This document shows, piece after piece, positions 1 through 40,289 of a stretch of DNA of 40,289 nt. The DNA is taken from assembly GCA_021781555.1 (NCBI GenBank), contig JAJXWQ010000031.1, positions 1-40,289 of the forward strand, written 5' to 3'. The stretch is from a bacterium (GTDB lineage Bacteria; Cyanobacteriota; Sericytochromatia; S15B-MN24; VGJW01). How positions within the stretch are numbered: position 1 is the stretch's first letter; each line of letters begins with the position of its first letter. The notes under the pieces are model-generated. The model saw only the letters and a list, made by a program, of their open reading frames with translations. It did not search any database and had not been told where the DNA came from. Made by a program: the position numbers and the translations under genes.

Positions 1-120
1 GAACGCTCTCCGGCTGCGGGCAAGCTGCTGCGCGGCTCGGCATTCGCGGTGGCGAGTTTTCTGGACAGGAGGGCTGCCGTCGGCGCGGCTGCTGGCGGTG
101 TTAGAGTGCTCCCGGTTTGA
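1..120 (+). CDS. Possible 3' end of a truncated gene (hypothetical)
   Basis: Frame 1 is open from the window edge to a TGA at 118-120 and reads as an Ala/Gly/Arg-rich tail containing KLLRGSAFAVASFLDRR. No start is visible because the gene would begin outside the window. The stop lies inside the palindromic repeat that begins near 101, so the repeat may have replaced the original end of the gene. Another frame is also open here and high GC gives long chance ORFs, so this is weak. No family is recognised. Confidence 0.25.
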   Translation, partial: ERSPAAGKLLRGSAFAVASFLDRRAAVGAAAGGVRVLPV

Positions 121-187
121 ATGGATCGAGCCCGATGAGTCAAACGGGGCCCGGTTGCGCAGCACAGCGACCGTGCGGAGGGACGGC
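101..187 (-). repeat. Interspersed palindromic repeat, copy R1
   Basis: Begins TTAGAGTGCTCCCGG and continues through the family core (GTCAAACGGGGCCCGG, then TTGCGCAGC). The distal arm is degraded compared with the other copies. Orientation is the same as the copy at 34688-34796 and opposite to those at 1738, 13814, 28637, 28730 and 40077. It lies between a possible gene end and the secreted protein at 319. Confidence 0.75.
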
Positions 188-201
188 CGCACGGAGGAAC
201 C

Positions 202-210
202 TGATATCAT
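202..210 (+). promoter_or_regulatory. Extended -10 promoter candidate for the gene at 319
   Basis: TGATATCAT fits the TGnTAnnnT extended -10 pattern (TGA plus TATCAT at 205-210). No convincing -35 lies 17 bp upstream, as can be the case for extended -10 promoters. A start near 217 would give a leader of about 100 nt before the coding sequence. Confidence 0.35.
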
Positions 211-293
211 GGCCTTGGTGCCTCGTGGGGCGGTTCTGCCAGGCAAGGGAACAGCCTGGAACCGATGGGATCGATTCCGGTGACCCCCCGGGG

Positions 294-305
294 CCTGCAT
301 GCAGG
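294..305. promoter_or_regulatory. Perfect 12-bp palindrome just upstream of a ribosome binding site
   Basis: CCTGCATGCAGG is a perfect inverted repeat. It ends 4 nt before the AGGAG (309-313) of the coding sequence at 319. It could be an operator for a dimeric regulator acting on the promoter near 202, or chance. No second copy was seen at another promoter in the window. Confidence 0.25.
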
Positions 306-318
306 TCCAGGAGTAGTG

Positions 319-963
319 ATGAGAATTTGGGCAGCAGGTTTGGGCGCGGCCGTGCTGGTTGCGGGGGCCGGTTCGGCTGCTCTCGCGGCTCCGCCGAGCG
401 TCTTCGAGGCGACGGGAATCTTCCACAGCGTGACCGAGGGCGGGGCGCAGGACGTTGGCCTGACGATCGCATTCAAGTCCGGCCACGTGCGCATCGAGAC
501 CCGCTCGAAGGCAGCGGGCACCTCCATCATCGTGGTCGACAAGGGCAAGGACGACGTCGCGATGATCGACCCGTCGCAGAAGGTGGTCGTCCACATGAAG
601 CCCTCGATGCTCAAGGCCGCCGACGGCGCCGACGCGGGGGCGCTGTCCTCTTACCAGGGCATGCTCGATCCGGCGCACTTCCGGACCTTCATCCTGGAGC
701 ATGGCGGGCACAAGGTCGGGCCAGGGCCCGGCATCCTGGGCCATCGTACGACGGTCTACGAGGCCACCCGCAAGGGGAGCGAGATGAAGGTGTGGCTGGC
801 GAACGACCTCTCGCTGCCGCTCAAGATCGAGGGCCGGTCGGCGGCGGGGGTCAGCTTCGACGTGAACATCACGAGCTTGAACCTGCACCCGGCCTTCGGC
901 GCCCATTTCTTCGACGCCACCCCGCCTGGCTACACGGATATCCGCGCCCAACCCAACAAGTAA
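319..963 (+). CDS. Secreted protein of unknown function, LolA/DUF4412-like size and style
   Basis: A 214-residue protein. The chosen ATG has AGGAG at 309-313, 5 nt upstream; the longer open frame from 265 lacks a signal sequence and a ribosome site. Residues 1-23 form a typical Sec signal peptide (MRIWAAGLGAAVLVAGAGS, then AALA) with cleavage near ALA-AP. The rest is rich in short beta-strand stretches alternating with charged turns (ATGIFHSV, VGLTIAFKSGHVRIETRS, KVVVHMKPSM, EMKVWLANDLSLPLKIEG). That is the pattern of periplasmic LolA/LolB-like or DUF4412 proteins, in which a half-barrel binds a lipid. Assignment is by pattern only. It may stand alone, because 141 bp separate it from the next gene. 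Confidence 0.8.
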   Translation: MRIWAAGLGAAVLVAGAGSAALAAPPSVFEATGIFHSVTEGGAQDVGLTIAFKSGHVRIETRSKAAGTSIIVVDKGKDDVAMIDPSQKVVVHMKPSMLKAADGADAGALSSYQGMLDPAHFRTFILEHGGHKVGPGPGILGHRTTVYEATRKGSEMKVWLANDLSLPLKIEGRSAAGVSFDVNITSLNLHPAFGAHFFDATPPGYTDIRAQPNK

Positions 964-1089
964 GCCTTCCGGCGGAGCTCCCACGAGGCGCGGGCGAACG
1001 AGCGAGCGGCTCGGGGCGGCACGTGCTCGGTGCGCAGGGCCCAAAGAGGGATGCTGGTCGGATCGGCCTATCGGTGCCAGGCGGAGCGG

Positions 1090-1098
1090 TGCTAAGGT
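1090..1098 (+). promoter_or_regulatory. Extended -10 placing transcription start at the ATG of 1105
   Basis: TGCTAAGGT matches TGnTAnnnT. The -10 ends at 1098, so the expected start falls at or next to the A of the ATG at 1105, giving a leaderless mRNA. No Shine-Dalgarno precedes this ATG; only CCGGCC is present. Confidence 0.45.
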
Positions 1099-1104
1099 CC
1101 GGCC

Positions 1105-1740
1105 ATGGGCGTCCGACCGTTCCAAAGGCTTGGGCTTGCTGGGCTCGCCCTCGGGCTTGCGGCCTGCACGGAGCCTAACCCCGGCGTGAACGATGTTCTG
1201 CCCCCGCTCGTCGTCGTGACGGGGCACGTCGTGTTGCCCTCGGGGTTTCGTGTCAGCGACGCCGCCGCCACGGTCGGTTCCGTCGTGCTGCTGGGGCCGC
1301 CCGGCGCTGGGCGGGATCGGGCGATCGCCGCGGGCCGTGTGGTCACCCCGGATGGCTTCTTCAGCGTGTCGGTCCCGACTCCGACCTTGCCCGCGGCCGT
1401 CAGCGAGTACGAGATCCAGGTGGACGGCACGGGTGCGAGTCCGCAGCTTGCGGCGCCGCTGGCGCTGTCCTCCTCCGCCACGTTCGCCATCCAGGATGTG
1501 AACGGTGCGACGACGATCGTGGCCATGGCTGTCCGGAAGGCCCTGTCCAGTGGTCAGAATCCGACGGGCTGGTCCATCGCCAGCTTGGCCGCCTTGCCAC
1601 AGGTGCAGCAGGCGGTCCCGGACCTGATTTCTCCGGTGGACTCCCTGGGCGTGACGGCCAGCTCGCAGGCCACGGGCACCACCCCCCGGCAGGGCCTCGA
1701 GCTTGCGGTAGCGGCGGTTCTCCAGGCCGCGGGTGGCTAG
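1105..1740 (+). CDS. Lipoprotein of unknown function (carboxypeptidase-regulatory-like fold possible)
   Basis: A 211-residue lipoprotein. Its signal sequence ends in the lipobox LGLAAC with Cys at about residue 21, so it should be lipidated and kept in the envelope. After a short linker comes a beta-rich segment (PLVVVTGHVVLPSGFRVSDA, GRVVTPDGFFSVSVPTPTL, YEIQVDGTG). This resembles the start of a carboxypeptidase-regulatory-like or invasin-type beta sandwich, in which a Gly/Asp turn separates strands. The C-terminal third is Ala/Gln/Ser-rich and looks helical. There is no ribosome site before the ATG, and an extended -10 sits 7 nt upstream. The TAG stop at 1738-1740 coincides with the first bases of repeat R2. 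Confidence 0.8.
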   Translation: MGVRPFQRLGLAGLALGLAACTEPNPGVNDVLPPLVVVTGHVVLPSGFRVSDAAATVGSVVLLGPPGAGRDRAIAAGRVVTPDGFFSVSVPTPTLPAAVSEYEIQVDGTGASPQLAAPLALSSSATFAIQDVNGATTIVAMAVRKALSSGQNPTGWSIASLAALPQVQQAVPDLISPVDSLGVTASSQATGTTPRQGLELAVAAVLQAAGG

Positions 1741-1840
1741 ATTTTTGCACTATGAACGGGTCCCTCTGCGCAGTCGCCGCGCAGCGCAACCTGCCCCCGT
1801 TTGACTCCTCGGGCCCGATTCCTTCGAACCGGGAGCGTCC
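1738..1840 (+). repeat. Interspersed palindromic repeat, copy R2
   Basis: Starts with TAGATTTTTGCAC, whose TAG is the stop codon of the preceding lipoprotein. It continues as GAACGGGTCCCTCTGCGC, a diverged hairpin core, CCGTTTGACTCCTCGGGCCC, and ends ACCGGGAGCG. Gene-free sequence 1841-2010 then holds the leader of the gene at 2011 (GAGGAGGAAGAGG at 1991-2003). It also has a loose inverted pair, GTCTGGCA near 1879 and TGCCAGAC near 1941. Confidence 0.8.
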
Positions 1841-2010
1841 TGGCGGTCCTGGACAACCCCCGATCCCTGCTCGCGAGGGTCTGGCACGCGGGCAGGGGAT
1901 TTAACCGAAGCTTAGCGGCGAAATGGCCTCGTCTTTCCCTGCCAGACGTCAGATCGGCGCGGATTCCAGTCATAAGGAGCCCAGACCCCAGAGGAGGAAG
2001 AGGCTCCCAT

Positions 2011-2619
2011 ATGGCTCGCAAGAAGTGGACTTACCTGCTGGCACTCGTCGCCGGAACCCTGGTCGGTTGTGGCGGAACGACGTCCAGCGGATACGACGCC
2101 AACGCACTCACCGGTGCGCCATATCCTGTCGCGACGGTCGATCCGTACGACAGCTCGACGTACCCGACGCCGGGCAATCCGCCGTCCGCGGAGACGGCTA
2201 CGCCCGTACCGGTTCCGAGCCTCGATCCTGCCACGGATTCCGCGAGTCCTGCGCCCGCGGACAGTCCGACGCCAGCGGCCTCCGATGCGCCTTCTCCGCT
2301 GCCCTCGATGGCACCGGATTCGAGCACGGGCCTGCGGATCGTCAACATCGACGGTCCCTCCGAGGTCTTTGGCTTCTGCGACTACATCCTGCCGTGCATG
2401 AAGGCGAAGATCACCTCGATCAGCATCCAGAATCCCCTGATGAACGCCACCCAGATCGGGCATCTGCTCATCAGCTTCTCGTCGGGCGGAACGGCCCTGG
2501 CTGATCCGCTTTCGATCTCGGTGAGTCTGCCTCCTGCGGCGATCCAGCAGTTCGGTCCCTTCGAGGCGAGCGACCGATCGGATGCCGCCGACGCACAGGT
2601 CGTTACCAATGGTCAGTAA
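2011..2619 (+). CDS. Ser/Pro/Thr-rich lipoprotein
   Basis: A 202-residue lipoprotein. The ATG at 2011 is preceded by the purine-rich GAGGAGGAAGAGG (1991-2003), and the signal peptide ends in lipobox TLVGC (Cys near residue 19). Residues ~25-105 are a low-complexity Pro/Ser/Asp/Ala linker of the type that holds a domain away from the membrane. The C-terminal ~90 residues form a small beta-rich domain (LRIVNIDGPSEVFG, ITSISIQNPLMNATQIGHLL, LSISVSLPPAAIQQFGPF). The next gene has a C-terminal domain of similar layout, so the two may be paralogues. The last codons overlap the start of that gene, which implies one transcript. Confidence 0.8.
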   Translation: MARKKWTYLLALVAGTLVGCGGTTSSGYDANALTGAPYPVATVDPYDSSTYPTPGNPPSAETATPVPVPSLDPATDSASPAPADSPTPAASDAPSPLPSMAPDSSTGLRIVNIDGPSEVFGFCDYILPCMKAKITSISIQNPLMNATQIGHLLISFSSGGTALADPLSISVSLPPAAIQQFGPFEASDRSDAADAQVVTNGQ

Positions 2620-3310
2620 GATTTTCCGCGTGGCGGCTGCCTGCCTGGTTGCAGTCGGATTGTCGGCTTGCGGGAGTGGATCCCCGTCAGGAACGACGGC
2701 GATCTCTTCGTCGCCCACTTTCGATCCGAGCGCTTATTCGGCTACCACTTACAACACCGGCTCCAGCGCGTCGAGTTACGGCACCTCCTACGGCTCGAGT
2801 TACGGCTCGACCTACGGCTCCGGTTCGTACTCGAGTGGCGTCCCCTCGGCCCTGACGTCGAGCACCGGGACCCCGGCCTCGGCGTTGCCGTGCAGCTCCA
2901 CTCCGGGCGTCGATCTCACGAACTCCAGCGGCTTGCCGACGGCCACGGTCCCAGGTGTGACCTCTTGCAGCGCGTCCGGTACCACCGGATCCTCGGTTGC
3001 CGGCGCTGGGACTTCCGGCACGGCGGCCGGCTTCTCGGCGTCCATCACCGGAACCCAGACGACCGGCCTGTTCACCAAGAGTGTCATCGGAGCGACGGTC
3101 CTGGTCACCAACAACGATTCCACCGAGGAATCCCACTACGTCATCGTCTCGTTCACGCGCAACAACGATGAAGTCGCGGTCGCTTACCACCTGGTCGATC
3201 TGACGCCCGGGGCGCAGCAGACGCTCGACTTCCCGGTTCCGACCGACTCCTCCGGGCGCTACATCGACGCCGACAACGCGCACGTCGAGGTCAAGGACAG
3301 CCTTCTCTGA
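2609..3310 (+). CDS. Lipoprotein with Ser-Tyr-Gly-rich stalk and C-terminal beta domain
   Basis: A 233-residue lipoprotein with lipobox VGLSAC. The ATG at 2609 overlaps the stop of the upstream gene (2617-2619), so it is probably translationally coupled. Residues ~45-80 carry repeated SYG-type units (SSYGTSYGSSYGSTYGSGSY), an unusual flexible stalk; a second Ser/Gly/Thr linker follows. The C-terminal domain (GATVLVTNNDSTEESHYVIV, then VAYHLVDLTPGAQQTLDFPV) looks like an FxLYD-type beta sandwich, a family often found in envelope lipoproteins. The domain call is inference. It pairs with the preceding gene as a likely two-gene lipoprotein unit. Confidence 0.8.
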   Translation: MVSKIFRVAAACLVAVGLSACGSGSPSGTTAISSSPTFDPSAYSATTYNTGSSASSYGTSYGSSYGSTYGSGSYSSGVPSALTSSTGTPASALPCSSTPGVDLTNSSGLPTATVPGVTSCSASGTTGSSVAGAGTSGTAAGFSASITGTQTTGLFTKSVIGATVLVTNNDSTEESHYVIVSFTRNNDEVAVAYHLVDLTPGAQQTLDFPVPTDSSGRYIDADNAHVEVKDSLL

Positions 3311-3408
3311 GCCTGGCCCGCGGCCCCCTTCTCGAGTTAGCCGCGCCCGCGATCAGCGCCCGCCGGGAGCCCGGGGGACGGATGGATCGGTCGGCCCAGG
3401 GGTAAAAG

Positions 3409-4368
3409 GTGGAGGTGATCGGAGGAAACGATCGAGGAAGGCCTGCCGCCGCCGAGCTGGGCGGGTGGATCGCGACGATCCTCGCCGATTTTCCGGGGCC
3501 CCGTGCCGCCGTCGTCCTGGGCCGCACCGGGCGCGTGGCGCGGCGCTTGGCCGGGCAGGAGCGCCGCGTCATCGCACTCGAGGTCGCTCGAAGCCATGCG
3601 TGGTTCGAGCGCGCCACCCTGGGAGAAGGGTTGTCCGCGATCGGGGAACACGTGGTTCTCGACTGGGTGCGAACCCGGCGTGAACCCGAGGTGGTGGGCC
3701 GGTTTGCCGCCTGGGCCCGAACTGCCTTCACGGCCGAGGAGGCCGCGTGGCTGGGCATCTGGAGGGCGAACATTCTCGAATCCGGCCTCCCGGAAGCCGA
3801 GGCGGCGATCGGCGTGGTGGCGGTCATGCGAACCATGGCCTACTGGCTGGCCTGGAACGAGATCTCTCTGGGGCACAAGCCCCTTCCTCCGTCCACCGTG
3901 TTCCGGCACTACCTCGGTGAGCTGAAGCGGACGAAGGGTCGGCATCCGGCGGGCGAAATCCGCCAGATCGGCCTCTCAAGCTGGCCACGGCTTCCTGCAT
4001 GCGATCTGCTGTACTGTTACGTGCCTCCGCGCGAGGGTATGAAGGCCATGGATCCCCGCCTCTCGTTCTGGGAGCGCTGGGTTCTGGGCGATCCAGAAGC
4101 TCCCCTGGAGTTCGATGTCGAGGGTCGGCTCGGCGGATGGTTCGCCAGCGAGACGGATCGGGCGACCGCTCTCGGAGCGTTGCTCGAAAGGATGGTAGAC
4201 ATTCCCACCTGGAGCCTAGCCTACAGTGGTGACGGCGATGCTCTTGCCGTCGCGGTGGAGCGATTGCGGCCGCTGTCTTTCCGTCACGAGGTGGCGGTTC
4301 CCTATCCCTGTGGCCAGGAATCTACTATCATGAAGGAGGGCCTGATGGTGGCCAGGATCGCCGCATGA
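3409..4368 (+). CDS. D12/Dam-fold methyltransferase-like protein lacking the catalytic motif
   Basis: A 319-residue protein starting at GTG 3409 (GTG 3415 is also possible). The layout follows class D12 (Dam-like) N6-adenine methyltransferases. A Rossmann start lies at ~26-45 (ADFPGPRAAVVLGRTGRVAR, where Dam has the EPFxGxG-type SAM loop). A helical middle contains MRTMAYWLAWNEISLGHKPL. Motif IV is at ~199-210. The end matches the Dam tail, with a Dam ISNHD-like strand (WSLAYSGDGDA) followed by a basic beta hairpin and KEGLMVARI. The hallmark D-P-P-Y reads VPPR at 205-208 (LLYCYVPPREG), and the SAM loop lacks its acidic residue, so methylation is unlikely. It heads an operon with DUF4388, roadblock and MglA genes, which suggests a structural or binding role. 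The fold call rests on the reading of motifs alone. Confidence 0.6.
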   Translation: MEVIGGNDRGRPAAAELGGWIATILADFPGPRAAVVLGRTGRVARRLAGQERRVIALEVARSHAWFERATLGEGLSAIGEHVVLDWVRTRREPEVVGRFAAWARTAFTAEEAAWLGIWRANILESGLPEAEAAIGVVAVMRTMAYWLAWNEISLGHKPLPPSTVFRHYLGELKRTKGRHPAGEIRQIGLSSWPRLPACDLLYCYVPPREGMKAMDPRLSFWERWVLGDPEAPLEFDVEGRLGGWFASETDRATALGALLERMVDIPTWSLAYSGDGDALAVAVERLRPLSFRHEVAVPYPCGQESTIMKEGLMVARIAA

Positions 4369-4514
4369 GGCTCTTGGCACGTCGCGACCCTGTCGTCCCG
4401 GTCCTTTCCGGTACGGCGCCGCTCTCATTCATCGTCCTCTCGGTCCGCGGCAACGCCTTCTTCCAAGCTCACACCGGGGAGCGGATCGTCATCGCAGCAG
4501 CAGGACTCTCATGA
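4365..4514 (+). CDS. 49-residue small ORF coupled to both neighbours
   Basis: Its ATG (4365) overlaps the TGA of the Dam-fold gene (4366-4368) as ATGA. Its own TGA (4512-4514) overlaps the ATG of the DUF4388 gene (4511), again as ATGA. The frame is open throughout and encodes MRLLARRDPVVPVLSGTAPL and then SFIVLSVRGNAFFQAHTGER, ending IVIAAAGLS. Four-base overlaps at both ends are the usual sign of translational coupling, so ribosomes could pass straight from one gene to the next through it. It has no recognised domain. It could be a real micro-protein, a relay ORF only, or chance. There is no strong ribosome site of its own (AAGGAGGG at 4333 is 25 nt away). Confidence 0.45.
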   Translation: MRLLARRDPVVPVLSGTAPLSFIVLSVRGNAFFQAHTGERIVIAAAGLS

Positions 4515-5419
4515 TTCCCCAAGGCAGCCTCCTCGAGTTCAGCCTTTCCGACATCCTCCAGATCGTCTCGATGGAGGAGGCGACCGGCACTCTCGAACTT
4601 TCGGCTCCAGGGCGTTCGGGGACCATCGAAGCGCAGCGCGGCAAGATCGCAGCCGCGATCTGCGGTCCCAAGCTCGGAGACGAAGCGGTGTACGCGCTCT
4701 TCCTGTGGGAGGACGGGCAGTTCATCTGGACTCCCAATTCCACCGGCCGCATCCAGGGCCCGGTGGAGCTGCCGCTGGGCGACCTGAGCCGAGAGGGGAT
4801 CCACCGTCGGGATCTCTGGCGCATGGCTCGCGAGGTCCTTCCCAGCCTGAACGCCGTGTTTCGTCGCAAGCCGGGCTTCGAGCCGTCGGCCGACTGGACT
4901 CAGGTCAATCTCGGCGCCTGGAATGCCCTCGATGCGGGGCTCACGGTCGGCGACCTGGGGCGAAGGCTCAAGATCAGCCCCGCCGCGGCCGCGCAGGCCC
5001 TGCTGGCGCCGTGGCAGGCCGGGGCGCTCGATGCCGAGTTTCCGGCCGCCGAGCTCTCGTGGCTCCTGTTCGGTCGTCTGATGGGCGATCTGGTGAGCCG
5101 TTTCGCCGACATCTCCGGCCTCAAGATGACCGAGGCCTTTGCCGGCTTCCTGTCCGAGCGCGCCCGGGCTCGGGGGCTCGATGTGCAGATCCGGGCAGGC
5201 AAGTTCATTCCCGGGGAGCCCCCGCAGGAGGACCCCACCGAGGGGTGCCGCGAGATGCTCGCCGGAGTTTCGGAGTACGTCAGCCGACTCCACGGTGTGG
5301 AGTTCGTCGACCGGCTGTATTCGGACCACGTACGGACGGCCCAGGCTTCCGAGCTACCCGCACTCGAGAGGCTAGGTGTGGCCGGTCGGGCGGCAGCGGG
5401 TCAGGCGGCTGGGGATTAG
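4511..5419 (+). CDS. DUF4388 (PATAN-type) signalling protein
   Basis: A 302-residue soluble protein. The first ~90 residues match the DUF4388/PATAN domain: a QGSLxEFSLSDILQIVSMEE opening, TGTLELSAPGRSGTIEAQRG, then DEAVYALFLWEDGQFIW. In cyanobacteria and myxobacteria these domains occur in regulators of twitching motility and MglA-type polarity circuits. The C-terminal half is helical, with DLGRRLKISPAAAAQALLAP resembling a winged-helix-like segment, and has no known motif. It starts with ATGA overlap on the small ORF. Its stop (5417-5419) lies within the ribosome site of the roadblock gene, so both are read together. A scaffold linking input to the MglA switch is inference. Confidence 0.8.
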   Translation: MIPQGSLLEFSLSDILQIVSMEEATGTLELSAPGRSGTIEAQRGKIAAAICGPKLGDEAVYALFLWEDGQFIWTPNSTGRIQGPVELPLGDLSREGIHRRDLWRMAREVLPSLNAVFRRKPGFEPSADWTQVNLGAWNALDAGLTVGDLGRRLKISPAAAAQALLAPWQAGALDAEFPAAELSWLLFGRLMGDLVSRFADISGLKMTEAFAGFLSERARARGLDVQIRAGKFIPGEPPQEDPTEGCREMLAGVSEYVSRLHGVEFVDRLYSDHVRTAQASELPALERLGVAGRAAAGQAAGD

Positions 5420-5429
5420 GAGGCCCGCC

Positions 5430-5909
5430 ATGCTTCACCGCGGCACCGGCAATCTCGTCCTCACGGAAGAGGGCATCCGCGCCATCAACAACTCGCTCGG
5501 GAACCTGGTCATGGACTCAGGTGCCAAGGCGGCTCTGTTGCTGGACAAGAGCGGTCAGCTCATCGCGGCTCAGGGCGAGACCAATGCCCTCGATACCATG
5601 TCCCTGTCGGCCCTGATCACCGGCTCGTTCGGCTCCAACAAGGCGATCGCCAACCTGGTCGGCGAGACCGAGTTCAGGCGGATGTTCCAGCAGGGGCAAT
5701 CTTCGAGCATCTACATGGCCCAGATCGTCACGCACGACCTGATCGCGGTCATTTTCCCCAACTCGATCACGGTGGGGAAGATCAAGTTCAGGGTCGACCA
5801 GATGCTGGACACCTTGAATCAGCAGATGCAGGCCATGTACAACAACACACCCGAAGCCCCCTTCCGGGCGGCTCCGAGCGCCGGCCCCAAGCTGAGCGAT
5901 CTCTTCTGA
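5430..5909 (+). CDS. Roadblock/LC7 domain protein (MglB-like)
   Basis: A 159-residue protein. The ATG at 5430 has AGGAGG at 5418-5423; the longer open frame from 5376 has none. It is a single roadblock/LC7 domain: the first helix (EGIRAINNSLGNLVMDSG), a beta hairpin AALLLDKSGQLIAAQG, the central helix (MSLSALITGSFGSNKAIANL) and strands SSSIYMAQIVTHDLIAVIFP. Roadblock proteins of this type (MglB) are dimeric partners and GTPase-activating proteins of the MglA GTPase. The mglA-like gene follows 111 bp downstream, as expected of a cognate pair. The tail past residue 135 is Pro/Ala-rich and probably disordered. Confidence 0.88.
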   Translation: MLHRGTGNLVLTEEGIRAINNSLGNLVMDSGAKAALLLDKSGQLIAAQGETNALDTMSLSALITGSFGSNKAIANLVGETEFRRMFQQGQSSSIYMAQIVTHDLIAVIFPNSITVGKIKFRVDQMLDTLNQQMQAMYNNTPEAPFRAAPSAGPKLSDLF

Positions 5910-6020
5910 TCCGAGATCAGGCGGTCGCCGCAGTGATTTTCAACCCATCCCGGGTTCGTTCCCCTCGACCTGGTGAATCCGATCGCCGAGTTCGGCGGTC
6001 TTGCATCTAGGAAGGCAGAT

Positions 6021-6599
6021 ATGGCCCTCATCAACTACGCAAGTCGCGAGATCAACTGCAAGATCGTCTATTACGGGACCGGCCTCGGCGGAAAGACGAC
6101 CAACCTGGAGTACATCTTCAAGCAGCTGGCTCCAGGCATCCGCGGGGAGATGATCAGTCTGGCGACGGAGACCGAGCGTACGCTCTTCTTCGACTTCTTG
6201 CCGCTGGATCTCGGATCGGTGCAGGGCTTCAAGACGAAGTTCAGCCTCTACACCGTTCCCGGTCAGGTCGAGTACAACGCCAGTCGCAAGCTCATCCTCA
6301 ACGGCGTGGACGGAATCGTCTTCGTTGCCGATTCCCAGAGCGAGAAGATGGCCGAGAATATCGAATCCATGCGCAACATGGAAGAGAATTTGAGCGAGTA
6401 CGGGCTGACCCTGGAGTCCGTTCCGTACGTGTTGCAGTACAACAAGCGCGACCTCGGCAACATCAGTACCTTCGAGGAGCTCGAGGTCGCCATCAACCCG
6501 CGCGGGGTCTCTTCGTTCGAAGCCGTCGCGGTCGAGGGCTCGGGCGTGTTCGCAACACTCAAGGCCGTCTCCAAGGCCGTTCTCAATCGCCTGAGCTAG
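6021..6599 (+). CDS. mglA: MglA-type small GTPase
   Basis: A 192-residue Ras-like GTPase. The ATG at 6021 follows AGGAAGG (6009-6015). The P-loop GTGLGGKTT is at 19-27, a switch region [14 protein letters not shown] follows, the switch II strand carries YTVPGQ, and the base-recognition motif is NKRD near 140. These features, including TVPGQ with Pro-Gly-Gln in place of the Ras DTAGQ, are typical of the MglA family. MglA marks the leading pole and drives gliding or type IV pilus motility in Myxococcus. In non-motile lineages related proteins organise cell polarity. The partner roadblock and DUF4388 genes lie directly upstream. A hairpin at 6655-6681 may end this transcript. Confidence 0.92.
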
Positions 6600-6654
6600 T
6601 CGCCTACCGGTTTTCTGGGTGCCAGGCTGCGCGCAGCCGCACCCCTTCGGAGAT

Positions 6655-6681
6655 GTCCGTCACAGACCCTTCGTGACGGAC
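6655..6681 (+). terminator. Strong hairpin after mglA
   Basis: GTCCGTCAC (6655-6663) pairs perfectly with GTGACGGAC (6673-6681), a 9-bp stem with a 9-nt loop. It is followed by GCACTAGCCTTGTTT, which has only a weak T tract. It may terminate the mglA transcript or shape the leader of the kinase gene. Confidence 0.45.
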
Positions 6682-6695
6682 GCACTAGCCTTGTT

Positions 6696-6754
6696 TACAG
6701 ATTCTCCTTGGAGAATTATGCGCTTTTGCGCGTTTGGCTCCAGGGCAATCTGTA
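6696..6754 (+). promoter_or_regulatory. Possible structured leader (three-stem element) of the kinase gene
   Basis: TACAGATT (6696-6703) is complementary to AATCTGTA (6747-6754). Inside are two local hairpins: ATTCTCC/GGAGAAT (6701-6716, sharing three bases with the outer stem) and GCGC-TTTT-GCGC (6720-6731). The kinase ATG is at 6771. The block is also poorer in GC than its surroundings. TTTACA at 6694 could be a -35, which would compete with the RNA interpretation. It matches no riboswitch family I recognise. Confidence 0.35.
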
Positions 6755-6770
6755 GCAGGGTCAAGATGCC

Positions 6771-8738
6771 ATGTACGAGCAGTTCGCAGGCTACGAGCTC
6801 ATCACCCTTCTTGCTGATGGTGTGACGGGCCGCGTTCATCTTGCGCAGGATCCCGCCACGGGGCAGCTTTTCGCCATCAAGGAGATGATCCTGGAGCGGG
6901 AAAGCGCCTTGCCGGACGAGGAACAACGCCAGCGTTTCGAGCGGGAGGTGCGGATTCACTGCTCTCTCGACCACCCCAACATCGTCAGGGCCCACGTCGG
7001 TGGAGTCTGGGAGGGACGCCACTACCTGGTCCTCGATTATCAGCCCGGCACCACACTCCAGGCGATGATGGAAGCTGGCCGGCCTTCCATGGTCCAGGTG
7101 ATCGAGTGGGGGATCCAGCTCTGTAGCGCTCTGGACTACCTTTACAACGAGCGCCAGCTGGTGCATCGCGACATCAAGCCCGCCAACCTCATCATCAGCC
7201 CCTCGGGGCAGGCCAAGATGACCGATTTCGGTCTGGCCCGGGTGGCGCTTCATCCCGAGATCACGCAGACCAAGATGATGCTGGGGACCATCGTGTACAT
7301 GTCCCCCGAGCAGCTCCTCGATCCGACCATGGTCGACAACCGAGCCGACATCTTTGCGGTCGGGGCGGTCCTGTTCAAGGCCCTGACGGGAGCCTTGCCG
7401 TTCGCCGCAGACGACATCACGGGGATGGCGCACCGCCTCCTGTACGATCGCCCCAGCGATCCGCGGCAGTTCAATCCGCTCATTCCCGAGAGCCTGGCGC
7501 GGGTCCTCCTGCGCTGCCTGGCCAAGGAGGTCGATGAGCGCTACGTGTCGGCTGGCCAGCTTTCGTTCGACCTGGAACAGCTGCTGCACGATCCCGCGCT
7601 CCACCTGGCCCAGGGCAGGCTTCACGCGGAACGGGCCCAGTGGCAGGATGCGGCTCATTGCTTCCAGCAGGCGGCGGCCCTCGACGCCGTCGGTGCCGAG
7701 GCCTGGTTTTGCCTGGGAGATGCCCTCGAGCGGCTCGAGCAGCTTGAACCGGCCTTCGACTGCTATCTGAAGGCCATCCATTCGGATCCGGCGAATGTCT
7801 CGGCTTACCGTCGTCTGGGGCATGCCTACGCCAAGCGGGGGCAGCCCGAAGCGGCCTCCCGGATGGTCGAGCGCGCCTGGACGCTGGACCCCGAGGATCT
7901 CGACACCTGCCTCGATCTGGTGGGCTTGCGTCGTGAGCTCGGCCGCGCGGCGGAAGCCGCCGAGATCGCATCCGACACCGTCCTGCGCCACCCCGAGTCG
8001 TTGCGGGCCCATCTCGAGCTGGGGCGCCTGCTCTATGGCCAGGGGCGGGTGCAAGACGCGCTGCTCGAGTTCGAGGAGGCCCGGCGGCTGGATCCGATGG
8101 ACTACCAGGTCCTGTTCAACCTCGGCGCACTGCGTTTCGAGCTCGGAGACCTGGGCGAGGCCGAGGATCTCTTCCTGAAGGCCATCGCGGTCGATTCCTC
8201 GCGGCCCGAAGCCCAGCACAACCTGGCCGTCCTGTGGCTCGGTCAGGGCCGCCCCGAGGAGGCACGGGACATGCTCAGCGCCCTGCTTTCGCGCTGGCCG
8301 AGCGCATCCGGATATGGCTTGCTCGGTGAGGTTCTCCTGGCTCTCGGCCGGGCACCCGAGGCGGTTGCCGCGTTCGAGCGGGCAGAGGCCATCGCTCCGA
8401 TCTGGAGCGCGAAGGCCAAGCTCGCCGAGGGGCTCGTGCGCTGCTTCCGCTACCAGGAGGCCATGGCGACGCTCCGTGCCGCCCTGGCCGAAGCGCCGCA
8501 AGGCGACCGTGCTCCGCTGCACCTGATGTACGCCCACGTGGCGGCAACCGCGGGCAACCCGGACGAGGCCGCCGCCGCTTTGCAGGCCTGCCTGGCCGAA
8601 AAACCGGTCGCGGATCTCGCCAACCTGGCCGAAACCCTGCTCGGGAGGTTGCAGAACCGCTTCGAGCCGGACGGCAGGGGCAAGATGGGCACGGGCCTGC
8701 GCGCACTGCTGGGCCGGGGGCTCCTGGCCGCGCGCTGA
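6771..8738 (+). CDS. Serine/threonine protein kinase with C-terminal TPR repeats
   Basis: A 655-residue cytoplasmic protein. The Hanks-type kinase domain spans ~8-275: a Gly-loop region (LLADGVTGRVHLAQD), the catalytic Lys in FAIKEM (~36), HRDIKPANL (~131-139), DFG in MTDFGLARV (~151) and the APE equivalent SPEQ (~179). All catalytic residues are present, so an active kinase is expected. Residues ~285-640 are at least eight TPR-like helix pairs (for example AEAWFCLGDALERLEQLEPA and VLFNLGALRFELGDLGEAED) that should bind protein partners. No transmembrane helix is visible, unlike PASTA kinases. It lies between the MglA and HD-GYP genes, so a shared phospho/c-di-GMP signalling role is plausible but inferred. 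Confidence 0.93.
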   Translation: MYEQFAGYELITLLADGVTGRVHLAQDPATGQLFAIKEMILERESALPDEEQRQRFEREVRIHCSLDHPNIVRAHVGGVWEGRHYLVLDYQPGTTLQAMMEAGRPSMVQVIEWGIQLCSALDYLYNERQLVHRDIKPANLIISPSGQAKMTDFGLARVALHPEITQTKMMLGTIVYMSPEQLLDPTMVDNRADIFAVGAVLFKALTGALPFAADDITGMAHRLLYDRPSDPRQFNPLIPESLARVLLRCLAKEVDERYVSAGQLSFDLEQLLHDPALHLAQGRLHAERAQWQDAAHCFQQAAALDAVGAEAWFCLGDALERLEQLEPAFDCYLKAIHSDPANVSAYRRLGHAYAKRGQPEAASRMVERAWTLDPEDLDTCLDLVGLRRELGRAAEAAEIASDTVLRHPESLRAHLELGRLLYGQGRVQDALLEFEEARRLDPMDYQVLFNLGALRFELGDLGEAEDLFLKAIAVDSSRPEAQHNLAVLWLGQGRPEEARDMLSALLSRWPSASGYGLLGEVLLALGRAPEAVAAFERAEAIAPIWSAKAKLAEGLVRCFRYQEAMATLRAALAEAPQGDRAPLHLMYAHVAATAGNPDEAAAALQACLAEKPVADLANLAETLLGRLQNRFEPDGRGKMGTGLRALLGRGLLAAR

Positions 8739-8799
8739 GCCCCATCATCCTGGCCCGGATCCCCGAGAGGGAGGCCCGAGACTTGCCGCGGGGAGCGGT

Positions 8800-8805
8800 T
8801 ATAAT
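8800..8805 (+). promoter_or_regulatory. Consensus -10 box, probably leaderless start of the HD-GYP gene
   Basis: A perfect TATAAT lies 5 nt before GTG 8811 and 8 nt before ATG 8814. Transcription should start at about 8812, so either start codon would sit at the 5' end of the mRNA. No good -35 is seen 16-18 bp upstream, and there is no Shine-Dalgarno. Confidence 0.5.
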
Positions 8806-8810
8806 GCCGT

Positions 8811-10799
8811 GTGATGGACGAAACGGTCACGCGGCGCCTCGTCGCCTCCCGAGCTCTTCGCCACGACGCCTTGGTGGCGGCGCTCGAGGAGGATGGCAGC
8901 GTTTGCGAGCGCTACGATCGGCTGTCCGAAGTGCCTCCCGCCCCCGCGGGCCCGGCCGTCCAGATTCTCCTGCTCGACGAGGAGTTCGCCTTCGGGGGCT
9001 GGCCGATCGAGGTTCTTTCGGCCTTCGTGCGCGAGAGCGGCGTCGTGATCCTGTTGCTTCCCGAGGGCGGGGAGGAAGCGCTTAGCGGCATCCCGCCCGA
9101 GATCGTCTGGGCGGAGATCGAGGAGCCGTATCGCCACCGTACGCTGCGGCGCATCATCGAGAGCGCTTATCTGTACCTCAACAGCCGCCGGGAGACCGCT
9201 CGCGTCATCACCGAGCTGGATGCCTATTCGCGCAAGCTCCAGGAGCTCAACCGGATCGGTGTCGCCCTGTCCACGGAGCGCAACCACGACGATCTTCTGG
9301 ATCTGATCCTGCGCAAATGCCGCGAAGTCACGCAGGCGGACGCTGGGTCGCTCTATCTTGTCGATGAATCACCCGAAAAAGAGAAGATTCTCCGTTTCAA
9401 GCTCAGCCAGAACGACTCGTTCAATCTTTCATACAAAGAATTCACGATGCCCATCAGTCGGAGCTCGATCGCCGGATATGTCGCCCTTTCTGGCATCAGC
9501 TTGAATCTGTCTGACGTCTATAACTTGCCTCCAGGCGCTGCCTACAGCTTCAATCGCGATCTCGACGAGAAAAACGGTTACCGAACGAAGTCCATGCTCG
9601 TGGTTCCGATGAAGAACCGCAGCAACGAGACGATAGGCATCGTCCAGCTCATCAATCGCAAGCGTCAGTGGGACTTCATTTTGAAGGACGCCGCTGCGAT
9701 GGAGGGCGGGGTGGTGCCGTTCGACTCCTGGTCGGAGGAACTGGTCAATTCCCTCGCGTCGCAGGCTGCCGTCGCCCTCGAGAACAACATCCTCTACCGC
9801 AACATCCACGACCTCTTCGAGGGCTTCGTCAACGCCTCGGTGACGGCGATTGAAAGCCGAGACCCGACCACCTCGGGGCACAGCGCCCGCGTGGCGGCCC
9901 TCACGGTCGGCCTGGCGGAGGCGCTGGACCGTTCTGACGATCCGCTTTTCCGTGACCTGTCCTTTTCGCGGGACCAGATCAAGGAGATCCGGTATGCCTC
10001 TCTCCTGCACGACTTCGGCAAGGTCGGCGTGCGCGAGGAGGTCCTGGTCAAGGCCAAGAAGCTCTATCCCTGGCATCTCGATCTCATCAAGGGGCGCTTC
10101 GAGTACGTCCGCATGGCCGCAGAGGCGGAGTTCGCCTCGGGCCGGCTCGAGGCTCTGCTGAGCCGGGGCAAGGAGGTCTACCTGGAGGAGAACCCCGAAC
10201 TCACCCGGGCCTTCGAGGACAGGATCGCGATCCTGGAGCGCTACCTCAAGGTCGTGCTCGACGCCAACGAGCCCACGGTGCTCGAGGACGGCAATTTCGC
10301 CGTCCTGCTCGAGATCGCCCAGCAAACCTTCCCGGGTTGGGACGGGGCCATGCGCCAGCTGCTGACGCCCGAGGAGGTCGGGTATCTCTCGATCCGGCGC
10401 GGCAGCCTCGATGCCACCGAGCGCCTGGAGATCGAAAGCCACGTGACCCACACGTTCCGGTTCCTCTCGCAGATCCCGTGGACCAGTGAGCTCAAGGACG
10501 TGCCCAGGATCGCCTATGCCCACCACGAGAAGCTCAATGGATCGGGCTATCCCAACCGGCGCAATGCCAAGGAGATCCCCATCCAGTCCCGGATCATGAC
10601 CATCTCCGACATCTACGACGCCTTGACCGCATCGGATCGCCCCTACAAGAAGGCCGTTCCCCTGGACCGGGCGCTCTCCATCCTCGAACTCGAGGCCAAG
10701 GATGGCAACATCGATCGCGCCCTGCTCGACGTCTTCATCGCGGCCAGGATCTTCGATGTGACGCGTGAGGGAACGACATCCGCGCTTCCGGTGGCTTGA
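8811..10799 (+). CDS. GAF and HD-GYP protein, predicted c-di-GMP phosphodiesterase
   Basis: A 662-residue protein (GTG 8811; ATG 8814 equally possible). Residues 1-~115 look like a degenerate receiver-type domain (VQILLLDEEFAFGGWPIEVL, then VVILLLPEG). A helical linker follows (SRRETARVITELDAYSRKLQ). A GAF domain spans ~150-330 (LILRKCREVTQADAGSLYLV through SMLVVPMKNRSNETIGIVQL). The C-terminal third is an HD-GYP domain: SGHSARVAALTVGLAEAL, metal-binding LLHDFGKVGV, AYAHHEKLNGSGYPNR and IYDALTASDRPYKKA. All HD-GYP signature residues are present. An insertion of ~140 residues separates HDFGK from HHEKLNGSGYP. HD-GYP enzymes cut c-di-GMP to pGpG or GMP. Input through GAF (small ligand or redox) is expected of the family. 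Confidence 0.92.
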   Translation: MMDETVTRRLVASRALRHDALVAALEEDGSVCERYDRLSEVPPAPAGPAVQILLLDEEFAFGGWPIEVLSAFVRESGVVILLLPEGGEEALSGIPPEIVWAEIEEPYRHRTLRRIIESAYLYLNSRRETARVITELDAYSRKLQELNRIGVALSTERNHDDLLDLILRKCREVTQADAGSLYLVDESPEKEKILRFKLSQNDSFNLSYKEFTMPISRSSIAGYVALSGISLNLSDVYNLPPGAAYSFNRDLDEKNGYRTKSMLVVPMKNRSNETIGIVQLINRKRQWDFILKDAAAMEGGVVPFDSWSEELVNSLASQAAVALENNILYRNIHDLFEGFVNASVTAIESRDPTTSGHSARVAALTVGLAEALDRSDDPLFRDLSFSRDQIKEIRYASLLHDFGKVGVREEVLVKAKKLYPWHLDLIKGRFEYVRMAAEAEFASGRLEALLSRGKEVYLEENPELTRAFEDRIAILERYLKVVLDANEPTVLEDGNFAVLLEIAQQTFPGWDGAMRQLLTPEEVGYLSIRRGSLDATERLEIESHVTHTFRFLSQIPWTSELKDVPRIAYAHHEKLNGSGYPNRRNAKEIPIQSRIMTISDIYDALTASDRPYKKAVPLDRALSILELEAKDGNIDRALLDVFIAARIFDVTREGTTSALPVA

Positions 10800-10824
10800 A
10801 CGCGCCCTCGCGGCATGCTATCTT
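10796..10824 (+). promoter_or_regulatory. Sigma70-type promoter of the 6S RNA
   Basis: TTGAAC (10796-10801) and TATCTT (10819-10824) are separated by exactly 17 bp. The -35 overlaps the TGA stop of the HD-GYP gene. Transcription would begin near 10831, just before the closing stem of the predicted RNA. Confidence 0.55.
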
Positions 10825-10830
10825 CGGGTT

Positions 10831-11003
10831 CATGCGGACGGGCCGGGCGCGGTCGGATCAGTATTTGGGCTACAAACTTCAAAAGAGGGCGCCTGACGTC
10901 TCTGATCGATGGCAGTAGACCGTCCACTGCAGGCGGAAACAGAAGTCGACCAGGAGGGCCCCCACCTGCTTTGGAAGCAGGTTCAAATACTCCCGACCGA
11001 CGT
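10831..11003 (+). ncRNA. ssrS: Candidate 6S RNA (RNA polymerase regulator)
   Basis: This is the only long gap between the HD-GYP gene and tsaE. The ends pair over a long interrupted helix: CGGTCGG (10850-10856) with CCGACCG (10993-10999), and AGTATTTG (10860-10867) with CAAATACT (10984-10991). Inside, CCCACCTGC followed by GCAGGTTC (10971-10983) forms a 3' hairpin very like the E. coli 6S segment CACCTTGAACCAAGGGTTCA. A length of ~170 nt, a long closing stem, an open centre and a private promoter all fit 6S RNA. This RNA mimics an open promoter and binds sigma70 RNA polymerase in stationary phase. The T-arm-like GGTTCAAAT first suggests a tRNA, but no cloverleaf can be drawn. Confidence 0.65.
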
Positions 11004-11033
11004 TAACCCGTCCGCTACCCCTTTTCTCCACCC

Positions 11034-11522
11034 GTGGTGAATATCGAACTGCCGGACGAAGCCGCGACTCGCCGTCTTGGCGAGCGGCTGGGTCAGCTCA
11101 TGGCGCCCGGGGATTTCGTCTTGCTCACGGGCGACCTGGGAGCCGGCAAGACCACCCTGGTCCAGGGCCTGGCCAGGGGGCTCGACATCCCGGATCCGGT
11201 GGTCAGTCCGACCTTCGCTCTCGTCCACGAGCTGGCTGGCCGGGTGCCGCTGCGGCACCTCGACCTCTATCGGCTGACCGGGCCGGATCTGGAGCACCTG
11301 GGCGCCGAGGAATGGTTCGAGCCCGACGCCGCCGTGGCGGTCGAGTGGGCCGAGCGGCTGGGGCCCTTCCGGCCGGCCGAGCATCTCGAGATTCACCTCG
11401 CGTCGGCAGCCACGGGACGTCAGGCGAGTCTGGTGGCCACCGGCGAGCGGGCTAGGGCCTTGTTGCAGGCCCTGGCGCCCGACGCAGGGCGGCACGGCGA
11501 TGGCGACGGGGGCGCGACCTGA
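11034..11522 (+). CDS. tsaE: TsaE, tRNA t6A synthesis ATPase
   Basis: A 162-residue protein starting at GTG 11034 (GTG 11037 is also in frame). It is the small P-loop ATPase needed, with TsaB, TsaC and TsaD, to make N6-threonylcarbamoyladenosine at position 37 of ANN-decoding tRNAs. The Walker A motif GDLGAGKTTLVQGLARGL is at ~36-53, then VVSPTFALVHE (family PT-hinge), HLDLYRL (Walker B-like) and the C-terminal VEWAERLG, all in the usual order. Its 3' end overlaps the start of tsaB by 23 bp, a common tsaE-tsaB arrangement. Confidence 0.95.
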   Translation: MVNIELPDEAATRRLGERLGQLMAPGDFVLLTGDLGAGKTTLVQGLARGLDIPDPVVSPTFALVHELAGRVPLRHLDLYRLTGPDLEHLGAEEWFEPDAAVAVEWAERLGPFRPAEHLEIHLASAATGRQASLVATGERARALLQALAPDAGRHGDGDGGAT

Positions 11523-12255
11523 GGTGTGGATCCTGGCCCTCAACACGGCAACCGACGCGCTCGGCGTCGGGGTCCTGCACATCGGAATCGATCCCGGGCA
11601 GCCGGGCGATCCGGTCGGCGTCGAGATCCTGCTGGAGCCGCCTGCTCGGCGTTCAGGACATTCCGAGCGCTTGATGCCGACGGTGGACGAGGCCATGAGG
11701 CTGGCCGGGCTGGGCCCGGCGGAGCTGGGCGGAGTCGCGGTCGTGGCCGGGCCCGGTGGCTTCACCGGCGTGCGGACCGGTCTGGCGGCGGCCAAGCTGA
11801 TCGCGCAGGCCCGCGGCATTCCGGTGTGGGGCCTCGACACGCTCGACGTGCTGGCCGCCGGTTGCAGCGCCTCGGGCCTGGTCGCTGCGATGCTCGACGC
11901 TCGCCGGGGGGACGTGTTCGCGGCAATTTATCGGCCAGCGACCGGCGGTCAGCTCGCACCCGAGCGCCTCGACGGGCCGCGACTGGTCGCGCTCGAGACC
12001 TTCCTTTCCACGCTTCCCGCCGGCGAGGCGGTTTCCTTCGTGGGCGAGGGCGCGCTGCGCCATCGGGACCTGCTGGCCCGCCATCCCGGAGCGCGGGAGC
12101 TCCCTGCCGAGGCGCACTCGATCCGGCCGGCGACGATCGCTCGTCTTGCGGCCCCCGGACTGCTTTCGGGCGGGATGGATCCCTTGGCCCTCTTGCCGAG
12201 CTACCAAAGACCCCCGACCATGGCGCCGGACTGGGTCGCAGGAGCTCCTCGATGA
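11500..12255 (+). CDS. tsaB: TsaB, tRNA t6A synthesis scaffold protein
   Basis: A 251-residue ASKHA-fold protein. The ATG at 11500 lies inside tsaE; GTG 11524, just after the tsaE stop, is an alternative. It has the opening strand WILALNTATDALGVGVL, the RHSERLMP-type segment (RRSGHSERLMPTVDEAM), and the core motif VVAGPGGFTGVRTGLAAAKL at ~85-104. TsaB is a non-enzymatic partner that dimerises with TsaD in threonylcarbamoyl transfer. The cluster tsaE-tsaB-rimI is widespread in bacteria. The C-terminal ~60 residues are divergent, as usual. Confidence 0.93.
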   Translation: MATGARPEVWILALNTATDALGVGVLHIGIDPGQPGDPVGVEILLEPPARRSGHSERLMPTVDEAMRLAGLGPAELGGVAVVAGPGGFTGVRTGLAAAKLIAQARGIPVWGLDTLDVLAAGCSASGLVAAMLDARRGDVFAAIYRPATGGQLAPERLDGPRLVALETFLSTLPAGEAVSFVGEGALRHRDLLARHPGARELPAEAHSIRPATIARLAAPGLLSGGMDPLALLPSYQRPPTMAPDWVAGAPR

Positions 12256-12322
12256 ACGCTTGCCCGCCTCCGGTTCGACCCCGGACCTGGCGACAGGCGT
12301 CCGGATCCGATGAGGGAGTCCG

Positions 12323-12844
12323 ATGATCGATAGAGAACGCCGCATCGAGACGGTCACCGCTCGGCCGATGACTCACGACGACATCCCGACGGTCGTGCAG
12401 GTCGAGAAGCTGTGCTTCGGCGATCGCTGGACGGCCTCGGCTTTTGCTGCCGAACTCGACAATCCCACCAGCACCTACATCGTGGCCGAGAAGGACGGAC
12501 AGGTCGTGGGATACGCGGGCTTCTGGCTGATCCTCGAGGAGGCGCATATCACGACGATCGCCGTCCATCCCGGGAGTCAGGGGCTGAAGATCGGCGAGCA
12601 GCTCCTCTTGCGGCTCATCCAGGCGGCTGCCGAGCGGGGGGCCAAGTGGATGACGCTCGAGGTACGGGTCAGCAACGTCGTGGCCCAGCGTCTGTACGAA
12701 AAATATGGCTTCACGTCCCTGGGCAAGCGTCGCGGGTATTATCAGGATGATGGGGAAGACGCCCTCGTGATGTGGACCGAGAACATCTGGCAGCCTCCTT
12801 ACCGCGAGCGACTTGCGCGGCTGGCGGAGCCCTTCGACCGCTAG
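12323..12844 (+). CDS. rimI: RimI-type GNAT N-acetyltransferase
   Basis: A 173-residue GNAT enzyme. The ATG at 12323 has GAGGGAG at 12312-12318. Features are VEKLCFGDRWTASAFAAELD near the N-terminus, strand 4 ITTIAVHPGSQGLKIGEQLL with the acetyl-CoA pyrophosphate-binding loop (Q-GLKIG), then VSNVVAQRLYEKYGF and a RRGYYQ-DGEDALVM end. These are the marks of RimI, which acetylates the N-terminus of ribosomal protein S18. Adjacency to tsaB is conserved in many bacteria. The loop has Gln-Gly-Leu-Lys-Ile-Gly in place of the usual Arg/Gln-xx-Gly-x-Gly/Ala. Confidence 0.92.
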   Translation: MIDRERRIETVTARPMTHDDIPTVVQVEKLCFGDRWTASAFAAELDNPTSTYIVAEKDGQVVGYAGFWLILEEAHITTIAVHPGSQGLKIGEQLLLRLIQAAAERGAKWMTLEVRVSNVVAQRLYEKYGFTSLGKRRGYYQDDGEDALVMWTENIWQPPYRERLARLAEPFDR

Positions 12845-13816
12845 ATGGACCCAAGCCGAAGTCGAACCGCCGAGCGGCTCGCCTCCTTGGGGGGCGCGGC
12901 GATCCTCGTGGTCTGGGCCCTGGAGCGCGGGTATCTCGTGCGCTCGGCGGCCGGCGTCGGCCTTGCCGTCTTGCTGGTCGGGATCCCGATCGCCATTCCA
13001 GCCGCCTGGAGCTGGCTCGGACACCTTCTGGCGGGCCGTGGCAGCCACCCGGTAGGAAGCCAGCGCGGCATCGAGCGGACGATCGAAGAAAGGCTTCCGC
13101 CCGACGCCGACGAGGCGGATCGCCGGATCGTCCACAAGGCGATCGCGTTCTCGGGCAAGACCGTGGGCGAGGTGATGATCCCGCGTCCGGATATGGTATC
13201 CGTCCGGGCTGACGCTCCGCTCGACGAGATCTTCGAGATCGCTGGCCGGACGGCCCATACCCGCTTGCCGGTATTCGAGGGGGATCTCGACCACATCCTC
13301 GGCTTCGTCCATGCCAAGGACCTCCTCAAGCTCGCGCACCGTTGTGATCAGGAGCCCACGGCTCGCGAGCTGATGCGCCCGGTCATGGTGGTTCCCGAGA
13401 ACAAGGGCATCAACGACATGCTGCGGGAGTTTCAGCAAAACAAGACGCACATGGCGATCGTGTTCGATGAGTTCGGCGGCACTGCGGGCATGGTCACGAT
13501 CAACGATCTCCTGGAAGAGCTGGTGGGCGAGCTCTTCGACGAATGGCGGGACGCGGGGCCCGACGTGGAGTCGCTGGGCGACGGCGCCGTGCGGCTCAAC
13601 GGGCGCGTGGCGATCGATGATGTCAACGAGCGCTTCGGACTCGCGCTGCCGAACCACGAGTTCAACACCGTGGCGGGCCTGATCTTCGGTCAGCTGGGGC
13701 GGACGCCTTCCCCCGGGGACGAGGCCGAGATCGATGGCGTGCGGTTCCGGGTCGAGGCCACCAACGGTCGGCGGGCCACGCAGATCGTCATGCGAGCGGT
13801 CCCGGCCGGCCCTTAG
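12845..13816 (+). CDS. CBS-domain CorC/HlyC-family protein, short membrane part
   Basis: A 323-residue protein beginning immediately after the rimI stop. Residues ~15-65 hold two hydrophobic helices (GGAAILVVWALERGYL and GVGLAVLLVGIPIAIPAAW). The rest is soluble: a TVGEVMIPRPDMVSV segment followed by two CBS repeats (~100-215; MAIVFDEFGGTAGMVTINDL ends the second) and a CorC_HlyC domain (~235-320; VRLNGRVAIDDVNERFGLAL). Full CNNM/CorC transporters carry a longer DUF21 membrane domain, absent here, so this is the hemolysin-C/CorC short form linked to magnesium or cobalt efflux and to envelope roles. Its TAG stop coincides with the edge of repeat R3. Confidence 0.88.
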   Translation: MDPSRSRTAERLASLGGAAILVVWALERGYLVRSAAGVGLAVLLVGIPIAIPAAWSWLGHLLAGRGSHPVGSQRGIERTIEERLPPDADEADRRIVHKAIAFSGKTVGEVMIPRPDMVSVRADAPLDEIFEIAGRTAHTRLPVFEGDLDHILGFVHAKDLLKLAHRCDQEPTARELMRPVMVVPENKGINDMLREFQQNKTHMAIVFDEFGGTAGMVTINDLLEELVGELFDEWRDAGPDVESLGDGAVRLNGRVAIDDVNERFGLALPNHEFNTVAGLIFGQLGRTPSPGDEAEIDGVRFRVEATNGRRATQIVMRAVPAGP

Positions 13817-13885
13817 GTCTTTTGCAGTTTGAACGGGGCCCTCTGCGCGGTCGCTTCGCTGCGCAACCGGGCCCCGTTCAAGCTG
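13814..13885 (+). repeat. Interspersed palindromic repeat, copy R3
   Basis: TAGGTCTTTTGCAGTTTGAA opens the element, and its TAG is the stop codon of the CBS protein. Then comes CGGGGCCCTCTGCGCGGTCG, loop CTTC, and the returning arm GCTGCGCAACCGGGCCCCGT. The outer arms GAACGGGGCCC/GGGCCCCGTTC pair perfectly. The right-hand part seen in R1, R5, R6 and R7 (CTCGGGCCCGATCC...) is missing, so this is a short form. Confidence 0.85.
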
Positions 13886-13902
13886 AAGAAGCTACAAAGA
13901 AG

Positions 13903-13922
13903 GGCCCGCCTTGCGGCGGGCC
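13903..13922 (-). terminator. Terminator of the minus-strand membrane-protein gene
   Basis: Read on the minus strand, GGCCCGCC-GCAA-GGCGGGCC is an 8-bp GC stem with a GNRA tetraloop followed by CTTCTTTGTAGCTTCTTC, a T-rich tail. It lies 132 bp past the stop of the gene at 14055. The sequence between (13923-14054) holds a ribosome-site-like AAAGGAGG (plus strand) and a 15-codon ORF at 13965-14012, but nothing convincing. Confidence 0.6.
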
Positions 13923-14054
13923 AAGCAGAAAGGAGGCACAGGTCAAAAAGGGATCGGAACTGTGATGTACGGCTTGTCTGGGAAACGCTATGTAAAATCT
14001 ATCCGCCGTTAAGAAGCTGTCCTTGCCGATGAATGGTTAGCCTGCGGTTAAGAA

Positions 14055-15143
14055 TCAATGCGGCCCGAAGATGAAGAAGCCGGTCTCGAGCAGGATGAGC
14101 AGGACGATGATGATCTCGAGCGCCATGAACCGGGCCTGGCCGAGCTCTTCGAGGAGGACCTGGTAGACCTGCTGGGCGATCTTGAGCTTGGCGTCGACGG
14201 TGTCCTCCCATTCGTTGAGGCGAAGGCGGTCCGCGATGAGGCGGTAGATCCGAGCCGAGTACATGTCGCCGATGATCTTGAGGGCGTTGTCGATCTTCTC
14301 CCGCAAGTCGTAGACCTCGACCATCAGCCCCATCAGGCGCTCGCTGGTGCGCAGGTATTTGCCCCGGCGGGTGAAGAGGCCATGGGGCACCTGGAGCTCG
14401 TCGTAGATGCCGACCAGCTCCCGGTCCAGCAGCGCATCGTAGTACCGCAGATCGAGAAGCTCGGCGTTGGCGAACTCGAGGATGTCCACCGGTTCGGAGC
14501 TGCGCTCGGGATCGTAGATGAACGCGGCGTTCCAGGTCACGATGACCAGGTCGTCGACCAGATAGGAGTGCCGCAGCCGCAGCGCATCCCGGCACTCGTC
14601 CGGGGAGAGCTCCCGGCGCTCTCCCCGCAGGATCTGGGCCAGGAGCGGGCCGTGTCGTCCCAGCAGGGCCTCGGCGGTGACGGGTTCATCCAGCTCCTCG
14701 ACGTAGACCACGAAGTAATCCTCGATCAGCCGGCTGTCCGGGATCAGCCCCTTGCAGGCCGGGGCGACGCGGGGCCGGAGTTCATCGAGAATTCGCCGCG
14801 AGGCGGCCTCGAGGGCCGGGTCCTCCTGGAGTTCCGCGCTGAGGAGCAGCAGCTCGTCCCAGGTGTCCGGAGCTGCCAGGTCCCACGAGATGGACACGAT
14901 CCCGAAGTCGAAGATCTTGGCCCGGACCGAGCCGGCCAGGCGAGAGGTCAGCGGCCGGGCACCCAGCGGCAGCACGACCGGTGGGTACCGGAACTGGATG
15001 GCTGCGCCGGGCTGCGGGCGCCTGGGCACGATCTGGCCCACGGCGCTATCCGCCCAGATGGCTCGGACGCGCCCGAGGTCAATCTCCTCTGCGAGCTCGA
15101 GGAGATGGAAGATCAAAAGGCGTCCGGAACGGAGCGTGTCCAT
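14055..15143 (-). CDS. RMD1/DUF155-like protein with C-terminal membrane anchor
   Basis: A 362-residue protein if it starts at the ATG at 15143; a TTG further upstream (LWANLSLAKL) is possible and no good ribosome site is visible. Features follow the RMD1/YagE (DUF155) family. The N-terminal part is alpha/beta (KIFDFGIVSISWDLAAPDTW). The middle helical region includes DALRLRHSYLVDDLVIVTWN and ILEFANAELLDLRYYDALLD. A coiled-coil stretch follows (YDLREKIDNALKIIGDMYSA), and the protein ends with one transmembrane helix (ALEIIIVLLILLETGFFIFG). The family's role is unknown in bacteria; eukaryotic RMD1 is linked to mitochondrial translation and membranes. It is divergent from bamA, with tandem hairpins in the space between. 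Confidence 0.75.
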   Translation of the reverse strand: MDTLRSGRLLIFHLLELAEEIDLGRVRAIWADSAVGQIVPRRPQPGAAIQFRYPPVVLPLGARPLTSRLAGSVRAKIFDFGIVSISWDLAAPDTWDELLLLSAELQEDPALEAASRRILDELRPRVAPACKGLIPDSRLIEDYFVVYVEELDEPVTAEALLGRHGPLLAQILRGERRELSPDECRDALRLRHSYLVDDLVIVTWNAAFIYDPERSSEPVDILEFANAELLDLRYYDALLDRELVGIYDELQVPHGLFTRRGKYLRTSERLMGLMVEVYDLREKIDNALKIIGDMYSARIYRLIADRLRLNEWEDTVDAKLKIAQQVYQVLLEELGQARFMALEIIIVLLILLETGFFIFGPH

Positions 15144-15216
15144 CAACTTGGCCAGGGACAGGTTCGCCCACAAGAAGGCTGAACGACGCAGCGGCTTGGG
15201 CGCGGCGGGGCGATTT

Positions 15217-15261
15217 CGAGGGGGACTGCGGCCCCCCTCGAGTTCCTGCCGGCAAAGCCGG
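15217..15261 (-). promoter_or_regulatory. Tandem hairpins in the divergent region
   Basis: CGAGGGGG (15217-15224) pairs with CCCCCTCG (15233-15240), and CCGGC-AAA-GCCGG follows at 15249-15261. They lie between the minus-strand start at 15143 and the bamA promoter at 15356-15385. They could be leader structures of the minus-strand gene or an insulator between divergent transcripts. No clear promoter for the minus strand was found. Confidence 0.35.
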
Positions 15262-15355
15262 AGGCTGGAAGTTTCACCGTAGCGGTAAGGTACCATGGCT
15301 TGCCGCCCGGACGGAGGATAGGCGCTGCTCGCTCGTGCGGAATCGACGCTGGCGA

Positions 15356-15385
15356 TTGCCCCGCAATCGAGGCGGCCTCTATAAT
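15356..15385 (+). promoter_or_regulatory. Promoter of the bamA-skp-lpxD block
   Basis: TTGCCC (15356-15361), an 18-bp spacer and a perfect TATAAT (15380-15385). Transcription should start near 15392. The first ATG of the open frame (15384) overlaps the -10 box and cannot be in the mRNA, so the true start lies downstream. Confidence 0.6.
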
Positions 15386-15416
15386 GGTCAGCCTGCGGAA
15401 TCTTGAAAGGCCCCCT

Positions 15417-17522
15417 TTGCACAGGTCCTCGTCCTCTCGTCACGCCCCAGTGCTCCTCGCCGCGGCCGGCTTGCTCGGCTTTGCTCTTCCCGCGCAGGCG
15501 GCCTGGTGGCCTTTTGGCGGCAGCCCCCAGCATCCCTCCGACAAGAAGGGCCCCGTGACGGCGGCGAAGCCCGCCGCGCCGGGTTCGACGGTGGCCAGCG
15601 GCTCCGTGCCGGCCAGCGGCTCGGTCAGTGCATCTGGCTCGGTGGCTCCCCTCGCCGAACCCTCGGCCCGGATCCACGTCGCCGACATCTCGGTCGAGGG
15701 CAACCACAAGGTGACCGAGGAGCAGATCCTGCTGGCGCTTCCCATCCACGCGGGGGAGGACGTCACGCGCAAGCAGGTGATGGACTCGCTGCGGCATATC
15801 TACGGCATGGGTTACTTCCTCGACGCCAAGGCCACGACCGAGCAGACCCCCGAGGGCGTCACCTTGATCTTTCACGTGGTCGAGAATCCAGACCTCAAGG
15901 CGGTCCATGTCTCGGGCATGACGGTTTTCAGCGCCACGAAGATCGAGGCCGAGTTCGATCCGGATATCGGCCACATCATCAACCTCAACAAGGTCCACGA
16001 AGTCATCACCAAGCTCGAGAAGCGCTACCAGAAGGCCGGTTACGACCTCGCCCGCGTCGTCGATCTGCACGTGGATCCCGACGGCACGCTGCAGATCCAG
16101 GTCGCCGAGGGCACGATCCAGAAGATCGAGATCGTCGGCAACAAGGAGACCAAGGACTACGTGATCCGGCGCGAGCTCACACTCAAGCCGGGCATGCTCT
16201 TCAACATGAAGACGATGGAGGGCGACCTCCGGCGCGTCTACAACCTCGGCTACTTCAGCGATATCGGCCTCAACTACAAGCCCGGCACGATCGACCAGGA
16301 GGTCGTCGTCGTGGTCAAGGTCACCGAGAAGCAGACGGGAATGTTTCAGCTCTCGGCCGGCTATTCCAATCGAGACGGACCGCTCGGCATCTTGAGCCTG
16401 AAGAAGGACAACCTCTTCGGGCGCGGTCAGTCGGTTTCGGCCGATCTCACGATCAGTCGCAACCCCTCTGCCGATCTCTCCTACTTCAACCCCTGGATCG
16501 ACTCGCAGCATACCTCGCTGGGGGTCTCGCTGTACGACAGCAGGTACGCCAATTACCTCAACCAGGGGCTCTCGCCGCTGTCCACGAACACCAACTACAT
16601 CCCGTCGTCGTTCGATCAAGAAGAACGCCGCGGGGCGCAGTTGAGTCTCGGGCGGCCGCTCTTCGGCAACCCGGTCACGACCCCGTTCAACGGACAGCTG
16701 TCCATCAAGGGCGAGTGGATCGGGGTGCAGCGCGAAGCCGACGAGGCAACCGACGCCAACGGCAACGTCATCAATCCCAACCTGATCGCCTCGCCGCAGG
16801 ACACGGTGTCCGGGAACGTGGCAGGAGGGGTCGGCCAGCCCAACAGCGTGGCGTACGACCTGGGCTTCTCGGTCGGCGGCACGCTCACGTACGACACGCG
16901 CGATCTGGTCCTCAACCCGAACACCGGCTGGTTCAACACCCTCTCGCTCGAGCAGTACACCGGTCCGCTGCTGGGCAATCTCGACCTCACGCGAGCCAAC
17001 CTTTCCGTCAACCACTACATTCCAGCCTGGCCCGGCGGCACGGTCCTGGCGTTCGGATCCCAGTTCGCCACGACGCTTTCGCTCTGGAAGCACAGGATCC
17101 CGAGCTACGAGCGGTACTACGCCACGGGGCCCTACCTCATTCGGGGCTGGTCCGAGGTCCTGCCCTCGATCGCAGGCTCGACGCCCGCCGAGCGCCAGCA
17201 GAATGCGGCCTATGCGGCGCTGTTCGAGGGGGATTCCCTCGGCATCGCATCCCTGGAGTACCGTTTCCCGATCTGGAACATCCTCTCGGGCGTGCTCTTC
17301 GGCGACACCGGCGTCTTCTGGGATCAGGAGGCTTCTCCCGGCGCCGTCGATGCATTCGACTGGAGTCACCTTCGCAGCGGCTACGGCGTGGGAATTCGCG
17401 TGAACACCCCGCTCGGCCCGCTGCGTCTCGACCTGGGCATCAACCGGTGGCGGTGGAAGAACTGGAAACCGGTGGAATGGCCCACGATTTACCCAACGTT
17501 CTCCATCGGACAGAAGTTCTGA
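15417..17522 (+). CDS. bamA: BamA/Omp85 outer-membrane assembly protein
   Basis: A 701-residue protein from TTG 15417, chosen because GAAAGG (15405-15410) lies 6 nt upstream and the promoter excludes the ATG at 15384. The signal peptide is APVLLAAAGLLGFALPAQA. A Ser/Gly/Ala linker follows, then three POTRA domains (~85-315; the first begins HVADISVEGNHKVTEEQILL, the third IQKIEIVGNKETKDYVIRRE), as in cyanobacterial Omp85 rather than the five of Proteobacteria. A 16-strand barrel follows (~325-701) with the L6-loop motif YLIRGW near 575 in place of VRGF/Y. The last residue is Phe, the normal beta-signal. It inserts outer-membrane barrels. The lipid A genes downstream share its direction. Confidence 0.95.
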   Translation: MHRSSSSRHAPVLLAAAGLLGFALPAQAAWWPFGGSPQHPSDKKGPVTAAKPAAPGSTVASGSVPASGSVSASGSVAPLAEPSARIHVADISVEGNHKVTEEQILLALPIHAGEDVTRKQVMDSLRHIYGMGYFLDAKATTEQTPEGVTLIFHVVENPDLKAVHVSGMTVFSATKIEAEFDPDIGHIINLNKVHEVITKLEKRYQKAGYDLARVVDLHVDPDGTLQIQVAEGTIQKIEIVGNKETKDYVIRRELTLKPGMLFNMKTMEGDLRRVYNLGYFSDIGLNYKPGTIDQEVVVVVKVTEKQTGMFQLSAGYSNRDGPLGILSLKKDNLFGRGQSVSADLTISRNPSADLSYFNPWIDSQHTSLGVSLYDSRYANYLNQGLSPLSTNTNYIPSSFDQEERRGAQLSLGRPLFGNPVTTPFNGQLSIKGEWIGVQREADEATDANGNVINPNLIASPQDTVSGNVAGGVGQPNSVAYDLGFSVGGTLTYDTRDLVLNPNTGWFNTLSLEQYTGPLLGNLDLTRANLSVNHYIPAWPGGTVLAFGSQFATTLSLWKHRIPSYERYYATGPYLIRGWSEVLPSIAGSTPAERQQNAAYAALFEGDSLGIASLEYRFPIWNILSGVLFGDTGVFWDQEASPGAVDAFDWSHLRSGYGVGIRVNTPLGPLRLDLGINRWRWKNWKPVEWPTIYPTFSIGQKF

Positions 17523-17555
17523 GCCGATGAGCTGCGATTTTAGGAGGCACCTGAT

Positions 17556-18026
17556 ATGAAGATGAAAAGAATTTGCCTCATGCTCTCGATGTCGACGGTG
17601 CTGGGCGCCGGAGCCCTCTCCCTTCCCGCACTGGCGGCTCCGGCGCTCGGCTACGTCGACGTTCAGAAGGTTTTTGCGCAATTCAAGCAGGCGCAATCCT
17701 CTCAGGCGGCATTCCAGGCTCGTGCGCAGAAGTACGAGGCGGAGCTCGCCGAGAAGAACAAGGAACTCGAGCAGGCCAAGAAGGCCGGCAAGTCCAAGGC
17801 CGAACTCGACAAGATGACGCGCACGTTCGAAGCCGAACTCAAGCCCGAGAAGGCCGCCATCGAGGCCATGGATCGCCGGCTTTCAGGGAGCCTCAAGACG
17901 CGGATCCAGTCGGCCATCGCCAAGGCGGCGGCCGCCCACCGCATCCCCGTGGTGCTGGACAAGCAGGTCGTACTGTATGGCGGTGTCAACCTGACGCCCG
18001 AGGTGCTCCGGGACCTCAACAAGTGA
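17556..18026 (+). CDS. skp: OmpH/Skp-like periplasmic chaperone
   Basis: A 156-residue protein with AGGAGG (17542-17547) before the ATG. The signal peptide is [20 protein letters not shown] through ALAA. The mature protein starts with the Skp strand [20 protein letters not shown], continues as a charged coiled coil (~45-105; [20 protein letters not shown]), then returns with [20 protein letters not shown] and EVLRDLNK. That is the full OmpH layout. Skp trimers hold unfolded outer-membrane proteins on the way to BamA, and it follows bamA by 33 bp as usual. Confidence 0.93.
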
Positions 18027-18066
18027 TCGCTCCGGCGAGTGTGGAGCCGGCGGAGGGGCGGTCGTG

Positions 18067-19179
18067 ATGGCCGCTCCGCCAGACCCGGCGGCACGCCGTA
18101 GCGGGAGCCGTTCATGGCCCGGTGGACCCCGGACGCTGGCGGATCTCGCGCAGCTGACCGGAGCGCGGATCGAGGGGGAGCCCGAGGCTCTCGTGCTGGG
18201 TGTCTCCGATCCCACGGACGCAGGTCCCGACGACCTCGTGTTCCTGCTCGAGCCGCGCTACCTCGATAGCGTCAGGACCTGTCCGGCTCGCTTCGTCTTG
18301 ACGCGAGAAGCGCTGCCTGGCAAGTCATGTCTCGTTCACCCGCAGCCGCGCCAGGCCCTCATCCGGCTGCTGCTGCTGTTCGATGCCGTCCAGCCCGGGG
18401 CGGGCGTCCACCCCAGGGCCTGGATCGACCCTTCGGCCAAGGTTGCCGACGATGCCAGCGTCGGGCCCGGGGTTTCGGTCGGTGACCAGGTGGAGATCGG
18501 TTCCGGAACCATCCTGCACCCGGGCGTCGTCCTGTACCCGGGTGCACGAGTGGGTCGCTCCTGCGTGCTTCACGCGGGGGTCGTCGTGCGGGAGGACTGC
18601 GTTCTGGGCGATCGCGTGGTGGTACAGCCGGGCGCGGTGATCGGATCCGATGGATTTGGATTCGTTCCGACGCCGTCGGGTATCGTCAAGATTCCCCAGG
18701 TCGGAAACGTCATCATCGAGGACGACGTCGAGATCGGGGCCAACACGACGATCGACAGAGCTGTGCTCGGCAGTACGGTCATCGGTCGCGGAACGAAGTT
18801 GGACAACCTCGTGCACCTGGCTCATAACGTCCACGTCGGCGAGAACTGCATGATCGTCGCCCAGGTTGGCGTCTCGGGATCGACCGAGATCGGCGATCGC
18901 TGCGTCTTCGGCGGGCAATCCGGTACGGTCGGTCACGTCCGCATCGGTGCCGAGACCACCGTCGCAGCGCGGGGCGGCATCACGAAGGACATCGCCGGCA
19001 AGGTGACGGTCTCGGGCTTCCCGGCTCGAGAGCATCGCGAGGATCTGCGCCGGCAGGCCCACCATGAGCGCCTTCCCGGTCGGGTGGACCGCCTCGAGCG
19101 AGCTCTCGAGCAGCTGACGGACAACCTCGGCACCTTGCTCGAAACCGCGCTCGCCAGCCTCGAGGTCCCGGCCGAGTGA
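18067..19179 (+). CDS. lpxD: LpxD, UDP-3-O-acyl-glucosamine N-acyltransferase
   Basis: A 370-residue acyltransferase (GTG 18064 is also possible). It adds the second acyl chain in lipid A synthesis. The N-terminal LpxD domain ([20 protein letters not shown] through [17 protein letters not shown]) precedes a left-handed beta helix of hexapeptide repeats ([20 protein letters not shown] onwards). The active-site region is [20 protein letters not shown], followed by [20 protein letters not shown] and [20 protein letters not shown], which contains the catalytic His. It ends in a helix ([20 protein letters not shown]). The order within the block is that of outer-membrane biogenesis clusters. Confidence 0.95.
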
Positions 19180-19185
19180 GGGGGC

Positions 19186-19386
19186 GTGGCCAGGTCGAGT
19201 TGCACGCTTGCCCGCTCCGGAGACGGGCACCGGTGGGATGATCCGGCGGGACCAGATGGACCGGCCGCGGCTCGCGTGACGGGCGTCGACCTCACCCGGG
19301 GAGGCGTGCGGATCACGATGGCGGTATCCGTGGCGGGGCCAACCGGTCTCGGGGCCTTCCTGGCGCTGGTCGAGGTCGCCTCGTGA
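19186..19386 (+). CDS. Possible small protein after lpxD
   Basis: A 66-codon frame from GTG 19186, 6 bp after the lpxD stop, ending TGA at 19384. Codon third positions are mostly G or C as in neighbouring genes. The C-terminal half (ARVTGVDLTRGGVRITMAVS, then VAGPTGLGAFLALVEVAS) looks like protein, while the first 30 residues look like noise. It has no ribosome site and no known domain. It may be real, with a later start, or a leftover of a longer gene. Confidence 0.35.
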   Translation: MARSSCTLARSGDGHRWDDPAGPDGPAAARVTGVDLTRGGVRITMAVSVAGPTGLGAFLALVEVAS

Positions 19387-19478
19387 CGCCCTTCGAGCCC
19401 TTCGAAAGTATGGCGGGCTTTACGACAGCTTAAACCATCCTTTAACATAGGTAGGGAACCTTACGGGCCTTCCCGTCG

Positions 19479-19507
19479 TTTTCATCCCAAGCGGTCAACC
19501 GTATAAC
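19479..19507 (+). promoter_or_regulatory. Promoter of lpxC
   Basis: TTTTCA (19479-19484) and TATAAC (19502-19507) with a 17-bp spacer. The region 19400-19510 is AT-richer than the rest. The start would be near 19514, leaving a leader of ~56 nt before lpxC. AGAGGA at 19561-19566 is its ribosome site. Confidence 0.55.
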
Positions 19508-19569
19508 CCCTCCCCCTCTTCCCCTAGCGAATGCACCATCCACCTGACAGCGGCGATGCGAGAGGACTA

Positions 19570-20463
19570 ATGCGCAATACCAACCTCGACCCGACCAAGC
19601 AATGGACCCTGAAAGAGCCCATTTCATTCGCCGGCGTCGGGTTGCACGGCGGCGAGCCGGTTGGGGTCTGTGTCATGCCGGCTCCTCCTGGCCACGGCCT
19701 CGTGTTTTCCCGGGTGGACCTTGCCGGCAGACCCCGGGTTCCGGCGCTGGCCGAGTACGTGTCGGATACCACCCTGTCCACGACGCTGACCCGCGGCAAG
19801 GCGTCCGTGCGGACGGTCGAGCACCTGCTCGGGGCCCTGCACGGCATGGGAATCTCCAATGCCCTGATGGCGGTCGACGGTACCGAGATTCCGGCGCTTG
19901 ACGGCTCCGCGGAGGCTTTCGTGCGGGCTCTCATGCAGACCGGGCGGGTCAGCCAGGAGATCGAGCGTACCATCGTTTCGATCGACGATCGCCTCGAGAT
20001 TGACTCGGGCGATAGATCCGTCATCTACCAGCCGGCCGAAGAGGCCTACATCACGTACGTGGTGGATTACGGCCACCGGCTGGCGGGCACGCAGTGTTGG
20101 GAGGGCAGCATCACTCCGCCCGTCGTCAAGCGCGACCTGGCCCCGGCACGTACCTTTTGCCTGCTTTCCGACGCCGAGCGCATGCGCGCCGCGGGTCTGG
20201 CCCGGGGCGGCACCTTCGAGAACTCGGTCGTGGTGCTCGACAACGGCTATTCCTCGCCCCTGCGCTACCCCGACGAGTTCGTCCGGCACAAGGTGCTCGA
20301 CCTGCTCGGCGATCTCGCCCTGGTCGGCGCGACCTGGCACGGCCAGGTGGTGGCCGTCAAGGCGGGCCATTCCCTTCATGTGGAGCTGGCCGGCCGGCTC
20401 CGCAGCCAGGCGATCGCTCAGGCCAAGTCGCAGAGGCGAGCGGTCGCGGCGTTTGCCAGCTAG
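19570..20463 (+). CDS. lpxC: LpxC, UDP-3-O-acyl-GlcNAc deacetylase
   Basis: A 297-residue zinc enzyme that performs the committed step of lipid A synthesis. The ATG at 19570 follows AGAGGA; the open frame reaches back to 19531. Motifs are [14 protein letters not shown] (start), [20 protein letters not shown] (zinc His near 79), [13 protein letters not shown], the [14 protein letters not shown] region, and [17 protein letters not shown] (zinc His and Asp). The conserved His of the C-terminal [10 protein letters not shown] is present. It is next to fabZ as in Cyanobacteria, whereas in E. coli lpxC lies elsewhere on the chromosome. Confidence 0.95.
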
Positions 20464-20473
20464 ACTGGAAACC

Positions 20474-20986
20474 ATGGACAAGACCTCGATCCAGGTGCCC
20501 TCCGACGATGGCTCGCCCCGCATTCGCGGCACCGGTGATCTGGGTTTGGGAGGCAAGCGGGGGCTGGACATCCAGGAGGTCCTGGCCATCCTGCCACACC
20601 GCTTCCCGTTCCTGCTGGTCGACCGGGTGATCGAGGTCGATCCGGGCAAGCGAGCGGTGGGTATCAAGAACGTCAGCGTCAACGAGCCGCAGTTCACGGG
20701 CCACTTCCCCAGCCGTCCCCTGATGCCGGGGGTGCTGATGGTCGAGGCGCTGGCCCAGGTCGGCGGCTTGATCCTGCTCACGCTCGACGAGCACAAGGGC
20801 AAGCTCGCGGTCTTTGCCGGCATCGACAACATGCGCTTCCGCAGGATGGTCTTCCCGGGCGATCAGCTGGTGATGACGTGCGAGCTACTCAAGGTCCGCG
20901 GCACCATCGGGAAGATCAAGGCCATCGCGACCGTCGATGGCAAGGTCGTGACGGAAGGCGAGCTGCTCTTTTCCCTGGTCGACTGA
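20474..20986 (+). CDS. fabZ: FabZ, 3-hydroxyacyl-ACP dehydratase
   Basis: A 170-residue hot-dog enzyme of fatty acid synthesis. Catalytic His is in [20 protein letters not shown] and catalytic Glu in [39 protein letters not shown] is also typical. The first ~30 residues ([18 protein letters not shown]) are an extension not found in most FabZ. TAGACT at 20461-20466 lies 8 nt before the ATG and could be a weak internal -10, though GGAAA also lies there. FabZ competes with LpxA for hydroxyacyl-ACP, which may explain its place here. Confidence 0.95.
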
Positions 20987-21888
20987 TGGCTGATCCCGAG
21001 CCCCACCCGACCTTTCCGAGGACTTTCTCGAGCGTGATCGACGTTCATCCTACCGCCGTGATTCATCCGAGCGCCGAGCTGGGGCCAGGAGTGAGGGTGG
21101 GTGCCTATGCCGTCGTGGGCGAGCGCGTCACGATCGGCGCTCGCACCGAGATCGGTCCGCATGCGATCCTCGAGCCCTTCACCTCGATCGGCCAGGAGTG
21201 CCGGATCTTTCCGGGGGCGATCGTCGGTGCCAGTCCGCAGGACCTCAAGTTCACCGGCGAGGAATCGTACCTCGTGATGGGAGATCGCAACGTGGTCCGG
21301 GAGTGCGTGACGATCAACCGTGCCACGGGTCTCGGCGAGACGACGCGGATCGGGGACGACAACCTGTTCATGGCCTATGTCCACGTGGCGCATAACTGCG
21401 TGATCGGCAGCCACACCGTGCTGTCCAACGGCGTGACCCTCGCGGGCCACATCGTGGTCGAGGATTATGCCCGCATCGGCGGACTCACCGGATTGCACCA
21501 GTTCATCCGCATCGGCAAGATGGCCATGATTGGCGGGATGAGTCGTTTGACTCAGGATGTGCCGCCTTTCATGCTGGTCGAGGGCAATCCCGCCAAGGTG
21601 TACGGGACCAACGTGGTCCTCCTGCAGCGCTGCGAGGTCCCGGCCAACGTGCGAACCACCCTCAAGCGGGCGTACAAGCTCCTGTACCGTTCCGGTCTGA
21701 ACGTGAGTCAGGCGCTCGAGCGCATGGCGGGCCTCGACCCGTCCCCCGAGCTAGCCCACCTGCGGGCTTTCGTCGACCGCAGCACGCGGGGCCTCACGGG
21801 GCTTGGCGCCAAGGCGGCGCAGGCGGACGAGGAGGGCGACGCGACGAGCGACGAAGGCGCGGGCCTGACCGATCTGCGCTTGAGTTGA
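20986..21888 (+). CDS. lpxA: LpxA, UDP-GlcNAc O-acyltransferase
   Basis: A 300-residue enzyme for the first step of lipid A synthesis. Its ATG shares one base with the fabZ stop (TGATG). Hexapeptide repeats run from VIDVHPTAVIHPSAELGPGV. Core motifs are VGASPQDLKFTGEESYLVMG, NVVRECVTINRATGLGETTR, and MAYVHVAHNCVIGSHTVLSN with the catalytic His. The C-terminal helical domain (NVRTTLKRAYKLLYRSGLNV) follows. It is ~40 residues longer than usual because of an Ala/Asp/Glu-rich tail (GAKAAQADEEGDATSDEGAG), probably disordered. Confidence 0.95.
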   Translation: MADPEPHPTFPRTFSSVIDVHPTAVIHPSAELGPGVRVGAYAVVGERVTIGARTEIGPHAILEPFTSIGQECRIFPGAIVGASPQDLKFTGEESYLVMGDRNVVRECVTINRATGLGETTRIGDDNLFMAYVHVAHNCVIGSHTVLSNGVTLAGHIVVEDYARIGGLTGLHQFIRIGKMAMIGGMSRLTQDVPPFMLVEGNPAKVYGTNVVLLQRCEVPANVRTTLKRAYKLLYRSGLNVSQALERMAGLDPSPELAHLRAFVDRSTRGLTGLGAKAAQADEEGDATSDEGAGLTDLRLS

Positions 21889-21981
21889 CGAGCCCGGGAA
21901 GTCGCTCTTGAACCGGTTGCAAAGCGGTGCCGAGTCGCTCGGAACGAGGCGTGGGCCGGCGCTCCGCCGCGATTTTCGGAG

Positions 21982-23145
21982 ATGAGGCTCTTCCTGTCCG
22001 CCGGCGAGGTGTCGGGGGACGTCCATGGCTCCGGGCTCGCCCGGGCGCTCGGCGAACGCCTGCCAGGCGTCGAGCTGGTCGGCTGGGGCAGTTCCCGGAT
22101 GGCTGCAGCTGGCGTACGGATCCTGGAGGACCTGGTTCCCCTTGCCGCGGTCGGCCTGACCGAGAATCTCGCGGTCCTGCGGCCGGCCTCTCGGGCCCTG
22201 GCCCGCGCCAGGGCCTACCTTTCGTCCCAGCGTCCGGATGCCGTGGTCCTCATCGACTACCAGGGAGCCAACATGCAGCTCGCCCGGACCGCGCGCCGCC
22301 TGGGCATCCCGAGCTTCTATTACATCTCGCCGCAGGAGTGGATCTGGGGGCTCAAGGGCGGTCCCCGGCGCGTGGCTCGGAGCGTCGACACGATTCTCGC
22401 CGTCTTCGAGCGCGAGGCCGAGGTTTACCGGCAGGCGGGCGGTGACGTCCGCTTTGTCGGTCACCCGCTCCTGGACCAGGTTCCCGACCCTGCCAGGGTC
22501 CAGGACCTGCGCCGGCGGCTTGGCTTTGCGGCGAGCGACATGGTGCTGGGCCTGTTCCCGGGGAGCCGGGATCCGGAGATCCGGAGCCTGCTCGAGCCGA
22601 TGATCGAGGCCGCCGAGCTGGCCCGGCTCCGGAACCCCGCGCTGCGGATCGTCTTGCCGGTGGCCTCGTCGCATTTCGCTGACCGTATCGCCGCCACGGT
22701 CGGCCAGCGGTCCTACATCCATCGGATCGAAGACGCTTCCGGGATGGAGGTCCTGGCGCTCTGCACGGCGGCGCTGGCCGCATCGGGCACGATCACTCTG
22801 GAAGCTGCGATCTGCGGAACCCCCGTGGTGGCGGCATACCGGGTCTCGGCGATCACCGCCCTCCTGGCGCGGCGCCTGCTGAAGATCCCGTACGTCACCC
22901 TGCCTAACATCGTCGCGGCCAGGGGCATCATCCCGGAGCTGTTGCAGGGCGAGGCCTCGCCGCTCGCCATGGCAGCCGCGATCGAGCCCCTGCTCCGCGA
23001 GGGCCCGCCGCGCCAGAGCCAGCTCGAGGGCCTGGCGGCCGTGCGCGCTCAGCTGGGTGAATCGGGTGCCGCCGAGCGCGCAGCCGAAGCCATCGCGCAG
23101 GCGCTGGAATCCCTCGGAGCCCCCGGTCGCCACGGCCGGCTGTGA
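21982..23145 (+). CDS. lpxB: LpxB, lipid-A-disaccharide synthase
   Basis: A 387-residue GT19 glycosyltransferase. It joins UDP-diacylglucosamine to lipid X. It begins RLFLSAGEVSGDVHGSGLAR, followed by DAVVLIDYQGANMQLARTAR, SFYYISPQEWIWGLKGGPRR, VRFVGHPLLDQVPD, LGLFPGSRDPEIRSLLEPMI and the late ASGTITLEAAICGTPVVAAY. These are the family motifs in order. CGGAG directly abuts the ATG; 93 bp without other features separate it from lpxA. No lpxH/lpxI-type hydrolase or lpxK is in the window. Confidence 0.95.
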   Translation: MRLFLSAGEVSGDVHGSGLARALGERLPGVELVGWGSSRMAAAGVRILEDLVPLAAVGLTENLAVLRPASRALARARAYLSSQRPDAVVLIDYQGANMQLARTARRLGIPSFYYISPQEWIWGLKGGPRRVARSVDTILAVFEREAEVYRQAGGDVRFVGHPLLDQVPDPARVQDLRRRLGFAASDMVLGLFPGSRDPEIRSLLEPMIEAAELARLRNPALRIVLPVASSHFADRIAATVGQRSYIHRIEDASGMEVLALCTAALAASGTITLEAAICGTPVVAAYRVSAITALLARRLLKIPYVTLPNIVAARGIIPELLQGEASPLAMAAAIEPLLREGPPRQSQLEGLAAVRAQLGESGAAERAAEAIAQALESLGAPGRHGRL

Positions 23146-23151
23146 TAGCAT
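23143..23151 (+). promoter_or_regulatory. Extended -10 before lepA
   Basis: TGATAGCAT fits TGnTAnnnT and overlaps the lpxB stop. The -10 ends 9 nt before the lepA ATG (23160), so the transcript would be leaderless or nearly so. No Shine-Dalgarno is present (ATGAACGCCA). Confidence 0.4.
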
Positions 23152-23159
23152 GAACGCCA

Positions 23160-24968
23160 ATGTCCGACCATCCGATCGCCCGTATCCGTAACTTCTGCAT
23201 CATCGCGCACATCGACCATGGCAAGTCGACCCTGGCGGATCGGTTGATCGAGGTCACGGGTACGCTTTCGGCTCGCGAGATGGAGGACCAGATCCTCGAC
23301 TCGATGGACATCGAGCGGGAGCGGGGCATCACCATCAAGGCGCAGGCCGTGCGCCTGGTGCACCGTGCCAGAGACGGGCAGGACTACGTCCTGAATCTGA
23401 TCGATACCCCCGGACACGTCGATTTCAATTACGAGGTATCGCGGGCGCTGGCGGCGTGCGAGGGGGCGCTCCTGGTGGTGGACGCATCGCAGGGCGTGGA
23501 GGCCCAGACCCTGGCCAACGTGTACCTGGCGCTCGAGCACGATCTCGAGATCCTTCCGGTCATCAACAAGATCGACCTTCCCGGGGCCGATCCCGACAAG
23601 GTCAAACACGAGATCGAGGACGACATCGGGCTCGACGCAGCCGAGGCCATTCTCTGCTCGGCCAAGGAAGGACGCGGCGTTCCCGAGATCCTCGAGGCGA
23701 TCGTCGATCGTATCCCTGCGCCGAGCGGCGACCAGGACGGCCCTCTCCAGGCCCTCATCTTCGATTCCTACTTCGACTCCTACCGGGGCGTCATCGTGTT
23801 CATCCGCGTGGTCAACGGGCGGGTCAAGGTCGGTGACACCATCAAGATGATGGCGACAGGGGCACAGTTCGAGGTCAGCGAGGTCGGCGTCCTGCGGCCC
23901 AAGCAGCAGCCGGTCGGGGATCTCGCTGCCGGCGAGGTCGGCTACCTCGCGGCCACGATCCGCAACGTCCAGGACGCTCGGGTCGGCGACACCATCACCC
24001 ACGCCAGGCGTGCTGCCGAGGTGCCGCTGCCCGGCTACAAGCAGGCCGTTCCGATGGTGTTTTGTGGCCTTTACCCGGTGGCCACGGACGACTACCAGGA
24101 TCTGCGGGATGCCCTCGAGAAGCTCGCCCTCAACGACGCTTCGCTGCTCTACGAGCCCGAGACCTCGGTCGCGCTGGGCTTCGGCTTCCGGTGCGGCTTC
24201 CTGGGCTTGCTTCACATGGAGGTGGTCCAGGAGCGCCTCGAGCGCCATTACGACCTCGATCTCATCGCGACGGCCCCCTCGGTCTCGTATCACGTGCGCC
24301 GGACGGACGGCGAGCCGGTCGTGGTTGACAACCCCGTGCACATGCCGCCCGCGAACCACATCGAGAGCATCGAGGAGCCCTTCGTCAAGGTCACGATCCT
24401 TTCCCCTGCGGAGTTCGTGGGCGCGGTCATGGAGCTGGCGCAGAGCCGCCGGTCGGTTTTCAAGTCGATGGACTACCTGACGGCGGATCGCACGCAGATG
24501 GTCTACGAGATGCCGCTCTCCGAGATGATCACCGACTTCTTCGACCAGCTCAAGAGCCGCACCAAGGGCTATGCTTCGATGGACTACGAACTCGCCGGGT
24601 ACCGGCCCTCGGACCTGGTCAAGCTCGATATCCTCCTGGCGGGAGAGCCGGTCGACGCGCTATCGGCGATCGTGCATCGAGACAAAGCGGCGAACGTGGG
24701 TCGGCAGCTGGCCGAGAAGTTGCGCCAGCTGATTCCCCGCCAGCTCTTCGAGGTTCCGATCCAGGCGGCGATCGGTGCCAAGATCGTGGCTCGTGAGACC
24801 GTCAGCGCCAAGCGGAAGGATGTCCTGGCAAAGTGCTACGGCGGCGATATCACGCGCAAGCGCAAACTTTTAGAAAAGCAGAAAGAGGGTAAGAAGCGGA
24901 TGAAGCAGGTGGGAAGGGTCGAGATCCCTCAGGAAGCGTTCATGGCCGTCCTCAAAATCGGAGAGTAG
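23160..24968 (+). CDS. lepA: LepA / elongation factor 4
   Basis: A 602-residue translational GTPase of normal length. G1 is [18 protein letters not shown]2 lies in [15 protein letters not shown]3 in [17 protein letters not shown]4 in [16 protein letters not shown], and G5 in CSAKEGRGV. Domain II follows, then [20 protein letters not shown], and the LepA-specific C-terminal domain ([20 protein letters not shown] through [37 protein letters not shown]). LepA acts on the ribosome and affects initiation or stalled complexes. It follows lpxB but has its own -10. Confidence 0.97.
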
Positions 24969-24980
24969 TCGCAGTTGGAC

Positions 24981-26153
24981 ATGTCGTTTATGAACAACCC
25001 CGGGGGCGGCGGCGCCGACCTCTGGGGGACGAGCGACGCCGGCGGGGACGACGCGACTCTCAACGACCTGCTGGCGCTGTACCAGTCTGGATCCGACATG
25101 CCTCCCCCCTTTGCTCCCCTGGCCGATCCTGCCGGCCTCGGCGAGGGGTTGCCCGATCCCGGGGCCACGGGCGGTTCGGTCGATGCCGAGATCGACGAGC
25201 TGATCAAGAGCTTCCAGGAGGCACCGGCTGTCTTCGCGCCCGTTCCGCAGGCCGCGCCTGCGATGCCACCGGCGATCGAGCTCAGCGTCGATCCGCTTCC
25301 CGCGGCGGCTCCGCCGCTGGCACCCGCCTTCGGTGCCCCCGAGGCCGTCACCCAGCCGCAGGCCCCGGCCTTCGAACCACCGGCGGGACTCCGCCCACCG
25401 GTTCCTCCCGCACCGCCGCGGCCGTCCTTCGACGTGTCGGTGCCGCCGGCCCCGCCGCTGCCCACCTTCGAGGCTCCGGCCCCTCCGGCTCCGCCGCTGC
25501 CCACCTTCGAGGCCCCGGCCCCTCCGGCTCCGCCGCTGCCCACCTTCGAGGCTCCGGCCCCTCCGGCCCCGCCGCGGCCCACCTTCGAGGCACTGGCCCC
25601 TCCGGCTCCGCCGCGGCCGGCGTTCGAGCCTGCCGCCGCGGTCATGCCGCCCGCTCCCCCGCGTCCGGCTTTTGAACCAGCAGCCGTCGTGGCGCCGCCA
25701 TCCTCGCTGCCCCAACCCACGAGTTTCGAGGACCTGATCCAGTCCGTCGTGCCGGCGACCGAGACCCCGGCGCGGCCGCTTTCCACCATCAGCGTCGCAC
25801 CGTTGCGGCCCGCGCCGTCCAAGGCGGTCGTTGCCAGCAGCGGGGCCGTACCGGCACTTCCCGCGGTCGACGTCGGATCCTCTCGCCAGCGCCTGGCTCT
25901 GGCTCAGCAGCTGACCGAGGTCATCGCCAACCTTGCCGGGGGCATCGATCGGGTCCAGTCCGAGCTAGACCAGCTTTACTCGACTCTCGCTCAAGCTGCC
26001 TCAAAGCGCGCACCGGTCGAGGAGATCCTCGAGACGACCCAGGCTCTTTCGGATACCAAGGCCCGCGTGGGAGAGGGCTCCGAGCTCTTCCAGCAGGCGC
26101 TCTTGCTCAAGGCGGTCGGGGAGGCCTACACCGAGCTCCTGCGGTCGATATAA
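24981..26153 (+). CDS. Proline-rich repeat protein of unknown function
   Basis: About 390 residues (TTG 24975 is also possible). Three parts are visible. Residues 1-~85 are acidic and helical (NDLLALYQSGSDMPPPFAPL; DAEIDELIKSFQEAP). Residues ~90-265 are a Pro/Ala-rich stalk with five 13-residue units of type PAPPAPPLPTFEA. Residues ~290-390 form a helical bundle with coiled-coil character (LAQQLTEVIANLAGGIDRVQ, ALSDTKARVGEGSELFQQAL). No signal peptide or membrane helix is seen, so it is probably cytoplasmic. Proline-rich stalks with a helical end suggest a spacer or adaptor; no function can be assigned. Confidence 0.75.
   Translation: MSFMNNPGGGGADLWGTSDAGGDDATLNDLLALYQSGSDMPPPFAPLADPAGLGEGLPDPGATGGSVDAEIDELIKSFQEAPAVFAPVPQAAPAMPPAIELSVDPLPAAAPPLAPAFGAPEAVTQPQAPAFEPPAGLRPPVPPAPPRPSFDVSVPPAPPLPTFEAPAPPAPPLPTFEAPAPPAPPLPTFEAPAPPAPPRPTFEALAPPAPPRPAFEPAAAVMPPAPPRPAFEPAAVVAPPSSLPQPTSFEDLIQSVVPATETPARPLSTISVAPLRPAPSKAVVASSGAVPALPAVDVGSSRQRLALAQQLTEVIANLAGGIDRVQSELDQLYSTLAQAASKRAPVEEILETTQALSDTKARVGEGSELFQQALLLKAVGEAYTELLRSI
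25443..25628 (+). repeat. 39-bp tandem repeat inside the proline-rich gene
   Basis: CCCACCTTCGAG recurs at 25461, 25500, 25539 and 25578, exactly 39 bp apart. A diverged unit follows at 25617 (CCGGCGTTCGAG). The first units are nearly identical and the last ones diverge, as in slippage arrays that keep the reading frame. The size is in frame (13 codons). Confidence 0.9.
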
Positions 26154-26156
26154 AGC

Positions 26157-26206
26157 CGATCCATTCAAACCGGGAGCGATCTCGAGCACTCCCGGTTCGA
26201 AGGGGT
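26157..26206. terminator. Partial repeat copy R4 acting as a convergent hairpin
   Basis: AACCGGGAG (26168-26176) pairs with CTCCCGGTT (26189-26197), extended by TTC/GAA. Its left half (CCATTCAAACCGGGAGC) and its right half are both like the end of the palindromic repeat family, so this seems to be two inverted copies of one repeat end. It lies 4 bp past a plus-strand stop and 55 bp before a minus-strand stop, a fitting place for a two-way terminator. Confidence 0.55.
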
Positions 26207-26260
26207 TCTGGATATTGAGCCGGCTGACAGGTAGCCGAACCGCGGTGATCCTTGCGGCGC

Positions 26261-27667
26261 TTATCCGTGCAATGCGGCCTTTTCGAGGAGAGGATCCTTG
26301 ACCAGCGCCGTGGAGAAGGACTTGAAGTCCCGCTCGACCTGCTGGGCGTACTGGTGGCCAAAGTTGACCAATTCGGAAGAGAAGTCCCCCTTGGGACCGA
26401 GGCTGGCCAGGATTTCCTTGGCGCCGGAAAGGCCTGCCTTGTCTCCCGACGAGTGGCTGATGGCGACTTCTTTGGCGTAGTACTTGACCAGGTCCGAGAA
26501 CTTGCCGGCATCCTTGACGGTCGTCGGGTCGATGGCCGTCCGGTCGAGAGGGATCTGGCGCACCAGAAAGGATGACGACTGCAACGCGTCGCGCTTGGGC
26601 ATCTTCACCCGGCCGAAGAAGGGGTCGATCCGCCCATCCATGGCGTAGCTGGTCAGCAGGTCGCGGTTCGCCTGGGCGCCGAAGACGTTGGGCGTCTTGA
26701 CATACGGAGCCATGGCCGACGGAACTTCTTCCTTCATCTCGAGGATCATGCTCGGCTTGCCGCTGGCGGTCAGCAGGAGGTGGTAGCGAGCCCGTCCCAC
26801 GCTGCCGGTGCCCATCACATCCGACGCGACGTCCGAGATCTGGTACGGGGCCAGCTCCTTGGCGACCGGGCCGGGCAGGTTGGACCGATAGCTCTCGAAG
26901 GCCTTCCGGACGTCGCCGGTGACCTTGTCCGAGACCGCAAGCGTCGTTTCCGACATCTTGAAGGCCAGCTTCCCGTTCCGGGTCTCGGTCCTCTTGGCCA
27001 GCAGATCCTGGATGTTCGCCTTCTTGGCAGTCTCGAGCGTCTTCTCGACGGCCGTTGGCGCCTTGATATCCCCGAGGCTCTGGGGGCTCGTGCTCTGGGC
27101 CTTGAGCGCATCGTAATAGGTCCCCGCGAAGTCCGCCACGAACTGGCGGGTCTGGCTGGGCGCGAAGCCTGCCTCCTTGCCCGCGAGCACCACGCTGGTG
27201 GCCAGCCGCTTGAGGTCGAGCTTGGCGGGCCCGATGTACGCTTCGTCGAAGTCGTTGAGGGCCATGAACATCTTGCCGTCGGGCCGCGACATGGAACCGA
27301 AATTGGCCAGGTGCATATCGCCCTGCAGGAGCGTCTTGGGGCCCTTGTCCATCTCCTTGCCTTCGATCCGCTTCAGGTCGTGGTACATCAGGTGATCGGC
27401 GCCCCGCAGGAAGGTGAACGCGTTGACCGCCATCCGGCTGTACTTCATCTTGAGAAGGTCAGGAGACTTGGCGAGGACGTTCGAGTTGAACTTCGCGACC
27501 TCCTTGACGGCCGAGCGGTCCAGCTGGGAGATTCCCCGGGTATCGAGGGCGCGTAGCGTCGTGGCGGGCGCAGCGGTAGCCGCCTTGGCCGCATACGGCG
27601 CGGCCCGCTTGGCCAGGCCATTGAGCGAATGCTGTTGCGTCTTGCCGACGATCGATTCGAGCTTCAT
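26261..27667 (-). CDS. DUF2252 family protein
   Basis: A 468-residue protein with GGAGAGGA 7 nt before its ATG at 27667. It has the DUF2252 signatures in order: KMKYSRMAVNAFTFLRGADH, MYHDLKRIEG, LLQGDMHLANFGSMSRPDGK, FMALNDFDEAYIGPAKLDLK, then RLATSVVLAGKEAGFAPSQT. The C-terminal part has SSSFLVRQIPLDRTAIDP and KYYAKEVAISHSSGDKAG. GD-H-N and NDFDE resemble the catalytic and metal-binding loops of kinase-like (aminoglycoside phosphotransferase) folds, so phosphotransfer is a possibility. The family has no established function. The first ~45 residues are a basic, Ala-rich, low-complexity extension. Confidence 0.88.
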   Translation of the reverse strand: MKLESIVGKTQQHSLNGLAKRAAPYAAKAATAAPATTLRALDTRGISQLDRSAVKEVAKFNSNVLAKSPDLLKMKYSRMAVNAFTFLRGADHLMYHDLKRIEGKEMDKGPKTLLQGDMHLANFGSMSRPDGKMFMALNDFDEAYIGPAKLDLKRLATSVVLAGKEAGFAPSQTRQFVADFAGTYYDALKAQSTSPQSLGDIKAPTAVEKTLETAKKANIQDLLAKRTETRNGKLAFKMSETTLAVSDKVTGDVRKAFESYRSNLPGPVAKELAPYQISDVASDVMGTGSVGRARYHLLLTASGKPSMILEMKEEVPSAMAPYVKTPNVFGAQANRDLLTSYAMDGRIDPFFGRVKMPKRDALQSSSFLVRQIPLDRTAIDPTTVKDAGKFSDLVKYYAKEVAISHSSGDKAGLSGAKEILASLGPKGDFSSELVNFGHQYAQQVERDFKSFSTALVKDPLLEKAALHG

Positions 27668-28075
27668 CCGGCGATCCTCTCCTGTCCCCGCTCCAGTCCG
27701 CTCTTTCTATCACCGGTCCGAGGACAAACTTTCCTAAGAACGGGTTAAGAATTGGGATTTCGAGCAGCCGACGAAGCGATAGGACGAAACCCAAGGTGCA
27801 ACCTGGAGTGGCGAGAGAGTTGCAGCGATACCGTTCGAGCGAGAGACATCCCTGGCAGGGGAGCGCCGCTCTGGCCGGTGCGATCGGCTTCGCGACGCTG
27901 CCCGGCACGCCACGCAGGAAGGACGTCGTGTCGTGACGATGCTCGCTGGCATCAGGAGTCTGGGGGCCGGGGCGATCTCCGTCATGATCCCATCCCCGGA
28001 CCGCTATTCCGCCGCCTTTGATCCGGCGCGCAGGCCCTCGTGGCCGGCCTGCATGACGCGGGAGTGGACGCGGGG
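27668..28075. other. 408-bp gap without a supportable gene
   Basis: Lies between two minus-strand genes. The first ~100 bp are the leader of the DUF2252 gene. AT-richer sequence at 27730-27765 (CTAAGAACGGGTTAAGAATT) may hold its promoter, but no clear -35/-10 pair is found. Short ORFs on both strands have no coherent protein-like content. TGCAAC and GTTGCA near 27797-27826 form a weak inverted pair. No transcription end for the CYTH gene is obvious. Confidence 0.5.
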
Positions 28076-28618
28076 TCAGTCTTCCGCTTCTACGGCCTGC
28101 CGCATCTGGACCGTCGCCGCGACGAGGGCGGCGTAAGAGCGGCGCTCGACCTGGTCGGCCGTCAGGCCGAGATCGTCGCGCAGGCGCAGCAGCGCGTCGT
28201 GGTCGCCACCCGCCGATTCGATCTCGACGAAGTCGGGCTGCTCCAGGCCCTCGATCCGATCGAGGCAGATGATGAATCCGGGCACGTCGTACTCGGCCCG
28301 GCGCTTGGAGACGCTGGTCAGCCGCTCGTGCCCCAGCCAGACGATGAGCTCCTCGAGCCGCGGGACCACGCTTTCAGGCAGCGGATACTCGACCTCGTGG
28401 CGGGACTTGATGCCGTCTTCCGAGATGACCGTGGGATCCTTGCGTGTGAGCAGGAGCTGGCCGTTCTCGCGGCGGATTCGCAACACCCGACCCGGCACGT
28501 CGAAGTAGTCGTCGTGCTGCTCGAGGACTCGATCCGGATCGCCCAGTCGGGCGGCCAGGGCTTCTTTCTGCCCCGGGCGCAACTGGAATTTGGCCTCGAT
28601 TTCGGGTGCGTTTTTCAT
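28076..28618 (-). CDS. CYTH domain protein (triphosphate tunnel enzyme)
   Basis: A 180-residue protein. It starts MKNAPEIEAKFQLRPGQKEA with the CYTH ExExK signature (EIEAKF). It continues with QHDDYFDVPGRVLRIRRENG, QLLLTRKDP, the paired EVEYPL, then SKRRAEYDVPGFIICLDRIE and DFVEIE. All charged residues that line the eight-stranded tunnel seem present. The family includes class IV adenylyl cyclases (CyaB), thiamine triphosphatases and inorganic triphosphatases. The DYFD and VPG pattern suggests the CyaB side, but the substrate cannot be fixed. Its ribosome site AAAAGG lies within the left flank of repeat R5, so the repeat supplies part of its leader. Confidence 0.88.
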   Translation of the reverse strand: MKNAPEIEAKFQLRPGQKEALAARLGDPDRVLEQHDDYFDVPGRVLRIRRENGQLLLTRKDPTVISEDGIKSRHEVEYPLPESVVPRLEELIVWLGHERLTSVSKRRAEYDVPGFIICLDRIEGLEQPDFVEIESAGGDHDALLRLRDDLGLTADQVERRSYAALVAATVQMRQAVEAED

Positions 28619-28636
28619 GGTGTGTACCTTTTGAGT

Positions 28637-28726
28637 CTGAACGTGTCCCTCTGCGCGGTCGCTTCGCTGCGCAACCGGGCCCCGTTTGACTGCTCGGGCC
28701 CGATCCTTTCCGGGGCGAAAGCACTC
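28637..28726 (+). repeat. Interspersed palindromic repeat, copy R5 (tandem unit 1)
   Basis: A 90-bp unit starting CTGAACGTGTCCCTCTGCGC and ending CGGGGCGAAAGCACTC. It has the family hairpin plus the CTCGGGCCCGATCC right part. It is followed by TAG and then an identical unit. Confidence 0.9.
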
Positions 28727-28729
28727 TAG

Positions 28730-28819
28730 CTGAACGTGTCCCTCTGCGCGGTCGCTTCGCTGCGCAACCGGGCCCCGTTTGACTGCTCGGGCCCGATCCT
28801 TTCCGGGGCGAAAGCACTC
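28730..28819 (+). repeat. Interspersed palindromic repeat, copy R6 (tandem unit 2)
   Basis: By direct comparison all 90 bases equal those of R5; the units are offset by 93 bp. It lies in the divergent region between the CYTH gene and the methyltransferase. The short string CTCGGGTGGGAGCC just after it recurs near 28925. Confidence 0.9.
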
Positions 28820-28974
28820 GGGTGGGAGCCCTCGAGACGGAGCGTGTGTTCATCATGGCACAGGCTTGCGAGCCGGGCGACCGGCCGCGATCCGAGGTGC
28901 AGGCGCGATCGGTGGGATGGATGAGCTCGGGTGGGAGCCAGCGAGGGTACCGGTGCCTGAGTGTCGTGGGGCAC

Positions 28975-29003
28975 TTCCGGCGCCCGGCGTGCCGGGAGAT
29001 AAT
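28975..29003 (+). promoter_or_regulatory. Promoter of the DNA methyltransferase, leaderless
   Basis: TTCCGG (28975-28980), a 17-bp spacer and GATAAT (28998-29003). The start is expected at the A of the ATG at 29010 (7 nt past the -10), and no Shine-Dalgarno exists (CGCCTC). Confidence 0.5.
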
Positions 29004-29009
29004 CGCCTC

Positions 29010-30956
29010 ATGGCTTCTCGACACCTGCAGGTGGTCACCGGCGATGCGGCCCGTGCCGATGCGCTGGCGTTTGCGGCCGAGGCCGTCCTCGAGCGCTTTC
29101 CCGATGGCCTGTTCGGGCCCGGTCGCCGGGCGGAGGCTTCCGTCTTCCTGGTCGGCACGGTCCTCGAACAGCTCATCCGCGGGGAGCCGGCGGAGCCGGG
29201 CTTGGAGCGGGCGCTATCGGAGTTGACTGGATTCTACCGCCCCCTGCTGCAAGACGACGTGACGCGCCGGAGGATGTCGGATGCAGTCCGCGTGCTGGCG
29301 CATGCCATCGAGCCCGTGCTCGCCCGGATCGAATGGCAGGCTGGCGACGGCGAGTTGCTGGGGACCTGGTTCGAAGGTGGGCTCGCGGACGCCCACCGCA
29401 AGCAACTCGGGCAGTTCTACACGCCGGCAGCGATCGTGAATTTCCTGCTCGATCGGGCCCTGGCTGATTTCGATCCCCGGGCCGGCACCGCCTTTCGGGT
29501 GCTCGATCCGGCTTGCGGGACCGGGCACTTCCTGGCGCCTGCCGCGAGACGGCTGGTCGATGCCTATCGCCGCCACCGCGAGGAACTGGCGAGTCTGCGG
29601 CCGGGTGAGGCCTGGGATGACGATGCTCTGGTCCAGCGGGTCTTTCGCGATCACCTGGTCGGGGTGGATCTCGATCCTTTCGCCGTTCGCGTGGCGCGAA
29701 TCCGGCTGCGGCTCCTGGCGCTCGCCCTCGGGGCGCAGAATCCGCCTCTGCCCGCCCTTGCGAACGGCGATGCGCTTGCCGCCAGGGGAATCGCGGAGCT
29801 CAGCCGGCCCTTCGAGGCCATCGTCGGCAATCCTCCGTACGGGGCGCAGCTGGCACCGGGCGTGGCCCGGCGCTTTCTCCTGGGCCACGGGCGCTTCGAT
29901 TCGACGGCGCTGTTCATCGAGCGCGCCCTCGAGCTGGCTGCAGAGGGAGGAACGATCGCCCTCGTCGTTCCCCACGGAGTCACCAGAACAGGGGCCTATG
30001 CGCCGTGCCGGAAGCTCCTTCTCGAAAAAGCCCGCCTGCGGACTTTGCTGGATCTCGGGCAGGCGTTCAGCGGCGTCAACCTCGAGGCGATGGCCTTCGT
30101 TGCGGAGCGGACGGAGCCGCGATCGGGCGTCCTGGATCCGGAGCGCGCCGCTGCCCGGGTCGAGCTGTGGTCGATGCGGAGGGGTGGCCTCGAGCAGCTG
30201 GGCGATCAATCGCTAGCCTTCTACCAGGCCCGTGCCGCGCTGGCGATCTACGTCCCTGGTGAGGTCGGTGCGCTCGTCTCCGAGATCGAGCGGGTTGCGA
30301 CTCCGCTCGCCGAGCTGTGCCGCATCCGTCGCGGGTGCGCCATCTCGGCCCGGGATCCGGCCATCGGCGATCGCCTCGACGGGCTTTCGCCTGGCTTGCC
30401 GGTCGTCCGCGGGCGGGACATCTCCCGGTACTCGCCCCTGGACGGCCTGTGCTGGCTGGCCCGCACCACGCCCCTGTTCGATGCGCATGCCGAGGCCGCG
30501 CTCGTCGAGCCGAAGGTTGGCTATCAGAACATCGCCTCGGGCATCGTCGCCACCCTGCTTCCTCGGGGAGTCCTGCCCCTGGATACGGTCAACGTGCTCG
30601 AGCCACTGAAGGACATCGATGCACTGGCGCTCCTGGGCTTTTTGAACAGCCGGCTGGCCGATTTCTACTTCCGCGTCGCCATCGCCAACATGGCCCAGCT
30701 CACGGTGCACCTGGACGCCCCCACGCTCGGCTCTTTGCCCGTCATTCTCCCCGATCCCGATACCCTTGCCGGGATCGTCCGGGCCGTCCTGGGGGCACGG
30801 CGCTCCGGCGCCGCGCCGTCGGAACTCGATGCCCTGACCCAGGTCCTCGACGACGCCGTCTTCGAACAGGTGGGGCTTAAATCCAGCCAGCGCGCCGAGA
30901 TCCTGCGCCAGACCCGGCCGCAGCTCGACCGGCCGACCCGCCGCAAGCGTTCCTGA
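29010..30956 (+). CDS. Orphan N6-adenine DNA methyltransferase (TaqI/Eco57I-like)
   Basis: A 648-residue protein from ATG 29010; the open frame runs further up, into the repeats. The N-terminal ~125 residues are helical. The catalytic domain has HRKQLGQFYTPAAIVNFLLD, SAM motif I VLDPACGTGHFLAPAARRLV (~168-187), VGVDLDPFAVRVARIRLRLL, and motif IV IVGNPPYGAQL (NPPY, amino-methylating). C-terminal of that are GGTIALVVPHGVTRTGAYAP and a TaqI-type target-recognition region (LCRIRRGCAISARDPAIGD; VRGRDISRYSPL; LLGFLNSRLADFYFRVAIAN). All active residues are there. No restriction enzyme or specificity gene flanks it, so it is either an orphan or a stand-alone regulatory methylase. No nuclease domain (PD-ExK) is evident at the N-terminus. 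Confidence 0.88.
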   Translation: MASRHLQVVTGDAARADALAFAAEAVLERFPDGLFGPGRRAEASVFLVGTVLEQLIRGEPAEPGLERALSELTGFYRPLLQDDVTRRRMSDAVRVLAHAIEPVLARIEWQAGDGELLGTWFEGGLADAHRKQLGQFYTPAAIVNFLLDRALADFDPRAGTAFRVLDPACGTGHFLAPAARRLVDAYRRHREELASLRPGEAWDDDALVQRVFRDHLVGVDLDPFAVRVARIRLRLLALALGAQNPPLPALANGDALAARGIAELSRPFEAIVGNPPYGAQLAPGVARRFLLGHGRFDSTALFIERALELAAEGGTIALVVPHGVTRTGAYAPCRKLLLEKARLRTLLDLGQAFSGVNLEAMAFVAERTEPRSGVLDPERAAARVELWSMRRGGLEQLGDQSLAFYQARAALAIYVPGEVGALVSEIERVATPLAELCRIRRGCAISARDPAIGDRLDGLSPGLPVVRGRDISRYSPLDGLCWLARTTPLFDAHAEAALVEPKVGYQNIASGIVATLLPRGVLPLDTVNVLEPLKDIDALALLGFLNSRLADFYFRVAIANMAQLTVHLDAPTLGSLPVILPDPDTLAGIVRAVLGARRSGAAPSELDALTQVLDDAVFEQVGLKSSQRAEILRQTRPQLDRPTRRKRS

Positions 30957-30978
30957 CCGAACCGGTCATTGTTGGCGG

Positions 30979-31017
30979 GCCGATCGCCGTCCGGCCCCGA
31001 TCGGCGAAGGACTTTTT
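30979..31017 (+). terminator. Intrinsic terminator after the methyltransferase
   Basis: GCCGATCG (30979-30986) pairs with CGATCGGC (30998-31005), followed by GAAGGAC and TTTTT (31013-31017). It lies 23 bp after the stop codon. Confidence 0.65.
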
Positions 31018-31043
31018 GGGTCTTGTCGCTTAGTGATTTGTAA

Positions 31044-31049
31044 TATAAT
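31044..31049 (+). promoter_or_regulatory. -10 box of the multiheme cytochrome operon
   Basis: A perfect TATAAT in an AT-rich patch (TTTGTAATATAATCTTGTAA). TTGTCG at 31023-31028 is a -35 candidate with a short 15-bp spacer. A small hairpin (CCCGG/CCGGG) follows near 31067-31081, inside the ~100-nt leader. Confidence 0.5.
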
Positions 31050-31157
31050 CTTGTAAACAGAGCTCGCCCGGTTGCTCCGGGTGGAACGGGAAGATGCCGC
31101 CGGATCGGCATTGCTGCGCCAAAAGGGCCCAAGGGCCGTTGCAGGCTGGAGAGTTCA

Positions 31158-32405
31158 ATGTCCGCTGGAACGTTGAAAAAGTTCATCCGCGTGGGGTTTG
31201 CGGCCCTGCTTGCCCCGAACCTTGCCAGCTGCGCGCTGCAGGCCATCGCGCCGCAGACCGGGTCGGTGGCCCACGAAGACGTGATCTCGAACGCATTCGG
31301 CCTGCTCTCCGACACGCTGGTCGGCGCGACGGGCAGCGGAGATCTGGCGTCGATCCAGGCGTCCCCCAGTTTTCACGTCCAGGATGTCCTTTCGGGCAAC
31401 ATCTATCACGGCACGTTCGTGATCGCAGCCGGCTGGGACTATACTCGGGCTTTCGTGGGGGGCCTGTCGTGCGCGGCCTGTCACGGTGGCGACAGTCCGA
31501 CAGAGGTCAGTCCAAACCTCCGGGCTCCGAACTGCTTCGCCTGCCATGGCGGCGGCCCGGATGGCGGGCCCTTCCACCCGCCGGGCTGGATGGATCCCGA
31601 CAGCATCTTCTTTCACGGAGAACTGGTCAGAGAGGCCGGCTACGACTACACGGCCGCGATCGCCCTTCCCGGCTCGCTGACCTGCGCCGCCTGCCACGCG
31701 GGGCTCGACCCCCAGCAGGTCAGTCCGAATACCCGAGCCCCGAGCTGTTTCCAGTGCCACGGTGGCGGGCCGGACGGAGGCGCCGGACATCCGACCGGCT
31801 GGATGGAGATGACCAGCCCCTACTTCCACGGCAAGGCCGTGAACCTGGCCGGGTTCGACGGTACGGCCGGCAACATGCGGTGCAGTGCTTGCCACGCTGG
31901 CTACAGCCTGCACGACGTCAACACGAACTCGCGCGCCCCGAGCTGCTATGCCTGCCATGGCGGCGGCCCCAGCGGCCAGCCCGCGCACCCTGTGGGCTGG
32001 GACAACCCCTTCAGCCCTCTCTTCCACGGAGGGTTCGTCGCTGCGGCCGGTGGTGATTTCACCAAGGCCGTCGCTTTGCCGGGCTCGCTGACCTGCAACG
32101 TTTGCCATGCGGGGTTCAGCCCCAAGCAGACGAGTCCGGTGTCGACCGCCCCGAGCTGCTACTCCTGCCATGCCGGTGGGCCCGGCGAGGGACCTGCCCA
32201 TCCGGCCGGGTGGCTCGATCCCAGCAGCCCGCAGTTCCACGGCACGGTGGTCCAGGCCGCTGGCTGCGACTTCAGCAAGGCGGTCGCCTCGCCCGGAACT
32301 CTCACCTGCGACTCGTGCCATGCGGCGACCACGGCGGATCCCAGTCCCAACAAGCTCGCGCCGCAGTGTTCCTCCTGCCACAACCCGCCCCCTTGCACAC
32401 CCTAG
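31158..32405 (+). CDS. Modular multiheme c-type lipoprotein (10 CxxCH)
   Basis: A 415-residue lipoprotein with GGAGAG before its ATG and lipobox NLASC (Cys ~25). It carries ten CxxCH heme sites (CAACH, CFACH, CAACH, CFQCH, CSACH, CYACH, CNVCH, CYSCH, CDSCH, CSSCH). These sit in about five copies of a ~70-residue diheme module: FHG...AG-DYTKA...LTCxxCHAG-SPxQxSPNxRAP, then CxxCHGGGPDGGxxHPxGW. Extra conserved His residues (FHG and HPxGW) may be the second axial ligands. The last module is cut short. Ten covalently bound hemes on an anchored protein suggest electron transfer at the cell surface. The next gene carries the same module, so the two probably work together. Confidence 0.88.
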   Translation: MSAGTLKKFIRVGFAALLAPNLASCALQAIAPQTGSVAHEDVISNAFGLLSDTLVGATGSGDLASIQASPSFHVQDVLSGNIYHGTFVIAAGWDYTRAFVGGLSCAACHGGDSPTEVSPNLRAPNCFACHGGGPDGGPFHPPGWMDPDSIFFHGELVREAGYDYTAAIALPGSLTCAACHAGLDPQQVSPNTRAPSCFQCHGGGPDGGAGHPTGWMEMTSPYFHGKAVNLAGFDGTAGNMRCSACHAGYSLHDVNTNSRAPSCYACHGGGPSGQPAHPVGWDNPFSPLFHGGFVAAAGGDFTKAVALPGSLTCNVCHAGFSPKQTSPVSTAPSCYSCHAGGPGEGPAHPAGWLDPSSPQFHGTVVQAAGCDFSKAVASPGTLTCDSCHAATTADPSPNKLAPQCSSCHNPPPCTP

Positions 32406-32417
32406 GAGCTCGTCTCG

Positions 32418-34019
32418 ATGCGTTCCTCGAAACTAGCCTGGCTCTGGCGCTCGCTGGCCATCGCCACCCCTGGACTGATCGTGGCTGGCCTCGCCAGCTG
32501 CCAACGCCCCTCGGATCTGGCGGCCTATTCCATCCATCCGCCGTCGTGGATGAACCCCGCCAGCTCCGGCTTCCATGGCACCGTCGTCGCCCAGTCCGGT
32601 TACGACTATTCCAAGGCCAAGTTCGAGGGGGTGACCTGCTCCACGTGCCACGCGGGCAAGAGTCCGACCCAGGTGAGCCCCCTGAAGGCGGCCCCCAATT
32701 GCTTCTCCTGCCACGGGGGAGGTCCGGACGGGTCTGCGGGACACCCGGTCTGGTGGGCCGATCCAACCCACCTCGGATATCACGGGGCGGCGGTCATCGC
32801 TGCGGGTTACGACTACACGCGAGCCATTCCGCCCGGCAACGCCCTGACCTGTTCCGATTGCCACGCGGGCGTGAGCCCGGCGCAGCCGAGCGTCAATCCG
32901 AACGCTCCCAACTGCTTCACCTGCCACGGAGGCGGGCCTGACGGATCCGCCGGACACCCGCCTGGCTGGGCGGTCCCGACGGCGCCGGTATTCCATGGCG
33001 CATTCGTCGTCGAGGCCGGCTGGGACTACACCAAGGCCGTGCCGCCCGGGAGCCTGATCACGTGCTCGGGCTGCCACGGGGGGATGAGTCCGACCGAGCC
33101 GGGCCTCAACTCGCGCGCCCCGAACTGCTTTGCCTGCCACATCGGCGGGCCGGATGGCGGGGCCGGTCACCCGCCGGGCTGGGTGACGATACCGGACTAC
33201 GGCGAGATCGCGAGCCCCATTCCAACGCCCAGTGCTCCGGTCATCTCGGCTTACCGCCTGATCGCGCCGACCCAGGTGTACGTGGGCGACACCGTCGTGC
33301 TCAAGGTGGAGAAGATCATGTCCGACGGTTCGACGGAGTCGCTGCCAGGGACAGCCGAGGTCGACTTCGTCGGCCCCCAGACCGTGGCCGCGACTGACAA
33401 CGACACCCTACCCCCGGCCAACGCCGCCACCCTCCTGGCCACGGACTCGACGCCGACCGGTTTCTTCGTCGTGAACCCGGTGCGTTACGATCACAGTGCC
33501 GACCTCAAGCACAAGCTGTTCACCAACGGCCTGGTCACGGGCAATGGCAGCGTCACGGTCAGCGCGGCGATCTCGGGCCTGGGGCTCCAGGACGGGGTAT
33601 CGTCCCCGCTCACCATCTCGATCGGTCCGTTGCCCCCCGGCAACACCGCCAACGGCCAGGCGCAGTACGCCGCCAACTGCGCCCAGTGCCACGGCACGAC
33701 CGGCCAGGGCTGCACGATACAGTCGATCTTCGACAACTCTCCGGCCATCACCGATGTCGGGGTGCCCGGTCTCGATGCCACGAGCCCGGGAGGATCCCCC
33801 AACCTGGCTGCCGATCCCGGGTGGAACGCGGCGCTGCTGGCGTTTGCCTCCCGTGCGGACGTGGATAACAGCGGGATCATCCTCAACTTGCCGATGCCGA
33901 ACTGGCTCAGCATGCCGGCGGCCGACGGGCACTACCTGACCATGCAGGACTTCGCCGACATCTATGCCTGGCTGCTCACGCAGACGACCGGTGTCGGCGG
34001 CTGTCCCATTCCGCAATGA
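32418..34019 (+). CDS. Multiheme lipoprotein with three diheme modules and a C-terminal cytochrome domain
   Basis: A 533-residue lipoprotein (lipobox GLASC, Cys 28), 12 bp after the previous gene. Three ~70-residue modules at ~40-255 have CSTCH/CFSCH, CSDCH/CFTCH and CSGCH/CFACH with GGGPDGSAGHPxGW (the last one is CHIGGPDGG). A beta-rich middle follows (~270-395; ISAYRLIAPTQVYVGDTVVL; VSAAISGLGLQDGVSSPLTI). The end is a class I cytochrome c-like domain with NCAQCHGTTGQGC at ~422 and MQDFADIYAWLLTQ, for seven hemes. The middle could be an Ig-like spacer holding the terminal heme away from the array. It seems a longer homologue of the previous gene with a different end. Confidence 0.88.
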   Translation: MRSSKLAWLWRSLAIATPGLIVAGLASCQRPSDLAAYSIHPPSWMNPASSGFHGTVVAQSGYDYSKAKFEGVTCSTCHAGKSPTQVSPLKAAPNCFSCHGGGPDGSAGHPVWWADPTHLGYHGAAVIAAGYDYTRAIPPGNALTCSDCHAGVSPAQPSVNPNAPNCFTCHGGGPDGSAGHPPGWAVPTAPVFHGAFVVEAGWDYTKAVPPGSLITCSGCHGGMSPTEPGLNSRAPNCFACHIGGPDGGAGHPPGWVTIPDYGEIASPIPTPSAPVISAYRLIAPTQVYVGDTVVLKVEKIMSDGSTESLPGTAEVDFVGPQTVAATDNDTLPPANAATLLATDSTPTGFFVVNPVRYDHSADLKHKLFTNGLVTGNGSVTVSAAISGLGLQDGVSSPLTISIGPLPPGNTANGQAQYAANCAQCHGTTGQGCTIQSIFDNSPAITDVGVPGLDATSPGGSPNLAADPGWNAALLAFASRADVDNSGIILNLPMPNWLSMPAADGHYLTMQDFADIYAWLLTQTTGVGGCPIPQ

Positions 34020-34030
34020 AGCCGAGGAAA

Positions 34031-34066
34031 AGGATGGCTGCGCCAGGTTCCTGGCGCGGCCATCCT
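34031..34066 (-). terminator. Long near-perfect hairpin between converging cytochrome genes
   Basis: AGGATGGC (34031-34038) and GCGCCAGG (34040-34047) pair with CCTGGCGC (34050-34057) and GCCATCCT (34059-34066), around a TT turn and one T-G wobble: a stem of about 17 bp. On the minus strand the stem is followed by TTTTCCTC, so it serves the gene at 34065, whose stop codon it overlaps. It can also end the plus-strand transcript. Confidence 0.75.
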
Positions 34067-34427
34067 ACTCGAGCGACTGGAGATAGGCGGCGATATCGGC
34101 GCGATCCTGCTGCGACAGGCTGCTCAAGGAGCTCATCATGGAAACCGTCGAGATCGCGTTGTTGATGTCCGGGAGCGTCTTCTTGACGATGTTGGGGCCG
34201 ATCTTCCCTTGCGCCGATTTTCCGTGGCAGACCGCGCAGTGGGCCGCGTACAGGGGCTGGCCGTTTTGGGCCGAAGCCAGATCCTGGACGGCCTGGGTCG
34301 TCATCGTGACGGCGGGCCGCGTTGGCTGGCGCGTCGGCCGCGCTCCCGCCGCTGGCGAGGAGGCGAGCTGATACCCCGTGGCCAGCGCCAGGACGCTGGC
34401 TCCGGCGGCGATCTGGAATCTGGACAT
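34065..34427 (-). CDS. Small monoheme cytochrome c
   Basis: A 120-residue protein with GGAGGT before its ATG at 34427. It has an N-terminal signal or anchor (ASVLALATGYQLASSPA), a Pro/Thr linker, then a class I cytochrome c domain: QPLYAAHCAVCHGKSAQGKI with heme site CAVCH, and a C-terminal helix SQQDRADIAAYLQSL. The Met in STVSMMSSLSS is the likely sixth ligand. It is a candidate soluble or anchored electron carrier for the two multiheme proteins that converge on it. No lipobox is apparent, unlike its neighbours. Confidence 0.88.
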   Translation of the reverse strand: MSRFQIAAGASVLALATGYQLASSPAAGARPTRQPTRPAVTMTTQAVQDLASAQNGQPLYAAHCAVCHGKSAQGKIGPNIVKKTLPDINNAISTVSMMSSLSSLSQQDRADIAAYLQSLE

Positions 34428-34480
34428 CGGTGCGGACCTCCCAAACTCCGGTGGCAGGGCCCGTTGCCCCGCTTGGCAGC

Positions 34481-34505
34481 TGCCCTTCCCGGCACCGGGA
34501 AGGCA
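34481..34505 (-). promoter_or_regulatory. Hairpin upstream of the cytochrome c gene
   Basis: TTCCCGG and CCGGGAA around CA, extended by TGCC/GGCA with one bulged base. It lies 54-78 bp upstream of the minus-strand ATG. It may be a leader structure or the terminator of something read from the right. The rest of 34430-34687 shows no convincing gene on either strand. Confidence 0.35.
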
Positions 34506-34687
34506 GGATAGCCCCCGGGATCGATCTTAACGACGAGGTACCGCCTGTCACAGCCTCGCTGCACGACAGCGATCGTCACGACCGACAAGGGAAGCGGGCA
34601 GGCAAGATCCGTGGTGCGGTCGGGGGGGCAAAGGGGCCGACGGAGCCTCGAGCCCAAAGCGTACGTCGCTGCTTCGGGTAAATGGAG

Positions 34688-34796
34688 CTTAGAGTGCTCC
34701 CGGCTTGAATGGATCGAGCCCGATGAGTCAAACGGGGCCCGGTTGCGCAGCGAAGCGACCGCGCAGAGGGCCCCGTTCAAACTGCAAAAGGTCTAG
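34688..34796 (-). repeat. Interspersed palindromic repeat, copy R7 (most complete)
   Basis: CTTAGAGTGCTCCCGGCTTG, then ATGGATCGAGCCCGATGAG, the hairpin arms CAAACGGGGCCCGG and CCCCGTTCAAACTGCAAAAG, ending GTCTAG. Both ends carry CTAGA/CTTAGAG-like termini in inverted orientation. The AGGAGG ribosome site of the downstream kelch gene (34795-34800) overlaps the last bases of the element. Confidence 0.9.
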
Positions 34797-34808
34797 GAGG
34801 GTCTCCAC

Positions 34809-36698
34809 CTGGCCGTTCGTCTGGCTTGGCCCTGGGCCGTCGTTCTGGCGCTGATCGGTGCGGTCGGATGTGCCCGCAGCGCACCTTCGGCCTGGTCAGC
34901 GAGGACCCCGGCGATGGCGGCCGGTCGACCCGGCGTCGAGCTGGTGCTGCCCGCGCAGAAGGCGCCGGGAGCGCCCCTGGGCGTCTCGCGGGCCGTGCAG
35001 GCTGTCGTCGCAGTCCCGCAGACCTACGCGGTCTCGTTCGCCGCGGCCGATCTGCCCACGCCGATCCTCGCGACGGTATCGGCGGGTTCCTCGTCCCAGA
35101 CGCTCGCGATCCCGGACGTGCCCGCGGGGGTCAATCGGGTGATCACGGTCCAGGGCGAGGACGCCACGGGCAACCCCGTTGCCGGCGCGGCCTGGATGGC
35201 GGTGGCATCCTTCGTCCAGCCCACCACCCAGGTCGATCTCGACGCCGGATCGACCGCCGTCGGGAGGGCCTTCGCCCGCTGGCTGCAAACGGGCGAGGAT
35301 CAGCTGGCGGAGACCGCGAGTCCAAGCGTGGTCGCACGGAGTCTCGACGCGATCATGAGCGCCAATCGCTTGCCGCACTACAGTTTCGTCGACGCGGCCT
35401 CGTGGGCAGATGCCGTGGCGAAGTCGGCGGGGAACATGGACGTCGGCACGGCGTTCATGACGCAACCCGCCGAGGTCGACGTCACGCTGCAGGGCGTGCC
35501 GGACGACGCCCCTGCCACGCTCTGGGTCGACGATCCGGCCTCTCCGGTACAAACGGGGCTGGCGCCCGCAACGAGTGAAACCGAGACCTTCGCCGTAGCT
35601 CCGGTGACGCCCGGATCGTGGACGGCCTGGGCATCGGTGCCCGGCCTGGGGCTTGCCAGCGCCAGCGTGACGGTCTCGGCCGGTGGCTCGGCATCCGTGA
35701 CGATCGCCTTCCCGGGCTGGACACCGGGGCCAGCGCTGCCCGTGCCGACAGGAAACGCGGCCGTGGCCACCGATGGCCGTTATCTCTACGTGGTGGGCGG
35801 GGTGCTCGAAGGTGGGGCCGAGACGGCCTCGTGCTGGAAGCTCGATACCCAGGCGTCGTCGCCCGCGTGGACCGCCCTACCTGCGCTGCCGCCCCAGGCC
35901 GAGGCTCGGGAAGGTGCTGCTGCCGCCGTCCTTGGCAGCACGCTCTATGTGGTCGGCGGGACCGGCGGCGGTATGGATTACGACGATGCCTGGAGTCTCG
36001 ATCTCACGTCAAGCTCTGCATCCTGGGCGCCCCTGAACGGGGCGAGCGCACCGAATTTGGATTTCCAGGCCCACCCCACCGTCCCGATGGCAGCGATCGC
36101 TTCGGGAAGCGATCTGCTCGCCCTGTGGACCTTCTTCGACGATATTCCGGCTCCCCCCTTTGCCGCGAGCCATTTCGCAAGTTTTGACCCCGGAACGGGC
36201 TTCTGGACTTACGATCCCGCGACCCTGCCAGCCATGCGCACCCCCCGGAAGCGGGCCGGCGTGGCCGTTTTCGACGGCGCGCTCGTGGTCGCCGGGGGCG
36301 ATCGCGAGGCGGTCGAACAGGGGGTCGCCGGGCCCGGCACCACGCTCCCGGCGGTTGCCACCGTCGAGGCGCTCACCGGGGGAAGGTGGACCGCCTGGCC
36401 CGATCTTCCTGCCGGGCGATCGGAGCTGGCCTTGGCCCAGGCGGGGAACTCCCTTTACGCCGCCGGCGGAGTGACGGCTGACGAGGTGCCCGTGACGGAC
36501 GTCTACCGCTACGATCCGTCCCTCGGCGAGTGGCTGCCGGCGCCCCCGCTGGGCACGGCGCGGTCGTCTTTCGGCTTGCTGTACGTCGGGGGGCGCCTCT
36601 GGGCGATCGGGGGTTCACCGGCCCACCAGTTCAATCAGACGGCCTACGGCTCGGCCCTGGCGCTCGCGTCGGTTGAAACCTTGCAGGTGTCGCCGTGA
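34809..36698 (+). CDS. Kelch-repeat lipoprotein, probable CTG start
   Basis: 629 residues if translation starts at CTG 34809, 8 nt after AGGAGG (34795-34800). No ATG, GTG or TTG in frame lies between that site and the lipobox. This start gives MAVRLAWPWAVVLALIGAVG followed by Cys21, a fine lipoprotein signal; ATG 34914 would discard it. Residues ~60-290 have beta-sandwich and helical parts (FAVAPVTPGSWTAWASVPGL). From ~300 on there are kelch blades with GG turns (DGRYLYVVGGVLEGG, GSTLYVVGGTGGGMD, DGALVVAGGDREA, NSLYAAGGVTADE, GGRLWAIGGSP). A beta propeller exposed on the envelope is expected, with roles in sugar or protein binding. It starts a four-gene lipoprotein run. Confidence 0.8.
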   Translation: MAVRLAWPWAVVLALIGAVGCARSAPSAWSARTPAMAAGRPGVELVLPAQKAPGAPLGVSRAVQAVVAVPQTYAVSFAAADLPTPILATVSAGSSSQTLAIPDVPAGVNRVITVQGEDATGNPVAGAAWMAVASFVQPTTQVDLDAGSTAVGRAFARWLQTGEDQLAETASPSVVARSLDAIMSANRLPHYSFVDAASWADAVAKSAGNMDVGTAFMTQPAEVDVTLQGVPDDAPATLWVDDPASPVQTGLAPATSETETFAVAPVTPGSWTAWASVPGLGLASASVTVSAGGSASVTIAFPGWTPGPALPVPTGNAAVATDGRYLYVVGGVLEGGAETASCWKLDTQASSPAWTALPALPPQAEAREGAAAAVLGSTLYVVGGTGGGMDYDDAWSLDLTSSSASWAPLNGASAPNLDFQAHPTVPMAAIASGSDLLALWTFFDDIPAPPFAASHFASFDPGTGFWTYDPATLPAMRTPRKRAGVAVFDGALVVAGGDREAVEQGVAGPGTTLPAVATVEALTGGRWTAWPDLPAGRSELALAQAGNSLYAAGGVTADEVPVTDVYRYDPSLGEWLPAPPLGTARSSFGLLYVGGRLWAIGGSPAHQFNQTAYGSALALASVETLQVSP

Positions 36699-36708
36699 AG
36701 GCGTCCGG

Positions 36709-36999
36709 ATGAAGGCGATGGCGGTCCTCGGACTGGCGGTCGGCCTGGTTTCCGGGTGTCCGGACCATGTGACCCGCAGCGCGGCAGCGGGCTCGGTCGC
36801 CAGTCAGGGTACCAGCACCGAGCCTGGCTCTTTGCGACCTACCACCGGTCCCACGTCTCTGGCCAGCCCGGGCTGCTCGCCGAGCGCGGCGCCGTCATCC
36901 ACCCCTGGTTCCGCGCTCGCGGGTTCGCTCCAGGTCACCCTCGACGGGTCGATCCTTCCCACCCCGGCAGGCGCTGCGGGGCCGGAGGCCACGCCATGA
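36709..36999 (+). CDS. Small Ser/Pro/Thr-rich lipoprotein
   Basis: A 96-residue protein. ATG 36709 leads to a signal with lipobox GLVSGC (Cys ~17), then a low-complexity Ser/Pro/Thr/Gly stretch and a short strand-like end (GSLQVTLDGSILPTPAGA). Its stop (36997-36999) overlaps the start of the next gene (36996) as ATGA, so the two are coupled. No ribosome site is obvious. It could be the remnant of a larger protein. Confidence 0.6.
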   Translation: MKAMAVLGLAVGLVSGCPDHVTRSAAAGSVASQGTSTEPGSLRPTTGPTSLASPGCSPSAAPSSTPGSALAGSLQVTLDGSILPTPAGAAGPEATP

Positions 37000-38537
37000 T
37001 GCGGCCGTGCAGCCAGCGGATTCGCCGCCGGGGGGCGAAAGACCGAGCCGGCCGCTCGGGATCGGCTCTCGGGATCATGGTCTTCGGGATCCTGGCGCTG
37101 GCTGGCTGCACGGGCGGCGTCGGGGCGTCCGGGACGGCGGCATCCGCGGGCGTTGCGGGAGGTCGCCTGGATGTCCACATCGAGGCCGCGCCCGCCGTCC
37201 AGGCCCTCCAGGCGGCGATCGCCGACGTCAAGTTCGCCATCAGCGGGCTCGACATCCCGGCCGGGACTCCTGTCGTGGACGTACCCCGGGCGGCCTTCCA
37301 GTCGGGAGCTGCCGTGGCCCACTGGGATGACCTCCTGCCCGGTCCGGTGGAGCTCCAGGCGCAGGTCTTCGACTCCGCGGGCGATGTGCTCGCCCAGGCC
37401 TCGGGAAGCGCGACGATCGTCGCCGGCCAGACGGCCCAGCTGGCGCTTTCGGTCGTTCCGGAGGCAGGCTCGCTGCAGATCTCGGCGGATCTGACGGCCT
37501 TCGCCCAGCCCGCCAGCTTGAGCCTGTCCTTCGGGGGCGTGCCGCCCCATTCCTGGCAGGAGCAGTCGCCGCTGGCGATCGCGCAGATCGACCCCTCGGC
37601 CGTCCTCCTTGACGGGACGCTGTTCCTGGTGGGCGGGGACTTCAACTACGAGTTCGAGCGCTATGATTCCGGCGCGCAGACCTGGTCGGCCGAGCTCTAC
37701 CCCGAGGATTCCACCACCGAGACGCTGCTCGGCCAGGCGGGGGTGCTGGGCGACCGGATCGTGGTCGTCGGTCGGGATCTCGAGGCCCTCGGGATGCCAG
37801 AGGACGCCTCGCCGGTCTTTCTCGACCCCTTTGCCCAGCCGGCGATCCTCGAGGAGCCGGCGCCGGCTGCGAACCTCAACCTCGCGGATTTGCAGTCGCC
37901 TCGCACCGCAGTCGGTGTGGCCTCCGATGGCCAGACCCTGTACATGGTGGGCGGGACCAGCAAGCGCAACGTGAAGGGCAGTAGCGCCTACGTGTACGTC
38001 ACCTTGGGGTTGCTCGAGACGCTGTCGGACTCCACCATGCAGTGGGAAGTCAAGGATCCGATGCCGACCCCCCGAGCCAGCCTCGGTGCGGCTCTGCTCG
38101 GGGGCAAGCTGTATGCGGCCGGGGGATTCCAGTGGACCGGCACCGCGGCGACCGATCCGGTCCTGAACCAGCCCGGAGTCACGGCTGCCAGCGCGCAGAT
38201 GACCCCGACCGGCGCGTTCGAGGCCTACGATCCTGCGACCGATGCCTGGACCCAGCTTCCGGCCATGCCGACCGCACGCTACGGACTCTCGCTCGTCGCG
38301 GCTGGCGGTCGCCTCTATGCGATCGGGGGCACCGATGCCAGCTCGTCCGCGCTTGCCACGGTGGAGTCCTACGATCCAGCCAGCGGGACCTGGCGTACGG
38401 AGCCCTCGCTGCCGGTGGCCCGCTCGCTGGCCGGGGCGGTCGCCCTCGGCGATCAGATCCTCGTGGCGGGTGGCGTAGGAGCGGATGGCCGGGCCTTGCG
38501 ATCGGTCGAGGTGTACAACACGGAGCCGCTGCCGTGA
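36996..38537 (+). CDS. Kelch-repeat lipoprotein
   Basis: A 513-residue lipoprotein with a basic N-terminus (RIRRRGAKDRAGR) and lipobox ALAGC. Residues ~50-175 form a beta-sandwich-like domain (GGRLDVHIEAAPAVQALQAA, GPVELQAQVFDSAGDVLAQA). After that come kelch blades with YMVGGTSK, GKLYAAGGFQWTG, GGRLYAIGGTDASS and DQILVAGGVGADG. The layout equals that of the kelch lipoprotein at 34809, so the two are probably paralogues. Its GTGA end overlaps the protease start at 38534. Confidence 0.85.
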   Translation: MMRPCSQRIRRRGAKDRAGRSGSALGIMVFGILALAGCTGGVGASGTAASAGVAGGRLDVHIEAAPAVQALQAAIADVKFAISGLDIPAGTPVVDVPRAAFQSGAAVAHWDDLLPGPVELQAQVFDSAGDVLAQASGSATIVAGQTAQLALSVVPEAGSLQISADLTAFAQPASLSLSFGGVPPHSWQEQSPLAIAQIDPSAVLLDGTLFLVGGDFNYEFERYDSGAQTWSAELYPEDSTTETLLGQAGVLGDRIVVVGRDLEALGMPEDASPVFLDPFAQPAILEEPAPAANLNLADLQSPRTAVGVASDGQTLYMVGGTSKRNVKGSSAYVYVTLGLLETLSDSTMQWEVKDPMPTPRASLGAALLGGKLYAAGGFQWTGTAATDPVLNQPGVTAASAQMTPTGAFEAYDPATDAWTQLPAMPTARYGLSLVAAGGRLYAIGGTDASSSALATVESYDPASGTWRTEPSLPVARSLAGAVALGDQILVAGGVGADGRALRSVEVYNTEPLP

Positions 38538-40054
38538 GGACTCGCGGGGAGCGCTCTCGAGAGCCGGGCGGCGCCCGTTTTTTTGACCGGGCGACGATCG
38601 CGGCTTTCCGGCCACGAACCATCGCAGGCAGCGGGGCCGTCACCGCCTTGCTGGCCACCTTGCTGTATGGTTGCGCCGTGGCGCGGCCGGGCCTCCCGGT
38701 CCCGGTGGCTGGCTACTCGGCCGGGTCCCCGTCGGCCCTGGCTGGCAGCGCGACCGGATCCTCGGCTGCCGGCTCCCCGCTCTTCGCCGATCGCCCACCC
38801 GTCACGCTCGGCACGACGTCCGGGGTCGCCCACGCCATCATCGTCGAACTCGACGGTACCGCCAGTCCACCGGTGGATCTCGGGCCCTACGGCAGTGCGA
38901 CGGTGCTGGGCGAGGTCGACTTTTCACATCGCTACGTGCTCCTGGGACTCAACGACGCGACGGCCGATCCCGATGCGGCCGCTCCTGCAGTGGCACGGCT
39001 GGCCGGTGTGCTTTCCGCCCAGCCCGATCGCGTGGTCCACATGCAGTCGGCCCCTCCCACCGACGACCCGCTGCTGACGACCCAGTGGTCGTACGGGCCG
39101 GAGGTCGCGAACGTCTATGGCGAATGGTCCGTGCTCGGTGCCCTCGGAGGCACCACCGTGGCCAGCACGACCGTCGCGGTCCTCGACACGGGCGTCGATC
39201 CCGGTCATCCCGACCTGCAGGTGTTGCCTGGGTTTGACGCTACGAAGCAGCTGACGAGCGGGCAGAACGTGGCGACCGGCTCCTTCGATCCCAGCGCCGA
39301 GGACCACGGTACCGCGGTTGCCGGTGTGATCGGGGCCAGGAAGAACAACGGCATCGGTGCCGCCGGCATCATCCCCGGCGCGGCGATCCTCCCGATCAAG
39401 ATCTCGGGACCCGCCAACACCGCCACCGATTTCGACATCCTGCAGGGCCTGTCGATTGCCGGCTACTACGGTCGCTCGGATTCGCCCTATCCCAACCTCG
39501 TCGATCCTGCCGGCACCAAGGTGCGTGTCGTCAATCTCAGCTTCGGCGGGGGCTTCGGCGTGTCGGCCGCCTATGACGATGCCTTCAAGTTCCTGCACGA
39601 TCGCGGCATCGTGACGACCGTTGCGGCCGGCAACGACGGCGGTCCCGTGGAGATGCCGGCGACGAGCCCGTGGTGCATCGCGGTCTCGGTCACCATGCAG
39701 TACCTCGGCTTCGAGATGCTGACCCCGTACTCGGATCATGGCCCCCAGATCTGGGTGAGCGCTCCGGGCAACTACATCTGGACCACGGCGGAGGGCACCA
39801 ACGGCAATTACACGAACGCCTACCAGCTCTTCAACGGAACCAGCGCGGCGGCTCCCTTCGTGGCCGGGGTCGCGGCGGCGATCGACGCGGTCTATTCGCC
39901 GAACGATGGCAGCGAGGACTCCGGCGCCTGGGCGGATCGCGTGAAGAACCGCCTGGCGCAGACGGCCGATGACCTGGGTGCGCCGGGTTTCGATGACCTG
40001 TACGGCTGGGGCCGGGTCAATGCAGCCAGGGCCGTCACGGGGGCGCTCCCGTAG
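38534..40054 (+). CDS. Subtilisin-like (S8) serine protease lipoprotein
   Basis: 506 residues from GTG 38534, which overlaps the previous stop by GTGA. The N-terminal signal is long and basic and ends in lipobox LLYGC (Cys47). Then come a Ser/Gly linker and a likely inhibitor-type propeptide (~95-165; HRYVLLGLNDATADPDAAAP, VARLAGVLSAQPDRVVHMQS). The catalytic domain has Asp218 (VAVLDTGVDPGHPDL), His258 (EDHGTAVAGVIGARKN), the oxyanion Asn (VAAGNDGGPVEMPA) and Ser437 (FNGTSAAAPFVAGVAAAI). All catalytic residues are intact. A membrane-held secreted protease beside kelch and cytochrome lipoproteins could process surface proteins. Confidence 0.93.
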   Translation: MRTRGERSREPGGARFFDRATIAAFRPRTIAGSGAVTALLATLLYGCAVARPGLPVPVAGYSAGSPSALAGSATGSSAAGSPLFADRPPVTLGTTSGVAHAIIVELDGTASPPVDLGPYGSATVLGEVDFSHRYVLLGLNDATADPDAAAPAVARLAGVLSAQPDRVVHMQSAPPTDDPLLTTQWSYGPEVANVYGEWSVLGALGGTTVASTTVAVLDTGVDPGHPDLQVLPGFDATKQLTSGQNVATGSFDPSAEDHGTAVAGVIGARKNNGIGAAGIIPGAAILPIKISGPANTATDFDILQGLSIAGYYGRSDSPYPNLVDPAGTKVRVVNLSFGGGFGVSAAYDDAFKFLHDRGIVTTVAAGNDGGPVEMPATSPWCIAVSVTMQYLGFEMLTPYSDHGPQIWVSAPGNYIWTTAEGTNGNYTNAYQLFNGTSAAAPFVAGVAAAIDAVYSPNDGSEDSGAWADRVKNRLAQTADDLGAPGFDDLYGWGRVNAARAVTGALP

Positions 40055-40057
40055 GGT

Positions 40058-40082
40058 AGCCGCGGCGGCTCGAGCCTTTTTT
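40058..40082 (+). terminator. Possible terminator after the protease
   Basis: AGCC (40058-40061) can pair with GGCT (40067-40070), and GGCTCGAGCC follows directly before TTTTTT (40077-40082). The stems are short but the T run is good. The T run also forms the left edge of repeat R8. Confidence 0.4.
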
Positions 40083-40150
40083 AGCTGAAACGGGTCCCTC
40101 TGCGCGGTCGCTGCGCTGCGCAACCGGGCCCCGTTTGACTTCCAGGCGAA
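40077..40150 (+). repeat. Interspersed palindromic repeat, copy R8
   Basis: TTTTTTAGCTGAAACGGG, then TCCCTCTGCGCGGTCGC, the returning arm GCTGCGCAACCGGGCCCCGT and TTGACTTCC. Orientation is plus. It has one extra A in the left arm compared with other copies and lacks the CTCGGGCCCGATCC right part. Confidence 0.85.
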
Positions 40151-40176
40151 ACCGGTCTAAAGGCAATGCCACTGAA

Positions 40177-40289
40177 TTAGCGAGCTGACAGCTTCTTACC
40201 GAGGCTGGCCGACATGGACCGGACCTCCAAGTTGTGCTCCTTTGTGGAAAAGACAAGACCACAACGGGACAACGGGAGGTCCGGATTGC
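40177..40289 (-). CDS. Possible C-terminal end of a gene running off the window
   Basis: On the minus strand one frame is open from the window edge to TAA at 40179-40177 and reads NPDLPLSRCGLVFSTKEHNL and then EVRSMSASLGKKLSAR. It contains an ATG (40215) with GGAGGT 7 nt upstream, so a separate 12-residue ORF is the alternative. Base composition from 40150 on is lower in GC than the rest of the window. The piece is too short to identify. Confidence 0.25.
   Translation of the reverse strand, partial: NPDLPLSRCGLVFSTKEHNLEVRSMSASLGKKLSAR
40219..40284. repeat. Inverted repeat at the window end
   Basis: CCGGACCTCC (40219-40228) is the exact complement of GGAGGTCCGG (40275-40284), and GTTGTG (40231-40236) that of CACAAC (40260-40265). 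The element may be a hairpin RNA or the end of a mobile element that continues outside. Confidence 0.6.

Follow-up and report, generated by a model that had tools for sequence, protein, structure and literature searches.

Two adjacent genes in a 40,289-nucleotide stretch of DNA from a bacterium of the class Sericytochromatia (henceforth termed the window) encode lipoproteins rich in CxxCH heme-binding motifs. They raise the question of whether one small diheme unit has been multiplied into a chain of hemes, whether such a chain belongs to a known cytochrome family, and where it would deliver its electrons. A sequence-only reading had proposed a linear heme wire built by duplication of a unit of about 70 residues that matched no named family. 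If the wire reading is right, the locus would represent a further natural design for a long heme chain made from one small repeated unit, which would be useful to protein-wire design, and would point to a non-photosynthetic branch of the Cyanobacteriota that exports electrons. Within the one literature library searched, Sericytochromatia and extracellular electron transfer were not found in combination.

Two lipoproteins built from one diheme unit

The two proteins, here termed P1 and P2, are encoded by adjacent open frames with a 12 bp gap between the P1 stop and P2, and are probably co-transcribed (Table 1). The earlier span of 31158-33200 began at the correct position but stopped short of the end of P2 at 34019. 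Translation places exactly ten CxxCH motifs in P1 (aa 105, 126, 176, 197, 242, 263, 313, 334, 384, 404), six in the repeats of P2 (aa 74, 95, 145, 166, 216, 237) and one more at aa 421, which confirms the original count of 16 repeat heme sites plus one in a cytochrome tail. Lipoprotein anchoring, also claimed from the outset, is borne out by an LASC lipobox that, as read from sequence, is present in P1, P2 and both orthologues from a second species of the same genus. The middle region of P2 may possibly form a beta-sandwich domain, judged by its sequence; in the OmcZ precursor, beta-sandwich domains follow the heme part (PMC9473688). The small monoheme cytochrome c encoded downstream is a candidate electron shuttle to P1 and P2. 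Two Kelch-repeat proteins and a subtilase (window 34914-36698, 36756-38537 and 38042-40054) follow the cytochromes.

Table 1. Features of the window, with positions counted from its first nucleotide.
Feature	Position	Strand	Remarks
P1, decaheme lipoprotein, 415 aa, five diheme units	31158..32405	+	lipobox LASC (Cys25)
P1 unit 1, aa 73-139	31374..31574	+	FHVQD with conserved H73, without HPxGW
P1 unit 2	31575..31787	+	unit profile match
P1 unit 3	31788..31985	+	lead shortened by 5-residue deletion; unit profile match
P1 unit 4	31986..32198	+	unit profile match
P1 unit 5 (last)	32199..32402	+	ends CSSCHNPPPCTP; unit profile match
P2, heptaheme lipoprotein, 533 aa	32418..34019	+	lipobox LASC (Cys28)
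P2 unit 1	32535..32741	+	unit profile match
P2 unit 2	32742..32954	+	unit profile match
P2 unit 3 and closing HPPGW	32955..33182	+	unit profile match
P2 middle region	33240..33620	+	no Pfam match
P2 C-terminal class I cytochrome c domain, one CAQCH	33648..33983	+	PF00034, 36.1 bits, E 1.7e-8, aa 411-522
Small monoheme cytochrome c, 120 aa	34065..34427	-	PF13442 2e-9, PF00034 3.4e-9
Copies of the CCCTCTGCGCGGTCGCTTCGCTGCGCAACCGGGCCCCGTT-core repeat	101-182 (-), 1744-1841, 13814-13878, 28629-28726, 28722-28819, 34689-34795 (-), 40075-40175		

The repeats are real: translation and a unit profile both yield eight units, five in P1 and three in P2, each of 66-71 residues when cut at HPxGW. Their common register is HPxGW-x8-His(FHG)-x17-22-CxxCH-x16-CxxCH, followed by GGPDGG; the FHG element reads [FY]HG, and a His-free GxDYTKA lead precedes the first CxxCH. 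The strict spacing noted earlier holds, with heme-motif starts 21 residues apart in seven of the eight units and 20 in the last unit of P1. Likewise, the His of HPxGW lies 13 residues ahead of that of FHG in all window units bar P1 unit 1, in which H73 of FHVQD sits 11 residues ahead of the FHG His. The sequence-only reading had let the unit begin at FHG. We place the natural start at HPxGW instead, because HPPSW precedes the first FHG of P2 and P1 ends without a terminal HPxGW.

An alignment of 13 units that includes another genus showed 46-63% identity to the first unit. Invariant in all 13 are H1, H14, G15, G22, C37, C40, H41, A55, P56, C58, C61, H62, G64, G65, P66 and H72, which take in both heme motifs and the His-Gly of FHG. 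Beyond the CxxCH motifs, P1 holds 12 His for its ten hemes (five in FHG, four in HPxGW, H73, H39 and H252), and P2 offers three FHG and four HPxGW His for its six repeat hemes, counting those before unit 1 and after unit 3. Two conserved spare His per two hemes match what all-bis-His ligation would need, a fit and not a proof, and the extra His are in this sense consistent with the role in heme ligation first suggested for them. Across three species, the FHG His is kept in 25 of 25 units and the HPxGW His in 23; the two exceptions are P1 unit 1 of the window and its counterpart in the second species of the genus, each with H73 two columns away.

A known heme pair within a block of its own

To place the unit among described cytochromes, we compared it with family models and structures. 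Both PF14537 and PF14522 (Cytochrome c7 / Cytochrom_c3_2) score above their cut-offs of 25 and 24.8 bits over whole proteins (67.0 and 57.4 bits for P1, 40.7 and 35.0 for P2), and all 13 units match weakly when taken alone. What is shared is the CxxCH-x16-CxxCH heme pair: the matches span about 30 residues per unit, with best stretches at profile positions 6-34 of 79 and 38-66 of 67, respectively. In c7-type domains, the lead before the first CxxCH is FxHxxH, whereas in P1 and P2 it is the His-free GxDYTKA, with HPxGW and FHG further upstream holding the spare His, and no full c7/c3_2 domain with FxHxxH distal ligands was found in either protein. The whole unit is spanned by no Pfam, NCBIfam or PDB entry, and its His-bearing half is matched by no model. 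The initial statement that no named family fits therefore stands for the whole unit but not for its heme pair.

The pentaheme subunit ActA of alternative complex III resembles the units in the 21-residue spacing of its first heme pair, but is not a tandem diheme repeat and carries an FxHxxH lead. Profile comparison of the units with ActA-type heme pairs gave a probability of 95.8%, which collapsed to 0.2% once CxxCH residues were masked, indicating that it is the heme motifs that make the two alike. The GSU1996-type tandem c7 proteins of Geobacter (nanowire_3heme, TIGR04257) also string heme domains along one chain. GSU1996 comprises four tandem triheme domains with linearly arranged hemes 3-5 A apart and has been proposed to act as a capacitor (PMC10138318). 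It differs in being periplasmic and in its triheme domains, in which one heme is His-Met ligated; P1 and P2 carry lipoprotein anchors, and each of their units combines two hemes with four His. TIGR04257 matched neither protein at E values up to 1, and a protein from the other genus only weakly (23 bits, cut-off 40 bits).

MtrC is a decaheme lipoprotein as well, and the MtrC/MtrF domain II/IV model PF22113 (cut-off 30 bits) is passed by P1 (34.9 bits) and failed by P2 (18.1 bits). The OmcA/MtrC model TIGR03507 reached 13.6 bits against a cut-off of 209.3, and the MtrB-type porin that partners MtrC/OmcA has no counterpart in the window's genome. Many c hemes per chain are also found in OmcS, OmcE and OmcZ, which are polymers of one subunit; none of these filament chains appeared among PDB sequence matches up to E 10. 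The equivalog families ExtM, HmcA, DmsE and CctA were rejected as all far under cut-off, and no NrfB-like family member was found in the window's own genome. We class P1 and P2 as a variant of tandem multiheme cytochromes that combines a c7-like heme pair with a ligand module of its own and that falls outside the GSU1996, OmcA/MtrC and OmcS/E/Z families. The heme-pair core belongs to a known type; what lacks a named family is the whole block with relocated His.

Distribution of the unit

A profile of the units, as suggested with the sequence-only reading, recovered all eight at E values of 5e-38 to 9e-29 and had no further match in the window's own genome. Since these eight units built the profile, independent support comes from other species, namely eight units in a second species of the same genus (E down to 1e-35) and nine matches in another genus (E down to 1.8e-29), both outside the profile. 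Within the class, three of 18 genomes carry matches, all in the window's own family (three of five family genomes). Among 396 genomes from the phylum of a Vicinamibacteria record, 21 yielded matches, which scored 21-27 bits and lay around the heme pair. Those of the matching proteins that were read lacked the HPxGW-FHG lead and were ActA-like or of other multiheme types; we rejected them as relatives.

No relatives of P1 were found in IMG/VR or plasmids, nor any of the unit alignment in IMG/VR. Thirteen IMG/VR matches to the DNA pattern HPxGW-x7-FHG were inspected, none of which read as a cytochrome frame. A scan of GTDB genome contigs with P2 as the only query, which reaches close relatives only, returned the same-genus record JAJYIO010000016.1 and one 26%-identical multiheme protein.

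These searches bear on the possibility that P1 and P2 belong, as ordinary members, to a tandem diheme group that has been described before, for instance from Desulfuromonadota or Myxococcota, a reading that concerns novelty and is compatible with a wire function. HPxGW-type multiheme repeats occur in bacteria of this kind. The profile covered the own class, a phylum sample and the 396 genomes, with IMG/VR addressed by short patterns, a minority of phyla that does not take in the ones with the most multiheme cytochromes. That the unit is uncovered by Pfam, NCBIfam and PDB models speaks against such membership, which we consider possible though short of probable.

Conservation and history of P1 and P2

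In the second species of the genus, the orthologues of P1 and P2 are 86% and 81% identical and keep the same gene order, with a methyltransferase upstream and the monoheme cytochrome (82.5% identity, same place) and first Kelch gene (86% identity) downstream. The dN/dS ratios of P1 and P2 are 0.18 and 0.21 by NG86 and 0.11 and 0.09 by YN00, which shows purifying selection on both genes. In a tree of 25 units, those of the two same-genus species pair one to one with their counterparts, which dates the duplications before the split of these two species; deeper nodes are weakly supported. Together with the unit alignment and spacing, the tree supports unit duplication as the origin of the arrays, as first proposed.

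The other genus encodes a protein with 16 CxxCH motifs and seven FHG units, a two-unit second protein (positions 2800-3354 of its contig, L023) and a third with six CxxCH motifs and CarboxypepD_reg domains; their lipoboxes, read by eye, are VVAC, LLAC and GPAC. One heme site of the second protein reads CYAYH instead of CxxCH, reflecting either decay or an assembly error. These heme proteins adjoin a SCO1/SenC gene. The tail of P2 was not found in L023, where a CarboxypepD_reg-like domain occurs instead, which makes the diheme array the conserved core, with a variable tail.

Respiratory context and proposed function

PsaA/PsaB were detected in 10 same-phylum genomes and in none of the 18 from the window's class (39 genomes searched), which places the genome in a non-photosynthetic class of Cyanobacteriota. 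Its draft is 98.65% complete in 181 contigs. Neither COX1 (PF00115) nor bd oxidase subunit I (PF01654) had a match in this draft, in a search for terminal reductases that covered the heme-copper and bd oxidases. One contig (C117) encodes a pentaheme c7-type protein, a molybdopterin-type frame, NrfD and ActD, which we read as an alternative complex III set. A second c7-like frame and a neighboring molybdopterin-type frame sit on a further contig (C68). In published members of this branch, alternative complex III is accompanied by oxygen reductases (PMC6349859), and a member that has the complex without a detected oxidase therefore deserves explanation. With the complex III set and a cytochrome c assembly protein present and no heme-copper or bd oxidase detected, quinol electrons probably exit another way.

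We propose that P1 and P2 serve as a membrane-anchored tandem-diheme wire or capacitor with bis-His hemes, placed between the complex III route and a periplasmic or external acceptor, a reading we hold to be probable on balance. Both proteins arose by tandem duplication of one diheme unit, in which each CxxCH binds its heme covalently and supplies the proximal ligand. The two distal ligands would most likely be the His of HPxGW and FHG, rendering, by their count, all 16 repeat hemes bis-His. At about 35 residues per heme and with a regular repeat, the hemes may be closely packed in a row, and P1 and P2 could each serve as a short wire for electrons or as a capacitor, in analogy to the triheme-repeat protein GSU1996. 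Electrons would pass from quinol via alternative complex III and a soluble monoheme c to the diheme arrays and on to an acceptor. The downstream monoheme cytochrome, the c domain of P2 or both would make up the monoheme step, and the presumed final acceptor may lie in the periplasm or outside the cell, with the direction of flow likewise conjectural. We infer the linear geometry and the ligand assignment from motif order and spacing; AlphaFold models of P1 and P2 from shallow tiled-unit alignments (mean pLDDT 35.6 and 30.3) were both discarded as too low in confidence for heme-heme distances.

A rival reading takes P1 and P2 as a periplasmic electron store and shuttle for a soluble or membrane reductase, with nothing leaving the cell envelope. 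An MtrB/PioB porin was found in none of six genomes tested, including the window's own, leaving an outer-membrane route without a candidate, and P1 and P2 may on this account be periplasmic. The class I cytochrome c end of P2 is typical of docking with periplasmic partners, and the nearest working precedent, GSU1996, is itself a periplasmic protein described as a capacitor (PMC10138318). The anchors of P1 and P2 may point the other way. They lack Asp at the +2 position, and in a Lol-type diderm its absence from a lipoprotein would favor the outer membrane. We regard purely periplasmic storage as rather unlikely. It is highly improbable that the repeats hold fewer hemes, with some CxxCH motifs or extra His being structural or metal-binding in a scaffold and not a wire: the degenerate CYAYH motif and the missing HPxGW His of P1 unit 1 would fit, but all other CxxCH motifs are kept across the three species, and each of the three module-bearing genomes encodes the cytochrome c assembly protein.

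A bolder version of the wire proposal, in which a lineage-specific tandem diheme wire with its distal His moved to HPxGW and FHG would be the main respiratory exit to extracellular acceptors, replacing oxygen reductases in this non-photosynthetic cyanobacterial sister lineage, strikes us as quite doubtful. The relative from the other genus has four heme-copper oxidase family matches in addition to the module, which argues against the module as a simple substitute for oxygen respiration.

Other repeats in the window

A dispersed 60-90 bp repeat with the core CCCTCTGCGCGGTCGCTTCGCTGCGCAACCGGGCCCCGTT occurs on both strands of the window, mostly in intergenic positions and with one pair in tandem. 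The core is also present on two other contigs of the genome and was not found on the same-genus contig that carries the orthologues of P1 and P2 (L022). A stem-loop is predicted for the repeat, at a stability not clearly better than that of shuffled sequences (z -1.74). A 39-bp tandem array (window 25359-25670) lies within the coding sequence at 24975-26153 and encodes proline-rich PPAPPxPTFEAPA repeats; the orthologue of this gene in L022 contains an array of different composition.
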